Below are positions 1-64,000 of a DNA stretch of 64,000 nucleotides, one piece after another; the stretch's first letter is position 1, and the number at the start of each line of letters is the position of its first letter. The translations under genes were made by a program, and so were the position numbers. A model generated the notes under the pieces. The model saw only the letters and a list, made by a program, of their open reading frames with translations. It had not been told where the DNA came from and made no database searches. The stretch comes from Streptomyces sp. SKN60. Its GTDB lineage: Bacteria; Actinomycetota; Actinomycetes; Streptomycetales; Streptomycetaceae. The stretch lies in the NCBI RefSeq assembly GCF_026236535.1, contig NZ_JAHTMW010000010.1, positions 1-64,000 on the forward strand. The letters run 5' to 3'.

Positions 1-151
1 CTGCCACCTGTCGTTTCTCCCTGTCCAAACCGCCCCGCGCCGGGTAAGCGCGCGACGGCCACGAAGTGTGTGTGGGGACCTGCCCCCGCAGACCTGGAAC
101 CGTTCCGGGGCGGCGGACGCCGGTGGGCGTCCGCGTGCACCCCGGAGGCGA
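1..151. other. Intergenic left edge, downstream of yajC
   Basis: No gene is visible here. In related genomes secD and secF follow yajC in this direction, so secD probably starts just outside the window; this is inferred from known synteny. The only structure I see is a short palindrome around 96-106. Confidence 0.4.
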
Positions 152-613
152 TTACTTCGCCTCGGTCTCCCCGTCGGCCTTGCCGTCCTTCTCGACCTCG
201 GCGTCCGCCGGAGCGGCGTCCTTCTTGGTCAGGTCGGCCTTGGCCGCCCCCTCCTGGCCCTTGGCGTCGTCGGCGTCCCCGGTGAGCGAGGAGGCGTCGT
301 CCGGGACGACGGCCTCGGTCTCGCTGTCGTCGTCACCGTGGACGATCCGGTTGTACTCGGAGTCCTCGAGGACCGCGCCGATCGCGTTCTTGGCGTAGAC
401 GGCGTGCACGCCGGGCGCGACCTCGAGGAGAACGGTCTCGTCGCCGATCTCCTTGACGGTGGCGTACATCCCCCCGATGGTGCGTACGCCGGTGCCGGGC
501 TGCATTTCGTTCCGCATCTGAGCCGCCTGCGCCTGCTTCTTCTTGGCGGAGCGGGTCATCAGGAACATGGCCCCGATGAGGACGATGAAGGGGAGGAGGG
601 TCACGATGTTCAC
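152..613 (-). CDS. yajC: Preprotein translocase accessory subunit YajC
   Basis: YajC is the small single-pass subunit that joins SecDF at the SecYEG translocon. The 153-residue product starts with one hydrophobic segment (about residues 3-19), followed by the basic KKKQAQ stretch typical of the family. The C-terminal third is acidic and Ala/Lys/Asp-rich and probably disordered, which is usual in actinobacterial YajC. The start is GTG with a GAAGGA-type ribosome site about 11 bases upstream. It follows ruvB on the same strand after 176 bases and is probably followed by secD outside the window. Confidence 0.9.
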   Translation of the reverse strand: MNIVTLLPFIVLIGAMFLMTRSAKKKQAQAAQMRNEMQPGTGVRTIGGMYATVKEIGDETVLLEVAPGVHAVYAKNAIGAVLEDSEYNRIVHGDDDSETEAVVPDDASSLTGDADDAKGQEGAAKADLTKKDAAPADAEVEKDGKADGETEAK

Positions 614-789
614 GGGACGGGTTTCCTTCGCACGGTCGCGGAGGAACCGCGGCCTGATCTTCGGGGGTGGGTACGCCGACCAGAAAGGGCGGCAACGGCG
701 GAGTCTAGGCGAGTCCGCATCGATGGAACAACGCCCAGCATGGCACCGTGGTTCCTGACCGGGCGACTATCCGCGCCGTCACCCCTTCG

Positions 790-1878
790 TCACATCCCGA
801 ACAGCCCCGCTTGTCCCTTTCCCCCTCCGCTTCCGGCCCCGCCCGGGCCCGCTGCCTGCGGCGGAACCAGTCCGAGGTGGCTCCAGGCGGCGGGCGTGGC
901 GACCCGGCCACGGGACGTGCGCGCGAGCAGACCCTCCCGTACGAGGAAGGGCTCGGCGACCTCCTCGACGGTCTCGCGCTCCTCGCCGACCGCGACCGCG
1001 AGGGTGGACAGGCCGACCGGGCCGCCGCCGAAGAGCTTGAGCAGCGCCTCCAGGACCGCGCGGTCGAGGCGGTCGAGGCCGCGACTGTCCACCTCGTACA
1101 CGCCGAGGGCGGCGGCGGCGATCTCGCGGGTGATCACGCCGTCGGCCTTGACCTGCGCGTAGTCGCGGACGCGGCGGAGCAGCCGGTTGGCGATGCGCGG
1201 GGTGCCGCGGGAGCGGCCGGCGATCTCGGCGGCGCCGGCCGGGTCGACGGCGACATCGAGGAGTCCGGCGGAGCGGGTGACGACCCGTTCCAGCTCGTGC
1301 GGCTCGTAGAACTCCATGTGGGCGGTGAAGCCGAAGCGGTCGCGCAGCGGGGGCGGCAGCAGGCCGGCCCGGGTGGTGGCGCCGACCAGGGTGAAGGGCG
1401 GCAGGTCGAGCGGGATGGCGGTGGCGCCGGGGCCCTTGCCGACGATGACGTCGACGCGGAAGTCCTCCATCGCCATGTAGAGCATCTCCTCGGCGGGCCG
1501 GGACATCCGGTGGATCTCGTCGAGGAAGAGGATCTCGCCCTCCTGGAGGGAGGAGAGGATCGCGGCGAGGTCGCCGGCGTGCTGGATGGCGGGGCCGGAG
1601 GTGATCCGGATCGGCGCGTTCATCTCGGCGGCGATGATCATCGACAGGGTGGTCTTGCCGAGGCCGGGGGCGCCGGAGAGCAGCACGTGGTCGGCGGTGG
1701 CGCCGCGCTGACGGGCGGCCTTGAGGACCAGGTCGAGCTGCTGGCGCACCTTCTCCTGGCCGATGAACTCGCCGAGGTCCTTGGGGCGCAGCGCGGCCTC
1801 GACGGCCTGGTCGTCGCTCTCGGCGGCGGCGCCGACGATCCGCTCCGCGGCGGTGTCCGTCTCGTCGTCCCAGTTCAC
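790..1878 (-). CDS. ruvB: Holliday junction branch migration helicase RuvB
   Basis: RuvB is the hexameric AAA+ motor that drives branch migration of Holliday junctions together with RuvA. The 362-residue protein has Walker [10 protein letters not shown] at about 69-77, Walker B LFLDEIH with the acidic pair near 120-121, and the C-terminal winged helix. The final 25 or so residues are Gly/Ala-rich and variable. The start is GTG, reading VNWDDETD, with GAAGG upstream. It is separated from ruvA by 94 bases that contain a GC-rich hairpin (1946-1964), so ruvB may be expressed at a different level from ruvCA. Confidence 0.97.
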
Positions 1879-1945
1879 GTGGTCTGCCTTCGTGGTGGTG
1901 GTGCGGTGGAAGATCCGGCCCGGCCGTCGTTCGAGGCGCGGGGGT

Positions 1946-1964
1946 CCGGGGGCGGAGCCCCCGG
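1946..1964. repeat. GC-rich hairpin between ruvA and ruvB
   Basis: An 8-bp perfect inverted repeat with arms CCGGGGGC and GCCCCCGG and a 3-base loop. From memory, palindromes of this GGGGGCGGAGCCCCC type recur widely in Streptomyces intergenic DNA. It could act as a weak terminator or mRNA-stabilising stem inside the ruv operon. Confidence 0.5.
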
Positions 1965-1972
1965 TTCGGACG

Positions 1973-2605
1973 TCAGCGGGCGCGGTTCAGCGTCTGCAGC
2001 GCCGCCCGCAGCAGCTGCGGGACCGGCGCCGAAACGCCGGAGGCGATCGCGGCCTCGGCCTGCGGGGTGACGGCGGCGACGGCCTCCTCGGCCTCGCGGC
2101 TCGCGTAGCCGAGGCCGATGAGGGCGGCGGAGAGCTGTTCGGTCCAGGGGGCGGGGCCGGTGGCGACGGCGCGCTGCTGGCCGACCAGGCCGCTGCTGCC
2201 GAGCGGGGCGCCGAGCTTGTCCTTCAGTTCGAGGAGGAGCTTCTGGGCGCCCTTCTTGCCGATGCCGGGCACGGCGGTGAGCGCCTTCTCGTCGCCGGTG
2301 GAGACCGCGAGGCGCAGTGCGTCGGGGCTGTGCACGCCGAGCATGGCCTGGGCGAGGCGGGGGCCGACGCCGCTGGCGGTCTGCAGCAGCTCGAAGACCT
2401 GCCGCTCGTCGTCGTCCGCGAAGCCGTACAGGGTGAGCGAGTCCTCGCGGACGACCAGGGAGGTGGCCAGGCGCGCGTGCTCGCCGATCCGGAGGCCCGC
2501 GATGGTGTTCGGGGTGCACTGGACGGCCATGCCGACGCCGCCGACCTCGACGACGGCGGTCGTGGGGGCGAGGGCGGCGACCGGGCCGCTGACGAAGGCG
2601 ATCAT
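1973..2605 (-). CDS. ruvA: Holliday junction DNA-binding subunit RuvA
   Basis: RuvA tetramers bind four-way junctions and load RuvB. The 210-residue product starts MIAFVSGPV with the N-terminal OB-fold. Two helix-hairpin-helix motifs follow ([13 protein letters not shown] and [13 protein letters not shown]), and the C-terminal domain that contacts RuvB ends LNRAR. The ATG overlaps the TGA of ruvC by 4 bp (ATGA), so the two are translationally coupled. Confidence 0.97.
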
Positions 2606-3132
2606 GACGTGCGGCCTTTCGAGGCGTGCAGGGCGACGGCCTGCTGGAGGCGGTTCTGGGCGGGGGCGCGCCAGATGTGGCAGATGGCGAGGGCGAGGGC
2701 GTCGGCGGCGTCGGCCGGCTTGGGCGGCGCGGAGAGCCGGAGCAGCCGGGTGACCATGGCGCCGACCTGCGCCTTGTCGGCGCGGCCGCTGCCGGTGACG
2801 GCGGCCTTGACCTCGCTGGGGGTGTGCAGGGCGACGGGCAGTCCGCGGCGGGCGGCGCACAGCATGGCGACGGCGCTGGCCTGCGCGGTGCCCATCACCG
2901 TACGCATGTTGTGCTGGCTGAACACCCGCTCCACGGCGACGAGTTCGGGCTCGAAGCGGTCGATCCACTCCTCGATGCCGCGCTCGATGCCGACCAGGCG
3001 GACGCCGATGTCGGCGTCGGCCGGGGTGCGGACGACACCGACGCCGAGCATGGTGAGCGGCCGTCCGGCGACGCCCTCGACGACGCCGACGCCGCACCGG
3101 GTGAGTCCCGGGTCCACCCCGAGTACGCGCAC
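2602..3132 (-). CDS. ruvC: Crossover junction endodeoxyribonuclease RuvC
   Basis: RuvC is the dimeric resolvase that nicks Holliday junctions. With the GTG start at 3132 the product is 176 residues, beginning [16 protein letters not shown]. The catalytic acidic residues are visible as D7, E68, D141 and D144. The GTG is preferred over the ATG 21 bases upstream because a GGGAGGGG ribosome site lies within that extension, about 6 bases before the GTG. It is the first gene of ruvC-ruvA-ruvB and has a RecA-independent DNA-damage promoter motif 34-56 bases upstream. Confidence 0.96.
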
Positions 3133-3165
3133 GCGGCCCCTCCCTGATCGCAAGTCTGTTTGTGC

Positions 3166-3188
3166 AGGCTATCCGCTGCCACTGACAA
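3166..3188 (-). promoter_or_regulatory. RecA-NDp (PafBC-type) DNA-damage promoter of ruvCAB
   Basis: On the minus strand the sequence reads TTGTCAGTG, then 8 bases, then TAGCCT. This matches exactly the mycobacterial RecA-independent damage promoter TTGTCRGTG-N8-TANNNT that is activated by PafBC. It lies between the yebC terminator and the ruvC start, giving a leader of roughly 25 bases. I see no LexA box (GAAC-N4-GTTC) here. Confidence 0.82.
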
Positions 3189-3199
3189 CGCGGCACAAA

Positions 3200-3238
3200 G
3201 CAGCGGGCCGACGGGGTGTGTCCCCGTCGGCCCGCTGC
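3200..3238 (-). terminator. Terminator after yebC
   Basis: A perfect 17-bp inverted repeat (3200-3216 and 3222-3238) with loop TGTGT, 15 bases past the yebC stop codon. It has no U-tract, as is usual in Streptomyces. It separates the pdx/yebC transcript from ruvCAB, which then needs its own promoter. Confidence 0.8.
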
Positions 3239-3253
3239 TGAAACTGCCGTGGA

Positions 3254-4006
3254 TCAGGCGTCGACCTTCGCCATGACCTCGTCGCTGACGTCGAAGTTGG
3301 CGTAGACGTTCTGCACGTCGTCGCTGTCCTCGAGCGCGTCGATCAGCTTGAACATCTTGCGCGCGCCCTCCTCGTCGAGGTCGACCTGGAGGGTCGGGAC
3401 GAAGCTGGACTCGGCCGAGTCGTAGTCGACGCCGGCCTCCTGGAGCGCGGTGCGGACCGCGACCAGGTCGGTGGACTCGCTGATGATCTCGAAGTTCTCG
3501 CCGAGGTCGTTGACCTCCTCGGCGCCGGCTTCGAGCACGACCTCCAGGACGTCGTCCTCGGACCGCTCGCCCTTGGGGACGATGACGACGCCCTTGCGGT
3601 TGAACAGGTACGACACGGAGCCCGGGTCGGCCATCGAGCCGCCGTTGCGGGTCATGGCGACGCGCACGTCGGAGGCGGCACGGTTCCGGTTGTCGGTGAG
3701 GCACTCGATGAGCACCGCGACACCGTTCGGGCCGTAACCCTCGTACATGATCGTCGCGTAGTCGACGCCGCCGGCCTCGAGGCCGCCGCCGCGCTTGATC
3801 GCCGAGTCGATGTTCTTGTTCGGGACCGACTGCTTCTTCGCCTTCTGCACGGCGTCGAACAGCGTCGGGTTGCCGTCCAGGTCGGCGCCGCCGGTGCGGG
3901 CCGCGACCTCGATGTTCTTGATCAGCTTCGCGAAGAGCTTGCCGCGCTTGGCGTCGATCACGGCCTTCTTGTGCTTCGTCGTAGCCCATTTAGAGTGGCC
4001 GGACAT
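3254..4006 (-). CDS. yebC: YebC/PmpR/TACO1-family regulatory protein
   Basis: A 250-residue protein of the YebC family. Members are described as DNA-binding transcriptional regulators, and more recently some as translation factors that help ribosomes through proline stretches. The start [14 protein letters not shown] and the three-domain length are typical. The acidic patch in domains 2-3 ([28 protein letters not shown]) is visible. It sits 62 bases downstream of pdxT and is closed by a strong hairpin. Neighbouring ruvC is the usual arrangement in bacteria. Confidence 0.93.
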
Positions 4007-4068
4007 CTGCCTGTCTCCTTCGCGTAACCAATTTCTGAACGAACCCCAGAGATCCTACAAGGATCGGG

Positions 4069-4659
4069 TCACCGCTCGGTGCGCACCATGTCCACAAAGA
4101 GTTGGTGGATCCGGTGATCGCCGGTGAGCTCGGGGTGGAACGAGGTCGCCAGGGCCTTGCCCTGCCGTACGGCGACGATGTGGCCCTCGTGCTCGGCGAG
4201 CACCTCGACCTCGGCGCCGACGGACTCCACCCAGGGGGCACGGATGAAGACGCCCTCGACGGGGGTGTCTATTCCTGCGACGGTGACCCCGGCCTCGAAG
4301 GACTCGTTCTGCCGTCCGAAGGCGTTGCGGCGCACGATCATGTCGATGCCGCCGAAGGTCTCCTGGCCCGAGCGCGGGTCGAGGATCTTGTCGGCGAGCA
4401 TGATCAGGCCGGCGCAGGTGCCGTAGACGGGCAGGCCGCCGGCGATCCGCTCGCGCAGCGGCTCCATGAGGCCGAAGAGCACGGCCAGCTTGGAGATGGT
4501 GGTGGACTCGCCGCCGGGTATGACGAGGCCGTCGACCTCGGCGAGCTCCTCGGGGCGCCGGACCGGCCTGGCCACGGCGTCAGCCGCGGCCAGGGCGATC
4601 AGGTGCTCCCGTACGTCGCCCTGGAGAGCCAGGACACCGATCGTGGGAGTGCTGCTCAT
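4069..4659 (-). CDS. pdxT: Pyridoxal 5'-phosphate synthase glutaminase subunit PdxT
   Basis: PdxT hydrolyses glutamine and channels ammonia to PdxS for de novo PLP synthesis. The 196-residue class-I glutaminase has the PGGEST oxyanion motif (about 49-54), the nucleophilic Cys82 in YGTCAGL, and the His/Glu pair in SFHPEL near residues 175-180. It starts 6 bases after the pdxS stop codon, so both subunits of the complex come from one transcript. Confidence 0.96.
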
Positions 4660-4665
4660 CGGTGC

Positions 4666-5580
4666 TTACCAGCCACGGTTCGCGTAGCGCTCGGCCTCGG
4701 GGAGGGTGTCGCAGTTGATGCCGACCATGGCCTCGCCCAGGTTGCGGGAGGCGTCCGCGATGACCTTCGGGTCGTCGTAGAAGGTGGTGGCCTTCACGAT
4801 GGCGGCGGCGCGCTTGGCCGGGTCGCCCGACTTGAAGATGCCGGAGCCGACGAAGACGCCCTCGGCGCCGAGCTGGCGCATCAGCGCGGCGTCGGCCGGG
4901 GTGGCCACACCACCGGCGGAGAACAGCACGACGGGCAGCTTGCCGAGCTCGGCGACCTCCTTGACGAGCTCGTACGGGGCGCGCAGCTCCTTGGCGGCGG
5001 CGAAGAGCTCGTTGTGGTCGAGGGCGCGCAGGTGGCCGATCTCGTTCTTGATCTGGCGCAGGTGGCGGACGGCCTCGACGACGTTGCCGGTGCCGGCCTC
5101 GCCCTTGGAGCGGATCATGGCCGCGCCCTCGGCGATGCGGCGCAGGGCCTCGCCCAGGTTGGTGGCGCCACAGACGAAGGGGGTGGTGAAGGCCCACTTG
5201 TCGGAGTGGTTGACCTCGTCGGCCGGGGTGAGGACCTCGGACTCGTCGATGTAGTCGACGCCGAGGGACTGCAGGACCTGGGCCTCGACGAAGTGGCCGA
5301 TGCGGGACTTGGCCATCACCGGGATGGAGACCGCGCCGATGATCTCCTCGATCATGTTCGGGTCGGACATCCGGGCCACGCCGCCGTCCTTGCGGATGTC
5401 CGCGGGGACCCGCTCCAGGGCCATGACGGCGACGGCGCCGGCGTCCTCGGCGATCTTCGCCTGCTCGGCGTTGACCACGTCCATGATCACGCCGCCCTTG
5501 AGCTGCTCGGCCATGCCGCGCTTGACGCGGGCGGTGCCGGTCTCGGGGGACTGGGCGGTGGTGGAAGGCGTGCTGGACAC
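4666..5580 (-). CDS. pdxS: Pyridoxal 5'-phosphate synthase lyase subunit PdxS
   Basis: PdxS condenses ribose 5-phosphate, glyceraldehyde 3-phosphate and PdxT-derived ammonia into PLP. The chosen GTG start gives 304 residues ([10 protein letters not shown]...). The TIM-barrel carries [17 protein letters not shown], the AKSRIGH active-site lysine segment and [16 protein letters not shown] at 5578-5580 is preferred over an in-frame extension upstream because GAGG stands 5 bases before it. It is probably co-transcribed with pdxT and yebC and perhaps with the upstream phospholipid genes. Confidence 0.95.
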
Positions 5581-5704
5581 GGGTACCTCACATGTGACAA
5601 CGGGGTTGACGACAAGAGTGAGGAAACAGGCCGCGAGCGGTCCACAGCAAGGGCCAATGTGCACCCGGTGGATCGTTTTCGCCGGTTACGAAGGTGATCG
5701 GCGC

Positions 5705-6247
5705 TCAGGCCGGACGATCCGCAAGTGCGACGGGGGGTTCGTCGTCCATTTCGAAGGCCATGGGGAAGGGGGCGTGGCCCGCGAGGCGGAACCAGCGGAC
5801 CTTGCGGTGCCGTCGCAGCGCCCGGGCCGCCCGTACGGCGTCGTTGTGGAAGCGGCGGGCCATCGGCACCCGGCGCACGGCCGCCGCGAGCTCCCCCGCG
5901 GCCTCCTCGCCGCCCGGCGCCGCCCGCACCAGCTCGACCTGCTCGGGCTCCCCGAACACGGCGCGCAGCGCCTGGCTGAGCTCGCTCTCGGCGACCTCCC
6001 GCTGGTCCTCCTCGGCCTGCCGGGCCGCGTGCGCCGCCTCGTACAGCACGATCGAGGCCGCCGGATCGAGCACGCCGGAGGTGGCGAGCTCCTGCGCGAC
6101 CGACGCCCGCCGCAGCAACTGCGCGTCCAGCGCGGCGCGGGCCGCGTCGATCCGCGTGTGCAGCCGGTCGAGCCGCCCGGCCGTCCAGCTGAGGTAGACG
6201 CCGATGAGGATCAGCGCGGCCACGGTCCAGATCAGGGTTTCGGTCAC
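5705..6247 (-). CDS. Membrane-anchored LemA-like hypothetical protein
   Basis: A 180-residue protein with one N-terminal transmembrane helix (LIWTVAALILIGVYLSWTA) followed by a helical, Ala/Arg/Glu-rich cytoplasmic or periplasmic region. This architecture resembles LemA-type proteins; the function is unknown. The GTG start at 6247 (VTETLIW) places the hydrophobic helix right at the N-terminus; the ribosome site is weak and a slightly longer start is possible. It lies between pimA and pdxS on the same strand, 74 bases after pimA, and is probably part of that operon. Confidence 0.75.
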   Translation of the reverse strand: MTETLIWTVAALILIGVYLSWTAGRLDRLHTRIDAARAALDAQLLRRASVAQELATSGVLDPAASIVLYEAAHAARQAEEDQREVAESELSQALRAVFGEPEQVELVRAAPGGEEAAGELAAAVRRVPMARRFHNDAVRAARALRRHRKVRWFRLAGHAPFPMAFEMDDEPPVALADRPA

Positions 6248-6321
6248 GGGCGCACAGGCTACCGGGGCGCGGGCGGCGTCCCCGCCCGCACCTCGCACTC
6301 AGACGCGCGGTGCGCGCCTGC

Positions 6322-7479
6322 TCACAGCCCCAGGCGTGCCCGCAGGCCCCCGCCCGCCCGTTCGTCCGTCGCCACCGAGGCCGCGCCGTCCGTCACCGTC
6401 TCGTAGACGGCGAGGATGTCCGCGCCGACCGTCGACCAGTCGAAGCGGCGGACGTGGGCCGAGCCGCGTTCGCGGAGCTGTTCGCGGCGGGGGGCGTCGC
6501 CGAGGAGGGCGACGGCGCGGGCGGCGAGGTCGTCGGCGTCCTCGTTGGCGAAGAGGTCGCCGGCGGCGCCCTGGTCGAGGACCTGGGCGAAGGCGTCGAG
6601 GTCGGAGGCGAGGACCGGGGCGCCCGCCGAGAGGGCCTCGACGAGGATGATGCCGAAGCTCTCGCCGCCGGTGTTGGGGGCGACGTACACGTCGACGCTG
6701 CGCAGCAGCCGCGCCTTGTCCTCGTCGCTGACCATGCCGAGGAACTCGACCCGGGAGCGCATCTCCTTCGGCAGGGAGGCGACGGCCTCCTCCTCGTCGC
6801 CGCGGCCGGCGACGAGCAGCCGGGTGTCGGGCCGCTCGGCCAGGATCTTCGGGAGCGCGCGCATGAGGACGGGCAGGCCCTTGCGCGGCTCGTCGATCCG
6901 GCCGATGAAGCCGAGCGTTCCCCCGCTCCACTCCTTCTTCGGCTCGGCCCGCGCGAAGAAGTCGACGTCGACGCCGTTGGGGATGACCACCGCGTCGCCG
7001 CCGAGGTGCTCGACCAGGGTGCGGCGCGCGTACTCGCTCACCGCGATCCGCGCGCTGATCTTCTCCAGGGCGGGCTGGAGGATCGGGTACGCGGCGATCA
7101 TCGCCCGCGAGCGCGGGTTGGAGGTGTGGAAGGTGGCCACGATCGGGCCCTGCGCCGCCCAGCAGGTGAGCAGGCCCAGCGAGGGCGAGGCCGGCTCGTG
7201 GATGTGGACCACGTCGAAGGTGCCCTCGTGCAGCCAGCGCCGCACCCGGGCCGCCGACAGGAAGCCGAAGTTGAGCCGGGCGACGGAGCCGTTGTACGGC
7301 ACGGGGACCGCGCGGCCGGCCGACACCACGTACGGCGGCAGGGGGGTCTCGTCGTCGGCGGGCGCGAGGACGGAGACCTCGTGGCCGAGCCGGATCAGAT
7401 GCTCCGCGAGGTCCCGGATGTGGAACTGGACGCCGCCCGGCACGTCCCAGGAGTACGGGCAGACGATCCCGATCTTCAC
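6322..7479 (-). CDS. pimA: Phosphatidyl-myo-inositol alpha-mannosyltransferase PimA
   Basis: A GT4 glycosyltransferase that transfers mannose from GDP-mannose to the 2-position of phosphatidylinositol on the inner face of the membrane, the first step of PIM synthesis. The 385-residue protein starts VKIGIVCPYSWDVPGGVQ (the GGVQ loop that binds GDP and inositol). It has HIHEPASPS, GFIGRIDEPRKG and the donor-site motif GGESFGIILVEALSAG. The GTG overlaps the acyltransferase stop codon by 4 bp. Neighbouring PI synthase and the PIM acyltransferase support the substrate assignment. Confidence 0.93.
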   Translation of the reverse strand: MKIGIVCPYSWDVPGGVQFHIRDLAEHLIRLGHEVSVLAPADDETPLPPYVVSAGRAVPVPYNGSVARLNFGFLSAARVRRWLHEGTFDVVHIHEPASPSLGLLTCWAAQGPIVATFHTSNPRSRAMIAAYPILQPALEKISARIAVSEYARRTLVEHLGGDAVVIPNGVDVDFFARAEPKKEWSGGTLGFIGRIDEPRKGLPVLMRALPKILAERPDTRLLVAGRGDEEEAVASLPKEMRSRVEFLGMVSDEDKARLLRSVDVYVAPNTGGESFGIILVEALSAGAPVLASDLDAFAQVLDQGAAGDLFANEDADDLAARAVALLGDAPRREQLRERGSAHVRRFDWSTVGADILAVYETVTDGAASVATDERAGGGLRARLGL

Positions 7480-8432
7480 GCGGTCCGCTCCCCCTCCGGG
7501 CGCTGCTCCTCCGGACGCCCGTCCTGGCCCTCCGGGCGCCGCTCCAGGTCCGCGAGCCACAACCGCTGCAGCATGTGCCAGTCCTCCGGGTGCTCGGCGA
7601 TGCCCTCGGCGAAGACGTCGGCGAGGGCCTGCGTCATGGAGGACGTCTTCTCGGCCCGCGTACCTGACCCGGGCGCCTCGATCGGGGCGTGCACCTGGCC
7701 CTTCATGACGTCCGTCTCGTCGTACCAGAGCGTCACGGGCAGCAGCAGCGCGCCGGTCTGCTGGGCGAGGATCGCGGGCCCGGCGGGCATCCGCGTCCGC
7801 TCGCCGAAGAAGGAGACCTCGACGCCCGAGGACGACAGGTCGCGGTCGGCGACCAGGCAGACCAGGCCGCCGGCCCGCAGCCGGCGGGCAAGCGTGCCGA
7901 AGGCGGAGCCGCCGGTGTGCGGCAGCACCTCCATGCCGAGGGACTCGCGGTAGGCGACGAAGCGGTCGAAGAGGGTCTCCGGCTTCAGCCGCTCGGCGAC
8001 GGTGGTGAAGGGCACGCCGAGCGCCCGGGTCACCCACACCCCCGCGAGGTCCCAGTTCGCCATGTGCGGCAGGGCGAGGATGACGCCCCGGTCGGAGGCG
8101 AGCCCGTCGGTCAGGTGGTGCACGTCCTTGGGGTCGAAGCTGCCCGCCGCCCGCTCCTTGCTCCAGGTGGGCAGCCGGAACGACTCCATCCAGTAGCGCA
8201 TGTACGAGCGCATGCCGGCCTTCGACAGCTCCTGGAGCCGCTGCGGCGTCGGGTCGGGCACCACCCGGGCGAGGTTCGCCTCCAGGCGCAGCACGCTCTT
8301 GCCGCGCCGGTTCCACGCGGTGTCGGCGATGCGGCGGCCGAGGCCCTTCGCCACCGGCTCGGGCAGCTTCTTCACGGTGGCCCAGCCGAGCCCGTACAGG
8401 CCGTCGGCCACCCGGTCCTTCAGACCGCTCAT
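7476..8432 (-). CDS. Phosphatidylinositol mannoside acyltransferase (PatA-like)
   Basis: A lysophospholipid/HtrB-type acyltransferase of 318 residues. In mycobacteria the syntenic enzyme (PatA) acylates the 6-position of mannose in PIM1/PIM2. The LPHMANWDLAG segment carries the His-X4-Asp catalytic pair, and DRDLSSSGVEVSFFGERTRMPAG is the second conserved block. ATG at 8432 overlaps the PI-synthase stop codon (ATGA) and the gene ends overlapping pimA, so three enzymes of one pathway are translationally coupled. The Pro/Glu/Arg-rich tail of about 20 residues is variable. Confidence 0.9.
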   Translation of the reverse strand: MSGLKDRVADGLYGLGWATVKKLPEPVAKGLGRRIADTAWNRRGKSVLRLEANLARVVPDPTPQRLQELSKAGMRSYMRYWMESFRLPTWSKERAAGSFDPKDVHHLTDGLASDRGVILALPHMANWDLAGVWVTRALGVPFTTVAERLKPETLFDRFVAYRESLGMEVLPHTGGSAFGTLARRLRAGGLVCLVADRDLSSSGVEVSFFGERTRMPAGPAILAQQTGALLLPVTLWYDETDVMKGQVHAPIEAPGSGTRAEKTSSMTQALADVFAEGIAEHPEDWHMLQRLWLADLERRPEGQDGRPEEQRPEGERTA

Positions 8433-9088
8433 GACGTCGCCTCGCTCCCCCGGGCGGCGGCGTCCGCCTCCGCCGACTCCCTGCGCACGGTCACGACCCG
8501 CTGTCCGAGCGTCACGGCCGAGCCGACCGCCACGATCCACAGGGCGATCGGCAGCAGCACCTGGACGCCGGGCACGCCGAAGCCGTGCAGTCCGGCGAGG
8601 CCGGCGGCGACCAGCGAGATCACCAGGCGCTCGGCGCGCTCGACGAGGCCGTTCACGGCCACCGGCAGGCCGATCGATTCACCACGCGCCTTGGTGTACG
8701 ACACCACCTGGCCGCTGGCCAGGCAGAAGATCGCGACCGCGCACAGCACGTTGTCGTCGCCCTTGCCCGCGTACCAGAGCGCGAAACCGCCGAAGATCGC
8801 CCCGTCGGCGACCCGGTCGAGGGTCGAGTCGAGGAAGGCGCCCCAGCGGCTGGAGACCCCGGCCTGCCGGGCCATGTTGCCGTCGACCAGGTCGGAGAAG
8901 ACGAACAGCGTGATCACGATCGTCCCCCAGAAGAACTCTCCGCGGGGGAAGAAGACCAGCGCGCCGACGACGACGCCGGCCGTGCCGATGAGCGTGACGG
9001 TGTCGGGGCTCACGCCCCGGCGGAGCAGAAACGCGGCGAACGGTGTGAGGACACGCGTGAAGAACGCACGCGCGTACTTGTTCAGCAT
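8429..9088 (-). CDS. pgsA: Phosphatidylinositol phosphate synthase (CDP-alcohol phosphatidyltransferase)
   Basis: A 219-residue integral membrane enzyme joining CDP-diacylglycerol to inositol 1-phosphate. The CDP-alcohol phosphatidyltransferase signature D-x2-D-G-x2-A-R-x8-G-x3-D-x3-D is complete, with D66, D69, G70, A73, R74, G83, D87 and D91. About six membrane helices are visible. GAAGG precedes the ATG. Identification as the inositol enzyme rather than a PG-phosphate synthase rests on its coupling to the PIM acyltransferase and pimA, the same order as in Mycobacterium. Confidence 0.92.
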   Translation of the reverse strand: MLNKYARAFFTRVLTPFAAFLLRRGVSPDTVTLIGTAGVVVGALVFFPRGEFFWGTIVITLFVFSDLVDGNMARQAGVSSRWGAFLDSTLDRVADGAIFGGFALWYAGKGDDNVLCAVAIFCLASGQVVSYTKARGESIGLPVAVNGLVERAERLVISLVAAGLAGLHGFGVPGVQVLLPIALWIVAVGSAVTLGQRVVTVRRESAEADAAARGSEATS

Positions 9089-9402
9089 GGCCTTGTGGCC
9101 TTCCCGATGTTCGTGGGCCGCGCGGCCCCTACGACCACCGGCCCGCCCATCGTAGCCACGCGGGCCCCCGCCGCAGCGGCGGCACCCGCCCGCCGCGTCG
9201 CCCCCGCCGTGCGGGGCCGGCCGCGGGCCGCCGCGCGTACGACGTATGGACGCACCGTGACGTCGGTGCAAAGCTCGAAGGACAACCGCGGGCGTCGGTC
9301 GGAGCCGAGCCGCACGCGACAGGTGGCCGTACGCCGCCAGGTGCCGCCGCTCCCCCGGGGCCCGCGCCCCGCCTCACCGTACGAGCAGTCGGGAGGAACA
9401 TC
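9089..9402. other. Divergent intergenic region between PI synthase and the EF-G paralogue
   Basis: About 310 bases of very GC-rich DNA holding the start regions of two divergent genes. I see no gene. A 6-bp inverted repeat GCACCG/CGGTGC lies at 9252-9269. A clear GGGAGG ribosome site precedes the EF-G paralogue. No convincing -10/-35 pair is recognisable. Confidence 0.5.
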
Positions 9403-11604
9403 ATGGGCGACAAGGCGAACCCCCGCTCCGGAGCCGCCGGCAGGGCTCCAACGGCCGACCGGCCCTCGGCCGTGCGGAACGTGGTGCTGGTCGGCCACAG
9501 CGGATCGGGAAAGACGACCCTCGTCGAGGCACTGGCGCAGACCGCGGGCGCGGTCAACCGGGCCGGCCGCGTCGAGGACGGCGGGACGGTCTCCGACTAC
9601 GACGAGATCGAGCACCGCCAGCAGCGTTCCGTACAGCTCTCGCTCGTCCCCGTCGAATGGGGCGGCTACAAGATCAACATCCTGGACACACCCGGATACG
9701 CCGACTTCGTCGGGGAACTGAGGGCCGGTCTGCGCGCGGCGGACGCGGCCCTCTTCGTCGTCTCGGCCGCGCAGGAGGCCGACGCCGTGGTCGGCTCCAC
9801 CCGCGCCGTGTGGGAGGAGTGCGCGGCGGTCGGCATGCCCCGGGCGATCGTCGTCACCCACCTGGACACGGCGCGCACCGACTTCACCCGGCTCACCGAG
9901 CTCCTCGGCCAGCACTTCGGCGGCGACGACCCGGACGCCGTCCTCCCCCTCTATCTGCCCGTGCGCGGCGCCGAGGGCGCCGACGGACACGCCCCGGCCA
10001 CCGGCCTGGTGGGACTGCTCACGGAGCGGATCTTCGACTACTCCACGGGGGTACGGCGGGAGGACCCGCCCGACGCGGCGCAGCGGCCGCTGATCGAGGA
10101 GGCCCGGGGCCGGCTGATCGAGGGGATCATCGCCGAGAGCGAGGACGAGACCCTGATGGACCGCTACCTCGGCGGCGAGGCGGTGGACCTGAAGACCCTG
10201 ATCGACGACCTGGAGAAGGCGGTCGCGCGCGGCTCCTTCCACCCGGTGCTCGCCGCGGCCCCGGCGGCGGACGGCGGGAAGCAGGGCCTGGGCACGGTCG
10301 AGCTCCTGGAGCTGATCACCGGCGGCTTCCCCAGCCCGCTGGAGCGCGAGGCCCCGGCCGTGACGACCCCCGAGGGGCAGGCGCGCCCGGCGGTGGTGTG
10401 CGATCCGGCCGGTCCGCTGGTCGCCGAGGTCGTGAAGACCTCCTCCGACCCCTACGTGGGACGGCTCTCCCTGGTCCGGGTCTTCTCCGGGACGCTGCGG
10501 CCCGACGAGACGGTGCACGTCTCCGGGCACGGGCTCGCCGACCGGGGGCACGAGGACCACGACGTGGAGGAGCGGATCGGGGCGCTGACCGCCCCCTTCG
10601 GCAAGCAGCAGAACACCCTCGCCCACTGTGTGGCCGGCGACCTCGCCTGTGTCGCCAAACTGGGCCGCGCGGAGACCGGCGACACCCTGTCCGGCAAGGA
10701 CGCCCCGCTCCTGATGGAGCCGTGGCGGATGCCCGAGCCGCTGCTGCCGCTGGCGATCGAGGCGCACAGCAAGGCCGACGAGGACCGGCTCTCCCAGGGG
10801 CTCGCCCGGCTGGTCGCCGAGGACCCGACGATGCGGCTCGAACAGAACCAGGACACCCACCAGGTGGTGCTGTGGTGCCTGGGCGAGGCGCACGCGGACG
10901 TGGCCCTGGAGCGGCTGCGCGGCCGGTACGGCGTCCAGGTCGACACCGTCCCGCACAAGGTGTCGCTGCGGGAGACCTTCGGCGCCGGCGCCGCCGGGCG
11001 CGGGCGGCACGTCAAGCAGTCCGGCGGGCACGGCCAGTACGCGATCTGCGAGATCGAGGTGGAGCCGCTGCCACCGGGCAGCGGCATCGAGTTCGTGGAC
11101 AAGGTGGTGGGCGGCGCGGTGCCGCGCCAGTTCATCCCGTCCGTCGAGAAGGGCGTCCGGGCGCAGGCGGCCCGCGGGGTCGCGGCCGGCTATCCGCTGG
11201 TCGACATCCGGATCACCCTGCGGGACGGCAAGGCGCACTCGGTGGACTCCTCCGACGCGGCCTTCCAGACGGCCGGCGCGCTGGCCCTGCGGGAGGCGGC
11301 GGCCGAGGTGCCGATCCACCTCCTGGAACCGGTCGCCGAGGTCACCGTCATGGTCCCCGACGACTACGTGGGCGCGGTGATGAGCGATCTGTCGACCCGG
11401 CGCGGCCGGGTGGTCGGCACCGAACAGGCCGGTCCCGGCCGGACCGTGGTGCGCGCGGAGGTGCCGGAGATCGAGATCGGGCGGTACGCGGTCGATCTGC
11501 GGTCCGTCTCGCACGGCACCGGCACCTTCGACCGCTCCTACGCCCGGCACGAGGCGATGCCGCCGCAGCTGGCGGAGAAGCTCCGCACGGAGGCCGCCGC
11601 CTGA
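9403..11604 (+). CDS. Elongation factor G-like protein (EF-G2 type)
   Basis: A 733-residue paralogue of translation elongation factor G. It has the P-loop GHSGSGKTT (31-39), DTPGYADF (95-102) and EF-G domains II-V through the C-terminal KLRTEAAA. The G4 guanine-specificity motif is THLD where canonical EF-G has NKxD. The first 25 residues are a non-conserved extension. This is the stand-alone EF-G2 class of actinobacteria, whose mycobacterial member is reported to bind nucleotide but not substitute for EF-G; that carries over only by inference. The ribosome site is GGGAGG, 6 bases upstream of the ATG. Confidence 0.9.
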   Translation: MGDKANPRSGAAGRAPTADRPSAVRNVVLVGHSGSGKTTLVEALAQTAGAVNRAGRVEDGGTVSDYDEIEHRQQRSVQLSLVPVEWGGYKINILDTPGYADFVGELRAGLRAADAALFVVSAAQEADAVVGSTRAVWEECAAVGMPRAIVVTHLDTARTDFTRLTELLGQHFGGDDPDAVLPLYLPVRGAEGADGHAPATGLVGLLTERIFDYSTGVRREDPPDAAQRPLIEEARGRLIEGIIAESEDETLMDRYLGGEAVDLKTLIDDLEKAVARGSFHPVLAAAPAADGGKQGLGTVELLELITGGFPSPLEREAPAVTTPEGQARPAVVCDPAGPLVAEVVKTSSDPYVGRLSLVRVFSGTLRPDETVHVSGHGLADRGHEDHDVEERIGALTAPFGKQQNTLAHCVAGDLACVAKLGRAETGDTLSGKDAPLLMEPWRMPEPLLPLAIEAHSKADEDRLSQGLARLVAEDPTMRLEQNQDTHQVVLWCLGEAHADVALERLRGRYGVQVDTVPHKVSLRETFGAGAAGRGRHVKQSGGHGQYAICEIEVEPLPPGSGIEFVDKVVGGAVPRQFIPSVEKGVRAQAARGVAAGYPLVDIRITLRDGKAHSVDSSDAAFQTAGALALREAAAEVPIHLLEPVAEVTVMVPDDYVGAVMSDLSTRRGRVVGTEQAGPGRTVVRAEVPEIEIGRYAVDLRSVSHGTGTFDRSYARHEAMPPQLAEKLRTEAAA

Positions 11605-11634
11605 CCCGAGTCCTGAGCCCGATCCGTGGGCCGG

Positions 11635-11692
11635 GTTCCTGACGCGCCCTGTTCCTGAACTGCGCGGTTCCTGACACCCCACCGTTCCTGAC
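11635..11692. repeat. Four direct repeats of GTTCCTGA, 16-17 bp apart
   Basis: GTTCCTGA starts at 11635, 11651, 11667 and 11684, with the repeat unit closely conserved and the spacers variable. They lie just past the EF-G2 stop codon and about 190 bases before the next gene. A second short direct repeat, GCATTCGGCCGCC, occurs twice near 11738 and 11757. They could be regulator binding sites or slippage products. Confidence 0.6.
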
Positions 11693-11782
11693 CCTCCGAC
11701 AGCCGGTGCCGCTCGCCAACTCCCCTCCGGTGGGCGGCATTCGGCCGCCCCCTCGTGCATTCGGCCGCCTCCGCACGCTCCG

Positions 11783-11812
11783 GTGACGCATCCGTCGCCA
11801 CCCGGTTACGCT
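11783..11812 (+). promoter_or_regulatory. Candidate promoter of the 11880 gene
   Basis: GTGACG at 11783-11788, then 18 bases, then TACGCT at 11807-11812. This resembles a housekeeping-sigma promoter. It would give a leader of about 60 bases. Confidence 0.35.
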
Positions 11813-11879
11813 GTGGTGCCCAGCTCAGAAGGTGTGCGGGGCGCGGCAGTTGGGAACAGCCCGCACAGGAACCGTGGCG

Positions 11880-13538
11880 ATGGGGGCGGCAGTGACGATC
11901 GGCAGTTTCGGACCCGGGGCACAGATTCCCCTCCAGGGCTCGGACGCGACTACGGCGGCGACCCATGCCCTCGCCTCCGCCGCGTACCGCGACAGCCCGG
12001 TCGAGGCGATCCTCGAAGCCAACAACGACCTCCACAAGTCGACGGTCAAGGAGGGCAAGGCCCACAAGCTCTTCCGGCCCGACCTCGGCGAGGCCTTCTC
12101 CCGCGCCGTCCAGGTCCGGCTGCTCGGCGGCGCCCGCAAGCCGCTCATCCAGTCCTTCGGCGCCGACCCCCAGCCCGTCGTCGAGCACTGCCTCGCCGCC
12201 AACGGCATCCGCAAGCGGCGCGACGTCCGCCTCACCCTGGTCACCCTCGTCTTCGGCGTGCTGTTCCTGCCCGGCCTGCTGATCTGGCTCGGCGTCATCT
12301 GGCTGCGCCGCACCGCCGCCGGCTCCGACAACAAGCGCACCAGCGCCATCGGCACCGCCCTCCTCGTCGCGGCCGGCCTCTTCGCGCTGCTCGTCCTGAT
12401 CAAGCTGCCCTTCGACGGGGTGCTGCCCAACTACCTCCGCGCCATGATCGTGGCGCCGGTCGTCGGCTGGTACCTGGCCCGGCAGATCTGCGAGAACACC
12501 GCCAAGGACCTGCGCGAGCGCTGGACCACGCTGCTCAGCGGCGGCGGCCTCGGGGCCACGATCCCCGAGGCCGTGCCCAAGGACCCCACCGAGAAGACCG
12601 CCGAGGACCTGCGCGTCAACCTGGAGAAGCTGGGCGCCGAGCAGCAGTCCAACGTCGTCTTCTACGCGGGCCCCAAGGGAATACTGGGCATGGGCACCCG
12701 CTGGGGCAGCTGGACCATGGCCGAGGAGCTGGTCCCGCGCGAGGGCAAGGAGATCCACGACTTCCGCGCCTGGGACGTGGTCCGCCAGATCCACACCGAA
12801 CTGACCCTCCTCGAACGCGGCTCGCTCAAGACCGGCTTCCCCAAGCCGACCGTGAAGCACTGGATCGTCTCGCCCGTCGGCGAGGGCGCCGACGAGGTCG
12901 CCCGCCCCGAGGGCGAGAACATCGTGCACTTCCAGGTGAAGCCGCACGAGATACAGCGCATCTGCAACGACCAGCAGTTCGGCAGTGGAAACCGCCACTA
13001 TCTAGGGGTCCAGTTCACCCTCTGGGACGGACAGCTCGTCCTCACCATGATGGTGACCGTCACCTCCCTCCACCACACGCTGCGCGTCGAGGTCACCGGC
13101 CACGCCCTCGGCCCGGTCCACGGCCTCTTCACGACCAAGCCGAAGGCGAAGACCAAGGAGGTCTCCAAGACCGTCAGGTTCTGGGAGACCCGCGAGATCA
13201 AACTGCCGCTGACCGACACCGACGACGTGGTCCGCCAGGCCGTGCGCGCCCCGCTCACCTGGTTCCCGCCGATCCTGGACTTCCTCGGCGGCAAGCTCGT
13301 ACTGCCCGAGCCCTTCGGCCTGCGCCACGCCTGGGCGGGCCAGCCCTGGCGCCACCGCTTCATGGCGGACGACGCCATCCGCACCGCCACGCCGGTGCTG
13401 CGCGCGGTGCACGCGGCGACCCTCCGGGTCCTCGACGAGCACAACGTCGACACCGAGCGCTTCGCCGCCCGCTCGCTGGTCCTCAGCGGCGGCATCCAGG
13501 ACCCGGGCCCGAAGAAGGCCGACGTCTACGACGCGTAG
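11880..13538 (+). CDS. Unrecognised membrane protein, 552 aa
   Basis: I do not recognise a named family. The N-terminal 130 residues are soluble. Two or three closely spaced hydrophobic segments follow (LTLVTLVFGVLFLPGLLIWL; GTALLVAAGLFALLVLIKL; YLRAMIVAPVVGWYLA), and then a soluble domain of about 340 residues that includes VVFYAGPKGILGMGTRWGSW. The start at ATG 11880 has AGGA 9 bases upstream; a GTG at 11892 is an alternative. It probably has its own promoter and ends in a hairpin shared with the convergent HIT gene. Confidence 0.75.
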   Translation: MGAAVTIGSFGPGAQIPLQGSDATTAATHALASAAYRDSPVEAILEANNDLHKSTVKEGKAHKLFRPDLGEAFSRAVQVRLLGGARKPLIQSFGADPQPVVEHCLAANGIRKRRDVRLTLVTLVFGVLFLPGLLIWLGVIWLRRTAAGSDNKRTSAIGTALLVAAGLFALLVLIKLPFDGVLPNYLRAMIVAPVVGWYLARQICENTAKDLRERWTTLLSGGGLGATIPEAVPKDPTEKTAEDLRVNLEKLGAEQQSNVVFYAGPKGILGMGTRWGSWTMAEELVPREGKEIHDFRAWDVVRQIHTELTLLERGSLKTGFPKPTVKHWIVSPVGEGADEVARPEGENIVHFQVKPHEIQRICNDQQFGSGNRHYLGVQFTLWDGQLVLTMMVTVTSLHHTLRVEVTGHALGPVHGLFTTKPKAKTKEVSKTVRFWETREIKLPLTDTDDVVRQAVRAPLTWFPPILDFLGGKLVLPEPFGLRHAWAGQPWRHRFMADDAIRTATPVLRAVHAATLRVLDEHNVDTERFAARSLVLSGGIQDPGPKKADVYDA

Positions 13539-13574
13539 CGCCCCGGGCCCCGGCCCGGCCCCGCCCCGTGACGC

Positions 13575-13612
13575 CGAAGGCCCGGCCCCGGAGATCCGGG
13601 ACCGGGCCTTCG
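13575..13612. terminator. Bidirectional terminator between the 11880 gene and the HIT gene
   Basis: Near-perfect inverted repeat with arms CGAAGGCCCGGCCCCGG and CCGGGACCGGGCCTTCG and one mismatch. It is placed between two convergent stop codons. GAAGGCCC/GGGCCTTC is a common Streptomyces terminator core, seen again at 22994 and 41912 in this window. Confidence 0.8.
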
Positions 13613-13627
13613 TACCTCCCGTACGGC

Positions 13628-14179
13628 TCAGAGGCCGGCCGGCCAGGCGTCGGCCAGCATCTTCCGGGTGTCGGCCAGCAGCTGCGGCAGCACCTTGGTG
13701 TGACCGACCACCGGCATGAAGTTGGTGTCCCCGCCCCAGCGGGGCACCACGTGCTGGTGCAGATGCGCGGCGATCCCGGCGCCCGCGACCGTGCCCTGGT
13801 TCATGCCGATGTTGAAGCCGTGCGCGCCCGAGGCCGCCCGCAGCGCCACCATGGCCCGCTTGGTGAACTCGCCGAGCTCCGCCGTCTCGGCCGCGTCGAG
13901 GTCCGTGTAGTCGGCGACGTGCCGGTACGGGACCACCATCAGGTGCCCGCCGTTGTACGGGTACAGGTTGAGGACCGCGTACACGCTGGTGCCGCGCGCG
14001 ATCACCAGACCGTCCTCGTCCGACTTCGCCGGGATCGTGCAGAAGGGACAGCCGTCCTCGGCACCCGGCCCGGTCGGCTTGTTCTCGCCCTGGATGTACG
14101 CCATCCGGTGAGGCGTCCACAGGCGCTGGAACGCGTCCTGCGTCCCCACTCCGATCTGCTGCTCCGGCTCAGTCGTCAT
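13628..14179 (-). CDS. HIT-family hydrolase/phosphorylase (Ap4A-type)
   Basis: A 183-residue histidine-triad protein with HLHQH at 139-143 (His-x-His-x-His) and a Cys-x2-Cys pair at 44-47. The syntenic mycobacterial protein beside PI synthase and thrS is an Ap4A phosphorylase, so dinucleoside polyphosphate turnover is likely; threonyl-tRNA synthetases can make Ap4A, which would fit the neighbourhood (inference). The ATG at 14179 is chosen because a TATGCT -10 element lies 7 bases upstream, the spacing of a leaderless transcript. An alternative ATG at 14191 overlaps that element. Confidence 0.9.
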   Translation of the reverse strand: MTTEPEQQIGVGTQDAFQRLWTPHRMAYIQGENKPTGPGAEDGCPFCTIPAKSDEDGLVIARGTSVYAVLNLYPYNGGHLMVVPYRHVADYTDLDAAETAELGEFTKRAMVALRAASGAHGFNIGMNQGTVAGAGIAAHLHQHVVPRWGGDTNFMPVVGHTKVLPQLLADTRKMLADAWPAGL

Positions 14180-14186
14180 GCTGTGC

Positions 14187-14192
14187 AGCATA
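14187..14192 (-). promoter_or_regulatory. Leaderless -10 element of the HIT gene
   Basis: TATGCT on the minus strand ends 7 bases before the HIT gene ATG, so transcription would start at the start codon. This decides between two in-frame ATGs. Confidence 0.55.
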
Positions 14193-14256
14193 TTGCTTCG
14201 CCCGTTCGGAACGTGTCGCCGGGGCGGAGGATCGCTGCACGGGCCATGCTGATCGG

Positions 14257-14943
14257 ATGAGCGACAGGCCGCCGACACCTTCCCGGGAGGAGCGCTGGGA
14301 CCGGCGCATGGAGACCCCGCTGGCCGTGGCCTCCTTCGTATACCTCGGCGCGTACGCGGTCCATGTCCTCGCCCACGACCTCCCCGAGCCGTGGCGGGAC
14401 TTCTGTCTGGCGCTGACCTTCGGTTCCTGGGCGGTCTTCGTCGTCGACTACGTCGTCCGCCTCCGGTTCAGCGGCCTGGCCCCGTGGCGCTTCGTGCGCC
14501 GGCACTTCCTCGACACCGTCGTCCTCGTGCTGCCGCTGCTGCGCCCCCTGCGCGTGGTGCGCCTCTACGACCGGATGCAGCGCCGCCACGACCAGCCCCG
14601 ACTCACCCTCTACGCCCGCGTCATGGCGTACGCGGGAATCTCGACGGTCCTGATCGGCTTCGCCGGCTCCCTCGCCGTCTACCAGGCCGAGTACGACGCC
14701 CCCGGCGCGACGATCCGTACCTTCGGCGACTCGGTGTGGTGGGCCTGCGCGACCCTGGCGACGGTGGGCTACGGCGACGTGACCCCGGTGACCCCGTGGG
14801 GCCGGGTGGTGGCGGTGGGCCTGATGGCCTGCGGCCTCGCGCTGCTCGGCGCCGTCACCGGCTCCTTCTCGTCCTGGCTGATCCAGGTGTTCACCCGGGA
14901 GGACGAGAAGAGGCCCCCGGGGGGATCCCCGGGGGCCTCCTGA
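14257..14943 (+). CDS. Voltage-gated-like potassium channel
   Basis: A 228-residue ion channel subunit with the selectivity filter TVGYGD at 169-174, preceded by a pore helix (SVWWACATLA). Upstream helices include an Arg-rich S4-like segment (LLRPLRVVRLYDRMQRR, about 94-110), so the layout is of the six-helix voltage-sensor type. It lacks a C-terminal RCK domain. It is divergent from the HIT gene with only 77 bases between starts. CATGCT lies 6 bases before the ATG and may be a leaderless -10. The last codons lie inside a terminator hairpin. Confidence 0.9.
   Translation: MSDRPPTPSREERWDRRMETPLAVASFVYLGAYAVHVLAHDLPEPWRDFCLALTFGSWAVFVVDYVVRLRFSGLAPWRFVRRHFLDTVVLVLPLLRPLRVVRLYDRMQRRHDQPRLTLYARVMAYAGISTVLIGFAGSLAVYQAEYDAPGATIRTFGDSVWWACATLATVGYGDVTPVTPWGRVVAVGLMACGLALLGAVTGSFSSWLIQVFTREDEKRPPGGSPGAS
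14911..14938. terminator. Terminator overlapping the 3' end of the K+ channel gene
   Basis: Perfect 12-bp arms AGGCCCCCGGGG and CCCCGGGGGCCT with loop GGAT. It lies inside the last codons of the channel and just before the convergent thrS stop codon, so it can serve both genes. Confidence 0.75.
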
Positions 14944-14960
14944 CTCGCTCACTCAGGTCG

Positions 14961-16937
14961 TCAGACCTGGACGCGGCGCTCCACCACGTCGGCCAGCTTC
15001 GCCAGCGCGTCCTCGCGCGGGATGCCGTTCTCCTGCGAACCGTCGCGGTAGCGGAAGGAGACCGTGCCCGCGTTCATGTCCTCGTCACCGACGATGATCA
15101 TGAACGGCACCTTCTGGCGCTGCTGGTTCCGGATCTTCTTCTGCATGCGGTCGGACGAGGCGTCCACGTCGACCCGCAGGCCCCGCTTGCGCGCGTCCGC
15201 GGCGAACTCCTGCAGGTACTCGACGTGCGCGTCGCCGATCGGGATGCCGACCGCCTGCACCGGGGCCAGCCACGGCGGCATGGCGCCCGCGTAGTGCTCC
15301 AGGAGCACCGCGAAGAAGCGCTCGATGGAGCCGAACAGGGCACGGTGGATCATGACCGGGCGCTGGCGCGAGCCGTCCGCCGCCGTGTACTCCAGGTCGA
15401 AGCGCTCCGGCAGGTTGAAGTCGAGCTGCACGGTCGACATCTGCCAGGTACGGCCGATGGCGTCACGCGCCTGCACCGAGATCTTCGGGCCGTAGAACGC
15501 GGCGCCGCCCGGGTCGGGGGTGAGCGGGAGGCCCTGCTTCTCGGCGACCTGCTGGAGGACCGCGGTGGCCTCCTCCCACACCTCGTCGGAGCCGACGAAC
15601 TTGTTCGGGTCCTTGGTCGACAGCTCCAGGTAGAAGTCGGTCAGACCGTAGTCGCGCAGCAGGTTGAGGACGAAGGTGAGCGTCTTGTCGAGCTCCTCCG
15701 CCATCTGCTCGCGAGTGCAGTAGATGTGCGCGTCGTCCTGGGTGAAGCCGCGGGCCCGGGTCAGGCCGTGCACGACGCCGGACTTCTCGTACCGGTACAC
15801 GGTGCCGAACTCGAACAGGCGCAGCGGCAGCTCACGGTAGGAGCGCCCGCGCGCGTCGAAGATCAGGTTGTGCATCGGGCAGTTCATGGGCTTGAGGTAG
15901 TAGTCCACGCCCTCGTCGAGCTGCATGGGCGGGTACATGCCCTCGGCGTACCAGTCGAGGTGGCCGGACTTCTCGAAGAGCTTGCCCTTGGTGGCGTGCG
16001 GCGAGTAGACGAACTCGTAGCCCTCCTCCTCGTGCCGCTTGCGGCTGTAGTCCTCCATGGTCCGGCGGATGATGCCGCCCTTGGGGTGGAAGACGGCGAG
16101 GCCGGAGCCGATCTCGTCCGGGATGGAGAAGAGGTCGAGCTCGTTGCCGAGCTTGCGGTGGTCGCGCTTCTCGGCCTCGGCGAGGAAGTCGAGGTGGGCC
16201 TTCAGCTCCTCCTTCGACGGCCACGCGGTGCCGTAGATGCGCTGGAGCATCGGGTTCTTCTCGCTGCCGCGCCAGTAGGCGGCGGCGTTGCGCATGAGCT
16301 TGAAGGCCGGGATGTTGCGGGTGGTGGGCAGGTGGGGACCGCGGCAGAGGTCCTTCCAGCACAGCTCGCCGGTCTTGGCGTCCAGGTTGTCGTAGATGGT
16401 CAGCTCGCCGCCGCCCACCTCGACGTCCGCGCCGTCGTCGGTCGACGCGGAGCCCTTGATGCCGATGAGCTCCAGCTTGTACGGCTCGTCGGCGAGCTCC
16501 GCGCGGGCCGCCTCGTCGGTGACCACGCGGCGGGCGAACTTCTGCCCGCGCTTCTGGATCTCCTGCATCTTCTTCTCGATGGTCTTGAGATCCTCGGGCG
16601 TGAACGGCTTCTCGACGTCGAAGTCGTAGTAGAAGCCGTCCCGGACCGGCGGGCCGATGCCCAGCTTGGCCTCGGGGAAGATCTCCTGCACGGCCTGCGC
16701 CATGACGTGCGCGGTGGAGTGGCGCAGGATGTTGAGACCGTCCTCGGAGGAGATCTCGACGCCCTCGACGACATCGCCCTCGGCGAGCTCGTACGACAGG
16801 TCCTTCAGCTCGCCGGCCACGCGGGCGGCGATGACGGTGCGGTCGTCGGCGAACAGCGCGCCGGCCGTGGTGCCCGCGCTCACCGTCCTCTCCTCGGGCC
16901 CGGAGGCGGACTGGACGGTCACACGGACTTCAGACAC
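14961..16937 (-). CDS. thrS: Threonyl-tRNA synthetase
   Basis: Class II aminoacyl-tRNA synthetase that charges tRNA-Thr; 658 residues with the GTG start (VSEVRVTVQ). Visible are the N-terminal TGS domain, the editing domain with [11 protein letters not shown], the catalytic core with [10 protein letters not shown] and [19 protein letters not shown], and the C-terminal anticodon-binding domain. GTG at 16937 is chosen because GGAG stands 5 bases upstream and the length then matches Streptomyces homologues. I found no T-box leader in the 138 bases upstream. Confidence 0.97.
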
Positions 16938-17075
16938 GGATGCTCCATACATAGGGGCGCGGGCAGACACGAGGTGCCGGCGCCAACGGTGCACGGCAGA
17001 GACGAGGTGCCGCGCGCCACCGATCCTACGGGCTCGGGTCGGGCCCGGTCGCGCCCCGAGGAGCGTTCCCGCGGC

Positions 17076-18425
17076 TCACCCTTCCTCCGGATCGTTCCCC
17101 TCGTCGAAGAACCCGCGGCCCTCGCCGGGGTCGTGCAGCGACTTCATCAGCCGGTCCCGCTCCGCCTCGTCGACCTGGACGGGTACGACCCCGGTCGCGT
17201 CGGTCAGCCGGCGGAAGCCGCCGCGGCTCTCCAGGCGTCCGACGACCCGGATGGGCAGGCCGACCAGATGGGCGTGGCCGGCGGTGCGGTAGGCCTCCTC
17301 GTCGAGGGTGGCGCGGACATGGCCGACCTCGGCCCCGGCGAGGACGCGGAGCCGTACGGTGCCCTCGCCGCGCGGGCCCGAGCGGCGCATGCGGACGACG
17401 GTGCCGGTGATGCGTACGGGTACGGAGGGCTCGTCGTTCAGATAGCGGGCGCCGGCCTCGCGCAGGGCCGGCAGATCGCCGGGCGAGAACTCGACGGGCT
17501 CGGGCCGCGCGGCGCAGCCCGCGGGGGTGCCGGCCGCCGGGGACCACTCCAGGGTGATGCCGGCGCCCTCGGTGCCGCGCACCAGGGCGACCAGGGCCTC
17601 GGTGAGCTCGCGGCTGACGCCGGCCTGGACGGCGGTGTCGAAGGCCTCCATGCCGCCGGTGGCCCGCTGGTAGTCGACGGCCTCCCGGGTGGCGTACAGG
17701 GCGTGGTAGAGCCGGACGGAGACGGCGCGGCCGGGGTCGACGGGCAGGAAGGCGGTGAGGCCGCGGCCGCCGGGGGCGGCGCCGACGACGACGGACTCCA
17801 GGGAGGCCTGGGCCTGCCGCCGGTGGCGGGCGCCGTGGTAGCCGGCCCGGTCGCGGACGGCGAGGGCCCCGGCGAGGAGCAGTCCGCGGGCGGCGCTGCG
17901 GAGCTGTTCCTGCACGGGCCAGGGCACGGCGCCGGCGGGTCCCGGCGGCACGTCGCGCCACCAGCGGATCTCGTCGCTGGGGACGGCGAGGCCGGTGAGC
18001 ACCTCGCGGGCGGAGGGGTCGGCGCTGTGGGCGAGGGCGGTGAGCGCCTCGCCGATGAGGTCGTCGGAGTCGGGGAAGGCGCGGTTCTCGGGGACCAGCA
18101 GGCTGGTGCCGCGGCCGCTCGTGCCGGGTCCGGGCGGGGACCAGCGGCTGTAGCGGCCGGCCGCGCCGCCGCGGCGGCGCCAGCCGTGCCGGGCGAGGAG
18201 CGCGCCGAGCACCCGGGGGTCGACCCTGCCCGGGTCGGGGTCCCCGCCCGCGGCGGCCCAGGGGCCGACGGGCGCGGCGGGCACCCCGGTCCAGTGGCCG
18301 GGGAGCTCGCCGGGCGCCGGGTGGGGCTGCGGCCGGAAGGCCGGGGGCGCGGTGCGGCCCGGTGGGAGCAGCGGGTCGGGGCCGTGGCCGGCCCCGTTCT
18401 CCGGTTCGTCGATCGGCCGGTGCAT
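17076..18425 (-). CDS. Unrecognised protein with OB-fold-like C-terminus, coupled to a DUF4365 gene
   Basis: A 449-residue protein of unknown function. The first 110 residues are Pro/Gly/Ala-rich and probably disordered. The middle is helical with conserved-looking stretches (WPVQEQLRSAARGLLLAGALAV). The last 100 residues (VPVRITGTVVRM, GEGTVRLRVLAG, LPIRVVGRLESRGGFRRL) have the beta-rich spacing of an OB-fold, suggesting nucleic-acid binding; this is inference from pattern only. The ATG overlaps the upstream DUF4365 stop codon (TGATG), with GGGAGGG in front, so the two proteins are made together. Confidence 0.7.
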   Translation of the reverse strand: MHRPIDEPENGAGHGPDPLLPPGRTAPPAFRPQPHPAPGELPGHWTGVPAAPVGPWAAAGGDPDPGRVDPRVLGALLARHGWRRRGGAAGRYSRWSPPGPGTSGRGTSLLVPENRAFPDSDDLIGEALTALAHSADPSAREVLTGLAVPSDEIRWWRDVPPGPAGAVPWPVQEQLRSAARGLLLAGALAVRDRAGYHGARHRRQAQASLESVVVGAAPGGRGLTAFLPVDPGRAVSVRLYHALYATREAVDYQRATGGMEAFDTAVQAGVSRELTEALVALVRGTEGAGITLEWSPAAGTPAGCAARPEPVEFSPGDLPALREAGARYLNDEPSVPVRITGTVVRMRRSGPRGEGTVRLRVLAGAEVGHVRATLDEEAYRTAGHAHLVGLPIRVVGRLESRGGFRRLTDATGVVPVQVDEAERDRLMKSLHDPGEGRGFFDEGNDPEEG

Positions 18426-19000
18426 CAGGGTCTCCCTCCCACGCCGACCCGCGCCATGATCTCGCAGAGCGCCCGGTCGTCGAAGATCCGTGCCGTCGGG
18501 ATGCGCACGGTGGTCCTGCGGCGTCCCGTGACCGGGTGGCCGGCCAGGTTGATCCAGTAGCAGCAGTGCCGCAGGTCGAGCCGCTCGTGCCCGGCCCGCA
18601 GCCAGTCCTCGCGGTCGCGGGGCACGAGCATCACGACCAGGATCTTGTGGACCGCGACGGGGGTGCGGGCGAGCTTCGCCAGGTGCTCGTTGTCGAGCGT
18701 GAAGGAGAAGCTGCCGCTCGCGTCCCGCTGGGTTCGCGGCGGTATCTGGTAGGTGCATTTGAGCTGCACCTTGATGGTCACCTCGTCGTCGACGGTGTGG
18801 CCGGGAGCGCTGTGGCTCACGTGCCAGTCGATGCCGTTGTCCGGAAACGGCTGCGACAGCGAGCAGCCCGCCGCCGCCGCGACCGCGTGGAGATAGCCGA
18901 CCTGGAGGGTCTCCATGCAGGCGGTGGTGGCGAGCGAGCCGCGCAGCGGTGCCGCCCGCTGGGGCGGCAGCCCGTCCGACGCGGGCTGGGCGAGCGCCAT
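18425..19000 (-). CDS. DUF4365-domain protein, nuclease-like
   Basis: A 191-residue protein with the features I associate with DUF4365: an aspartate in NGIDWHV (D58) followed by the core strand IKVQLKCT (Q79, K81). This gives a D...QxK arrangement like the PD-(D/E)xK nuclease fold. No activity is established for it. It is the first gene of a two-gene unit with the OB-fold-like protein. The divergent neighbour is a DEDDh exonuclease, starting 121 bases away. Confidence 0.75.
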   Translation of the reverse strand: MALAQPASDGLPPQRAAPLRGSLATTACMETLQVGYLHAVAAAAGCSLSQPFPDNGIDWHVSHSAPGHTVDDEVTIKVQLKCTYQIPPRTQRDASGSFSFTLDNEHLAKLARTPVAVHKILVVMLVPRDREDWLRAGHERLDLRHCCYWINLAGHPVTGRRRTTVRIPTARIFDDRALCEIMARVGVGGRP

Positions 19001-19120
19001 GTCAGTTCCCTTCCCCGTCACCTGTGTTGTCACCGGCCCGCGTACGGCGCAAACAGCCCGGGTATCAACGATTCGGGCAGGGGGCTGGCCATCTGCCGCG
19101 CACGCGCGAGGAGTTCGGGG

Positions 19121-19849
19121 ATGACGACGCACTGGTTCGACGGGCCCCTGGCCGCGTTCGACACGGAGACGACGGGAGTCGACGTCGAGGAGGACCGCAT
19201 CGTGTCCGCCGCCCTCGTCGTCCAGGACGCGGCGGGCATGCGGCCGCGGGTGACCCGCTGGCTGGTGAACCCGGGGGTGCCGGTGCCGCCCGGGGCCACC
19301 GCGATACACGGCCTGACGGACGATCATCTGCAGCGGAACGGGCGCTGGCCGTCGCCCGTGATGGAGGAACTGGCCCGGGCGATAGCCGAACAGAGCGCGG
19401 CGGGCCGCCCGTTGGTGGTGATGAACGCGCCGTTCGACCTGACCATCCTGGACCGCGAGCTGCGCCGACACCGGGCGTCCTCGCTGGGCCGCTACACGGA
19501 GCACGTGCCGCTGTGCGTGCTCGACCCGCGGGTCCTGGACAAGCATCTGGACCGCTATCGCAAGGGCCGGCGGACGCTGACCGATCTGTGCGAGCAGTAC
19601 GAGGTAGTGCTCGACGGCGCGCACGACGCGGCGGCGGACGCGCAGGCGGCGCTCGAGGTCGTACGGGCGGTGGGGCGGCGGTTCGCGTCCCGCCTGGAGC
19701 GGCTGACGCCGGCGGAGCTGCACACCCTGCAGGCGGTGTGGCACGCGGCACAGGCGCGCGGCCTGCAGGCCTGGTTCGCCCGGCAGGGCACCCCGGAGGC
19801 GGTGGACCCGGCGTGGCCGCTGCGTCCGGAGCTGTCGACGGCGGCGTGA
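19121..19849 (+). CDS. DEDDh 3'-5' exonuclease (DnaQ/RNase T-like)
   Basis: A 242-residue exonuclease of the DnaQ superfamily. ExoI motif FDTETTG is at about 13-19, ExoII is NAPFDLTILDREL, and ExoIII is HDAAADAQAALEV with the His-x4-Asp signature. The C-terminal 60 residues form an added helical region ending near WFARQGTPEAVDPAWPLRPE. GAGGAG precedes the ATG by about 7 bases. It is a stand-alone exonuclease rather than a polymerase domain; DNA or RNA as substrate cannot be told from sequence. Confidence 0.9.
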   Translation: MTTHWFDGPLAAFDTETTGVDVEEDRIVSAALVVQDAAGMRPRVTRWLVNPGVPVPPGATAIHGLTDDHLQRNGRWPSPVMEELARAIAEQSAAGRPLVVMNAPFDLTILDRELRRHRASSLGRYTEHVPLCVLDPRVLDKHLDRYRKGRRTLTDLCEQYEVVLDGAHDAAADAQAALEVVRAVGRRFASRLERLTPAELHTLQAVWHAAQARGLQAWFARQGTPEAVDPAWPLRPELSTAA

Positions 19850-19872
19850 GCGGCATGCGCCCGGAAACAGCT

Positions 19873-19904
19873 GAGGCCGGTCCGTCTTCTGACGGACCGG
19901 CCTC
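19873..19904. terminator. Bidirectional terminator between exonuclease gene and tRNA-Val
   Basis: Perfect 14-bp stem, arms GAGGCCGGTCCGTC and GACGGACCGGCCTC, loop TTCT. It lies between the exonuclease stop codon and the 3' end of the convergent tRNA. Confidence 0.85.
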
Positions 19905-19910
19905 TCCCGG

Positions 19911-19982
19911 TGGGCGATACTGGGATCGAACCAGTGACCCCTTCGGTGTGAACGAAGTGCTCTCCCGCTGAGCTAATCGCCC
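19911..19982 (-). tRNA. tRNA-Val (anticodon CAC)
   Basis: A 72-base cloverleaf with acceptor stem GGGCGAT/ATCGCCC, D-arm TTAGCTCAGCGGGAGAG, anticodon loop TTCACAC and T-arm CTGGTTCGATCCCAG. CCA is not encoded. The sequence is identical to the copy at 23038-23109. Confidence 0.97.
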
Positions 19983-20059
19983 GGGCAACGGGTGAAACCA
20001 TACAGGCCCGGACGGGCTTCGTTCAAACCGGCTCCGGCGGGGCACGCGCGGGGTGCGCC

Positions 20060-20503
20060 CTAAGTGCGCAGGTGGGCGGCGAGGCCGCGGCGGCCGCCGC
20101 GCATCATCAGGGCGTGGTTGGCCCGGAAGAAGGGGCGGCCGGGGACGGCGAGGGCACGCATGAGGGGGCTGCGGAGCTCGACCTCCTGCTCGTAGAGGGC
20201 GCGGGTGCCGGCGCCCTCGGAGGTGAGGGTCCAGCGGGCCCAGCCGTCCAGGTCTCCGGACATGCCGACCTCCAGGACCCCGGCATCGGGGTCGCGGCGC
20301 CGGGCCTCGGCGGTGACCACCAGGTCGTACGGCAGCAGGGAGCGGAAGCGGGCGGTGCCGGTGCGCTCGTCGAGCGGGACGACCTCGCGGACCTGCGGCC
20401 ACCAGAGGGGGTACTCCTCGGCCCGCTCCAGGACGCCGTAGACGGCGGCGGGCGGGGCGGCGAGACGCCAGACGCTGCGGAAGCGGTAGCGGCACCAGTC
20501 CAT
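20060..20503 (-). CDS. SRPBCC-family (polyketide cyclase/START-like) protein
   Basis: A 147-residue helix-grip protein beginning MDWCRYRFRSVWRLAAPPAAVYGVLERAEE-like with the family's WWPQV segment and a long C-terminal helix (PFFRANHALMMRGGRRGLAAHL). Such domains bind hydrophobic ligands; no substrate can be assigned. It lies alone on the minus strand between tRNA-Val and a divergent membrane protein gene. Confidence 0.82.
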   Translation of the reverse strand: MDWCRYRFRSVWRLAAPPAAVYGVLERAEEYPLWWPQVREVVPLDERTGTARFRSLLPYDLVVTAEARRRDPDAGVLEVGMSGDLDGWARWTLTSEGAGTRALYEQEVELRSPLMRALAVPGRPFFRANHALMMRGGRRGLAAHLRT

Positions 20504-20585
20504 GGGGCCAGTGTGGAGTACTCAGGGCCGGATCTGAGTATCCGCGCGCATCCCCTTTCGCTGTGTCCGGCGCCACACTCCGGCT

Positions 20586-22988
20586 ATGAACACCTCCCTG
20601 CCTCCCGCGGAAGAGCTCGCGCTCGTCGACCGCGAACTGGCCCGACTCGACGCCCACCGGGCGCAGTTGCTGCTGCGTCGGGACTGGCTGGTGCGGGTCC
20701 TGGACGCACAGCGGGCCGCGCCGGTGCCGCCCGTGCCGCCGGCTCCGCCCGCGGCGGCGGCCGCGCGGCCCTGGCCGGCGCCCGAGGCGACCCCGCGCAG
20801 CACGCAGAACGTGCTGCTGACCCTCGGCGGCATCCTGCTGAGCGTGGCCGCTCTCGTGTTCACGCTGGTCAGCTGGGGCACGATGGGCATCGGCGGCCGG
20901 TCCGCGGTGCTCGCGGTGGTCACCTCGGCGGCCCTGTTCGCGCCGGTGGTGCTGCTGCGCCGCGGTCTGGTGTCCACGGCGGAGTCGGTCGCGGTGCTCG
21001 GTCTGGTCCTGACGGTCCTCGACGCGTACGCCCTGCACCGCGTGGCGCTGCCGGAGACCGGCGGTCTCGGCTACACGGCGGCGGCCTCGGCGGTCCTGGC
21101 CGGCGCCTGGGCGGCGTACGGCTCCGCCCTGCCCCGGCTGCGCACCCCGCTCCCGGCCGCCGTGGTGGCGGCCCAACTGCCGCTGACGCTGGGGGTCCTG
21201 GCGGCGGACGGCGGGATGACCGCGTTCGCGTGGGCGGCGCTCGGCACGGCCGCCCTGGACGTGGCGGCGATGCTGTGGGGCAAGGCTCTGCCGGTGCGGG
21301 TGACCGCCGGGGTGGGTGCGGCGGGTCTGGGCGGCTGGGCGCTGCTGGCCGGCCTGGGTCTCTCGCTCACCTCGCCGCTGGAGGCGCTGCCACTGCTGCT
21401 CGCCTGCGCCGCCGTGCTGCTGTTCCTCGCGGTGCGTCACGCGCCGTCGGCGCTCGCCTCCGCCGTGGTGGCCGGTCTGGCGGGGATCGCCGCGACGGGC
21501 GGTCTGCTGCGTGCCGGGGTGCCGGAGGCGTGGATCGTCCCGGGGTACGCGCTGTGCGCCCTGGTCCTCGCGGGCGCCGCGGCCTGGCACCGGGGGCCCT
21601 GGGCGGGCCCGCGGACGGAGCCGGTGGCGCTGCCGGGGCTGCGGGACGGTCTGGCATGGGCGGGCGCGGGGGTCCTCGGCCTGGCGACGCTGTGGGCGCT
21701 GCCGCCCACCGTGTTCGGTCTGCTCGACCCGCGGGTCCGCTCGACGGAGATCTGGTCGGGTGCGCACCCGGAGCGGACGCTGACCGACTACCCGGCGACG
21801 GCCTCGCTGGTGCTGCTCGTGGTGACGGCCGCGCTGGTGGCGGTGCCCCGCCTGTGGGCGCGGAGTGCCGCGCTCGTCCTCGGCTGGGCGCTGCTTGTCG
21901 GTCTGCCGGTGGCGTTCGGCCTGTCGTACGGGGCCTCGCTCGCCGTCCTGCTCGGCGCGACGGCCGCGGCCCTCGTGGTGGCGGTGCGCCCGGCCCCGGT
22001 GGCGCGCGGGCTCGACGGCTCGGCGGAGGTGCTCGCCTGGCTCGGGTTCGGGTGCGGCCTGGCCTCGGGGCTCGCGACGGTGGCCCCGGCGCTGGACTCC
22101 CGGGCGGCGACGTTCGCGGTGCTCGGGGTGCTGGTGGCGCTGTTCGGCGCGGTCGCGGTGCTCGGCGGCGGGGTCCGGCGGACGGTGGCGGCCTGTGCGG
22201 GCGTGCTGGCGGTGGCGGGCCTGGTGGGGGCCGGGGCGGCGGCCGCGGGTCTGTCGGAGCCGGTGACGGGTCTGCTGCTGCTCGTGGTGCCGGCCGGGAC
22301 GGCCGGCCTGGGGGCCTGGCTGCGCCGGCGTCCGGAGTCCGTGGCGGTGGAGGCCACGGGTGCGGCGGTGGGTCTCTTCGGGCTCGGCCTGACGGTCGAC
22401 CGCCCGGCGCTGCTCGCGCTCGCGCTGGCGCTCGGCGGTGTGGTCGCGGCGGCGACGGCGGTACGGCCGGAGCGCCGCCCGGTGGCCTCGTGGGTGGCGG
22501 CGGTGCTGTTCCTGCTCGCGACCTGGGTGCGGCTCACGGTGTGGGAGGTCACGACCCCGGAGGCGTACACCCTGCCGGTGACGGTGCCCGCCCTGGTGGT
22601 GGGCGTGCTGCGGCGGCGCCGGGACCCGGAGGCGTCCTCGTGGACGGCGTACGGGCCGGGGCTCGCGGCCACGCTGGTGCCGAGTCTCTTCGCGGCCTGG
22701 GTCGACCCGCACGGAACGCGTCCGCTGCTGCTCGGCCTGGGCTCGCTGGCGGTGACGCTGCTCGGCGCGCGGTTCCGGCTGCAGGCACCGCTGCTGCTCG
22801 GCGGCTCGGTGCTCGCCCTGGTCGGGCTGCACGAGCTCGCGCCGTACGTGGTGCAGGCGGTGGGCGCGCTGCCGCGCTGGCTGCCGCCGGCCCTGGCCGG
22901 TCTGCTGCTGCTCGCGGTGGGCGCCACGTACGAGCAGCGGCTGCGTGACGCGCGCCGGCTGCGGGAGCGACTGGGCCGGATGCGGTGA
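20586..22988 (+). CDS. Large polytopic membrane protein (SCO7613 C-terminal-domain type)
   Basis: An 800-residue protein made almost wholly of Ala/Leu/Val-rich hydrophobic segments, well over 15 in number, after a short soluble N-terminus. The N-terminus is a predicted coiled helix (ALVDRELARLDAHRAQLLLRRDWLVRVL) followed by a Pro/Ala linker. The C-terminus is a basic helix (YEQRLRDARRLRERLGRMR). This layout matches Streptomyces membrane proteins annotated by the SCO7613 C-terminal domain; the role is unknown. It sits between two identical tRNA-Val genes and ends 6 bases before a strong terminator. Confidence 0.8.
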   Translation: MNTSLPPAEELALVDRELARLDAHRAQLLLRRDWLVRVLDAQRAAPVPPVPPAPPAAAAARPWPAPEATPRSTQNVLLTLGGILLSVAALVFTLVSWGTMGIGGRSAVLAVVTSAALFAPVVLLRRGLVSTAESVAVLGLVLTVLDAYALHRVALPETGGLGYTAAASAVLAGAWAAYGSALPRLRTPLPAAVVAAQLPLTLGVLAADGGMTAFAWAALGTAALDVAAMLWGKALPVRVTAGVGAAGLGGWALLAGLGLSLTSPLEALPLLLACAAVLLFLAVRHAPSALASAVVAGLAGIAATGGLLRAGVPEAWIVPGYALCALVLAGAAAWHRGPWAGPRTEPVALPGLRDGLAWAGAGVLGLATLWALPPTVFGLLDPRVRSTEIWSGAHPERTLTDYPATASLVLLVVTAALVAVPRLWARSAALVLGWALLVGLPVAFGLSYGASLAVLLGATAAALVVAVRPAPVARGLDGSAEVLAWLGFGCGLASGLATVAPALDSRAATFAVLGVLVALFGAVAVLGGGVRRTVAACAGVLAVAGLVGAGAAAAGLSEPVTGLLLLVVPAGTAGLGAWLRRRPESVAVEATGAAVGLFGLGLTVDRPALLALALALGGVVAAATAVRPERRPVASWVAAVLFLLATWVRLTVWEVTTPEAYTLPVTVPALVVGVLRRRRDPEASSWTAYGPGLAATLVPSLFAAWVDPHGTRPLLLGLGSLAVTLLGARFRLQAPLLLGGSVLALVGLHELAPYVVQAVGALPRWLPPALAGLLLLAVGATYEQRLRDARRLRERLGRMR

Positions 22989-22993
22989 GACGC

Positions 22994-23030
22994 CGAAGGC
23001 CCGGAGACGGATTCCGTCTCCGGGCCTTCG
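22994..23030. terminator. Strong bidirectional terminator
   Basis: Perfect 17-bp stem with arms CGAAGGCCCGGAGACGG and CCGTCTCCGGGCCTTCG and loop ATT. It serves the plus-strand membrane protein gene and the minus-strand tRNA-Val. Confidence 0.9.
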
Positions 23031-23037
23031 GTCCGGG

Positions 23038-23109
23038 TGGGCGATACTGGGATCGAACCAGTGACCCCTTCGGTGTGAACGAAGTGCTCTCCCGCTGAGC
23101 TAATCGCCC
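23038..23109 (-). tRNA. tRNA-Val (anticodon CAC), second copy
   Basis: A 72-base tRNA identical to the copy at 19911-19982, with the anticodon in loop TTCACAC. CCA is not encoded. Confidence 0.97.
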
Positions 23110-23163
23110 GGGTGCACCGCAAACATTACCGCATGTCAGCGGTGCTTCCGAACCGCTTCCTGG

Positions 23164-23652
23164 TCACTCGTCGATCTTCCACGGCATGACGAGGCCGAAC
23201 TTCCACAGGTAGATGCCCAGCAGCACGCCGATGATCACCAGGCCGATGCTGGTGAGGATGATGTTCCGGCGCCGGACCTTGGGGTCGAGGGCGCGCTGGG
23301 CGGCCTCGGTGACCTTCCGCTTGGTCCAGCGCAGCACCAGCTGGGCCCAGACGAACTCGGTCGCCCAGATCGCCATGCCGGCGAAGATCACCAGCCAGCC
23401 GGGGCCCGGCAGCGGCAGCATCACGATGCCGGCGCCGACGACGGCGAGGCCGACGACGAAGACGCCGACCTGCCAGCTCAGGTGCAGGGTCCGGCGGGCC
23501 TTGATGAACTCCGGCGCCCGCGAGCCGAGCGGCGCACCTTCGGTGTCCCCGGCCGCACTGTCCGGCGCGTCCGGCGTCGCGTTCCCCTGCTGCGCACTCT
23601 TGTCCCCGTCGGCCGCGGACTCCCCGGTGCGCTCGTCACTCTCCGCATTCAT
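23164..23652 (-). CDS. TIGR02611-type small membrane protein with PGPGW motif
   Basis: A 162-residue protein. The first 55 residues are acidic and disordered. Two adjacent membrane helices flank the motif LPLPGPGWLVIFAG, and a third helix lies near the C-terminus (IILTSIGLVIIGVLLGIYL). The PGPGW motif defines this uncharacterised actinobacterial family. It is divergent from ssgB across 189 bases. Confidence 0.82.
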   Translation of the reverse strand: MNAESDERTGESAADGDKSAQQGNATPDAPDSAAGDTEGAPLGSRAPEFIKARRTLHLSWQVGVFVVGLAVVGAGIVMLPLPGPGWLVIFAGMAIWATEFVWAQLVLRWTKRKVTEAAQRALDPKVRRRNIILTSIGLVIIGVLLGIYLWKFGLVMPWKIDE

Positions 23653-23749
23653 GACCCCAACTTACCGGACCGTCCCCGTGTGTCGAATTGGAGGTATTAC
23701 CCAAAGTTACACGCGCCCATACGAGCTACCTGAACGATCACAAAACAGA

Positions 23750-23790
23750 CAGAGGGGTTTACAACGGCACCGTAGGTGGCATGTCGATTT
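23750..23790 (+). promoter_or_regulatory. Candidate stress-sigma promoter region of ssgB
   Basis: The upstream region contains GTTT, 14 bases, then GGTGGC, loosely like SigH/SigB-type promoters (GTTT...GGGTAY). ssgB in S. coelicolor is reported as SigH-dependent. The match is partial, so the position is tentative. Confidence 0.3.
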
Positions 23791-23841
23791 CGCCGACGTG
23801 CGAATCCCCGAGCGCACACTGAGCGAAAGGCCCTGGCGCTT

Positions 23842-24255
23842 ATGAACACCACGGTCAGCTGCGAGCTGCACCTGCGCCTCGTTGTGTCGAGCGAGTCCTC
23901 ACTGCCTGTACCCGCGGGCCTGCGGTATGACACGGCCGATCCGTATGCCGTGCACGCCACCTTCCACACCGGAGCCGAGGAGACGGTCGAGTGGGTCTTC
24001 GCCCGCGACCTTCTCGCCGAGGGGCTGCACCGGCCCACCGGCACGGGCGACGTCCGGGTCTGGCCGTCACGCAGCCACGGTCAGGGAGTCGTCTGCATCG
24101 CGCTGAGTTCCCCCGAGGGCGAAGCCCTGCTCGAGGCCCCGGCGAGGGCCCTGGAGTCGTTCCTCAAGCGGACCGACGCTGCCGTGCCACCGGGCACCGA
24201 GCACCGCCACTTCGACCTCGACACGGAGCTCTCCCACATCCTGGCCGACAGCTGA
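23842..24255 (+). CDS. ssgB: Sporulation and cell division protein SsgB
   Basis: A SsgA-like protein of 137 residues, the length of SsgB. The sequence MNTTVSCELHLRLV...ETVEWVFARDLL...ALSSPEGEALLEAPA...LDTELSHIL is characteristic of SsgB. In Streptomyces SsgB marks future septum sites in aerial hyphae and recruits FtsZ. This strongly places the window in Streptomyces or a close relative. ATG 23842 is chosen over an in-frame ATG 66 bases upstream because it gives the conserved N-terminus. A hairpin follows the stop codon. Confidence 0.96.
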   Translation: MNTTVSCELHLRLVVSSESSLPVPAGLRYDTADPYAVHATFHTGAEETVEWVFARDLLAEGLHRPTGTGDVRVWPSRSHGQGVVCIALSSPEGEALLEAPARALESFLKRTDAAVPPGTEHRHFDLDTELSHILADS

Positions 24256-24274
24256 GGCCAGGCCTACAGCCGCA

Positions 24275-24305
24275 CGGCGCCGTCCGACTCGGGGAGACGG
24301 CGCCG
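24275..24305 (+). terminator. Terminator after ssgB
   Basis: Inverted repeat with 10-bp arms CGGCGCCGTC and GACGGCGCCG and an 11-base loop, about 20 bases past the ssgB stop codon. Confidence 0.6.
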
Positions 24306-24453
24306 CGCGGACAACCGTGCACTGCACTTCCTCATCGGCGCTCCACACCGCGCAGCCGGCGCGGTGCGGGGCGCCGATGCCCGTTTCCGGGTCCGCGCTA
24401 GAGTTCAGCGCAATTCCGCGGGCACCCGCCCGCAGCCGGCCAGGGAGCGAATC

Positions 24454-25011
24454 GTGCTGATCCCCCACGACACCCGGATCGCCCTCGACACCGTCGTCGA
24501 TCTGATGAACACCGCCCCGGAGGGTGACCGCGACGACGCGCTCGGGGACATCGAGGCGCTGCAGTCCTTCGTGCACGCCCACAAGATCAGTGACGTCGGC
24601 CAGCTGAGCGCGGCCGACCTGCGCGCGGTGCGCGAGGTGCGCGACCGCTTCACGGCGGTCTTCTCCGCGCCCGACGCCCGGATCGCCGCCACCCTGATCA
24701 ACCAGCTGGTCGCGGCCGCCGGCACCACACCGCAGCTGACCGACCACGACGGCTACGACTGGCACGTCCACTACTTCGCGCCGGGCGCCTCGGTCGCCGA
24801 CCACCTGGGCGCGGACTGCGGAATGGCGCTGGCCTTCATCGTCGTCGCGGGCGAGCAGGAGCGGCTGCGCCGCTGCGAGGCGCCGGACTGCGGCCGGGCC
24901 TTCGTCGACCTCTCCCGCAACCGCTCCCGCCGCTACTGCGACAGCCGCACCTGCGGCAACCGTCTGCACGTCGCCGCCTACCGGGCCCGCCGCAAGGAAG
25001 CCGCGGGCTGA
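24454..25011 (+). CDS. CGNR zinc-finger protein, likely transcriptional regulator
   Basis: A 185-residue protein with an N-terminal helical domain (formerly DUF1470/ABATE type, with IALDTVVDLMNT) and the C-terminal CGNR zinc finger. The four ligands are C141, C146, C162 and C167, in CEAPDCGRAF and YCDSRTCGNR. CGNR proteins are treated as putative regulators; the target is unknown. GTG at 24454 is chosen because AGGGAG lies about 6 bases upstream. TAGAGT at 24399-24404 may be its -10. Confidence 0.88.
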   Translation: MLIPHDTRIALDTVVDLMNTAPEGDRDDALGDIEALQSFVHAHKISDVGQLSAADLRAVREVRDRFTAVFSAPDARIAATLINQLVAAAGTTPQLTDHDGYDWHVHYFAPGASVADHLGADCGMALAFIVVAGEQERLRRCEAPDCGRAFVDLSRNRSRRYCDSRTCGNRLHVAAYRARRKEAAG

Positions 25012-25035
25012 TCCCGCCCCCGGGCACCGGCACCC

Positions 25036-25254
25036 TCACAGCAGGAACAGGTCGTGCACGGCGGCCATGAGCAGCAGCGCGCCGATCACCGCCAGGAAGA
25101 TCATCAGCGGTGGCTGGGACAGCGCGAACAGACAGCCGCGCGGCTCCTCGGCGACCGGCACGGACGGCGCCGCACCGGGGGCGGGAACGCGTGCGGGGCC
25201 TGTTGCGGGGGCCGGAACGTGTGCGGGGGCGGTGTCCCCCGAGGTATCGAGCAT
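25036..25254 (-). CDS. Small tail-anchored membrane protein, 72 aa
   Basis: No family recognised. A Pro/Ala/Val-rich soluble N-terminus of about 45 residues is followed by one C-terminal hydrophobic helix (PPLMIFLAVIGALLLMAAV) ending HDLFLL. The start is uncertain: ATG at 25254 (MLDTSGD) or GTG at 25275, neither with a strong ribosome site. It is convergent with the CGNR gene, 24 bases away. Confidence 0.6.
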   Translation of the reverse strand: MLDTSGDTAPAHVPAPATGPARVPAPGAAPSVPVAEEPRGCLFALSQPPLMIFLAVIGALLLMAAVHDLFLL

Positions 25255-25387
25255 CTCGGGGGGATGATGCAGCACGCCCGGTCCCGAAGATCACGCAACA
25301 CACCCCGCGCCGGGCCGTGTTCACCCCATCCCGTGGACCACGGGACCGAGAAGGATCAGAACCGGTCGGACCGCGGTCCGATCCCGG

Positions 25388-25816
25388 TCATATTCCGTGC
25401 TTCTTCAGAATCGCCTCAATGTCGCTGAAGTCCTCGTCCGCCGGCTTCGCCTGCTGCTTCGCGGCCGGAGCGGAGCGCCCGGCCCCCAGCGACGGCGCCG
25501 ACGCGGCCGGCGCCACGGCCGACGGGGTCTCTCCCCCGGTCGCCGCCTTCTTCCCGGCCCTGCGCCGCTCGACCGCGCGCGAGCTCATGAACAGCAGCCA
25601 GGACAGGCCCAGCACACCGAAGCCGGCCCACACGGTCAGGTTGAACGTCAGGGCCTCGAAGAGCCAGTCGATCGCGCCCGTCATCACCAGGCCCAGCGGC
25701 ACCAGCGCATAGGCGGCGATCCGGGTGGCGGTCAGGAACTTCCTCCGCCAGGCCGTGATCGCGGCGATGCCCAGGCCCGCCGCGGCCACCGCGGAGCAAA
25801 CGGTCTCGGCAAGCAT
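25388..25816 (-). CDS. Small membrane protein with conserved acidic C-terminus, 142 aa
   Basis: Three hydrophobic helices fill the first 75 residues. An Ala/Pro/Lys linker follows, and the charged tail ends EDFSDIEAILKKHGI, which reads like a docking motif. The function is unknown. A near-perfect AGGAGGA ribosome site stands before the ATG at 25816, so the gene is real. Confidence 0.78.
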   Translation of the reverse strand: MLAETVCSAVAAAGLGIAAITAWRRKFLTATRIAAYALVPLGLVMTGAIDWLFEALTFNLTVWAGFGVLGLSWLLFMSSRAVERRRAGKKAATGGETPSAVAPAASAPSLGAGRSAPAAKQQAKPADEDFSDIEAILKKHGI

Positions 25817-25951
25817 GCGATCCTCCTGGTCCCGGGTGATACGTCCCTTCCATCCTGCACCGCACCACCCCCGCCGGGCCATGCCCCGGGCCGGGGATCA
25901 GGGAGATCTCCGGGTCGTCCCCCAGGGAGGGCCGGATGGGAGACTCTTCCC

Positions 25952-26464
25952 ATGAGTGAGTCCACCACCCCCGCCTCCCCGGTCGTCCTGGAGGCCTGGT
26001 TCGACCTGCAGTGCCCCGACTGCTTCCAGGCCCTCGACGACGTCCGCGCCCTGCGCGCCGCGTACGGCGACCGCCTCGACGTGCAGCTGCGCCACTTCCC
26101 GCTGTCCAAGCACAAGCACGCGTACGCCGCCGCCCAGGCCGCCGAGGAGGCCTTCGCCCAGGGGCAGGGCTGGCCCTACGCCGAGGCCCTCCTGGCCCGG
26201 ACCGCCGAGCTGGCCGACCGCGGCGAGCCGGTCCTCCTAGAGGTCGCGGGCGAACTCGGCCTGGACGCCGAGGAGTTCGACACCGCGCTGATCGACGGCC
26301 GGCACCTCCTGACGGTCGACGCCGACGAGGCCGAGGGCAAGGCGATCAAGGTCACCGGCACCCCCACGTACGTCATCGGCGGCGAGCGTCTCGACGGCGG
26401 CCAGAGTCAGGACGGTCTGCGCGAGCGCATCACGGAGATCGCCGACCGCCTCCTCGGCGCCTGA
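25952..26464 (+). CDS. DsbA/FrnE-like thioredoxin-fold protein
   Basis: A 170-residue DSBA-family protein. The N-terminal strand and redox site read WFDLQCPDCFQ, with Cys-Pro-Asp-Cys as the CxxC. The helical insertion and a C-terminal GTPTYVIGGERL (cis-Pro loop) complete the fold. There is no signal peptide, so it acts in the cytoplasm, unlike periplasmic DsbA. It is convergent with the GNAT gene, 25 bases apart. Confidence 0.85.
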   Translation: MSESTTPASPVVLEAWFDLQCPDCFQALDDVRALRAAYGDRLDVQLRHFPLSKHKHAYAAAQAAEEAFAQGQGWPYAEALLARTAELADRGEPVLLEVAGELGLDAEEFDTALIDGRHLLTVDADEAEGKAIKVTGTPTYVIGGERLDGGQSQDGLRERITEIADRLLGA

Positions 26465-26489
26465 CCCCACCCCTCTGCCGGGGAGATCG

Positions 26490-27329
26490 TCAGCGCAGTT
26501 CCTTCGCGCTGTTGACGTGGGTCGTGCGGTAGCCCAGCGACTCGTACAGCCGGATCGCCGGGGTGTTGCCCGCGAAGACGTGCAGTCCGATCCGGGTCTC
26601 CCCGGCCTCCCGCGCGACCCGCTCGGCGAGCAGCATCAGCGCCCGGCCGTAGCCGCGCCCGCGGTGCGCCTCGTCGACCTCGATGTCGTACACGAAAGCC
26701 GCCCACTCCCCCGGTTCGAGCTCGATCCGGCCCGTCCACAGATGGCCGGCCGGCTGCCCGTCCTTCACGATCACGTGGAAGGCGACGCCGGGCGAGGCCA
26801 GGCCGTCCGGGAGATACCTCCGGTGGCTGTCCTCGGCCTTGGCGCGGGCCTGGTCCTCGGGGACGCCCCGGTCGATCCAGTCCTGCGCGAAGACCTCCTT
26901 GGACCGCGCCTCCCACACCACGAACTCGGCCTCGGTCATCGGCCGGACCTCGACACCGTCCGGCAGTGCGGGCGGCTCGGACGGCAGCGCCTTGACCATG
27001 TTCCGGCTGCGCTCGGCGTAGCCGAGAGAGTCCGCCATCCGCAGCGCGGCCGCCGCCTCCGCGGGCACCGATATCCGCACCTGGACGCAGCCCCAGCTCC
27101 GCAGCACCTCCTCGGCCGCGAGCGCCGCGACCGTGGCCCGGCCGCGCCCGCGGTCCGGCTCGTGGACCCCGAGGCGGTCGATCACGCCCGAGGCCGCGCC
27201 GAAGGCGGGGTCCGTGGAGAGCCGGACGGAGCCGACCCGGCGGCTGTTCACGCAGATGTCGTAGCTGCGTGAACGGCTGCCGTCGGCGGACTGCTGGAGC
27301 GGCTCGGACGGCCGCAGGGTGGTGGTCAT
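26490..27329 (-). CDS. Double-GNAT acetyltransferase
   Basis: A 279-residue protein with two GNAT folds in tandem. The first (about 25-115) has DRGRGRATVAALAAEEVL. The second (about 125-279) has the better acetyl-CoA motif EAHRGRGYGRALMLLAERV and ends with HVFAGNTPAIRLYESLGYRTTHV. The N-terminal copy has a weaker motif A and may be structural. The substrate is unknown. ATG at 27329 (MTTTLRPSE) is chosen over an upstream start that encodes a low-complexity extension. Confidence 0.86.
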   Translation of the reverse strand: MTTTLRPSEPLQQSADGSRSRSYDICVNSRRVGSVRLSTDPAFGAASGVIDRLGVHEPDRGRGRATVAALAAEEVLRSWGCVQVRISVPAEAAAALRMADSLGYAERSRNMVKALPSEPPALPDGVEVRPMTEAEFVVWEARSKEVFAQDWIDRGVPEDQARAKAEDSHRRYLPDGLASPGVAFHVIVKDGQPAGHLWTGRIELEPGEWAAFVYDIEVDEAHRGRGYGRALMLLAERVAREAGETRIGLHVFAGNTPAIRLYESLGYRTTHVNSAKELR

Positions 27330-27389
27330 CACAGGTGTTCTACCCGCGCCGGGCCCACCCGTCATCCGGATTTCGGCCGGGATCCGGTC

Positions 27390-28220
27390 TCAGCCGAGCT
27401 TCGGGTCCCGGTTCCTGGCGGCCCGCTCCTCGAAGAGCCGCATCGCCTTGGCCGTGACCGGCCCCGGCGTCCTGGCGAGCTCCCGGTCGTCCACCCGGTG
27501 CACGGCCTGTACGTCGCGCAGGGTCGAGGTCAGGAAGATCTCGTCGGCGCTCTCCAGAACGTCCAGCGGCAGATCGGTCTCCTCCGCGCCGGTCCACTCG
27601 GCGGCCAGGGCGCGGGTGATGCCCGCGAGGCAGCCGGAGGACACCGGCGGGGTGAGGATCCGGCCGTCGACCACGACGAAGACATTGGAGCCGGTGCCCT
27701 CGCAGAGCTGCCCCACGGTGTTGGCGAACAGCGCCTCGGAGGCGCCCCGCTCGTGCGCGCGGGCGAGCGCGACGACGTTCTCGGCGTACGAGGTGGTCTT
27801 GAGACCGGTCAGCGCGCCGCGCTCGTTACGGGTCCAGGGCACCGTGATCACGGCGGTGGTGTCCGGGCGGCGGCGGGTCTCGCCGAGGGCCACGACCAGG
27901 CTGGGGCCGGCGTCGCCGCGCTCGGAGCCGAGCGGGGAGAGCCCGCCGGTGTACGTGATGCGCAGCCGGCCGAGCTCCATCGGGTTGGCGGCGAGGACGG
28001 CGGCGACCGCGCGGCGTACCTCGTCGAGGTCGGGGTCGGGCAGGCCGAGGCCGCGGGCGGAGCGGGTCAGCCGCTCCAGGTGGAGGGTGAGGGCGAACGT
28101 TTCGCCGCGCTCGGCCTTGACCGTCTCGAAGATGCCGTCGCCGACGGTCAGCCCGTGGTCGAGGACCGAGACCCGCGCGCTCTCGGCGTCGTGCAGCGCG
28201 CCGTTGACCCACAGTTTCAT
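27390..28220 (-). CDS. pabC: 4-amino-4-deoxychorismate lyase (class IV aminotransferase fold)
   Basis: A 276-residue PLP enzyme of fold type IV. The predicted reaction releases p-aminobenzoate and pyruvate from aminodeoxychorismate. GLTVGDGIFETVK, the PLP-Lys segment TGLKTTSYAEN (K in LKTTSY) and TNTVGQLCEGTGSNVF-like EALFANTVGQLCEG match the family. Class IV aminotransferases acting on branched-chain or D-amino acids look similar; the 4-bp overlap with pabB is what decides for folate synthesis. Confidence 0.88.
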   Translation of the reverse strand: MKLWVNGALHDAESARVSVLDHGLTVGDGIFETVKAERGETFALTLHLERLTRSARGLGLPDPDLDEVRRAVAAVLAANPMELGRLRITYTGGLSPLGSERGDAGPSLVVALGETRRRPDTTAVITVPWTRNERGALTGLKTTSYAENVVALARAHERGASEALFANTVGQLCEGTGSNVFVVVDGRILTPPVSSGCLAGITRALAAEWTGAEETDLPLDVLESADEIFLTSTLRDVQAVHRVDDRELARTPGPVTAKAMRLFEERAARNRDPKLG

Positions 28221-29269
28221 CGAGATATGGCCTTTCCAGTCGCCTCGTACGCGCCCGACGCTATCGCGACCAGGCGGGCGGCCTTGAGCTCGGTCTCGGC
28301 CCATTCGCGCTCGGGGTCGGAGCCCCAGGTGATGCCGGCGCCGGTGCCGAAGCGCAGCACTCCCTCGGCCCGGTCGATCCAGAAGGTGCGGATGCCGACG
28401 GCCAGCTCGGCGGTGCGCCGGTCGGCGTCGACCCAGCCGATGCCGCCGCAGTAGGGGCCGCGCGGGACGGTCTCCAGGGCCTCGATGATCCGCAGGGCGC
28501 TGGACTTGGGGGCGCCGGTCACGGAGCCGGGCGGGAAGGTCGCGTCGAGCAGCTCGGGCCAGCCGGCGCCGTCGCGCAGTTCGCCGCGGACGGTGGAGAC
28601 CAGGTGGACCAGGCCGGGGTGCGGCTCGACGGCGCACAGCTCGGGCACGGTGACGGAACCGGTCGCGCAGACCCGGCCGAGGTCGTTGCGGACCAGGTCC
28701 ACGATCATCACGTTCTCGGCGTGGTCCTTCTCCAGAAGGTCGTCGGCGGTCCGGCCGGTGCCCTTGATGGGGCCGGACTCGACGACGGGGCCGGTGCGCC
28801 GGAGATAGAGCTCGGGCGAGGCGGTGGCGATCTCCACGCCGTGCGCGGGCAGCCGGACGGTGCCGGCGTACGGGGCGGGGTTGCCGCGCGCGAGGAGCGC
28901 GGTGAGCGCGTCGACGTCGGCGGTGGCCGGATCGGGCAGCGGCGCGGACATCACCCGGCAGAGGTTCGCCTGGTAGACCTCGCCGCGCGCGATGTGGTCG
29001 CGCACGCGGCGCACGCCCGCGGTGTACGCGGCGCGGTCGAGCGAGGACGTCCAGTCGCCGGCCGCCGGTCCGCGCCAGGCGCCCGGGACGGGCGCGGGGA
29101 CGGGATCGGGCCGCACGTCGCCGAAGCGCGCGCAGGTCAGCCGGCCCTCGAAGTCCGCGACGACCGCCCAGAAACCGGAGGAGTCCAGGGCCTCGGGGTC
29201 GTGGGTGACGTCCCGGAGGTCGGTGGCGAGGAGGCCGCCGAAGCGGGCCAGAGGAGCGAGGGGGTGCAC
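28217..29269 (-). CDS. pabB: Aminodeoxychorismate synthase component I
   Basis: A 350-residue chorismate-binding enzyme. It aminates chorismate to 4-amino-4-deoxychorismate for folate. Conserved blocks are GEVYQANLCR, SPELYLRR, PIKGTGRT (PIKGT core), DHAENVMIVDLVRNDLGRV and PPGSVTGAPK. There is no fused glutaminase (PabA) domain. The start is GTG; TAGACT ends 6 bases before it, the spacing of a leaderless transcript. Confidence 0.9.
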   Translation of the reverse strand: MHPLAPLARFGGLLATDLRDVTHDPEALDSSGFWAVVADFEGRLTCARFGDVRPDPVPAPVPGAWRGPAAGDWTSSLDRAAYTAGVRRVRDHIARGEVYQANLCRVMSAPLPDPATADVDALTALLARGNPAPYAGTVRLPAHGVEIATASPELYLRRTGPVVESGPIKGTGRTADDLLEKDHAENVMIVDLVRNDLGRVCATGSVTVPELCAVEPHPGLVHLVSTVRGELRDGAGWPELLDATFPPGSVTGAPKSSALRIIEALETVPRGPYCGGIGWVDADRRTAELAVGIRTFWIDRAEGVLRFGTGAGITWGSDPEREWAETELKAARLVAIASGAYEATGKAISR

Positions 29270-29275
29270 AGAGCG

Positions 29276-29281
29276 AGTCTA
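29276..29281 (-). promoter_or_regulatory. Leaderless -10 element of pabBC
   Basis: TAGACT on the minus strand lies 6 bases before the GTG of pabB, so the transcript should begin at or next to the start codon. There is no Shine-Dalgarno sequence in the gap. Confidence 0.55.
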
Positions 29282-29453
29282 GGTCCGCGGGAGGGAAGCG
29301 GCCGGGGCCGTGGAAGGACTCCGGGGAAGGAGGGGCGCGTGGGGTGGGAGGGGGCGCTGGGAGCCACGTCGGGGACACATGGAGTGAACGCCGTACGAAC
29401 GCTCCCGGACGCCCTCACGGGGCCGCAGGTCAGCACGCTGCGGAAACGCGTTT

Positions 29454-29481
29454 TTGTACTGGCCCAGGAATCCGCTAGAGT
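29454..29481 (+). promoter_or_regulatory. Promoter of the Gly-Cys-Val tRNA cluster
   Basis: TTGTAC at 29454-29459, a 16-base spacer, and TAGAGT at 29476-29481. It is a good housekeeping-sigma match, 42 bases before the first tRNA. It also stands out as an AT-richer patch. Confidence 0.65.
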
Positions 29482-29523
29482 TCAACACGTCGCCGGGACG
29501 CGCAAGCGAAACGGAAACGACAA

Positions 29524-29596
29524 GCGGACGTGGCTCAGTTGGTAGAGCATCACCTTGCCAAGGTGAGGGTCGCGAGTTCGAATCTCGTCGTCCGCT
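29524..29596 (+). tRNA. tRNA-Gly (anticodon GCC)
   Basis: A 73-base cloverleaf with acceptor GCGGACG/CGTCCGC, anticodon GCC in loop TTGCCAA, and T-loop TTCGAAT. CCA is not encoded. It is the first gene of a five-tRNA cluster. Confidence 0.97.
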
Positions 29597-29636
29597 CGAT
29601 GTGGGGGATCTTCCCGAACCCCCGAATCACACTCCT

Positions 29637-29710
29637 GGTGGAGTGGCCGAGAGGCGAGGCAACGGCCTGCAAAGCCGTCTACACGGGTTCAAATCCCGTC
29701 TCCACCTCCA
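29637..29710 (+). tRNA. tRNA-Cys (anticodon GCA)
   Basis: A cloverleaf with acceptor GGTGGAG/CTCCACC and anticodon GCA in loop CTGCAAA. The mature CCA end is encoded (29708-29710), unlike in the other tRNAs here. Confidence 0.96.
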
Positions 29711-29711
29711 A

Positions 29712-29783
29712 GGACGATTAGCTCAGCGGGAGAGCGCTTCCCTGACACGGAAGAGGTCACTGGTTCAATCCCAGTATCGTCCA
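29712..29783 (+). tRNA. tRNA-Val (anticodon GAC), copy 1
   Basis: 72 bases, acceptor GGACGAT/ATCGTCC, anticodon loop CTGACAC. It begins one base after the CCA of tRNA-Cys. It differs from copies 2 and 3 only in the acceptor stem. Confidence 0.97.
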
Positions 29784-29817
29784 CTGGACCTTCGGGTCCC
29801 GGATCTTCGGATCCCCC

Positions 29818-29889
29818 GCGCGATTAGCTCAGCGGGAGAGCGCTTCCCTGACACGGAAGAGGTCACTGGTTCAATCCCAGTATCGCGCA
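29818..29889 (+). tRNA. tRNA-Val (anticodon GAC), copy 2
   Basis: 72 bases, acceptor GCGCGAT/ATCGCGC, anticodon loop CTGACAC. It is identical to copy 3. Confidence 0.97.
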
Positions 29890-29923
29890 CTGGACCTTCG
29901 GTCCCGGACCTTCGGGTCGTCCC

Positions 29924-29995
29924 GCGCGATTAGCTCAGCGGGAGAGCGCTTCCCTGACACGGAAGAGGTCACTGGTTCAATCCCAGTATCGCGCA
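29924..29995 (+). tRNA. tRNA-Val (anticodon GAC), copy 3
   Basis: 72 bases, identical to copy 2. The spacers before copies 2 and 3 are also alike (both contain CTGGACCTTCGG and related short hairpins), so this is a recent tandem duplication. Confidence 0.97.
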
Positions 29996-30003
29996 CCAGT
30001 CAC

Positions 30004-30035
30004 GAGCCCCCGGCCGCGCAAGCGACCGGGGGCTT
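30004..30035 (+). terminator. Terminator of the tRNA cluster
   Basis: Arms AGCCCCCGG and CCGGGGGCT with a 12-base loop, followed by TCGTCG. It begins 10 bases after the last tRNA. Confidence 0.7.
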
Positions 30036-30104
30036 CGTCGTGCCGCGAGCGGTCCGGCGTGGGGCCGGGCCCCGGTGGGGCCGGGCCGCACGACCGGGCT
30101 TGGC

Positions 30105-30374
30105 TCAGGAGGAGAACAGCATCCGGCCGAAACCGCGGTGGCCGTGGTGCCCGTGGTGACCGCCGTGGTGCGGGGCGCCCCAGGCCGGGGCGGCGGGCTG
30201 CGCGGGGTAGGCCTGCGGCGGCGGGGCCTGCTGGACCCACTGGGACTCCAGGCGGGTCAGGGCCTCCAGCTCGCCGTAGTCCAGGAAGATGCCGCGGCAG
30301 CCGCTGCACTGCTCGATCTGGACGCCGTTGCGGTTGTACGTGTGCATGGCCGCGTGGCACTTGGGACACTGCAT
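30105..30374 (-). CDS. TFIIB-type zinc-ribbon protein, 89 aa
   Basis: A small zinc-ribbon protein with MQCPKC (C3, C6) and CSGCRGIF (C23, C26) framing the four-Cys site. A helix (YGELEALTRLESQWV) follows, then a Pro/Ala linker and a His/Gly-rich tail HHGGHHGHHGHRGFGR. The tail could bind metal; the function is unknown. AGGGAG lies about 10 bases before the ATG. It is convergent with the tRNA cluster and followed on its strand by no co-directional gene. Confidence 0.82.
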   Translation of the reverse strand: MQCPKCHAAMHTYNRNGVQIEQCSGCRGIFLDYGELEALTRLESQWVQQAPPPQAYPAQPAAPAWGAPHHGGHHGHHGHRGFGRMLFSS

Positions 30375-30413
30375 GCGGACTCAACTCCCTGCCGTTCGAA
30401 TGGGGCTCTCACA

Positions 30414-31373
30414 TTACGTGGACGCCGACGGCGGCAACTCGGTTCGGAGCGAACCGATTCGGGCGCAGGTGTCGATCATCACGTCCTCCACCTCGTCCAG
30501 CGGGCGCCCCTCGGCGGTGGACTTGGCGACGGCGAGCGCCGCGGTCTGCACGGTGAGCGCGCGGGCCGGGACGTCGAGCCGCGCCCACGGGTCGGCGCCG
30601 CCCGGGGCGAGGCCGCGGGTGGCGGGGCCGCCGGCCGTCTCGTACGCGGAGAGGAAGCGTGCCCACACCTCCGGCGCGAGCAGCCCGGCCGCGAACCAGG
30701 CGGCGGGCCGGGCCAGGTCCCAGGCCGGGTCGCCGACCCCGAGGTCGTCCACGTCGATCAGCCGCCAGCGGGCGTCTGGACCCGGCTCCCCGAGACGTAC
30801 GAGCTGACCGAGGTGGAAGTCGCCGTGGCAGAGGGTCGCCGGTACGGCGGGCTCCGGGGCGAAGTCGGGGAGGGTGAGCCAGGCTCGCAGCACCACGGGC
30901 GTCGCGGGGTGGTCCGGGGCCGCGCGCCGCATCCGCTCCACGGCGAGGGCGGCCTTCACCGGGGCGCGCATCGCCGGAGTGCCCGGCGGCGCCGGGACCC
31001 GGTGCAGCCGGGCCAGCAGCCGGCCGGCCGCCTCCCAGGGGGCGGCGCCGGGATCCTCCGGATCGACGGGACTGCCGTACGGCCACAGGCTCAGCGGCCG
31101 GTCCGCCTGCGGTGCCCGCGGTCCGGGCAGCGGCGGCAGCAGCACCTCGGCGAGGTCCGGGAGCGCGGCGACCGATATCCGCGCCCGCAGGTCGGCCGGG
31201 TCGCCGTCGGGCCCGTGCGCCTTGAGGACCAGCCGCCCGTGCCGTACGACGGTCCCGTCGGCCCGATCGGCGAGCAGCCCGGCCCGGCACGGGCACGACG
31301 CCCCGGCAGGCTCGCCGGGATGCGCGGCGGCGCGGGCGAGGGTGTGCAGCTGCAGCAGGGCGGTGTCGTCCAC
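30414..31373 (-). CDS. Aminoglycoside phosphotransferase (APH)-fold kinase
   Basis: A 319-residue APH/choline-kinase-like protein. The catalytic loop is CHGDFHLGQLVRLG and the metal site is WRLIDVDDLGVGDPAWDLA. A helical C-terminal lobe follows. The N-terminal ATP-binding lobe is short. The family phosphorylates many small molecules, so nothing ties this one to resistance. The GTG start at 31373 (VDDTALLQLH) has only a weak ribosome site. Confidence 0.82.
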   Translation of the reverse strand: MDDTALLQLHTLARAAAHPGEPAGASCPCRAGLLADRADGTVVRHGRLVLKAHGPDGDPADLRARISVAALPDLAEVLLPPLPGPRAPQADRPLSLWPYGSPVDPEDPGAAPWEAAGRLLARLHRVPAPPGTPAMRAPVKAALAVERMRRAAPDHPATPVVLRAWLTLPDFAPEPAVPATLCHGDFHLGQLVRLGEPGPDARWRLIDVDDLGVGDPAWDLARPAAWFAAGLLAPEVWARFLSAYETAGGPATRGLAPGGADPWARLDVPARALTVQTAALAVAKSTAEGRPLDEVEDVMIDTCARIGSLRTELPPSAST

Positions 31374-31859
31374 GGCGTGGAGCCTACGCGGGGGTTGTCG
31401 CGTGGCGGCCGGCCGGTGTCGGGCGGCCGCGCCGCCGGACCCCGGGCGTCCGGCGTCGGGCTGGACGCCGGCGTGCCGAGCCTCAAGGCGCAAGGCGCCA
31501 GGCGCCGAGCCGCCGGACGCCGGGGTCGGGCGTCGGATCCCGGGCGCCGGCCCGCAGGCCGCCGGACGGCGGGTGCGGATCTCCACGCCACCGGATGCCC
31601 CACCGGACCACGAACCCCGGACGCTGGATGCCGGGCCGCTGGGCGCGGGACGGTTCCGGGGGCCGGCTGGCCGCCGTCGGCGCAGGGTGGCGTGCGCCGA
31701 GCAGCCGCGTGGCCGGGCGCCCCGGGCCGGAAAAGCGCGAGGGCCGGTCAGCTCCCCAGCTGACCGGCCGCACGCTGCCGTCCGCCGCACCCCCGTCCCC
31801 ACGGGGCTGATGGCCGGATGTCCCCGACCCGGGCCGCTCTCCCGGGTCCGGGGCGCTGT
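31374..31859. other. Intergenic, GC-extreme low-complexity DNA
   Basis: About 490 bases without a credible gene. From about 31400 to 31720 the DNA is built from short degenerate palindromic words around GCCGGACGCCGG/GGCGCC. A clean terminator hairpin follows at 31742, and a 9-bp hairpin spans the stop codon of the next small gene. The open frames across it have abnormal composition and no start signals. Confidence 0.6.
31742..31769 (-). terminator. Terminator downstream of the 56-aa membrane peptide gene
   Basis: Perfect 12-bp stem with arms GGCCGGTCAGCT and AGCTGACCGGCC and loop CCCC. A second perfect 9-bp hairpin (31850-31869, GGGGCGCTG/CAGCGCCCC) overlaps the stop codon of the small gene. 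Confidence 0.75.
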
Positions 31860-32030
31860 TCAGCGCCCCAGCATCACGCCCACGGACGACGCCTGAGTGA
31901 CCACCGCGTCCCAGCCGCCGAAGACGACTACGAGCAGGGCCGCGAGAGGGAGGACCATGGCGGTCGCCACCAGCGGGTGACGGCGGCTCGAAGGGCGGGT
32001 GGTGGTCATCCGCGGGGCCGGGTACGCCAT
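31860..32030 (-). CDS. Small single-pass membrane protein, 56 aa
   Basis: A short gene with an AGGAGAG ribosome site 5 bases before the ATG at 32030. The product starts MAYPAPRMTTTRPSSRRHP, then has one hydrophobic helix (LVATAMVLPLAALLVVVFGGW) and ends ASSVGVMLGR. An internal ATG at residue 8 is possible. It has a basic N-terminus, so it probably inserts with the N-terminus inside. Two hairpins follow the stop codon. No family is recognised. AATCTA at 32109-32114 (TAGATT on its strand) may be the -10. Confidence 0.72.
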   Translation of the reverse strand: MAYPAPRMTTTRPSSRRHPLVATAMVLPLAALLVVVFGGWDAVVTQASSVGVMLGR

Positions 32031-32493
32031 GGGTCCTCTCCTGTCGTGTCGGACGCGGCGGGTGCGGTGACCTCGGGGGACGAGTGCTGCACCCGCCGCT
32101 CGACAACCAATCTAGGCAGCGGGCGCGCCCCGGACGTCATGCCCGCGTACCGACTTCCGGGCCTCCCGGAGGATGACGGGCCTCCGAACGGCGTACTCCC
32201 CTGGGTGGAGACGGATCGTCCGGACTGGGGGTCATCCCGGAGGGGACGCCCCGGGCACCCCTCCGGGACGGCCGTGTGACCTGCCCCACGTTTGGCCCGG
32301 ACCGTCGGGGTGTCGTGCCGCCCCGGAGTCAACGCCCTTGATATGAGGGAGTGTTGGCGAGTGGCACGGCTGACCCCGCCTCAAGTGTCCCCCTCAGCAC
32401 TGACAATCGATGCGGCCCTGAGGGCGCGGCCTGTGAGCGGGCCGGGGCAGGGGTACGTAAGCTGTGCCACGTCGAACGGACGAGGGGACGGAC
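32031..32493. other. Divergent intergenic region before the Ser/Thr kinase gene
   Basis: About 460 bases. The left part is the leader of the 56-aa gene and the right part is the promoter region of the kinase. AT-richer patches at 32335-32345 and 32395-32412 (CTGACAATCGATGC) are the likeliest promoter material, but I cannot assign -35/-10 boxes. A hairpin-rich stretch (32230-32265, GGAGGGGACGCCCCGGG) lies between them. No gene is seen. Confidence 0.4.
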
Positions 32494-33729
32494 ATGGCGA
32501 TGATGCGGCTCCGGCGCGAGGACCCGCGGATCGTCGGGTCGTTCCGGCTGCACCGCCGGCTGGGCGCCGGCGGGATGGGGGTCGTGTACCTCGGTTCCGA
32601 CCGGCGCGGCCAGCGCGTGGCGCTCAAAGTGATCCGCCCCGACCTCGCCGAGGACCAGGAGTTCCGCTCCCGGTTCGCCCGCGAGGTGTCCGCCGCCCGG
32701 CGGATCCGCGGCGGCTGCACCGCCCGGCTCGTCGCCGCCGACCTGGAGGCCGAGCGCCCCTGGTTCGCCACCCAGTACGTGCCCGGGCCCTCCCTGCACG
32801 ACCGGGTCGCCGAGGAGGGTCCGCTGCGGGCCGCCGACGTGGCCTCGATCGGCGCCGCGCTCTCCGAGGGCCTGGTCGCCGTGCACGAGGCGGGCGTCGT
32901 CCACCGCGACCTCAAGCCGTCCAACATCCTGCTCTCGCCCAAGGGCCCCCGGATCATCGACTTCGGCATCGCCTGGGCGACCGGCGCCAGCACCCTCACC
33001 CACGTCGGCACCGCCGTCGGCTCCCCCGGCTTCCTCGCGCCCGAGCAGGTCAGGGGCGCGCCCGTCACCGCCGCGACCGACGTCTTCTCGCTCGGCGCCA
33101 CCCTCGCGTACGCCGCGATGGGCGACTCCCCCTTCGGGCACGGCAGCTCCGAGGTCATGCTCTACCGGGTCGTGCACGAGGAGCCCCAGCTGCACGGCGT
33201 GCCCGACGCGCTCGCGCCGCTGGTGCGGGCCTGCCTCGCGAAGGACCCGGAGGAGCGGCCCAGCACCCTCCAGCTGTCCATGCGGCTCAAGGAGATCGCC
33301 GCGCGGGAGGCGCAGGGGCTGCCCGCCGCCGCCCGGCCGCCCGGCCAGCGCGAGCGGACCGAGGAGCGCAGCCCCGTCCGGCCCACGGAGCGGTACACCG
33401 AGCGCACCACCGAGCGGTCCCTCGACCGCGGCGGGGAGGGCGGCGGCGAGCGGCCGGCCACCGACCGGCCCACCGGCGGCCGCCCCTCCGCGGCGGCGCG
33501 CCCCTCGGCCTCCCGGCCGTCCGCGTCCCGCACGGGTGCCGGTGGCGGTGCGCGGGGCGGTCAGTCCCGGCCCGGCACGCGCCCGGGCACCCGCACCGGG
33601 GCCCGCGGCACCTCCACCGGGCGCCGGCCCGCCAACCCTCGGCTGCTGCGTCAGCGGCTGTTCGTCTTCGTCGTCGTCACGCTGATCGTGGCACTGGGGA
33701 TCGCGGCCGCGCAGGCGTTGCAGGGGTGA
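32494..33729 (+). CDS. Membrane-anchored PknB-type Ser/Thr protein kinase
   Basis: A 411-residue Hanks-type kinase. The Gly-rich loop is GAGGMG (24-29), with Lys45 in VALKV, HRDLKPSN (137-144), DFG (156-158) and GSPGFLAPEQ. After the kinase domain (about 15-285) comes a roughly 100-residue Arg/Pro/Ser/Thr-rich juxtamembrane linker. A single helix near residues 388-408 ends just before the C-terminus, so there is no extracellular sensor domain. GAGGGGA precedes the ATG at 32494. Confidence 0.93.
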   Translation: MAMMRLRREDPRIVGSFRLHRRLGAGGMGVVYLGSDRRGQRVALKVIRPDLAEDQEFRSRFAREVSAARRIRGGCTARLVAADLEAERPWFATQYVPGPSLHDRVAEEGPLRAADVASIGAALSEGLVAVHEAGVVHRDLKPSNILLSPKGPRIIDFGIAWATGASTLTHVGTAVGSPGFLAPEQVRGAPVTAATDVFSLGATLAYAAMGDSPFGHGSSEVMLYRVVHEEPQLHGVPDALAPLVRACLAKDPEERPSTLQLSMRLKEIAAREAQGLPAAARPPGQRERTEERSPVRPTERYTERTTERSLDRGGEGGGERPATDRPTGGRPSAAARPSASRPSASRTGAGGGARGGQSRPGTRPGTRTGARGTSTGRRPANPRLLRQRLFVFVVVTLIVALGIAAAQALQG

Positions 33730-33731
33730 GT

Positions 33732-33935
33732 CCCGGGAGGTGAGCCCCGGGGTGGGTCCCCGGGGGCTGCGCCTCGGGGCTGTGGCCTGGGGTCGTGCCC
33801 CGGGGCCGTGGCCCTGGGTTGTGCCCGAGGCTGCGCCTCAGGGCCGTGGCCCGGGAGTGTGGCTCAGGGTGCGGCCTGGGGGTTGTGACCCGGGCCGTAG
33901 CCCGGGGTTGTGCCCCGGGGCCGTGGCCCGCGCGG
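33732..33935. repeat. Degenerate tandem repeat, 12-14 bp units
   Basis: About 16 consecutive units of consensus CCCGGGGCYGTGG with lengths of 12-14 bases fill the gap between the kinase stop codon and the convergent methyltransferase stop codon. Because the unit length is not a multiple of three and varies, it is not coding. Each unit starts with a CCCGGG-like self-complementary core. Confidence 0.8.
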
Positions 33936-33937
33936 GG

Positions 33938-34756
33938 TTACGGCTGCGGGCGGCCGCTCGTCACCGCGTAGAAGGCCACCGCCGCCGCGGCGCCCACGTT
34001 CAGCGAGTCCACGCCGTGGGCCATCGGGATCCGGACCCACTCGTCCGCCGCGCGCAGCGCCTGCGTCGACAGGCCCTCGCCCTCCGCGCCCAGCATCAGG
34101 GCCACCCGGTCCAGCTTGTGCGGGGCCGCGTCGTCGATCGACGCCGCCCGGTCCGCCGGGGTCAGCGCGAGGAGCTTGAAGCCCGCCTCCCGTACCGCCT
34201 CCAGACCGCGCGGCCAGGTGTCCAGGCGGGCGTACGGGACCGAGAACACCGCGCCCATCGACACCTTCACCGAGCGGCGGTACAGCGGGTCCGCGCAGTC
34301 CGGCGACAGGAGCACCGCGTCCATGCCGAGCGCGGCCGCGCTGCGGAAGATCGCGCCGATGTTGGTGTGGTCGTTCACCGCCTCCATGACCGCCACCCGG
34401 CGGGCGCCCGCGAGCAGCTCCGCCGCGGACGGCAGCGGCTTGCGCTGCATCGACGCCAGCGCGCCGCGGTGCACGTGATAGCCCGTCACGCGCTCGGCGA
34501 GGTCCGGGCTCACCGCGTACACCGGAGCCGGGAGCTCGTCGATGACGTCGCGCATGACGTCGACCCACTTGGCCGAGAGCAGCATCGAGCGCATCTCGTA
34601 GCCGGCGTCCTTGGCGCGGCGGATCACCTTCTCGCCCTCGGCGATGAACAGGCCCTCGGCCGGCTCGCGCCTGCGGCGCAGCTCGACGTCGGTCAGTCCG
34701 GTGTAGTCCCGCAGGCGCGGGTCGTCGGGGTCGTCGATCGTGATGAGTTCGGCCAC
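33938..34756 (-). CDS. SpoU-family (TrmH-like) RNA 2'-O-methyltransferase
   Basis: A 272-residue SPOUT methyltransferase. The N-terminal substrate-binding domain has RREPAEGLFIAEGEKVIRRA. The C-terminal knot has motif 1 NDHTNIGAIFRSAAALGMDA (N-x3-R type), motif 2 LMLGAEGEGLS and motif 3 VRIPMAHGVDSLNVGAAAAV. It uses SAM to methylate ribose in rRNA or tRNA; the site cannot be named. The GTG start at 34756 has no clear Shine-Dalgarno sequence. It ends immediately before the tandem repeat. Confidence 0.9.
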   Translation of the reverse strand: MAELITIDDPDDPRLRDYTGLTDVELRRRREPAEGLFIAEGEKVIRRAKDAGYEMRSMLLSAKWVDVMRDVIDELPAPVYAVSPDLAERVTGYHVHRGALASMQRKPLPSAAELLAGARRVAVMEAVNDHTNIGAIFRSAAALGMDAVLLSPDCADPLYRRSVKVSMGAVFSVPYARLDTWPRGLEAVREAGFKLLALTPADRAASIDDAAPHKLDRVALMLGAEGEGLSTQALRAADEWVRIPMAHGVDSLNVGAAAAVAFYAVTSGRPQP

Positions 34757-34803
34757 GGGGTGATACTGCCTTGTCCGGTGGGTGGTGCCAATGCGTGCGG
34801 GCG

Positions 34804-36060
34804 TCAGTGGGTGGGCTTGGCGGTGGGGTTCTTGGCCGGGGACTCGTGGACCACGTCGCCGATGACGATGACCGCCGGCGGGCGCACGTCCTGCGCCGTG
34901 ACGGTCTCGGCGACCGTCGCCAGCGTCGCGTCCACCCGGCGCTGGGCGGCCGTCGTGCCCTCCTGGATCAGCGCCAGCGGGGTCTCCGGCGCCTTGCCGT
35001 TCGCCATCAGCGCCTCCGCGATCTTGCCGATCTTGTCGACGCCCATGAGGATGACGAGCGTTCCGGTGAGCCGCGCCAGCGACGCCCAGTCGACGAGCGA
35101 GCGCGGGTCGTCCGGCGCCACATGGCCGCTGACCACGGTGAACTCGTGGGCCACGCCCCGGTGGGTGACCGGGATGCCGGCCGCGCCGGGGACCGAGATC
35201 GAGCTGGAGATGCCCGGGACCACCGTGCAGGCGATGCCCTCGGCGGCCAGCGCCTGGGCCTCCTCCATGCCGCGGCCGAAGACGAACGGGTCGCCGCCCT
35301 TCAGGCGGACGACGGACTTCCCGGCCTTGGCGTGCTCGATCAGCGCGTTGTTGATGGCCTCCTGGGCCATGAACCGGCCGTACGGGATCTTCGCCGCGTC
35401 GATCACCTCGACGTGCGGGGGCAGCTCCGAGAGCAGGTCGCGCGGGCCGAGGCGGTCCGCGATCACCACGTCCGCCTCCGCGAGGAGGCGGCGGCCGCGG
35501 ACCGTGATCAGGTCCGGGTCGCCCGGGCCGCCGCCGACGAGCGCGACGAACGGGGTGCGGGCGCGCTGCGCCGGAGCCGCGATCGAACCGTCCCGCAGGC
35601 CCTCGACGATCGCGTCCCGCACGGCCGCCGAGCGGCGCGGGTCGCGGCCGGTGAGCACCGCGACCGTCACGCCCTCGCTGGCGCCCGTCGCCGGGGTCCA
35701 CGCGGTGGCCGCCTCGGCGTCGTCGGAGCGGACGCACCAGGTCTTCGTGCGCTCGGCCTCGGCGGAGATGGCGGCGTTCGCCGCCGGGTCGGTGGTGGCG
35801 ACCAGGGCGTACCAGGCGTCGGCGAGGTCGCCTTCCTCGTAGCGCCGCTTGATCCAGGTGATCTCGCCGGTCTCGGCCATCGCGTCCACGGACGGGGTCG
35901 CGGAGGGCGAGATCAGGGTCACCCGGGCGCCGGCCGCGATCAGGGCGGGCAGCCGGCGCTGGGCCACCTGGCCACCGCCGAACACGACGACGCGGCGGCC
36001 GGCGAGGCGCAGTCCGACGGGGTAGGCGGGGTGCTCGGCGGTGTCGGCGTGCTCGGCCAT
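34804..36060 (-). CDS. cobA: Fused siroheme synthase/uroporphyrinogen-III C-methyltransferase
   Basis: A 418-residue bifunctional enzyme. Residues 1-150 form the precorrin-2 dehydrogenase part with the NAD site VVVFGGGQVAQRR. Residues 165-410 form the SUMT domain (VALVGGGPGDPDLITVRG, VVRLKGGDPFVFGRG, GISSSISVPGAAGIPVTHRG). Together they methylate uroporphyrinogen III to precorrin-2 and can oxidise it toward sirohydrochlorin. It is shorter than CysG of enterics, and the ferrochelatase function is uncertain. GAGGAG lies about 10 bases before the ATG. It follows cobT across a 300-base gap holding a large structured element. Confidence 0.92.
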   Translation of the reverse strand: MAEHADTAEHPAYPVGLRLAGRRVVVFGGGQVAQRRLPALIAAGARVTLISPSATPSVDAMAETGEITWIKRRYEEGDLADAWYALVATTDPAANAAISAEAERTKTWCVRSDDAEAATAWTPATGASEGVTVAVLTGRDPRRSAAVRDAIVEGLRDGSIAAPAQRARTPFVALVGGGPGDPDLITVRGRRLLAEADVVIADRLGPRDLLSELPPHVEVIDAAKIPYGRFMAQEAINNALIEHAKAGKSVVRLKGGDPFVFGRGMEEAQALAAEGIACTVVPGISSSISVPGAAGIPVTHRGVAHEFTVVSGHVAPDDPRSLVDWASLARLTGTLVILMGVDKIGKIAEALMANGKAPETPLALIQEGTTAAQRRVDATLATVAETVTAQDVRPPAVIVIGDVVHESPAKNPTAKPTH

Positions 36061-36360
36061 GGTGCGGGCGGCTCCTCTGGAGGGGCGGTGCAGTGGGCAC
36101 CTCACGATATCGGTGACCTGCGGGTCTCTCGCTGTGATCGATGTCCCTCGCGTCGGTGGGAGGGTGCGTGCGGGCCGCGCGGGGTCCCGCATTCGGGACT
36201 GCATGATGTACGGCGCGGTCTGGTCCGACCAGCGCGGAACGTCCTTGTTCCGCGCCACACATCACGCTTTACGTCCCGAACGTCGGGACCCCGCACGTCC
36301 CCCACTCCCGCCGGATCTCCCGAAGGGACCCGGCTGAGGAGGGAGGGCGCGTGCGGCTTC
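36061..36360. other. Gap between cobT and cobA with a large folded element
   Basis: 300 bases without a gene. The part nearest cobA contains an AT-richer stretch (36106-36150) that may hold its promoter. The centre is the 112-base palindromic element described separately (36181-36292). Confidence 0.55.
36181..36292 (-). repeat. Long multi-stem palindromic element, possible structured RNA
   Basis: Nested complementary segments: GGGGTCCCG/CGGGACCCC (36181-36189, 36284-36292), TTCGGGAC/GTCCCGAA (36192-36199, 36273-36280), GCATGATGT/ACATCACGC (36201-36209, 36259-36267, one G-U), and GGCGCGG/CCGCGCC (36212-36218, 36250-36256). Inside are CTGGT/ACCAG (36220-36232) and a competing GCGCGGAAC/GTTCCGCGC (36232-36255). 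The alternative inner stems exclude each other. It lies upstream of cobA and downstream of cobT on their strand. Confidence 0.75.
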
Positions 36361-39300
36361 CTACTTCTCCGTGACGCCCGCCGAGTCGAACGTCGCCACC
36401 TCGTGCATCGCCCGCGCGGCGCTCTGGACCACCGGGAGGGCGAGCAGGGCGCCGGTGCCCTCGCCGAGGCGGAGGTCCAGGTCGACCAGGGGGCGCAGGC
36501 CCAGCTTGTTGAGGGCCGCGACGTGGCCCGGCTCGGCGCTGCGGTGGCCCGCGATGCAGGCCGCGAGGGACTCGGGCGCGATGGCGCGGGCGACGAGGGC
36601 CGCCGCGCCGGTGGAGACGCCGTCGAGGATGACCGGGGTACGGAGCGAGGACGCGCCCAGGATCAGGCCGACGAGCGCCGCGTGCTCCAGGCCGCCGATC
36701 GCCGCGAGGACGCCGATCGGGTCCGCCGGGTCCGGCTTGTGGAGGTCGAGCGCCCGGCGGACCACGTCCACCTTGCGGGCGTGCATCTCGTCGTTGATGC
36801 CCGTGCCGCGGCCGGTCACCTCGACCGGGTCCACGCCGGTGTAGACCGAGATGAGCGCGGCGGACGCGGTGGTGTTCGCGATGCCCATCTCACCGGTGAG
36901 CAGCGCCTTGTTGCCGGCCGCCACCAGGTCGCGGGCGGTCTCGATGCCGACCTCGATCGCGGCGATCGCCTCTTCGCGGGTCATCGCCTGGCCGATGGTG
37001 AAGTCGGCGGTGCCGGCCTTGACCTTGCGCGGGAGCAGACCGGGCGTGGAGGGCAGGTCGGAGGCGACGCCGACGTCGATGACGCAGACCTCGGCGCCCA
37101 CCTGGTTGGCGAAGGCGTTGCAGACCGCGCCGCCGCCGAGGAAGTTCGCGACCATCTGGCCGGTCACCTCCTGGGGCCAGGCGGTGACGCCCTGGGCGTG
37201 CACCCCGTGGTCGCCGGCGAAGATCGCGACGGCGGCCGGCTCGGGGATCGGCGGCGGGCAGACCCGGGAGAGGCCGCAGAGCTGCGCGGAGATGATCTCC
37301 AGCATGCCGAGCGCCCCGGCGGGCTTCGTCATGCGCTTCTGGCGCTCCCAGGCCTCGCCGAGCGCCTTGGCGTCCAGCGGGCGGATGTTGGCGACGGTCT
37401 CCTGGAGCAGGTCGTGCGGCTCCTCGCCGGGCAGCGCGCGGCGGCCGTACGTCTCCTCGTGGACGACCCAGGACAGCGGGCGGCGCTTGGACCAGCCCGC
37501 CTGCATCAGCTCGGGCTCCTCGGGGAACTCGTCGACGTAGCCGACGCAGAGGTACGCGACCACTTCGAGGTGCTCGGGCAGGCCGAGGGCGCGGACCATC
37601 TCGCGCTCGTCGAAGAAGCTGACCCAGCCGACGCCGAGGCCCTCGGCGCGGGCGGCGAGCCACAGGTTCTCGACGGCGAGCGCCGAGGAGTACGGGGCCA
37701 TCTGCGGCTGCGTGTAGCGGCCGAGGGTGTGCCGGCCGCCGCGGGTCGGGTCCGCGGTGACGACGATGTTCACCGGGGTGTCGAGGATGGCCTCGATCTT
37801 CAGTTCCTTGAACTGCTTCGCCCGGCCCTTGGGCAGCGACTTGGCGTACGCGTCGCGCTGGGTCTGGGCCAGCTCGTGCATCGTCCGGCGGGTCTCCGCG
37901 GACCGGATGACGACGAAGTCCCAGGGCTGCGAGTGGCCGACGGACGGGGCCGTGTGGGCCGCCTCAAGGACGCGGAGCAGGACCTCGTGCGGGATCGGGT
38001 CGGGGCGGAAGCCGTTGCGGATGTCGCGGCGCTCGCGCATCACGCGGAGTACGGCCTCGCGCTCGGCCTCGTCGTAACCGGGGGCGCGCTCGCCCGCCGG
38101 TTCCGTCCCGGCTGCTGTCTCGGGTGCCGTCTCGGCTACTGCTTCCGGGTCGGCCTGGGCCTCGGGCTCTGCCTCGGGCTCGGGGGCCGCGGAGGGCTCG
38201 ATCCCGGGCTCGGCGACGGGGGCGGGTACGGCCTCCGGCTCCGCCGGGGTCTCCGCGACCGGTTCGGGCTGGGGCGCGGGGGCCACCTCGGCCTCGACGA
38301 CGGGCTCGGCCGGGAGTTCGGGCTCCGCCGGGGGCTCCGCGACCGGCTGGGGGGCGACCTCGACCACGGGCTCGGGCTCGACGACGACCGGCGCCTCGGG
38401 CTGTGCCTCGGGGGCGTCCTCGGCCACGACGGGGATCTCCTCCGCCGCGACCTCGACGGGGGCCGGGGCCGGCTGCTCCTCGGGGACGACGGCCGGGGCC
38501 TCGGCCGCGACCGGCTCGACCACGATGGGCTCGGCGGGAGCCTCGACCGCGACCGGCGCCTCGGGCTGCGGCTCCGGTTCGGCCTCGCGCGGGGCGGGGA
38601 CCGGGGCCTCCTGGGCGACCGGCTCCGCGGCGGGCGGCTCGGCGGCCTGCGGTTCCACGACGACCGGCTCGGCGGCGGGTTCGGCGACGACGGGCTCGGC
38701 CACGGCCTGCGGCTGCTCCGGCTGCGCGTCCTGGACCGGGAGGACCGGCTCCGGGGCGGGCGTCGGGGCCAGGTGCGGGGCGGTCGGGACGGAGCCCTCG
38801 ACCGGGACGAACTGGACGGCCTGCGGGGCGACCTGCTCCGCCGGGGCGGGGGTCTGCGGCTCCTGGGGCTGCGCGGTCCACGGCACGGCGCCCTGCGGGG
38901 CCGTCTGCTGGTCCTGCGGCGGCACGTCCAGGTATTCGGGGCCGGTGGTCGGCGGGCCCGGGGTCCGGACCGGCATCGGCGTGGGCGCCGCGGCGGCGGC
39001 CGGGGCCGCGACGGGCGCGGGCTGCGCGGCGGGGGCGGCGGCCGGGCCGCGGTCGGCGAGGGAGCGCACCACGCCGCCGGTGGCGTCCGGCATCGGCGGG
39101 CCCATGTGCAGCGGGCGGCGCGCGGACTGCGGGGCCTGCGCGGGCGCCGGGGCGGGCATCCGGACGCCGCTCAGGTCGACGGAGCCGGAGTCGCGGCCGG
39201 CCGCCTCGTGGGCGCCGGTGTCGAGGATGCCGGGCTCGTAGCCGTGGTCGGTGAGGACCGGCTCGTGCGGCACGCCGTGCGCCGGGGTGGCCTGCGGGGG

Positions 39301-39591
39301 CACCGGAACGCCCTGCGGCGGGGTGGCGGTGACCTGCTCGATGGGGGCGGTCAGCGGATCGACGACCGGGCCCGGGGCGGGCACGGTGACCGGCGGCGCG
39401 GGCACCACGCCCGGCTGCAGCTCGCTCCAGGCGCCCTGGGCGCCCGGCATCAGCAGTACCTCGTCGTCCTCGGCTGCGTTCTCGGAGGGGTCCAGGTAGG
39501 CGTACGCGCCCGGGGCGGGGATGCCCGGCTGCTCGCCCGTGCCTGCGTTCTCCGGCAGCCCCTCAGCCGGGACCTGGCCGGTGTCCGTCAT
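36361..39591 (-). CDS. cobT: BluB-CobT fusion with long disordered N-terminus
   Basis: A 1076-residue protein in three parts. Residues 1-500 are Pro/Ala/Glu/Val-rich, repetitive and disordered. Residues 505-725 are a nitroreductase-fold BluB-like domain (RRDIRNGFRPDPIPHEVL, SQPWDFVVIR), the flavin enzyme that cleaves FMN to dimethylbenzimidazole. Residues 729-1076 are CobT, which transfers phosphoribose from nicotinate mononucleotide to dimethylbenzimidazole, with FAGDHGVHAQGV, TGEMGIANTT and the catalytic Glu1044 in RLGEGTGA. One polypeptide thus makes and activates the lower ligand of B12. It lies upstream of cobA on the same strand. Confidence 0.93.
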   Translation of the reverse strand: MTDTGQVPAEGLPENAGTGEQPGIPAPGAYAYLDPSENAAEDDEVLLMPGAQGAWSELQPGVVPAPPVTVPAPGPVVDPLTAPIEQVTATPPQGVPVPPQATPAHGVPHEPVLTDHGYEPGILDTGAHEAAGRDSGSVDLSGVRMPAPAPAQAPQSARRPLHMGPPMPDATGGVVRSLADRGPAAAPAAQPAPVAAPAAAAAPTPMPVRTPGPPTTGPEYLDVPPQDQQTAPQGAVPWTAQPQEPQTPAPAEQVAPQAVQFVPVEGSVPTAPHLAPTPAPEPVLPVQDAQPEQPQAVAEPVVAEPAAEPVVVEPQAAEPPAAEPVAQEAPVPAPREAEPEPQPEAPVAVEAPAEPIVVEPVAAEAPAVVPEEQPAPAPVEVAAEEIPVVAEDAPEAQPEAPVVVEPEPVVEVAPQPVAEPPAEPELPAEPVVEAEVAPAPQPEPVAETPAEPEAVPAPVAEPGIEPSAAPEPEAEPEAQADPEAVAETAPETAAGTEPAGERAPGYDEAEREAVLRVMRERRDIRNGFRPDPIPHEVLLRVLEAAHTAPSVGHSQPWDFVVIRSAETRRTMHELAQTQRDAYAKSLPKGRAKQFKELKIEAILDTPVNIVVTADPTRGGRHTLGRYTQPQMAPYSSALAVENLWLAARAEGLGVGWVSFFDEREMVRALGLPEHLEVVAYLCVGYVDEFPEEPELMQAGWSKRRPLSWVVHEETYGRRALPGEEPHDLLQETVANIRPLDAKALGEAWERQKRMTKPAGALGMLEIISAQLCGLSRVCPPPIPEPAAVAIFAGDHGVHAQGVTAWPQEVTGQMVANFLGGGAVCNAFANQVGAEVCVIDVGVASDLPSTPGLLPRKVKAGTADFTIGQAMTREEAIAAIEVGIETARDLVAAGNKALLTGEMGIANTTASAALISVYTGVDPVEVTGRGTGINDEMHARKVDVVRRALDLHKPDPADPIGVLAAIGGLEHAALVGLILGASSLRTPVILDGVSTGAAALVARAIAPESLAACIAGHRSAEPGHVAALNKLGLRPLVDLDLRLGEGTGALLALPVVQSAARAMHEVATFDSAGVTEK

Positions 39592-39873
39592 GCTGCGTAC
39601 CCCTCGCCCATCGGTTGTGCTCCTTCAGACCTTCGCCCGTCAACAAGAACGAGCTCGCGCGCCGCGCGGCACGAAGCACGCGCGGACACCCATGCATTGT
39701 CGCGGCCTTCGGCCATCCTGGCAGGCGGATCCGCCACCCTTGGCTGTGGACTGCGCCACGTCGCGCCGTCCCCCCGTCGTCCCGCACCTTGTGAGGAGGC
39801 AAGAAGGCCCCAGGTCCAGGACATTGACGAACAACACGCCGAACGTCCGGGTGCGGTACAACAATCGGCCAGC
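39592..39873 (-). other. Leader region of cobT
   Basis: About 280 bases between cobL and cobT, both on the minus strand. I looked for a cobalamin riboswitch and did not find the B12-box or the GCCACTG core. Small self-complementary words are present (GGCGGATCCGCC at 39726-39737; CGGCCTTCGGCC). Short open frames exist on the minus strand but lack ribosome sites. GAAGGAG stands 6-7 bases before an in-frame ATG just upstream of the annotated start. Confidence 0.4.
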
Positions 39874-41088
39874 CTACCTCCCCCGATGCCCCCCGCGATC
39901 ACGGGGAGCATCCGTCCGGTTGCCGGACAGGAGGAAGACCACGGAGCGCCCGCGCTCGGTCCATTCGGCCGGGTCGAGGCCCACGGTCTGCAGCAGCGCG
40001 CACTCCACCGCGTAGCCGCCGTCGGCCAGTGCCGCGCCGATCGCCTCGGCCTCGTCGCGGGTGGCGGCGTGGGTGACGATCCGCTCGGGCCTGCGGTCGG
40101 TGCAGGCGGTGACGACCGGGACTCCCCCGGCCCCGATGCGTACGACATCGGGTTCGGGAAGGCTCTCCAGGACGTGCGGGGCGCGGCCGGTGACGGTCTG
40201 GAGGTGGCGGCCGGCGGCGCGGGCGGCGGCCTCGGTGCGGGCGCAGGCGGCGGGGTCGGCGTCGACGGCGATGACGGCGGCGCCGAAGCGGGCGGCGTCG
40301 ACGGCGAAGGCTCCGTCGGCGCAGCCGATGTCCCAGACCAGGTCGCCCTCGCGGGGGCCGAGCCGGGCGAGCTGGGCGGCGCGCAGGGTGGGGTCCTGGC
40401 CGGTGCGGCCGCCGGTGTCCTCGGTGGGCAGGGCCCAGCCGCGTACCGCCGGGGTGTCGTGGCCCATGAGCCAGCCGCCGGTGGAGCCGCCGCCGATGAC
40501 GAGGACGACGTTGGGGTCGCGCCAGGCGTGGTCGGCGGCCTTGTCGGAGGTGACGACGGTGACCTGTTCGCGGTCCGTGCCGAGTTCCTCGCAGATGACG
40601 AAGGTGCGGTGGACTCCGTCGAGGAGCAGGGCGAGTTCGGCGGGGCCGGCGCCGGGTGAGGTGAGGACGGCGACCTTGGGGTGGGCGCGGCAGACGTTGA
40701 CGGCGCGGCGCAGGGTGCGCTGGTGGGCGACGACGACGCGGGCGTCGTCCCAGGGCATGCCGGCCCGGGCGAAGGCGGCGGCGACGCTGGAGACGGCGGG
40801 TACGACCTCGACCTCCAGGCCGTGTTCGGGGGCGCGCAGGGTGCGGACGACGCCGAAGAAGCCGGGGTCGCCGTCGGCGAGGACGACGGCGGTGCCGCGG
40901 TGGCCGGCGATGCGGCGGGCGGCGAGGTCGACGCTGCCGAGGCGGATGCGTTCGGCGGCGGCCGGGACCTCCGGGAGGGCGAGGTGGTGGGCGGCGCCGG
41001 CCACCAGGGTGGCGGCGGCGAGCGCGGACCGGGCCGCCGCGGTGAGGGGCGAGCCGTCCCAGCCGATCACCGTGACCCGGTCGGCCAT
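39874..41088 (-). CDS. cobL: Precorrin-6Y C5,15-methyltransferase (decarboxylating) CobL
   Basis: A 404-residue bifunctional B12 enzyme. Residues 1-200 are the CbiE-type tetrapyrrole methylase (VTVIGWDGSP, ADGDPGFFGVVRTL). Residues 235-390 are CbiT, a Rossmann methyltransferase with the SAM site VWDIGCADGAFAVDAARFG. Together they methylate C5 and C15 and decarboxylate precorrin-6Y. It continues the cobalamin group toward cobT. A large palindrome lies upstream, between it and the GNAT gene. Confidence 0.92.
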   Translation of the reverse strand: MADRVTVIGWDGSPLTAAARSALAAATLVAGAAHHLALPEVPAAAERIRLGSVDLAARRIAGHRGTAVVLADGDPGFFGVVRTLRAPEHGLEVEVVPAVSSVAAAFARAGMPWDDARVVVAHQRTLRRAVNVCRAHPKVAVLTSPGAGPAELALLLDGVHRTFVICEELGTDREQVTVVTSDKAADHAWRDPNVVLVIGGGSTGGWLMGHDTPAVRGWALPTEDTGGRTGQDPTLRAAQLARLGPREGDLVWDIGCADGAFAVDAARFGAAVIAVDADPAACARTEAAARAAGRHLQTVTGRAPHVLESLPEPDVVRIGAGGVPVVTACTDRRPERIVTHAATRDEAEAIGAALADGGYAVECALLQTVGLDPAEWTERGRSVVFLLSGNRTDAPRDRGGHRGR

Positions 41089-41153
41089 CTGTGTCTGTCT
41101 CCCTGAGGGGTGTGTGCAGGTCGGGGGCGGGTCGAGCCTACCTGGGCCGGGCC

Positions 41154-41209
41154 AGGGCCTGTCCGACGGATCAGGGTCGGACCCGGCCATGATCCGCCGG
41201 ACAGGCCCT
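41154..41209. repeat. 20-bp near-perfect inverted repeat with GATC core
   Basis: Left arm 41154-41173 begins AGGGCCTGTCCG, right arm 41190-41209 ends CGGACAGGCCCT. The arms match at 19 of 20 positions (one G-U), with a 16-base loop. The right arm includes the stop codon of the GNAT gene. From memory this palindrome recurs in many Streptomyces intergenic regions. It probably terminates the GNAT transcript. Confidence 0.8.
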
Positions 41210-41837
41210 AGCTCCAGTCGGCGTAGGTGGAGAGGCCGGCCTCGGCCATCTGGTCGGCGTCGAGGTCCTCGGGGAGGAGGCTCCACACGATGAGGTCGGT
41301 GCGGATGTCGGTCCAGGCGCCTGTCTCGGTCTGGCTGCGCGCTATCCAGGCGTTGCGCAGGACGCCTTCGCTGATGCAGCCGATCTTCTGGGCGACCTGC
41401 TGGGAGGCGGTGTTGTCGGCGGCGGTGCGCAGTTCGAGGCGTTCGAAGCCGCGGTCGCCGAAGAGCCATTGGGCGACGGCGAGGACGGATTCGGTGGCGT
41501 AGCCCTCGCCGCGGGCCCAGGGGGCGGTGACGTAGGCGACCTCGGTGGCGCGGGTGCGCCAGTTGGTGCTGTGGAGGTGGACGATGCCGACGAGGCGCTG
41601 GGTGAGGAACTCGGTGACGGCGAAGACGATGCCGCGGCCCTCGGTGCGTTCCGCAGGAGCGATCCTGCGGACCCAGTCCTCGGCGTCGCGCGGGGTGTAG
41701 GGGTGCGGGACGGAGGTCCAGGCGACGACGAGTTCGTCGTTCATCATCTCCACGAAGGCGGGGATGTCGGCCTCTTCGAACGCGCGCAGCACCAACCGGT
41801 CCGTGCTGATGGAGATGGACGGGAAGGTCGTAGTCAT
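41208..41837 (-). CDS. GNAT N-acetyltransferase (RimJ/RimL type)
   Basis: A 209-residue acetyltransferase of the ribosomal-protein acetyltransferase class. It starts TDRLVLRAFEEADIPAFVEM, with the acetyl-CoA site VTAPWARGEGYATESVLAVAQWLF and the C-terminal NTASQQVAQKIGCISEGVLRN. The substrate is unknown. ATG at 41837 is preferred over the ATG 12 bases upstream because GGAG stands 6 bases before it. The stop codon lies inside the large palindrome. Confidence 0.88.
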   Translation of the reverse strand: MTTTFPSISISTDRLVLRAFEEADIPAFVEMMNDELVVAWTSVPHPYTPRDAEDWVRRIAPAERTEGRGIVFAVTEFLTQRLVGIVHLHSTNWRTRATEVAYVTAPWARGEGYATESVLAVAQWLFGDRGFERLELRTAADNTASQQVAQKIGCISEGVLRNAWIARSQTETGAWTDIRTDLIVWSLLPEDLDADQMAEAGLSTYADWS

Positions 41838-41911
41838 GCGCAACTCCATACGTGAAGACCGTGAAGGCACAGCATGCAGCATGCGGTGGTCGCGCGCATG
41901 CGCGGGGTGAA

Positions 41912-41956
41912 CCCGAAGGCCCCGCGCGCCGGTACGGGGCGGGCGGGGCCTTCGGG
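41912..41956 (-). terminator. Terminator of metNIQ
   Basis: Arms CCCGAAGGCCCCGC and GCGGGGCCTTCGGG (14 bp, perfect) with a 17-base loop, about 35 bases past the metQ stop codon. Confidence 0.8.
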
Positions 41957-41989
41957 ACGGGGACGGCGCCAAGGGGCGTGCCGCGGGCC

Positions 41990-42847
41990 TTACTTGGCGG
42001 GGGCGCCGAAGGCCGGGACGACGGAGCCCTTGTAGGTGTCCTCGATGTACTTCTTCACCTCGGGGGAGTTGAGCAGCTTGACGAGCTTCTGCACCCGGGC
42101 GTCGTTCTCGTTGCCGGCCTTGACGGCGAGGAAGTTGGCGTAGGGGTTGCCCTCCGCCTTCTCCAGGACGAGGGCGTCCTTCGCCGGGGAGAGCTTGGCC
42201 TCGATCGCGTAGTTGCCGTTGACGACGGCGGCGTCGACGTCGTTCAGGGCGCGGGGCACGGTGGCGGCCTCCAGCTCCTTGAACTCCAGGCCCTTCTTGT
42301 CGGTGATGTCGGAGAGCTTGGCGTCGGTGCCGACGCCCGCCTTGAGGGTGATGAGCCCGTTGTCGGCGAGCAGGTGGAGCGCGCGGCCCTCGTTGGTGGT
42401 GTCGTTGGGGACGGCGACGGTCTGGCCGGCCTTGATGTCCTTCACCGACGTGACCTTCTTGGAGTAGAGGCCGAGCGGCTCCAGGTGCACGTTCACCACG
42501 GGGACGATGTGGGTGTTGTTCTTCTTGTTGAAGTCGTCGAGGTACGGCTTGTGCTGGAAGTAGTTGGCGTCGACCTGGCCGGACTCGGTGGCGGTGTTCG
42601 GCAGGACGTAGTCCGTGAACTCCTTCACCTCCAGCTTCAGGCCCTCCTTGGCGGCGAGCTTGTCCTTGACGAAGTTGAGGATGTCGGCGTGCGGCGTCGG
42701 GGACGCGGCGACGACGAGCGGCTTGTCGGCGGAGCCGGCCGCGTCCTTGGTGGAGGACGGGTCGGAGGAGGTGCCGCACGCGGTCAGGCCGAGGGCGAGG
42801 GCGGCGGTGGCGGCGATGCCGGCGGAGAGCTTGATGTTCTTGCGCAC
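41990..42847 (-). CDS. metQ: Methionine ABC transporter substrate-binding lipoprotein MetQ
   Basis: A 285-residue NlpA-family lipoprotein. The signal peptide ends in lipobox LTAC with the lipidated Cys24. TPHADILNFVKDKL, YFQHKPYLDDFN and VPNDTTNEGRALHLL are family motifs. It binds methionine outside the membrane for MetNI. The start is GTG with GAGG 8 bases upstream. It is the last gene of metN-metI-metQ, 106 bases after metI. Confidence 0.94.
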   Translation of the reverse strand: MRKNIKLSAGIAATAALALGLTACGTSSDPSSTKDAAGSADKPLVVAASPTPHADILNFVKDKLAAKEGLKLEVKEFTDYVLPNTATESGQVDANYFQHKPYLDDFNKKNNTHIVPVVNVHLEPLGLYSKKVTSVKDIKAGQTVAVPNDTTNEGRALHLLADNGLITLKAGVGTDAKLSDITDKKGLEFKELEAATVPRALNDVDAAVVNGNYAIEAKLSPAKDALVLEKAEGNPYANFLAVKAGNENDARVQKLVKLLNSPEVKKYIEDTYKGSVVPAFGAPAK

Positions 42848-42953
42848 GAAGAGTGCCTCTTTCCGGTGGTGCGGTTGCTGCGCCTGGACAACAAGTCCGG
42901 GCTGTTCTTCGGGGGTACGAAGTCGGGGGTGCCCTGCGGTTACGCGGTGCGGG

Positions 42954-43622
42954 TCACGCGGTGCGGCCGCGGCGGGCGAGGAGGCGGACGACGCCGTCGC
43001 CGATGAGCTGGACGACGGTGACGATCACGACCAGGACGACGACGGTGACCAGCATGAAGGTGGTGTCGAAGCGCTGGTATCCGTACGTGATGGCCTTGGA
43101 GCCGAGTCCTTCGCCGCCGACCGCGCCGGCCATGGCGGAGTAGCCGATGAGCACGATGACGGTGGTGGTGACGGCGGAGACCAGGGAGGGCAGGGCCTGC
43201 GGGAGCAGGACCTTGCGGACGATGGTGGGGATGCCGCCGCCCATGGACTGGACGGCTTCGACGAGTCCGTGGTCGACCTCGCGGATCGCGGTCTCGACGA
43301 GCCGGGCGAAGAAGGGGATGGCGCCGATGGCGAGCGGCACGATCATCGCGGTGGGGCCGATGAAGGTGCCGACGACGAGGGTGGTGAAGGGGATCAGGGC
43401 GATCAGCAGGATGATGAACGGGAGCGAGCGGCCCACGTTCACGATCGCGCCGACGACCTTGTTCACCGGGCGGTTCTGCAGCAGTCCGCCCTTGTCGGTG
43501 AGGACGAGCAGGATGCCGAGCGGGAGGCCGCCGGCGATGGTGACGACGGTGGCCCACAGGACCATGTAGAGGGTGTCGACGGTGCCCTGCTCGAGCAGCG
43601 GCTGCATCTCGGACCAGGTCAC
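42954..43622 (-). CDS. metI: Methionine ABC transporter permease MetI
   Basis: A 222-residue permease with five hydrophobic helices and the EAA loop (EAVQSMGGGIPTIVRKVLLPQALP) that contacts MetN. The GTG start overlaps the metN stop codon by 4 bp (GTGA), so MetN and MetI are translationally coupled. Confidence 0.94.
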   Translation of the reverse strand: MTWSEMQPLLEQGTVDTLYMVLWATVVTIAGGLPLGILLVLTDKGGLLQNRPVNKVVGAIVNVGRSLPFIILLIALIPFTTLVVGTFIGPTAMIVPLAIGAIPFFARLVETAIREVDHGLVEAVQSMGGGIPTIVRKVLLPQALPSLVSAVTTTVIVLIGYSAMAGAVGGEGLGSKAITYGYQRFDTTFMLVTVVVLVVIVTVVQLIGDGVVRLLARRGRTA

Positions 43623-44740
43623 TTGGCACCTTCCTTCACCAGGACGGGCGCGGCGGCGGTGGCCGGTCCGGCGTCCTGCGGTTCGACGATCTCGACCTGG
43701 AGGCCCTGCTCGCGCAGGAAGCCGACCGGGACGACGTTCTCCTCGTAACGGCCGGGGAGTTCGATCCGCATGCGGCCGATCTGGCGTCCGCCGACGGTGT
43801 CCATGGCGGCGCCGAGGATCGAGATGTCGATGTTGTACGTACGGGCGAGCTGCGAGATCACCGGCTGTCCGGCGGTCTCGCCGTGGAAGGTGACGTCCAC
43901 GACGGTGCGGTCGAGTCCGGTGGCGGCGCCGCTGACCGGGAAGAGTTCGGCGGCGAGCTGGGAGCCGGGGGTGGCGAGGAGTTCGCCGACGGTGCCGGAC
44001 TCGACGACCCGGCCGTGCTGCATGAGGGCGGCCGAGTCGCAGATGGTCTTGACGACGTCCATCTCGTGGGTGATGAGGAGGACGGTGAGGCCGAGCTGCC
44101 GGTTGAGGTCGCGCAGCAGCTGGAGGATGGAGCGGGTGGTCTCGGGGTCGAGGGCGCTGGTGGCCTCGTCCGAGAGCAGCACCTTGGGCTTGCCGGCGAG
44201 GGCGCGCGCGATGCCGACGCGCTGCTTCTGGCCGCCGGAGAGCTGGCCGGGGTAGGCCTTGGCCTTGTCGGCGAGGCCGACGAGGTCGAGGAGTTCCAGG
44301 GCGCGGCGGGAGCGTTCGGCGCCGGAGACGCCGAGGATCTCCAGGGGCAGCTCGATGTTGTCCTTGACGGTGCGCGAGGACAGCAGGTTGAAGTGCTGGA
44401 AGACCATGCCGATGCTGCTGCGGGCGCGGCGCAGTTCCTTGCCGGCGCGGCGGCCCTTTCCGGCGAGGGCGGTGAGGTCGACGCCGTCGACGGTCACGGT
44501 GCCGGAGGTGGGGCGCTCCAGGAGGTTGACGCAGCGGATGAGCGAGGACTTGCCGGCGCCGCTCTGGCCGATCACGCCGAAGACCTCGCCTTCGCGAACG
44601 TGGAGGTCGACGCCGTCCAGAGCGGTGACCTGGCGGCCTCGCGACTCGTAGACCTTGGTCAGGCCCGAAGTGGTGATCACAGGGTTTCCGTCACTGTCGA
44701 GTGCGCGGCGCTGGGTCCGCCGTGCACGGGCATTCGTCAT
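43619..44740 (-). CDS. metN: Methionine ABC transporter ATPase MetN
   Basis: A 373-residue ATPase. Walker A is GQSGAGKSS, the signature is LSGGQKQR, Walker B leads to LLSDEATSALDP, and the switch His is in LLITHEMD. The last 80 residues are the NIL domain (QPVISQLARTYNIDISILGAAMD), which binds methionine and inhibits transport when the cell is replete. The start is uncertain: ATG at 44740 has no ribosome site, and GTG at 44680 (VITTSGLTKVYE) would remove a basic 20-residue extension. A cysteine-rich leader peptide gene lies upstream. Confidence 0.93.
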   Translation of the reverse strand: MTNARARRTQRRALDSDGNPVITTSGLTKVYESRGRQVTALDGVDLHVREGEVFGVIGQSGAGKSSLIRCVNLLERPTSGTVTVDGVDLTALAGKGRRAGKELRRARSSIGMVFQHFNLLSSRTVKDNIELPLEILGVSGAERSRRALELLDLVGLADKAKAYPGQLSGGQKQRVGIARALAGKPKVLLSDEATSALDPETTRSILQLLRDLNRQLGLTVLLITHEMDVVKTICDSAALMQHGRVVESGTVGELLATPGSQLAAELFPVSGAATGLDRTVVDVTFHGETAGQPVISQLARTYNIDISILGAAMDTVGGRQIGRMRIELPGRYEENVVPVGFLREQGLQVEIVEPQDAGPATAAAPVLVKEGAK

Positions 44741-44890
44741 TTCGGACAGTCAGGCGCAGGGCGGCTGGTCACGGCGGTGGCCGGGAGGCAGCGCGTGCGC
44801 GCGGGGCGGGCTCGGTCCGGTGCCGGAAGGGGCGGCGGATCGGCTCGGCCGTCGGGCTCGCTTCGGGGCGCGAGTCTCAGGCGGGGGCCC

Positions 44891-44977
44891 TCAGTTGGCG
44901 CACATTCGACACATACAACGAGCACCGGGCGTCTGGTTCGCCTCGGTCGCAAGGGTGCGGCTGCTCGTCGTGGTCAT
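44891..44977 (-). CDS. Cys-rich leader peptide of metNIQ, 28 aa
   Basis: A 28-codon frame starting MTTTSSRTLATEANQTPGAR and ending with residues RCMCRMCAN, so three Cys and two Met codons fall in the last eight. Actinobacterial leader peptides of this kind (MTTTSSRTLATEANQ-like, Cys near the end) are annotated before sulfur genes. In mycobacteria, cysteine-rich uORFs control the downstream gene by ribosome stalling at low Cys. It has no Shine-Dalgarno sequence; TTTACT lies 7 bases before the ATG, which fits a leaderless start. It ends 150 bases before the metN ATG. Confidence 0.8.
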   Translation of the reverse strand: MTTTSSRTLATEANQTPGARCMCRMCAN

Positions 44978-45017
44978 GTCGGTAAGTAAAGCATGCAAAT
45001 GTGCGAACGGAGCGGAG

Positions 45018-45036
45018 CTGTCCGCATAGCGGACAG
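45018..45036. promoter_or_regulatory. Operator-like palindrome upstream of the metNIQ leader
   Basis: CTGTCCGC-ATA-GCGGACAG, a perfect 8-bp dyad with a 3-base centre, 41 bases upstream of the leader peptide ATG. The shape suits a dimeric repressor or activator. Which regulator binds is unknown; IclR-type NdgR, which controls sulfur genes in Streptomyces, is one guess. Confidence 0.55.
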
Positions 45037-45270
45037 TGCTGAGACGGCATGCGGACGGACCGGGTCCGCGCCGGGGCCGGCGGCGGGCGCCGCTCCCCCG
45101 GGCGTGGCCTGGGCGGGGAGCGGTCACGGACCCTGTCGGCACGGGGGTCCGCCACGGGGCGGCCGGGGGCGGGGTGTGGCCAAGGCCACGGTCCGGGTCT
45201 CCGCCCTGCGCTCGGCGGGGGCCGGGCGGCCCGGGTGGCGGGGGCCGGGCGCATCGGGGCGTTCGGGCCG

Positions 45271-45276
45271 TAATAC
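45271..45276 (+). promoter_or_regulatory. Candidate -10 of the small membrane-protein pair
   Basis: TAATAC ends 10 bases before the ATG at 45287. This is one of the few AT-rich hexamers in the region and would give a very short or absent leader. Confidence 0.4.
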
Positions 45277-45286
45277 CCTCGGGCGC

Positions 45287-45649
45287 ATGCTTGACGCCCT
45301 GACGGTCGCGGTCTCGGTGGCCGCGCTCGCCCTCGCCGCCTGGTGCGGCTTCGCCGCCTATCGCGACCAGCCCACCAAGGACTGGCACTTCATCGGCATG
45401 GCCGTGGTGACCTTCCTCGCCCTGGTGCAGCTGGTGGTCGGCATCGTGCAGCTGGTGCGCGGCGAGAACGCGGAGGAGGGCACCACGATCTTCATCGCCT
45501 ATCTCCTCGGCGCGCTGTGCGCGGTGCCCGCGGCCGGACTGCTCTCGCTGACCGAGCGCAGCAAGTGGGGCTCGACGACGGTGGCGGCGGGCGCGGTCGT
45601 GCTCGCCGTGCTCGAAGTGCGTCTCTACGACATCTGGACGGTGGGCTGA
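45287..45649 (+). CDS. Small membrane protein, 120 aa
   Basis: Four hydrophobic helices (LTVAVSVAALALAAWCGFAA; GMAVVTFLALVQLVVGIVQL; IAYLLGALCAVPAAGLLSL; TTVAAGAVVLAVLEVRL) with short loops. No named family is recognised. It is followed after 2 bases by a second membrane protein gene, so the two are probably translated together and may interact. Confidence 0.75.
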   Translation: MLDALTVAVSVAALALAAWCGFAAYRDQPTKDWHFIGMAVVTFLALVQLVVGIVQLVRGENAEEGTTIFIAYLLGALCAVPAAGLLSLTERSKWGSTTVAAGAVVLAVLEVRLYDIWTVG

Positions 45650-45651
45650 TC

Positions 45652-46110
45652 ATGACCGCTACCGAGACCGGAACCGGGAACGAGGCCGGGAACGGGAACG
45701 AGGCCGGGAACGCGCCGAAGCCCGGCCGTCTGGTGCAGGGCCCGGGCGTGCTGCTCGTCTGGCTGTACGGCGTGATGTCGGTCGGCGCGGTGTCCCGCTC
45801 GATCTACCAGATCGCCACCGAGTTCGACCGGGCGCCGCTGGCGTACGGCCTGTCGGCGGTGGCCGCGGTCGTGTACGCCTTCATCACGTACACGCTGGTA
45901 CGGGGCGGCGAGACGGCCCGCAGGGCGGCGCTGGTGTGCTGCGCCGCCGAGCTCGCGGGCGTGCTGATCGTCGGCACCTGGACACTGGTCGAGCCCTCGG
46001 CCTTCCCGGACGCGACGGTCTGGTCGGACTACGGCTACGGCTACCTCTTCATCCCGGTGCTGCTGCCGCTGAGCGGCATCTGGTGGCTGCGGCGGTCCAA
46101 GGCCGCCTAG
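45652..46110 (+). CDS. Small membrane protein, 152 aa
   Basis: An N-terminal low-complexity tract (repeats of GNEAGNGNEAGN) precedes four hydrophobic helices. The function is unknown. The gene is tandem with the 120-aa membrane protein. Its last three codons AAG GCC GCC and the TAG stop codon form half of a perfect palindrome shared with the convergent GNAT gene. Confidence 0.75.
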   Translation: MTATETGTGNEAGNGNEAGNAPKPGRLVQGPGVLLVWLYGVMSVGAVSRSIYQIATEFDRAPLAYGLSAVAAVVYAFITYTLVRGGETARRAALVCCAAELAGVLIVGTWTLVEPSAFPDATVWSDYGYGYLFIPVLLPLSGIWWLRRSKAA

Positions 46111-46118
46111 GCGGCCTT
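46099..46118. terminator. Perfect 20-bp palindrome formed by two convergent gene ends
   Basis: The sequence is AAGGCCGCCT followed by its exact reverse complement. Both convergent genes end Lys-Ala-Ala-stop and share the CTAG of their overlapping stop codons. It can fold as an 8-bp stem on either transcript and may terminate both. Confidence 0.6.
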
Positions 46119-46592
46119 CTCCAGGGTGACGAGGGTGAGCCGGGGCCCGACCTCGCGGGTGGCGACCTGGGCGTACCCCTTGCTGCGGTACAGCCGCAGA
46201 TTGCCCTCGCTGCGGTGGCCGGTGAAGAGCTGGAAGCGCTTGGCGGCCGGGGCGGGCTCCGCCGCGTAGTGGCGCTCGATGGCGTCGAGGAGCCGGCCGC
46301 CGATGCCGTGGCGCTGCATCCGCGGGTGGACGACGAGCTTGGCGATGCGCACGGTGCCGTCCTCGTCGAGCCGGCCGCGCACGGAGGCGACGATCTCCTC
46401 GCCCAGCTTCGCGACGAAGGCGCGGCCCTCGGTGAGTTCGGCGCGCAGGGCGTCGAGCGACTGGGTCAGCGGCTCGATCGACCAGTCCTGGTAGATCTCG
46501 GCCTCGCGCTGGTAGCAGAGGTACTGGAGCTTCAGAATGCTCTCCGCGTCCTTGGCCGCGTCCGCCGCTGAGATGGTCACGCTCATGCCCAT
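46107..46592 (-). CDS. GNAT N-acetyltransferase
   Basis: A 161-residue single-domain acetyltransferase with the acetyl-CoA motif VVHPRMQRHGIGGRLLDAIERHY and C-terminal HRSEGNLRLYRSKGYAQV. The substrate is unknown. ATG at 46592 (MGMSVTI) is chosen because GGGAGG lies 9 bases upstream; the internal ATG at 46586 is possible. Its stop codon overlaps the convergent membrane protein gene. Confidence 0.86.
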   Translation of the reverse strand: MGMSVTISAADAAKDAESILKLQYLCYQREAEIYQDWSIEPLTQSLDALRAELTEGRAFVAKLGEEIVASVRGRLDEDGTVRIAKLVVHPRMQRHGIGGRLLDAIERHYAAEPAPAAKRFQLFTGHRSEGNLRLYRSKGYAQVATREVGPRLTLVTLEKAA

Positions 46593-46629
46593 GTGCGCAT
46601 GCCTCCCGCTCGTCTGATCCACCGTGGGT

Positions 46630-47199
46630 CTACGGCACCTTTCCCCGCGCACCGGCACCGGGAACCTCCGCAGCCAGCATTCTGCGCAGGCATCCCAGGC
46701 AGCGGGAACGCATCGGCCCCAGACTGCCCTGTGAGATACCCAACGCTCCTGCGATTTCGCGGTAGGTGGGGTCGTCGGGGTGGAGCATCGCGGTGAGCAG
46801 CCGCGGGCAGTGGCCGGGGGTGCGGCGGACGGCGGCGCGCAGCGTGCGGCGCCGCTCGGCGTGCAGGGCGTGGCTCTCGGGCGAGCCGTGCGCCGGGGAC
46901 TCGTGCGCGGGCTCGTGGCCCGGCTCGCCGTGGAAGGACCGCTCGTGGGCGCTGGCGCGCCGGGCGCGGCGCGCCTCGGCCCGGACGGCGCGGCGGAGCC
47001 AGTCGGCGGGCCGTTCGGGTGCGTCGTCGTCCCGGATCCGTTCGAGCAGGCGCAGCAGCACCGCCTGTTCGAGATCGTCGGCCTCGACGCCCGCGCCGGG
47101 CGCCTCGGCCTGCGACTCGGCGGCGAGCAGCGGGGTGAGGGCGGTGAGCAGGGCGTCGGGAGTGGCGGAGGGGGTGCCGGGGGCGCTGGGGGAGGTCAT
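46630..47199 (-). CDS. Sigma factor-like protein (ECF/sigma-70 region 4)
   Basis: A 189-residue protein. The N-terminal half (LEQAVLLRLLERIRDDDAPERPADWLRRAVRAEARRA) looks like a divergent sigma region 2. A spacer rich in His, Glu and Pro follows. The C-terminal helix-turn-helix YREIAGALGISQGSLGPMRSRCLGCLRRML matches sigma region 4. Two Cys lie in the recognition helix region. It is on the same strand as the glycerophosphodiesterase but 112 bases downstream of it. No anti-sigma factor is visible next to it. Confidence 0.78.
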   Translation of the reverse strand: MTSPSAPGTPSATPDALLTALTPLLAAESQAEAPGAGVEADDLEQAVLLRLLERIRDDDAPERPADWLRRAVRAEARRARRASAHERSFHGEPGHEPAHESPAHGSPESHALHAERRRTLRAAVRRTPGHCPRLLTAMLHPDDPTYREIAGALGISQGSLGPMRSRCLGCLRRMLAAEVPGAGARGKVP

Positions 47200-47311
47200 G
47201 CCCGCGACGATGCGACCGGCCCCCGGCCCGGTTGCGCCCCCGGCCCGAAACCACCCGGTCGGGTGTACGGGCCGGGGACCGCGCTCGTACGGACGCCTCG
47301 CGTACGGATGC

Positions 47312-48511
47312 CTAGCGGTCGCGGAAGTCCGCGGCGGCCAACAGGGCCGTGTCGGCGTTGTCGGAGAAGATGCCGTCGATGCCCGTCTCGAAGAAGCGCT
47401 TGAGCGCGCCGAAGGCGTCGCCGTACGCGTTGGGGTCGGTGCCCCGGCGGTACTCGGCCGGCAGGAAGGTGTTCTCGTTGCGCTGGGTGTACGGGTGGAG
47501 GATCAGGCCCTGGGCGTGGGCGTCGCGGACCAGGGTGGTCTCGGCGCCGAGCCGGCCGCTCGCGTCGCGCGGCAGGATCAGGTCGAGGGTGGGGCCGATG
47601 CCCTGCGCGTACGAGGCGATCCAGCGCAGGCCCGCGGGCGTGACCAGGTCGGCGACGGTGCGCGGGTCGCCGGCCTCGACGAAGTCCCAGGGGCGGGTGT
47701 TCGCGCCGGAGAGCAGCACGACGCGCGGGGAGTCGACCAGGCGGGCCAGCCGCTGGATGCTGCCGGGCTCGAAGGACTGGAGGAAGACCGGGGAGTCGGC
47801 GCGGTGGCGGCCGTAGCGGCGGAGCAGCTTCGCGAGCCGCTCCTCGAGGGGCAGGCCGATCGAGCGGAAGTAGGTGGGGTGCTTGGTCTCGACGTGCAGC
47901 CACACCGGGCGGCCACGGCGGCGACCCTCCTGCTCGGCCCAGCGCAGCACCTCCTCGAAGGTGGGGACGGCCCAGCGCCCGTCGTAGAGGGTGTTCTCCT
48001 GGCGGGTGGCGGGGATGCGCTCCTTGGCCCGCAGGGTCTTGAGCTCGGCGAGCGTGAAGTCCTCGGTGAACCAGCCGGTGAGGGCGGTCCCGTCGACGGT
48101 CTTGGTGGTCTTCCGGGAGGCGAACTCGGGGTGGTCGGCGACGTCGGTGGTGCCGGTGATGTCGTTCTCGTGGCGGCAGACCAGGTGCCCGTCCTTGGTG
48201 GGGACGAGGTCCTGCTCGACGACGTCGGCGCCCAGGGTGAGCGCGAGCTGGTAGGAGCCGAGGGTGTGCTCGGGGCGGTAGCCGCTGGCGCCGCGGTGGC
48301 CGATGACGGTGGGGACGGGCAGCGAGCGGTAGCCGCCGTGGCCGTGGCCCCGGTCGCGGGTGCCCGGCTCGCCGTCGGCGGTGGCGGCGACGGCGGACTG
48401 GACGGCCTGGGCGGTGCCGCCGGCGAGGACGGTGGACCCGCCGAGGACGGCGGCGCCGGCCGCGCCGAGGACCGCGCGTCGGGCCGGGGTCGGGCGCTTG
48501 GGCTGTGTCAT
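47312..48511 (-). CDS. glpQ1: Tat-exported glycerophosphodiester phosphodiesterase
   Basis: A 399-residue secreted enzyme that releases glycerol 3-phosphate from glycerophosphodiesters and teichoic-acid-type polymers. The N-terminus is a twin-arginine signal (TPARRAVLGAAGAAVLGG...AQA). The GDPD core has the catalytic HRG in VIGHRGASGYRPEHT, the metal Glu in DVVEQDLVPTKDGHLV, and HVETKHP. ATG at 48511 has GGAG upstream. The S. coelicolor orthologue at this locus is in the PhoP regulon; a matching repeat lies upstream here. Confidence 0.92.
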   Translation of the reverse strand: MTQPKRPTPARRAVLGAAGAAVLGGSTVLAGGTAQAVQSAVAATADGEPGTRDRGHGHGGYRSLPVPTVIGHRGASGYRPEHTLGSYQLALTLGADVVEQDLVPTKDGHLVCRHENDITGTTDVADHPEFASRKTTKTVDGTALTGWFTEDFTLAELKTLRAKERIPATRQENTLYDGRWAVPTFEEVLRWAEQEGRRRGRPVWLHVETKHPTYFRSIGLPLEERLAKLLRRYGRHRADSPVFLQSFEPGSIQRLARLVDSPRVVLLSGANTRPWDFVEAGDPRTVADLVTPAGLRWIASYAQGIGPTLDLILPRDASGRLGAETTLVRDAHAQGLILHPYTQRNENTFLPAEYRRGTDPNAYGDAFGALKRFFETGIDGIFSDNADTALLAAADFRDR

Positions 48512-48628
48512 GAACACTCCTTCGGTGTGATCTCCGTGTGATGTCCCGCACCTGTCAACTGCGCCCCCGACGCTAGGCATTGCGGCCCTACAGGCGGCAG
48601 ACCTGCGCGGAACATGGCGGAAACACAC

Positions 48629-48661
48629 GTCAACACGCCGTATCCGTTGCGTGAACCCGAT
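48629..48661 (-). promoter_or_regulatory. Candidate degenerate PHO box of glpQ1
   Basis: On the minus strand GTTCACGCAAC and GTTGACGTGTG lie exactly 22 bases apart, two turns of the 11-base PHO-box unit (consensus near GTTCACC). The unit between them is poorly conserved. It lies about 120-150 bases upstream of the glpQ1 ATG. Confidence 0.45.
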
Positions 48662-48749
48662 GTGCGGAGCGTGGTGACCCGCGAGTATCGTCGCCATCTG
48701 CACCGTCGGCTCGTCGAGCCGCAGCCGCCCGCCCGACACGGAGGAACCG

Positions 48750-49424
48750 TTGTCCCGTCTCGCGATCATGAAGGCCATCCTCGGACCGGTCCTGCGCCTC
48801 ATGTTCCGTCCCCGCGTCGAGGGCGCCGAGAACATCCCGGGCACCGGTCCGGTGATCCTCGCGGGCAACCATCTGACCTTCATCGACTCGATGATCATGC
48901 CGATCTGCCTGGACCGCCCGGCCTACTTCATCGGCAAGGACGAGTACGTGAAGGGCACCGGCGTCAAGGGCCGGCTGATGGCCTGGTTCTTCACCAGCGT
49001 CGGCATGATCCCGGTGGACCGGGACGGCGGCCGCGGCGGTGTGGCCGCGCTGATGACCGGCCGCCGGGTCCTGGAGGAGGGCAAGATCTTCTCCATCTAC
49101 CCGGAGGGCACCCGCTCCCCCGACGGCCGGCTCTACCGCGGCCGCACCGGCATCGCCCGGCTCACCCTGATGACCGGCGCGCCGGTGGTGCCGTTCGCGA
49201 TGATCGGCACCGACAAGGTCCAGCCGGGCGGCGCGGGCATCCCGCGCCCGGGCCGGGTGACGGTCCGCTTCGGCGAGCCGATGGAGTTCTCCCGCTACGA
49301 CGGCATGGACCGCGACCGGTACGTGCTGCGCGCAGTGACGGACTCGGTGATGGCGGAGGTCATGCGGCTGTCCGGCCAGGAGTACGTGGACATGTACGCG
49401 ACCAAGGCGAAGGAAGCCGCGTAG
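48750..49424 (+). CDS. plsC: 1-acyl-sn-glycerol-3-phosphate acyltransferase
   Basis: A 224-residue PlsC-type enzyme that adds the second acyl chain to make phosphatidic acid. The motifs are NHLTFID (His-x4-Asp), GMIPVDRDGGRGG and YPEGTRSPDG, with GAPVVPFAM as block IV. The start is TTG at 48750, with GAGG 5 bases upstream; the first in-frame ATG (48768) lacks a ribosome site. It is divergent from glpQ1. Confidence 0.92.
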   Translation: MSRLAIMKAILGPVLRLMFRPRVEGAENIPGTGPVILAGNHLTFIDSMIMPICLDRPAYFIGKDEYVKGTGVKGRLMAWFFTSVGMIPVDRDGGRGGVAALMTGRRVLEEGKIFSIYPEGTRSPDGRLYRGRTGIARLTLMTGAPVVPFAMIGTDKVQPGGAGIPRPGRVTVRFGEPMEFSRYDGMDRDRYVLRAVTDSVMAEVMRLSGQEYVDMYATKAKEAA

Positions 49425-49438
49425 GGCTTCCCGTACGT

Positions 49439-49480
49439 ACGAGGAGGGCGCCCCCGGGATTCCGGGGGCGCCCTCCTCGT
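49439..49480. terminator. Very strong bidirectional terminator
   Basis: Perfect 19-bp stem with arms starting ACGAGGAGGGCG and ending CGCCCTCCTCGT, loop GATT. It lies between plsC and the convergent MFS gene. Confidence 0.9.
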
Positions 49481-49495
49481 GTCCTGTCCTGGACG

Positions 49496-51055
49496 TCAGT
49501 GCTCGACGGGGCCGTCCGCCAGCTTCTGGCCCTTCAGCAGGAACCAGGCCGCGACGGCGGTCGCCAGGAGCACCGCGGCGCCGACGCCGGAGGCGATGCG
49601 CAGGCCGTCGACGAAGGCGTCCTGGGCGGCGGCGACGAGCGCGCCGCCCTGGTCCGGGCCGAGGCCCGCCGCGGCCTCCACGGCGCCGCCCAGCGAGTCG
49701 TGGGCCGCGGCGGCGGTGTCCGACGGGATGCCCGCCGGGGTGGTGAAGCTCCGGTAGACGCCGGTCACGATGGAGCCGAGGACCGCGATGCCGAGGGCCG
49801 CGCCCAGCTCGTAGGCCGTCTCGGAGACCGCGGAGGCGGCACCGGCCTGCTCCTTGGGGACGCCGGAGAGGATCACGTCGGCGGTGACGGTGAACGCGAA
49901 GCCCGCGCCGACGCCGACCACGAGCAGGCTCGCGCCGAGCAGCGGGTAGCCGGTGGACCGGCCGATGGCGGTGAGCACCGCGAGGGCGAGTCCGATGGCG
50001 GCGAGGCCGCCGGCGACGACCGAGCGCACCGAGAACCGGCGGGCGACCCGGCCCGCGACCAGACCGGCCGTCACCGCGCCGATGGCGGCGGGCAGTTCGG
50101 CGAGCCCCGCCTCCAGGGGCGCCCGGCCCTGGACCAGCTGGAAGAACTGGGACAGGAAGAACACCAGGCCGGAGAGGCCGAGGATGGTCAGCAGGTCGGC
50201 GACCACGGCGGCGGAGAAGCCGCGGTTGCGGAACAGGCGCATGTCCAGGAGCGGGGCCGGCAGGGTGAGCTGACGGCGCACGAACCAGGTCAGACCGCCG
50301 ATGCCGACGGCCAGCGCGGCCACCACGTCCAGGGTGAGGCCGTGGGCGGCCAGCTCCTTGATCGCGTAGACGACGCCGATCATGCCGGCGAGGGAGAGCA
50401 GGACGCTCGGCAGGTCCCAGGGGCCCGGGTTCGGGTTCTTCGACTCGGGGATCAGCCTGGCGCCGACGAGGACCAGGACGGCCATCACGGGCAGGTTGAT
50501 CAGGAAGACCGAGCCCCACCAGAAGTGTTCGAGCAGGAATCCGCCGACGACCGGGCCCACGGCGGCACCGGCCGAGGCCATGGCGCCCCAGATGCCGATG
50601 GCGAGGCTGCGCTCGCGCGGGTCGTGGAAGAGGTTGCGGATCAGGGCGAGCGTGGACGGCATCAGGGTGGCGCCGGCGACGCCGAGCAGGGCGCGGGCCG
50701 CGATCATCATCTCGGGGCTGCTCGCGTAGGCGTTCAGGACCGAGACCGCGCCGAACGCGACGGCTCCGGTGAGCAGCAGCTTCTTGCGGCCGATGCGGTC
50801 GCCGAGGCTGCCCATGGAGACGAGCAGGCCGGCGATGACGAAGGAGTAGACGTCGCCGATCCAGAGCAGCTGGGTGCCGGACGGCTTCAGGTCCTCGGAG
50901 AGGAAGGGGGTCGCCAGGCCGAGTACCGTGGCGTCGACCGCCACGAGCAGTACGGCCAGGACGAGGACGGCGAGGGCGAGCCACCGGCCGGGACGGCGCA
51001 CGCCCTCGGTATGGCTCTCGGGCGTCTGCGCCTTCGTGAGGCTGTCGCTGGTCAC
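49496..51055 (-). CDS. DHA2-type MFS drug exporter
   Basis: A 519-residue, 14-helix major facilitator. The motif A loop GSLGDRIGRKKLLLTG, motif C GPVVGGFLLEHFWWGSVF and D (VDATVLGLATPFL) are those of QacA/DHA2 multidrug exporters. The GTG start overlaps the TetR stop codon by 4 bp, so exporter and repressor share one transcript. The substrate is unknown. A long Ala-rich loop separates the last two helices. Confidence 0.9.
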   Translation of the reverse strand: MTSDSLTKAQTPESHTEGVRRPGRWLALAVLVLAVLLVAVDATVLGLATPFLSEDLKPSGTQLLWIGDVYSFVIAGLLVSMGSLGDRIGRKKLLLTGAVAFGAVSVLNAYASSPEMMIAARALLGVAGATLMPSTLALIRNLFHDPRERSLAIGIWGAMASAGAAVGPVVGGFLLEHFWWGSVFLINLPVMAVLVLVGARLIPESKNPNPGPWDLPSVLLSLAGMIGVVYAIKELAAHGLTLDVVAALAVGIGGLTWFVRRQLTLPAPLLDMRLFRNRGFSAAVVADLLTILGLSGLVFFLSQFFQLVQGRAPLEAGLAELPAAIGAVTAGLVAGRVARRFSVRSVVAGGLAAIGLALAVLTAIGRSTGYPLLGASLLVVGVGAGFAFTVTADVILSGVPKEQAGAASAVSETAYELGAALGIAVLGSIVTGVYRSFTTPAGIPSDTAAAAHDSLGGAVEAAAGLGPDQGGALVAAAQDAFVDGLRIASGVGAAVLLATAVAAWFLLKGQKLADGPVEH

Positions 51056-51603
51056 TTCTCCACGCTCCTGCGTGCTCCGCCGAGCATCAGCTCGGTGATC
51101 ATGTACTGGTAGTCCTTGGCGGCGACCCGGCCGTCCATCACGGCCCAGGCGCCGGAGCCGACGAGGCCGTAGAAGGCCTCGCACAGCCAGGCGGGGGTCA
51201 GGTCGATCCGAAAGACGCCCTGCTCCTGGCCGCGCCGGAAGAGCGCGGCGATCCGGGCGTCGAGCCGGGCCCAGCCCGCGTGCTGCTCCTCCCCCTCGAA
51301 CAGCTGGTTCTCGGTGACGAGGAAGGACAGCAGCGGGGCGACGGGCTCCACCGCGCCGACGAGCCGGCGCAGCACCTCGTCGGCCGGCCCCTCGTCGAGC
51401 CGCGCGCCGTCGAGGGCGGCCTCCAGCTCCGCGATGGCCATCTCCTCAAGGGCGCGGATCAGCGCCTCCCGCCCGGCGAACAGCCGGTGCAGCGTGGCGC
51501 GCCCGATCCCGGCGGCCCGGGCGACCTCGTCCATGGTGGCGGTCGCCTTCACGGAGAGCGTGGCGGCGGCGGAGCGGAGGACATGGGTGCGATCGACAGC
51601 CAT
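51052..51603 (-). CDS. TetR-family repressor of the adjacent MFS exporter
   Basis: A 183-residue regulator. The N-terminal helix-turn-helix reads ATMDEVARAAGIGRATLHRLF; the rest is the helical ligand domain. ATG at 51603 is chosen because TATGGT ends 6 bases upstream, a leaderless -10; the frame extending upstream runs through the operator and is not conserved-looking. It is co-transcribed with the exporter and probably autoregulated through the palindrome at 51620-51643. Confidence 0.9.
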   Translation of the reverse strand: MAVDRTHVLRSAAATLSVKATATMDEVARAAGIGRATLHRLFAGREALIRALEEMAIAELEAALDGARLDEGPADEVLRRLVGAVEPVAPLLSFLVTENQLFEGEEQHAGWARLDARIAALFRRGQEQGVFRIDLTPAWLCEAFYGLVGSGAWAVMDGRVAAKDYQYMITELMLGGARRSVEK

Positions 51604-51643
51604 GAGACAACCATACACCGAATGAGACACCCATGTCTCATTC
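51604..51643 (-). promoter_or_regulatory. TetR/MFS promoter and palindromic operator
   Basis: A perfect palindrome with 10-bp arms, GAATGAGACA and TGTCTCATTC, and a 4-base centre spans 51620-51643. A third half-site (TGAGACAA) lies at the TetR start codon. On the minus strand GAGACA (-35-like) and TATGGT (51610-51615, -10) are 18 bases apart, so a bound repressor would cover the promoter. Confidence 0.75.
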
Positions 51644-51681
51644 AATAAATCGACGCCTCACGAGACGTGGGAGGGAATCCT

Positions 51682-52197
51682 GTGCGCATGACAAGACCGC
51701 TGCTGCTGATCGACGTCGACGGGCCGCTGAATCCGTACGCGGCGCAGCGCGAGCGCCGCCCGGAGGGGTACACGACGCACCGGATGAGCCCGACCGGCTG
51801 GACCGGGGCGAGGCCGCTGCGGGTGTGGCTGAACCACGGGCACGGCGCGGAGCTGCTGGCGCTCGCGGAGGCGTACGAGCTGGTCTGGGCGACGACGTGG
51901 AAGGGCGAGGCCAACGACTGGATCGGGCCTCATCTGGGGCTGCCGGAGCTGCCGTTCATCGACTGGCCGAACATGCACGGGGCCGCCCCGCGCGGGACGT
52001 TCTGGAAGACCCAGTACATCCTGGAGTACGCGCAGGGGCGGCCGTTCGCGTGGGTGGACGACGACATCACGGCGTACGACCACGAGTATGTGGAGCAGAA
52101 CCACCTCGCCGCCGCCCTGTTGCTGCGCGTCGACGAACGGATCGGGCTGACCCGGCCGGACTTCGACGCGCTCGCGGACTGGGCGGCGGCGCTGTGA
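51682..52197 (+). CDS. HAD-like hydrolase-type protein
   Basis: A 171-residue protein starting with the HAD-like motif LLLIDVDGPLNPY (DxDG). LVWATTWKGEANDWI follows (the T/S of motif II), and then FAWVDDDITAYD (motif IV DD). It resembles small HAD proteins of actinobacteria called HAD domain in Swiss Army Knife RNA repair or secondary-metabolite proteins; no substrate is known. GTG at 51682 is preferred because GGGAGGG lies 6 bases before it; ATG at 51688 is the alternative. It is divergent from the TetR gene. Confidence 0.82.
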   Translation: MRMTRPLLLIDVDGPLNPYAAQRERRPEGYTTHRMSPTGWTGARPLRVWLNHGHGAELLALAEAYELVWATTWKGEANDWIGPHLGLPELPFIDWPNMHGAAPRGTFWKTQYILEYAQGRPFAWVDDDITAYDHEYVEQNHLAAALLLRVDERIGLTRPDFDALADWAAAL

Positions 52198-52209
52198 CGA
52201 GCTGAGCGG

Positions 52210-54932
<2,723 letters not shown>

Positions 54933-54957
54933 GGGGTTCTCCTTACCTTGCAACCAC

Positions 54958-54997
54958 TGATGGGTATAACTATGCAGTCCTCCGTATGTTTTGTCAA
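54958..54997 (-). promoter_or_regulatory. argG promoter with ArgR-like operator
   Basis: On the minus strand TTGACA (54992-54997) is followed after 18 bases by ATAGTT (54968-54973), a good housekeeping promoter. TGCATAGTTATACCCATCA overlaps the -10 and resembles half of an ARG box (TGCATA...). This is an AT-rich island in GC-rich surroundings. Confidence 0.65.
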
Positions 54998-55060
54998 CGC
55001 GTCTCCGTCTCGGCGGAAAATCCCAGGCCGGAGCGGGTGCATGCGCTCTAGGCTCCGGGC

Positions 55061-56425
55061 ATGACGAGCGAGGAGACGCCGCTGGACGCGGCGATACGGG
55101 GGCTCGCGCGGGGGCGCGCGCTCGACGAGGCCTTCGACGTGGGACGGCCGGGGGTGTGGCTCGCCCTCGACGAGCGGATCCGGTCCGTGTACGGGTGGAG
55201 GAGCCCGGAGCGCCCGACCCACACGTGGCTGGCCAAGAGCGTGCGCCCCACGGTCCTGCGGGACCTCCTCGGCGACCCGGCGCCGACCGAGGCGGAGCTC
55301 GTCCTCGCCCTGTGCGACGGCGACGGCCGCATCCGCGAGGCGGCCCTCCCGCACGCCGCCCGTCGTCCGGCCGTCCTTCCGCTCGTCGCCGTCCGCACCA
55401 CCGACTGGGTTCCGGCGGTACGGGACAGGGCGAGCGCGGTCCTCGCCGAAGCCCTGCCCGGGGCCGACGCACGGACGCTCGCCGTCACCGCCCCGGTGAT
55501 CCTCCGGCTCCGCGACCGGGTGCGCGGCGGCCGGGCGGCCGACCTGCTCCAGGAGTTGCTGCGCGCCGCACCGGACGCGAGCCTCACCGCCCTGTTCCTC
55601 AACCGGGACCGGCCCACCCGGCGGATCGCCTTCGGCCTCACCGTCGAGCGCGGGCTGCTCTCCCCCGCCGACCTGGCCCGCATCGCCGCGTACGACGAGG
55701 ATGTCGCCCTTCGGGACCGGGCCGCGAACGCCGCACTCGCGGCCGGCGTCCCCGACGAGACCCTGCCGCTGCTGCTCGGCTCACGGTCCGGCGCGGTCCG
55801 CTCGGCCGGGGTCACCGCCCTGCGGAAGGCCGGGCGGGCCGCGGAGGCGCGGCCGTACCTCTTCGACCGGTCGGGGCTTGTCCGGGCCTGCGCCCGCTGG
55901 GTGCTCCGGCAGGACGGCCACGACCCGCTCGCGCTCTACCGGGCCGCCTGCGCGGATCTGGCGACCGTGCCCGGGTGGGCGCCGCTCGGACTCGCCGAGT
56001 GCGGCGACCGGAAGGCGGACATGGGGACGCTGTGGGACCTGACCGGGCACCCGGACCCGCTGGTGCGGTCCTCCGCCGTCGCGGGTCTGCGGATGTTCGA
56101 GGTCGCGGACTTCGCCCGGCTGCTGCCGCTGCTCGACGACCCGGCGCCCGGTGTCGTACGGGAGACGGCCCGGACCCTGCTGCCCTGGGCGGACCGGGTG
56201 CGGGAGGAGGAGTTCCTGCGCCGCACCGGGCCGGGCCGGCCGGTGCACGTCCGTGTCCGGGCCCTGCTCCTGCTGCGGGAGCACGCCTCCGCCGTGTACC
56301 GGGAGGCGGCCGAGCGGCTCGTCGCGGATCCCGACCCGGTGCTGCGGCTGCACGTCCGCCGCGTGCTCGGCAGGGAGGAGCCCGTACCGCGACCGCCGGG
56401 CACCCTGCCCCGGTGGCGCGCCTGA
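55061..56425 (+). CDS. HEAT-repeat protein of unknown function
   Basis: A 454-residue all-helical protein with repeated PBS-lyase/HEAT-type units, e.g. [63 protein letters not shown] and [16 protein letters not shown]. Such scaffolds bind proteins or nucleic acids; no partner is evident. TAGGCT ends 6 bases before the ATG, so the transcript is probably leaderless. It lies between argG and argR but on the other strand. Confidence 0.82.
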
Positions 56426-56494
56426 GGGCGGGGGGGGCGACCGCATGGCGAAATGCCCGTTCGAGCGTGGCGCCCCGCACCCAGAATGAGCGCC

Positions 56495-57091
56495 ATGGGG
56501 AAAACATATGAACGCATCGACGGGCGGCTCCGCGCCTTCATCGAGGCCCAGCCCGTCTTCTTCACCGCGACCGCGCCGCTCTCGGGGGACGGCACGGTCA
56601 ACCTCTCGCCGAAGGGCCTGAGCGGCTCCTTCGCCGTCCTCGACGAACACACCGTCGCCTACCTGGACTTCGCCGGGTCCAACGCCGAGACGGTGGCGCA
56701 TCTGCGGGAGAACGGGCGGATCACGCTGATGTGGTGCGCCTTTCAGGGGCCGCCGAACATCGTGCGGGTCCACGGGCGCGGCGAGCCGGTGTTCCGGGAC
56801 GATCCGCGCTGGGGGGAGCTGCTCGGGCACTTCCCGGGGATCGACCCGGAGCCGCACGGGCTGCGGGCGGTCATCGTGGTGCGGGCCGAGCTGGTGCGGG
56901 ACACCTGTGGGTACGGCGTGCCGTTCATGTCGTACGACGAGGACCGCGATCTGCACCAGAGGCGCTTCGCCCGGGAGGACGACGCCTCCCTGGACGCGTA
57001 CTTCGCCAAGAAGGAGCACATCGCGACGAGCATCGACGGGCTGCCGGGGCTGCCTCTGCCGCTGCCGCCGCTCCCCCGCACGGGTGAGTAG
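56495..57091 (+). CDS. Pyridoxamine 5'-phosphate oxidase-family flavoprotein
   Basis: A 198-residue split-barrel FMN-binding protein. MGKTYERIDGRLRAFIEAQ, then FFTATAPLSGDGTVNLSPKG, LDFAGSNAETVAHLRENGRI and ITLMWCAFQGPPNIVRVHGRG match the Streptomyces branch of this family. The reaction is unknown; it is not the PLP-biosynthetic enzyme by length. ATG at 56495 is chosen; ATG at 56486 is also in frame. The Pro/Leu-rich tail is variable. Confidence 0.86.
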   Translation: MGKTYERIDGRLRAFIEAQPVFFTATAPLSGDGTVNLSPKGLSGSFAVLDEHTVAYLDFAGSNAETVAHLRENGRITLMWCAFQGPPNIVRVHGRGEPVFRDDPRWGELLGHFPGIDPEPHGLRAVIVVRAELVRDTCGYGVPFMSYDEDRDLHQRRFAREDDASLDAYFAKKEHIATSIDGLPGLPLPLPPLPRTGE

Positions 57092-57128
57092 CCGGGCGGC
57101 GGGCCCGGGCGCGCTCTAGCCTCGCGCC

Positions 57129-57793
57129 ATGCGCATCCTTCTCGTACTCGGGGCCCTGGTCACGGCGCTCGCCTCGCCCGGGCCGCCGGTGCCCCTGCCG
57201 GAGCTGATGGCGGACACCGGTGGCGGCTCGCAGCTGATCACGGCGGAGGCTGCCGACCCGTCGGCCACCACCGGGACCGTCACCTGGTGGGACCGGCGCG
57301 GGGGCCGGTGGGTGCGGGCGGGGCCAACGGGCTGGCCGAGGGGGCGGAGCGGCGGCAGGGCACCAGCACCACGCCGACCGGGCTGTACGGGCTGCCGTTC
57401 GCCTTCGGGACCGAGCCGCCTCCGGCCGGGACGGCGTACGGCTACGCGCGGGTGACCGACCGGTCCTGGTGGTGTCAGGACAACGAGTCGGCCGCGTACA
57501 ACCGCTGGGTGGAGGGGCTGCCGGAGGACTGCCGGGCCGCCGAGTCGGAGCATCTGGCGGACTACGGCACGCAGTACGCGCACGCGCTCGTCATCGGCTT
57601 CAACTACGCGCGCCCGGTGCGCGGGCGCGGGGCCGGGATCTTTCTGCACGTCAACGGGCGTGGGGCGACGGCCGGTTGTGTGTCGGTGCCGGCGGACGCG
57701 ATGCGCCGGATCCTGGCCTGGGCGGATCCGGACCGCCGGCCGCACATCGCCGTCGGCACGCGGGGCGGGCCGACGGCGATCACGCGCTATTAG
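57129..57793 (+). pseudogene. L,D-transpeptidase (YkuD) gene with a frameshift
   Basis: Two overlapping frames encode one protein. Frame 1 starts at 57129 with a signal peptide (MRILLVLGALVTALASPGPP) and runs MADTGGGSQLITAEAADP to about WVRAG. Frame 2 takes over near 57300-57330 with ANGLAEGAERRQGTSTTPTG and continues through ALVIGFNYARPVRGRGAG to FLHVNGRGATAGCVSVP, which carries the YkuD catalytic His and Cys. Adding one G to the GGGG run near 57320 would restore the frame. Either a recent mutation or a homopolymer sequencing error. TAGCCT ends 6 bases before the ATG (leaderless). Confidence 0.8.
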
Positions 57794-57802
57794 GGATCCG
57801 GT

Positions 57803-58339
57803 TCAGCGTTCCTTCTGCGCGAGGCGCAGCAGGTGGTCGGCGAGCGCCTGGCCGCCGGCCGGGTCGCGGGAGATGAGCAGCAGGGTGTCGTCGCCCGCGA
57901 TCGTGCCGAGGATCGCGTGGAGTTCGGCCTGGTCGATGGCCGACGCGAGGAACTGGGCGGCGCCCGGCGGCGTACGGAGCACCACCAGGTTGGCCGAGGC
58001 CTCGGCGGAGATCAGCAGTTCGCCGGAGAGGCGCCGCATGCGCTCCTCCTTGGCGGACTCGCCGAGCGGTGCCTGCGGGGTGCGGAAGCCGCCCTCGCTG
58101 GGCACCGCGTAGATGAGTTCGCCTCCGGTGTTGCGGATCTTCACCGCGCCGAGCTCGTCGAGGTCGCGGCTGAGCGTCGCCTGGGTGACGCTCAGTCCGT
58201 CGTCGGCGAGGAGCTTGGCGAGCTGGCTCTGCGAGCGCACCGGCTGCCGGTTGAGGATGTCGACGATCCTGCGGTGGCGTGCGGTGCGGGTCTGCGGAAC
58301 GGACGGCCCGCCGTGCTCGGGTTCCTGCGCGTCGGTCAT
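57803..58339 (-). CDS. argR: Arginine repressor ArgR
   Basis: A 178-residue hexameric regulator that binds ARG boxes with arginine as co-repressor. The N-terminal winged helix is [20 protein letters not shown] with recognition helix [16 protein letters not shown]; the C-terminal arginine-binding part has [18 protein letters not shown]. It is the last gene of argCJBDR, 7 bases after argD, so the repressor is made in proportion to the enzymes it controls. Confidence 0.96.
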
Positions 58340-58346
58340 CGTCGTC

Positions 58347-59546
58347 TCATTCTCCGGTTCGTCCTTGCCCGTTCGCCTCGTCCAGGACGCCGGGCAGGGC
58401 CCGGAGGAAGGCGTCCACCTCCGCGTCTGCGATGACGAGCGCCGGCATGAGCCGTACGACATCGGGGGCGGGCGCGTTCACCAGGAGGCCGGCGTCCTGA
58501 GCCGCCTGCTGCACCTGGGGTGCGAGGGACTCGGTGAGCACGATACCCAGCAGGAGGCCGGAGCCACGGACATGGGAGACCAGCGGGTGGCCCAGGCCCT
58601 CGATTCCGTCGCGCAGCTTCTCGCCCAGCCGCTTCACCTCGTCGAGGGCGCCGTCGGCGCCGAGGGTGTCCAGGACGGCGAGTCCGGCGGCGCAGGCGAC
58701 GGGGTTGCCGCCGAAGGTGGTGCCGTGGTGGCCGGGCGCGAAGAGCTCCGCGGCCTTGCCGAAGGCGACGGTGGCGCCGATCGGGAGGCCGCCGCCGAGG
58801 CCCTTGGCGAGGGTGACGACATCGGGCTCGACGGCGGCGTGGGCCTGGTGCTCGAACCAGGTGCCGCACCGGCCGATGCCGGTCTGGACCTCGTCGAGGA
58901 CGAGCAGGGTGCCGGTGGCGCGGGTGATCTCGCGGGCGGCGGTCAGATAGCCGGCGGGCGGCACGACGACGCCGTTCTCGCCCTGGATGGGCTCGATGAT
59001 CACGAACGCCGTCTCCTCGGTGACCGCGGCGCGCAGGGCCTCGACGTCGCCGTACGGGACGTGGGTGACGTCGCCGGGCAGCGGCAGGAACGGGGTCTGC
59101 TTGCCGGGCTGGCCGGTGAGCGCGAGGGAGCCCATGGTGCGGCCGTGGAAGCCGCCGGTGGTGGCGACCATGTGGGACCGGCCGGTGAGCCGGCCGATCT
59201 TGAAGACGGCCTCGTTGGCCTCGGCGCCGGAGTTGCAGAAGAAGACCTTGCCGGGCCGGCCGAAGAGCTGGAGGAGCCGCTCGGCGAGGGCGACCGGGGG
59301 TTCGGCGACGAAGAGGTTGGAGACGTGGCCGAGGGACGCGATCTGCCGCGACACGGCCTCGACGACGGCCGGGTGGGCGTGGCCGAGGGCGTTGACGGCG
59401 ATGCCGCCGACGAAGTCGAGGTACTCCTTGCCGTCGGCGTCCCAGACCTTGGCGCCCTCGCCGCGGACCAGCGGCAGCCGGGGGGTGCCGTAGTTGTCCA
59501 TCAGCGAGCCCTGCCACCGCTGGGTCAGGTCCTGGTTGCCGCTCAT
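58347..59546 (-). CDS. argD: Acetylornithine aminotransferase
   Basis: PLP enzyme converting N-acetylglutamate semialdehyde to N-acetylornithine; 399 residues. [44 protein letters not shown] and the PLP lysine K248 in [12 protein letters not shown] are present. The ATG overlaps argB by 4 bp. Confidence 0.97.
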
Positions 59547-60456
59547 GCTTCTTCCCCCTGAACGCTCTGGTCGTCGGGCACGACCATGGTGCCGATGCCC
59601 TCGTCGGTGAAGATCTCCAGCAGGATGGAGTGCTGGACCCGCCCGTCGATCACGCGGGCGGTGGTGACGCCGTTGCGCACGGCGTGCAGACAGCCCTCCA
59701 TCTTGGGGACCATGCCGCTGGAGAGGTCGGGCAGCAGCTTCTCCAGCTGGCTCGCGGTGAGCCGGCTGATGACCTCGTCGCTGTTCGGCCAGTCCTCGTA
59801 CAGGCCCTCGACGTCGGTGAGGACCATCAGCGTCTCGGCGCCCAGCGCCGCAGCGAGTGCCGCAGCCGCCGTATCAGCATTGACGTTGTAGACATGTCCG
59901 TCGTCCTGGGAGCGGGCGATCGAGGAGACGACGGGGATGCGCCCGTCGGCGAGCAGCGCCTCGATCGCGCCGGTGTCGATGTGGGTGATCTCGCCGACCC
60001 GCCCGATGTCGACGGCCTCGCCGTCGATCTCCGGCAGGTGCTTGGTGGCGGTGATGGTGTGGGCGTCCTCGCCGGTCATTCCGACGGCGAGCGGACCGTG
60101 CTCGTTGAGCAGGTTGACGAGCTCCCGCTGGACCTGGCCGGCGAGCACCATCCGTACGACGTCCATGGCGTCCTCGGTGGTGACCCTGAGGCCCGCCTTG
60201 AACTCGCTGACGATGCCGTGCTTGTCGAGGGCGGCGCTGATCTGCGGGCCGCCGCCGTGCACGACGACCGGCCGGAGGCCGGCGTGGTGCAGGAAGACGA
60301 CGTCCTGGGCGAAGGCGGCCTTCAGCTCCTCGTCGATCATGGCGTTGCCGCCGAACTTGATGACGACGGTCTTGCCGCGGTGGCGGGTGAGCCAGGGCAG
60401 GGCCTCGATGAGGATCTGGGCCTTGGGGAGCGCGGTGTGCTTCCGCGTGCCGTTGC

Positions 60457-60460
<4 letters not shown>
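59543..60460 (-). CDS. argB: Acetylglutamate kinase
   Basis: Phosphorylates N-acetylglutamate, usually the arginine-feedback-inhibited step; 305 residues. IKFGGNAM (phosphate loop), [11 protein letters not shown] and [18 protein letters not shown] are family motifs. The N-terminal helix (residues 1-25, [15 protein letters not shown]) is the type used for hexamer formation in arginine-sensitive enzymes, so feedback control is likely. The ATG overlaps argJ by 4 bp. Confidence 0.97.
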
Positions 60461-63516
<3,056 letters not shown>

Positions 63517-63620
63517 GACGGCGATCCTAGGCGCGTGCGCGTGTCGTGGATCGGAGGCGGACGCCTGCGGCGGGCGGCGCTGGGGAGGCCTCCGGCCGTG
63601 CGGAGGCGGAGGCGGTGGGC

Positions 63621-64000
63621 GCTCCCGGGCCCTGGCAGAGCCGAGGACGTCGAGGCCTGGCGGGGCCCGGCGGGGCCGAGGGCATCGGGGCCTCCCCTGC
63701 CGCCAGAACCGAGGGGGCGAGGCTCCCCAGGAGCGGCAGGGCCGAGGGCGTCGGGCTCCCACTGCCGCCAGAGCTGAGGAGGGCGAGCCCACCAGGACCG
63801 GCAGGGCCTGGGGCGTCCGGGCCTCCCCGGGCCCGGCGGGGCCGAGGGCATCGGGGCCTCCCCTGCCGCCAGAGCTGAGGGCGGTGGGACTTTCCAGGAC
63901 CGGCGGGGCCGAAGGTATCGGGGCTCCCCACTGCCACCAGAGCCGAGAGGGCGAGGCCCGCCAGGACCGCCAGGACCGAGGACATCGGGCCTCCCAGGAC
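63621..64000. repeat. Degenerate minisatellite of 66-67 bp units (plus 34-bp short units)
   Basis: Units: short 63621-63654 and 63655-63688, long 63689-63754 and 63755-63820, short 63821-63854, long 63855-63921 and 63922-63988, and a new unit starting at 63989 that runs out of the window. Long units share CTGCCGCCAGAGC in the first third, CCAGGACCGGC in the second and GGCCGAGGGCATCGG at the end; short units lack the middle. Mixed 34/66/67-base lengths break any reading frame, so it is non-coding. Confidence 0.85.

Follow-up and report, generated by a model that had tools for sequence, protein, structure and literature searches.

A copy between cobT and cobA represents an apparently undescribed family of dispersed palindromic repeats in Streptomyces

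Introduction

A 300-base gap in the DNA of Streptomyces sp. SKN60 separates the stop of a nitroreductase-cobT fusion gene from the start of cobA, both encoded on the minus strand, and contains a densely folded element. What is this element, and does it belong to the cob genes that flank it? A preliminary description of the window, by which we mean the whole stretch of 64,000 nucleotides that was analysed, offered three answers: a new riboswitch or attenuator of tetrapyrrole synthesis, an unusual terminator, or a MITE-like remnant. As judged from sequence comparison, the element is one copy of an apparently undescribed Streptomyces family of dispersed imperfect palindromes of ~145 nt.

Results

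Fold and parts of the window element

Positions 36181-36292 fold as RNA with an energy of -66.0 kcal/mol on the plus strand (z -6.26) and -77.7 kcal/mol on the minus strand (z -10.05), and 0 of 200 shuffled sequences folded equally well on either strand. The dense fold that was described at the outset is thus real, and the arms named for it were all found: GGGGTCCCG/CGGGACCCC, TTCGGGAC/GTCCCGAA, GCATGATGT/ACATCACGC (one A.C mismatch on the plus strand), GGCGCGG/CCGCGCC and GCGCGGAAC/GTTCCGCGC. The minus strand, on which the element folds better, is the strand of the cob genes. The pairing runs outward beyond 36181-36292, to approximately 36162-36306, which corrects the earlier extent. Gene calls from a codon-position script, together with Pfam domains, bear out the location between cobT and cobA on their strand. 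The features of the locus are as follows.

36361..39591, minus strand: flanking gene encoding a nitroreductase domain and a CobT-type phosphoribosyltransferase (Pfam PF00881, PF02277)
36162..36306, minus strand: whole palindromic repeat, ~145 nt, with approximate ends (alignment with 36 other copies; inverted repeats 36168-36189/36284-36305; fold)
36293..36306, minus strand: 5' outer arm AGTGGGGGACGTGC (inverted repeats, alignment; outer helix 1 of the covariation analysis)
36273..36292, minus strand: 5' inner arm, which reads GGGGTCCCGACGTTCGGGAC on the minus strand (partner of 36181-36199; helices 2 and 3 covary)
36268..36272, minus strand: conserved GTAAA side of an asymmetric internal loop, with a single A (36200) opposite (alignment of copies)
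36250..36267, minus strand: 5' strand of the core helix, GCGTGATGTGTGGCGCGG (in 4 of 4 own copies with small changes; two near-constant G.U pairs)
36219..36249, minus strand: variable, unconserved tip that contains the alternative hairpin of the preliminary description (tip identity between genomes at unrelated loci; hairpin incomplete in the other own copies)
36201..36218, minus strand: 3' strand of the core helix, CCGCGCCGTACATCATGC (own copies; covariation table)
36181..36199, minus strand: 3' inner arm (inverted repeats; covariation)
36162..36180, minus strand: 3' outer arm (inverted repeats, alignment)
36105..36165, minus strand: 3' tail on the folding strand, mildly C-rich in the window copy (base composition: C 0.38, G 0.26, T 0.10)
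36103..36115, no strand assigned: CACGATATCGGTG block between the element and cobA, with a putative promoter role (14 of 30 cob gaps, element present or absent)
34804..36060, minus strand: flanking gene of the siroheme synthase/SUMT type (cobA/cysG; Pfam PF13241, PF00590)

The cobT fusion (36361-39591, minus strand) begins with a P-, A- and E-rich stretch of ~500 residues, which is followed by the nitroreductase domain, which we take to be BluB-like, and the CobT domain. At the gathering cut-off, Rfam matched tRNAs only in the window, with no cobalamin riboswitch or other family; five clustered tRNA genes lie at 29524-29995 on the plus strand. At relaxed thresholds, the best match of another copy (L002) was MIR1858 (31.8 bits versus a cut-off of 137), and those of the window were mir-2576 (21.9 versus 83) and sbcD (19.8 versus 40).

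The preliminary description noted a competition between GGCGCGG/CCGCGCC and GCGCGGAAC/GTTCCGCGC. Both alternatives exist in the window copy, but the competition is confined to its tip. Among the four own copies, only that of the window has both halves of the alternative hairpin; two of the others contain neither half and one contains a single half.

Copies and distribution of the repeat family

A search for further copies, which the preliminary description had named as a check, revealed three more in the window's own genome at the DNA level (77-82% identity; four in total) and many across Streptomyces. The three additional own copies are all oriented like the window's minus strand and all lie between convergent open frames, and in one case (L003) the upstream frame ends with a stop codon inside the element. 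On the minus strand, the four copies read GGGAC-GTAAA-GCGTGATTTGTGGCGC, a free tip of ~35 nt and GCGCCGTAAATCATGCA-GTCCC, apart from a few differences. The arms outside this core vary between the own copies, and their complementarity is kept.

At E 0.001, a covariance model (R1) built from 14 copies, including the four own ones, has matches in 34 of the 199 Streptomyces genomes searched; matches below ~60 bits were not individually inspected, and some in this search are the opposite strand of the same copy. The model matches 29 of 197 genomes, in one of six genera, in an order-wide draw and 2 of 296 genomes, in one of 114 genera, in a class-wide draw; this draw and that of the genus are samples. 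Because no more than 19 candidates were scored in any genome (13 in the class-wide draw), copy numbers are lower bounds. All 97 record titles among the matches listed in a named-genome scan are Streptomyces. An exact core pattern detects at least 32 copies in genome G173 and 4 in the own genome, gives 0 matches across the nine genomes when reversed as a control, and misses three of the nine genomes that match R1. Phage and plasmid collections searched with the window copy by distant blastn gave no match.

At least 101 copies were chosen by the exact core pattern, and the conservation of the core among them is by construction, while arms, tip, tail and position lie outside the pattern. The 101 copies represent 97 loci and ~31 genomes unevenly, and counts from them are not independent. 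Copies were used where their flanks sufficed, namely 90 for the fold, 81 for tandem orientation, 78 gaps for position, 93 for identity and 88 for the tail; Streptomyces sp. NBC_00249 contributes 24 of the 93 copies in the identity analysis, L-9-10 contributes 11 and AcH 505 contributes 10. Several copies are located at contig ends.

Related arrangements were recognized by eye. Two repeat subtypes of Streptomyces sp. L-9-10 form inverted pairs around a related spacer, once reversed, and make up a larger composite unit (L088 2084-2556, L147 5032-5445 and L163 3353-3672). A short variant in L073, L074 and L075, near 1501-1551, keeps the outer arm and GTAAAGCG and has lost the inner hairpin. A sister subtype with the core GTGTATTTGTGGCGCC and other arms is found in L066, L068, L069 and L072, near 1501-1612, from genomes G096, G165, G055 and G180.

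Covariation and the folded strand

Is the fold itself maintained? Copies were aligned in 37 rows, each from a different genome so far as names and handles distinguish them. Two-sided changes occur in 24 of 44 pairs and 131 cells, compared with means of 11.8 and 47.9 after shuffling, and none of 500 shuffles reached the observed values. A control in which the partner was slid gives 5-16 pairs and 11-35 cells. Covariation extends to 12 of the 13 pairs of the inner arm. The structure used (A3) is the fold of one row (L099), and its three poor pairs (columns 27-169, 65-134 and 82-116) are unpaired in 14, 9 and 26 of the 37 rows, respectively. Between genomes at unrelated loci, identity is 0.53 in the tip and 0.70 in the arms. 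The compensatory changes by which the preliminary description wished to be judged are therefore abundant, but they sit across copies at unrelated loci and thus show a kept fold, not a cob-linked fold.

The arms contain 39 G.U and 4 A.C oppositions (30 versus 3 in the inner arm and 9 versus 1 in the outer arm) and 68 other mismatches; G.U occurs in at least one row at 13 of the 27 arm pairs, and A.C at 4. This excess of G.U over A.C indicates that one strand is the folded strand. The fold energy is lower on the cobT-cobA strand type in 86 of 90 copies, partly because the core contains two G.U pairs that are near-constant. The strand of cobT-cobA is thus folded and selected, whether as RNA or as single-stranded DNA.

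Occupancy of the cobT-cobA gap

We compared 30 cobT-cobA loci, the own locus and the best 29 of 288 matching genomes. The model detects the full element in six of them (own, L174-L178) and not in the other 24, among which, by eye, L179 is half decayed and L181-L183 hold apparent arm remnants, and the remaining loci show no convincing match to the model (L200: 17.5 bits, E 0.15). Copies also occupy the cob gap of S. bikiniensis (L086), CB02009 (L141) and ISL-36 (L156) in the window's orientation and that of TBY4 (L098) and G074 (L254) in the opposite orientation; the cob gap of G060 (L041) carries the element by eye.

The CACGATATCGGTG block is present in 14 of the 30 loci, comprising the six with the element and eight without the full element, and may belong to the cobA promoter. 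A sigma-70 scan found nothing. If the block is a promoter, the element lies upstream of it, which would fit a cobT 3' end or insulator and not a switch in the cobA leader. At 36103-36145 of the window, a dyad like GTCACGCTGTGAC accompanies CACGATATCGGTG in 8 of 30 loci, possibly as a promoter together with a regulator site.

Genomic placement and the 3' tail

None of the 101 copies is inside a called gene, though 82% of the loci were called coding. Copy-bearing gaps are tandem in 37 cases, convergent in 32 and divergent in 9 (n=78), compared with 72, 11 and 74 among copy-free gaps of at least 150 bases; convergent gaps are thus enriched (odds ratio 9.2, p 9e-10) and divergent gaps depleted (0.15, p 2e-8). 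Among copies in tandem gaps, 22 have the folding strand in sense orientation relative to the neighbouring genes and 17 in antisense. In 23 of 33 convergent gaps, the element lies closer to the stop that faces its 3' end (p 0.035).

On the folding strand, the 60 nt 3' of the element have mean contents of C 0.51, G 0.27 and T 0.05 in 88 copies; this 60-nt segment begins 36 nt past the core and may overlap the outer arm by a few bases. The C-G difference of the tail is 0.238, versus 0.014 after 313 ordinary stops (p 7e-27), and on the other side of the element it is 0.027, which does not differ from the control. The skew of the tail declines from 0.32 to ~0.1 across 300 nt, and the tail folds weakly (-17.8 versus -25.4 kcal/mol). 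RNA that is C-rich, G-poor and open loads Rho. On average, the 88 tails are C-rich, G-poor and weakly folded in this manner; that of the window copy is so only mildly.

The element is not a canonical intrinsic terminator, because no T-run follows the stem: behind 89 copies there are at most 4 T per 8 nt on the folding strand and at most 5 on the other, and a search of 36000-36450 returned 0 terminator-like sites.

Homogeneity, orientation and decay

Within a genome, the arms of two copies are 0.93 identical (421 pairs). At orthologous loci the value is 0.85 for copies with the same orientation (23 pairs) and 0.81 for copies with opposite orientations (15 pairs), and it is 0.70 otherwise (3819 pairs). 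Copies thus appear closer to others in their genome than to those at their locus, a pattern that recent spread or gene conversion would leave, with the qualification that the compared species are unequally close. Orthologous copies of close species have identical arms and an altered tip (L096/L130, arms 1.00 and tip 0.87; L099/L142, 1.00 and 0.82).

A convergent gap behind an ABC-type gene exemplifies these dynamics. We read 17 sequences, of which 11 have the same second gene (72-94% identical to that of L096); a different gene comes next in the other six, which are hence not the same gap. The element lies one way in L096, L285, L286 and L287 (a loose script test flagged both orientations in L285, and its sequence has that of L096) and the opposite way, with similar arms and tail, in L288 and L289. 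L291 and L296 retain the tail and one arm alone. Both come from genomes, G270 and G249, whose cobT-cobA copies also look like remnants by eye (L179, L183). L295, L298 and L307 are empty, and in L307, the own genome, the stops are 14 bases apart. The turned copies may reflect inversion in place or a second insertion, and either fits the sequences. Among the six sequences with another gene, L290 (G291) shows an apparent outer arm where the gene order changes, a possible rearrangement at the palindrome.

At the gap of the own copy L004, the element is absent from G004 and G015, and the remaining sequence has diverged too far for its ends to be placed. Neither a target-site duplication nor an exact junction was obtained at this gap or the ABC-gene gap, and no TA was seen by eye at the element ends in the genomes inspected. 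Y1_Tnp, the only transposase family searched for, is absent from G173, G074, G089, G060 and G018 and is found in 8 of 25 genomes that match the model versus 6 of 25 that do not, which is no association. A replication-strand bias was considered and rejected as a general trait: 15 of 18 copies on contig C1 of G074 point toward the origin, but 12 of 28 do so in five other genomes (G098 3/9, G375 3/6, G404 5/8, G389 0/3 and G038 1/2). These counts were made by hand with dnaA as the reference, and those for G375 and G404 cover the matches listed.

Discussion

Relation to known repeats

Bacteria harbour several classes of dispersed palindromes. ERIC (IRU/RU-1) of enterobacteria is described as a 127-bp dispersed intergenic imperfect palindrome that forms one long stem-loop, is thought to be mobile and is reported to change mRNA stability depending on its orientation (PMC2229807, PMC2267715). 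NEMIS/Correia elements of Neisseria are described as dispersed inverted-repeat elements of ~107-158 bp whose transcripts are RNase III substrates, and both ERIC and NEMIS hairpins alter neighbouring mRNA (PMC2229807). The Streptomyces repeat, like ERIC an imperfect palindrome, resembles ERIC and NEMIS in its numerous dispersed copies, which lie between genes and form a long stem-loop. It differs from ERIC in its host, in its compensated arms that differ between genomes and in its C-rich tail; ERIC has TA ends and a target duplication, whereas the repeat has G-rich and C-rich ends, and no duplication was obtained. NEMIS has short terminal repeats and a TA duplication, neither of which is evident in the repeat.

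REP/BIME palindromes associated with RAYT favour unidirectional and convergent gaps, form inverted pairs and contain frequent G-T pairs, according to PMC3733652. The repeat shares these three properties. REPs are 20-40 bp long with GTAG/CGTC tags, in contrast to the ~145 nt of the repeat, which does not co-occur with a Y1 transposase. Within Streptomyces, PMC8269248 describes structured U-less transcript 3' ends of S. clavuligerus that have a very stable stem and no U-run, and PMC4681348 describes short transcripts at palindromes in 3' UTRs of S. coelicolor; the U-less ends are a functional class, whereas the element is a repeat family.

Six core 16-mers had no occurrence in the literature searched, and neither this literature nor the Rfam release yielded a Streptomyces repeat family of this ERIC-like kind. 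In surveys of repeats or stem-loops, the word Streptomyces is absent from PMC12306157, PMC3733652 and PMC2267715 and appears in PMC1590033 in a reference title only. We regard the family as a dispersed palindromic intergenic repeat, which its genome-specific covarying arms, strand specificity and C-rich tail may set apart as a variant.

Function and spread

What does such a repeat do between cobT and cobA? On the basis of sequence comparison, we consider it likely that the element is a non-autonomous repeat of the ERIC/NEMIS type that moves or undergoes gene conversion. Its hairpin and tail probably terminate transcripts or insulate them. The last alternative of the preliminary description, a MITE-like element, comes close to the data. 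A trans-acting activity that recognizes the folded strand would spread or homogenize the copies. When transcribed, the hairpin and the C-rich, weakly folded tail would constitute a portable 3'-end or insulating signal, acting through Rho-type termination with hairpin protection or through RNase III cutting. In the cobT-cobA gap, the element would keep the cobT transcript apart from the cobA promoter and would sense no metabolite; it is probably not a B12 sensor. Against this explanation it counts that neither a target-site duplication nor an exact junction was obtained, that the presence of Y1 transposases does not follow that of the repeat, that the tail of the window copy is only mildly C-rich and that three copies of one species pair up at the cob gap in stable orientation, which old vertical inheritance also fits. 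The 22 sense and 17 antisense tandem copies and the nine in divergent gaps argue against a simple terminator role.

A tetrapyrrole-responsive riboswitch or attenuator within the cobA leader, toggling between two helices, would account for the place upstream of cobA on the same strand, for orthologous elements in the cobT-cobA gaps of several other species and for the two alternative helices of the window copy. Such a switch is nonetheless highly improbable: most of the many dispersed copies are unlinked to cob genes, an outcome that the preliminary description had named as refuting it, the full element is missing from 24 of 30 cob gaps, TBY4 and G074 hold an opposite-orientation copy in the same gap, a conserved block intervenes between element and cobA, the alternative helix is unconserved (complete in one of four own copies), and Rfam gave no riboswitch match at the gathering or relaxed cut-off. 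Could the hairpins instead be a fixed, non-mobile terminator or 3'-end family selected locus by locus? This is unlikely, given that homogeneity within genomes and opposite orientations in one gap are unexpected for fixed sites, that termination needs no long conserved core and that a T-run is absent, with at most 4 T per 8 nt behind 89 copies; the enrichment in convergent gaps, the compensation that keeps the stem and the orthologues with identical arms and a changed tip (L096/L130, L099/L142) would be compatible with it.

Strand-specific pairing, with G.T pairs, also fits single-stranded DNA. A model in which the hairpin is selected as DNA, through binding of a strand-specific transposase or nucleoid protein, and any effect on RNA is incidental would also accommodate the inverted pairs with related spacer that were seen by eye in L-9-10 and the 15 of 18 copies that point toward the origin in G074. 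This alternative is quite unlikely, as Y1_Tnp is not associated with the repeat (8/25 versus 6/25), the origin bias is missing in five other genomes (12/28), and the gene-end position and C-rich tail suggest transcripts. A bolder version of the preferred reading, in which a mobile or gene-converting repeat ends or insulates transcripts, can be offered as a doubtful conjecture: a mobile, invertible palindrome would travel or be copied as one folded strand through an enzyme outside the known Y1 transposases and carry its own transcript-ending module of hairpin and Rho-loading tail, and its arms would be rewritten in step in each genome with the fold kept, such that each lineage would have its own dialect of a shared core.

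With as many as tens of 145-nt hairpins, almost identical to one another, in a single genome, the repeat would influence where transcripts end and how far they read through between neighbouring genes. They would also break draft assemblies and mislead searches for riboswitches, as happened with the window element. One core with genome-specific covarying arms, copies turned both ways in a single gap and decay in some lineages would make spread without a known transposase directly testable in Streptomyces.
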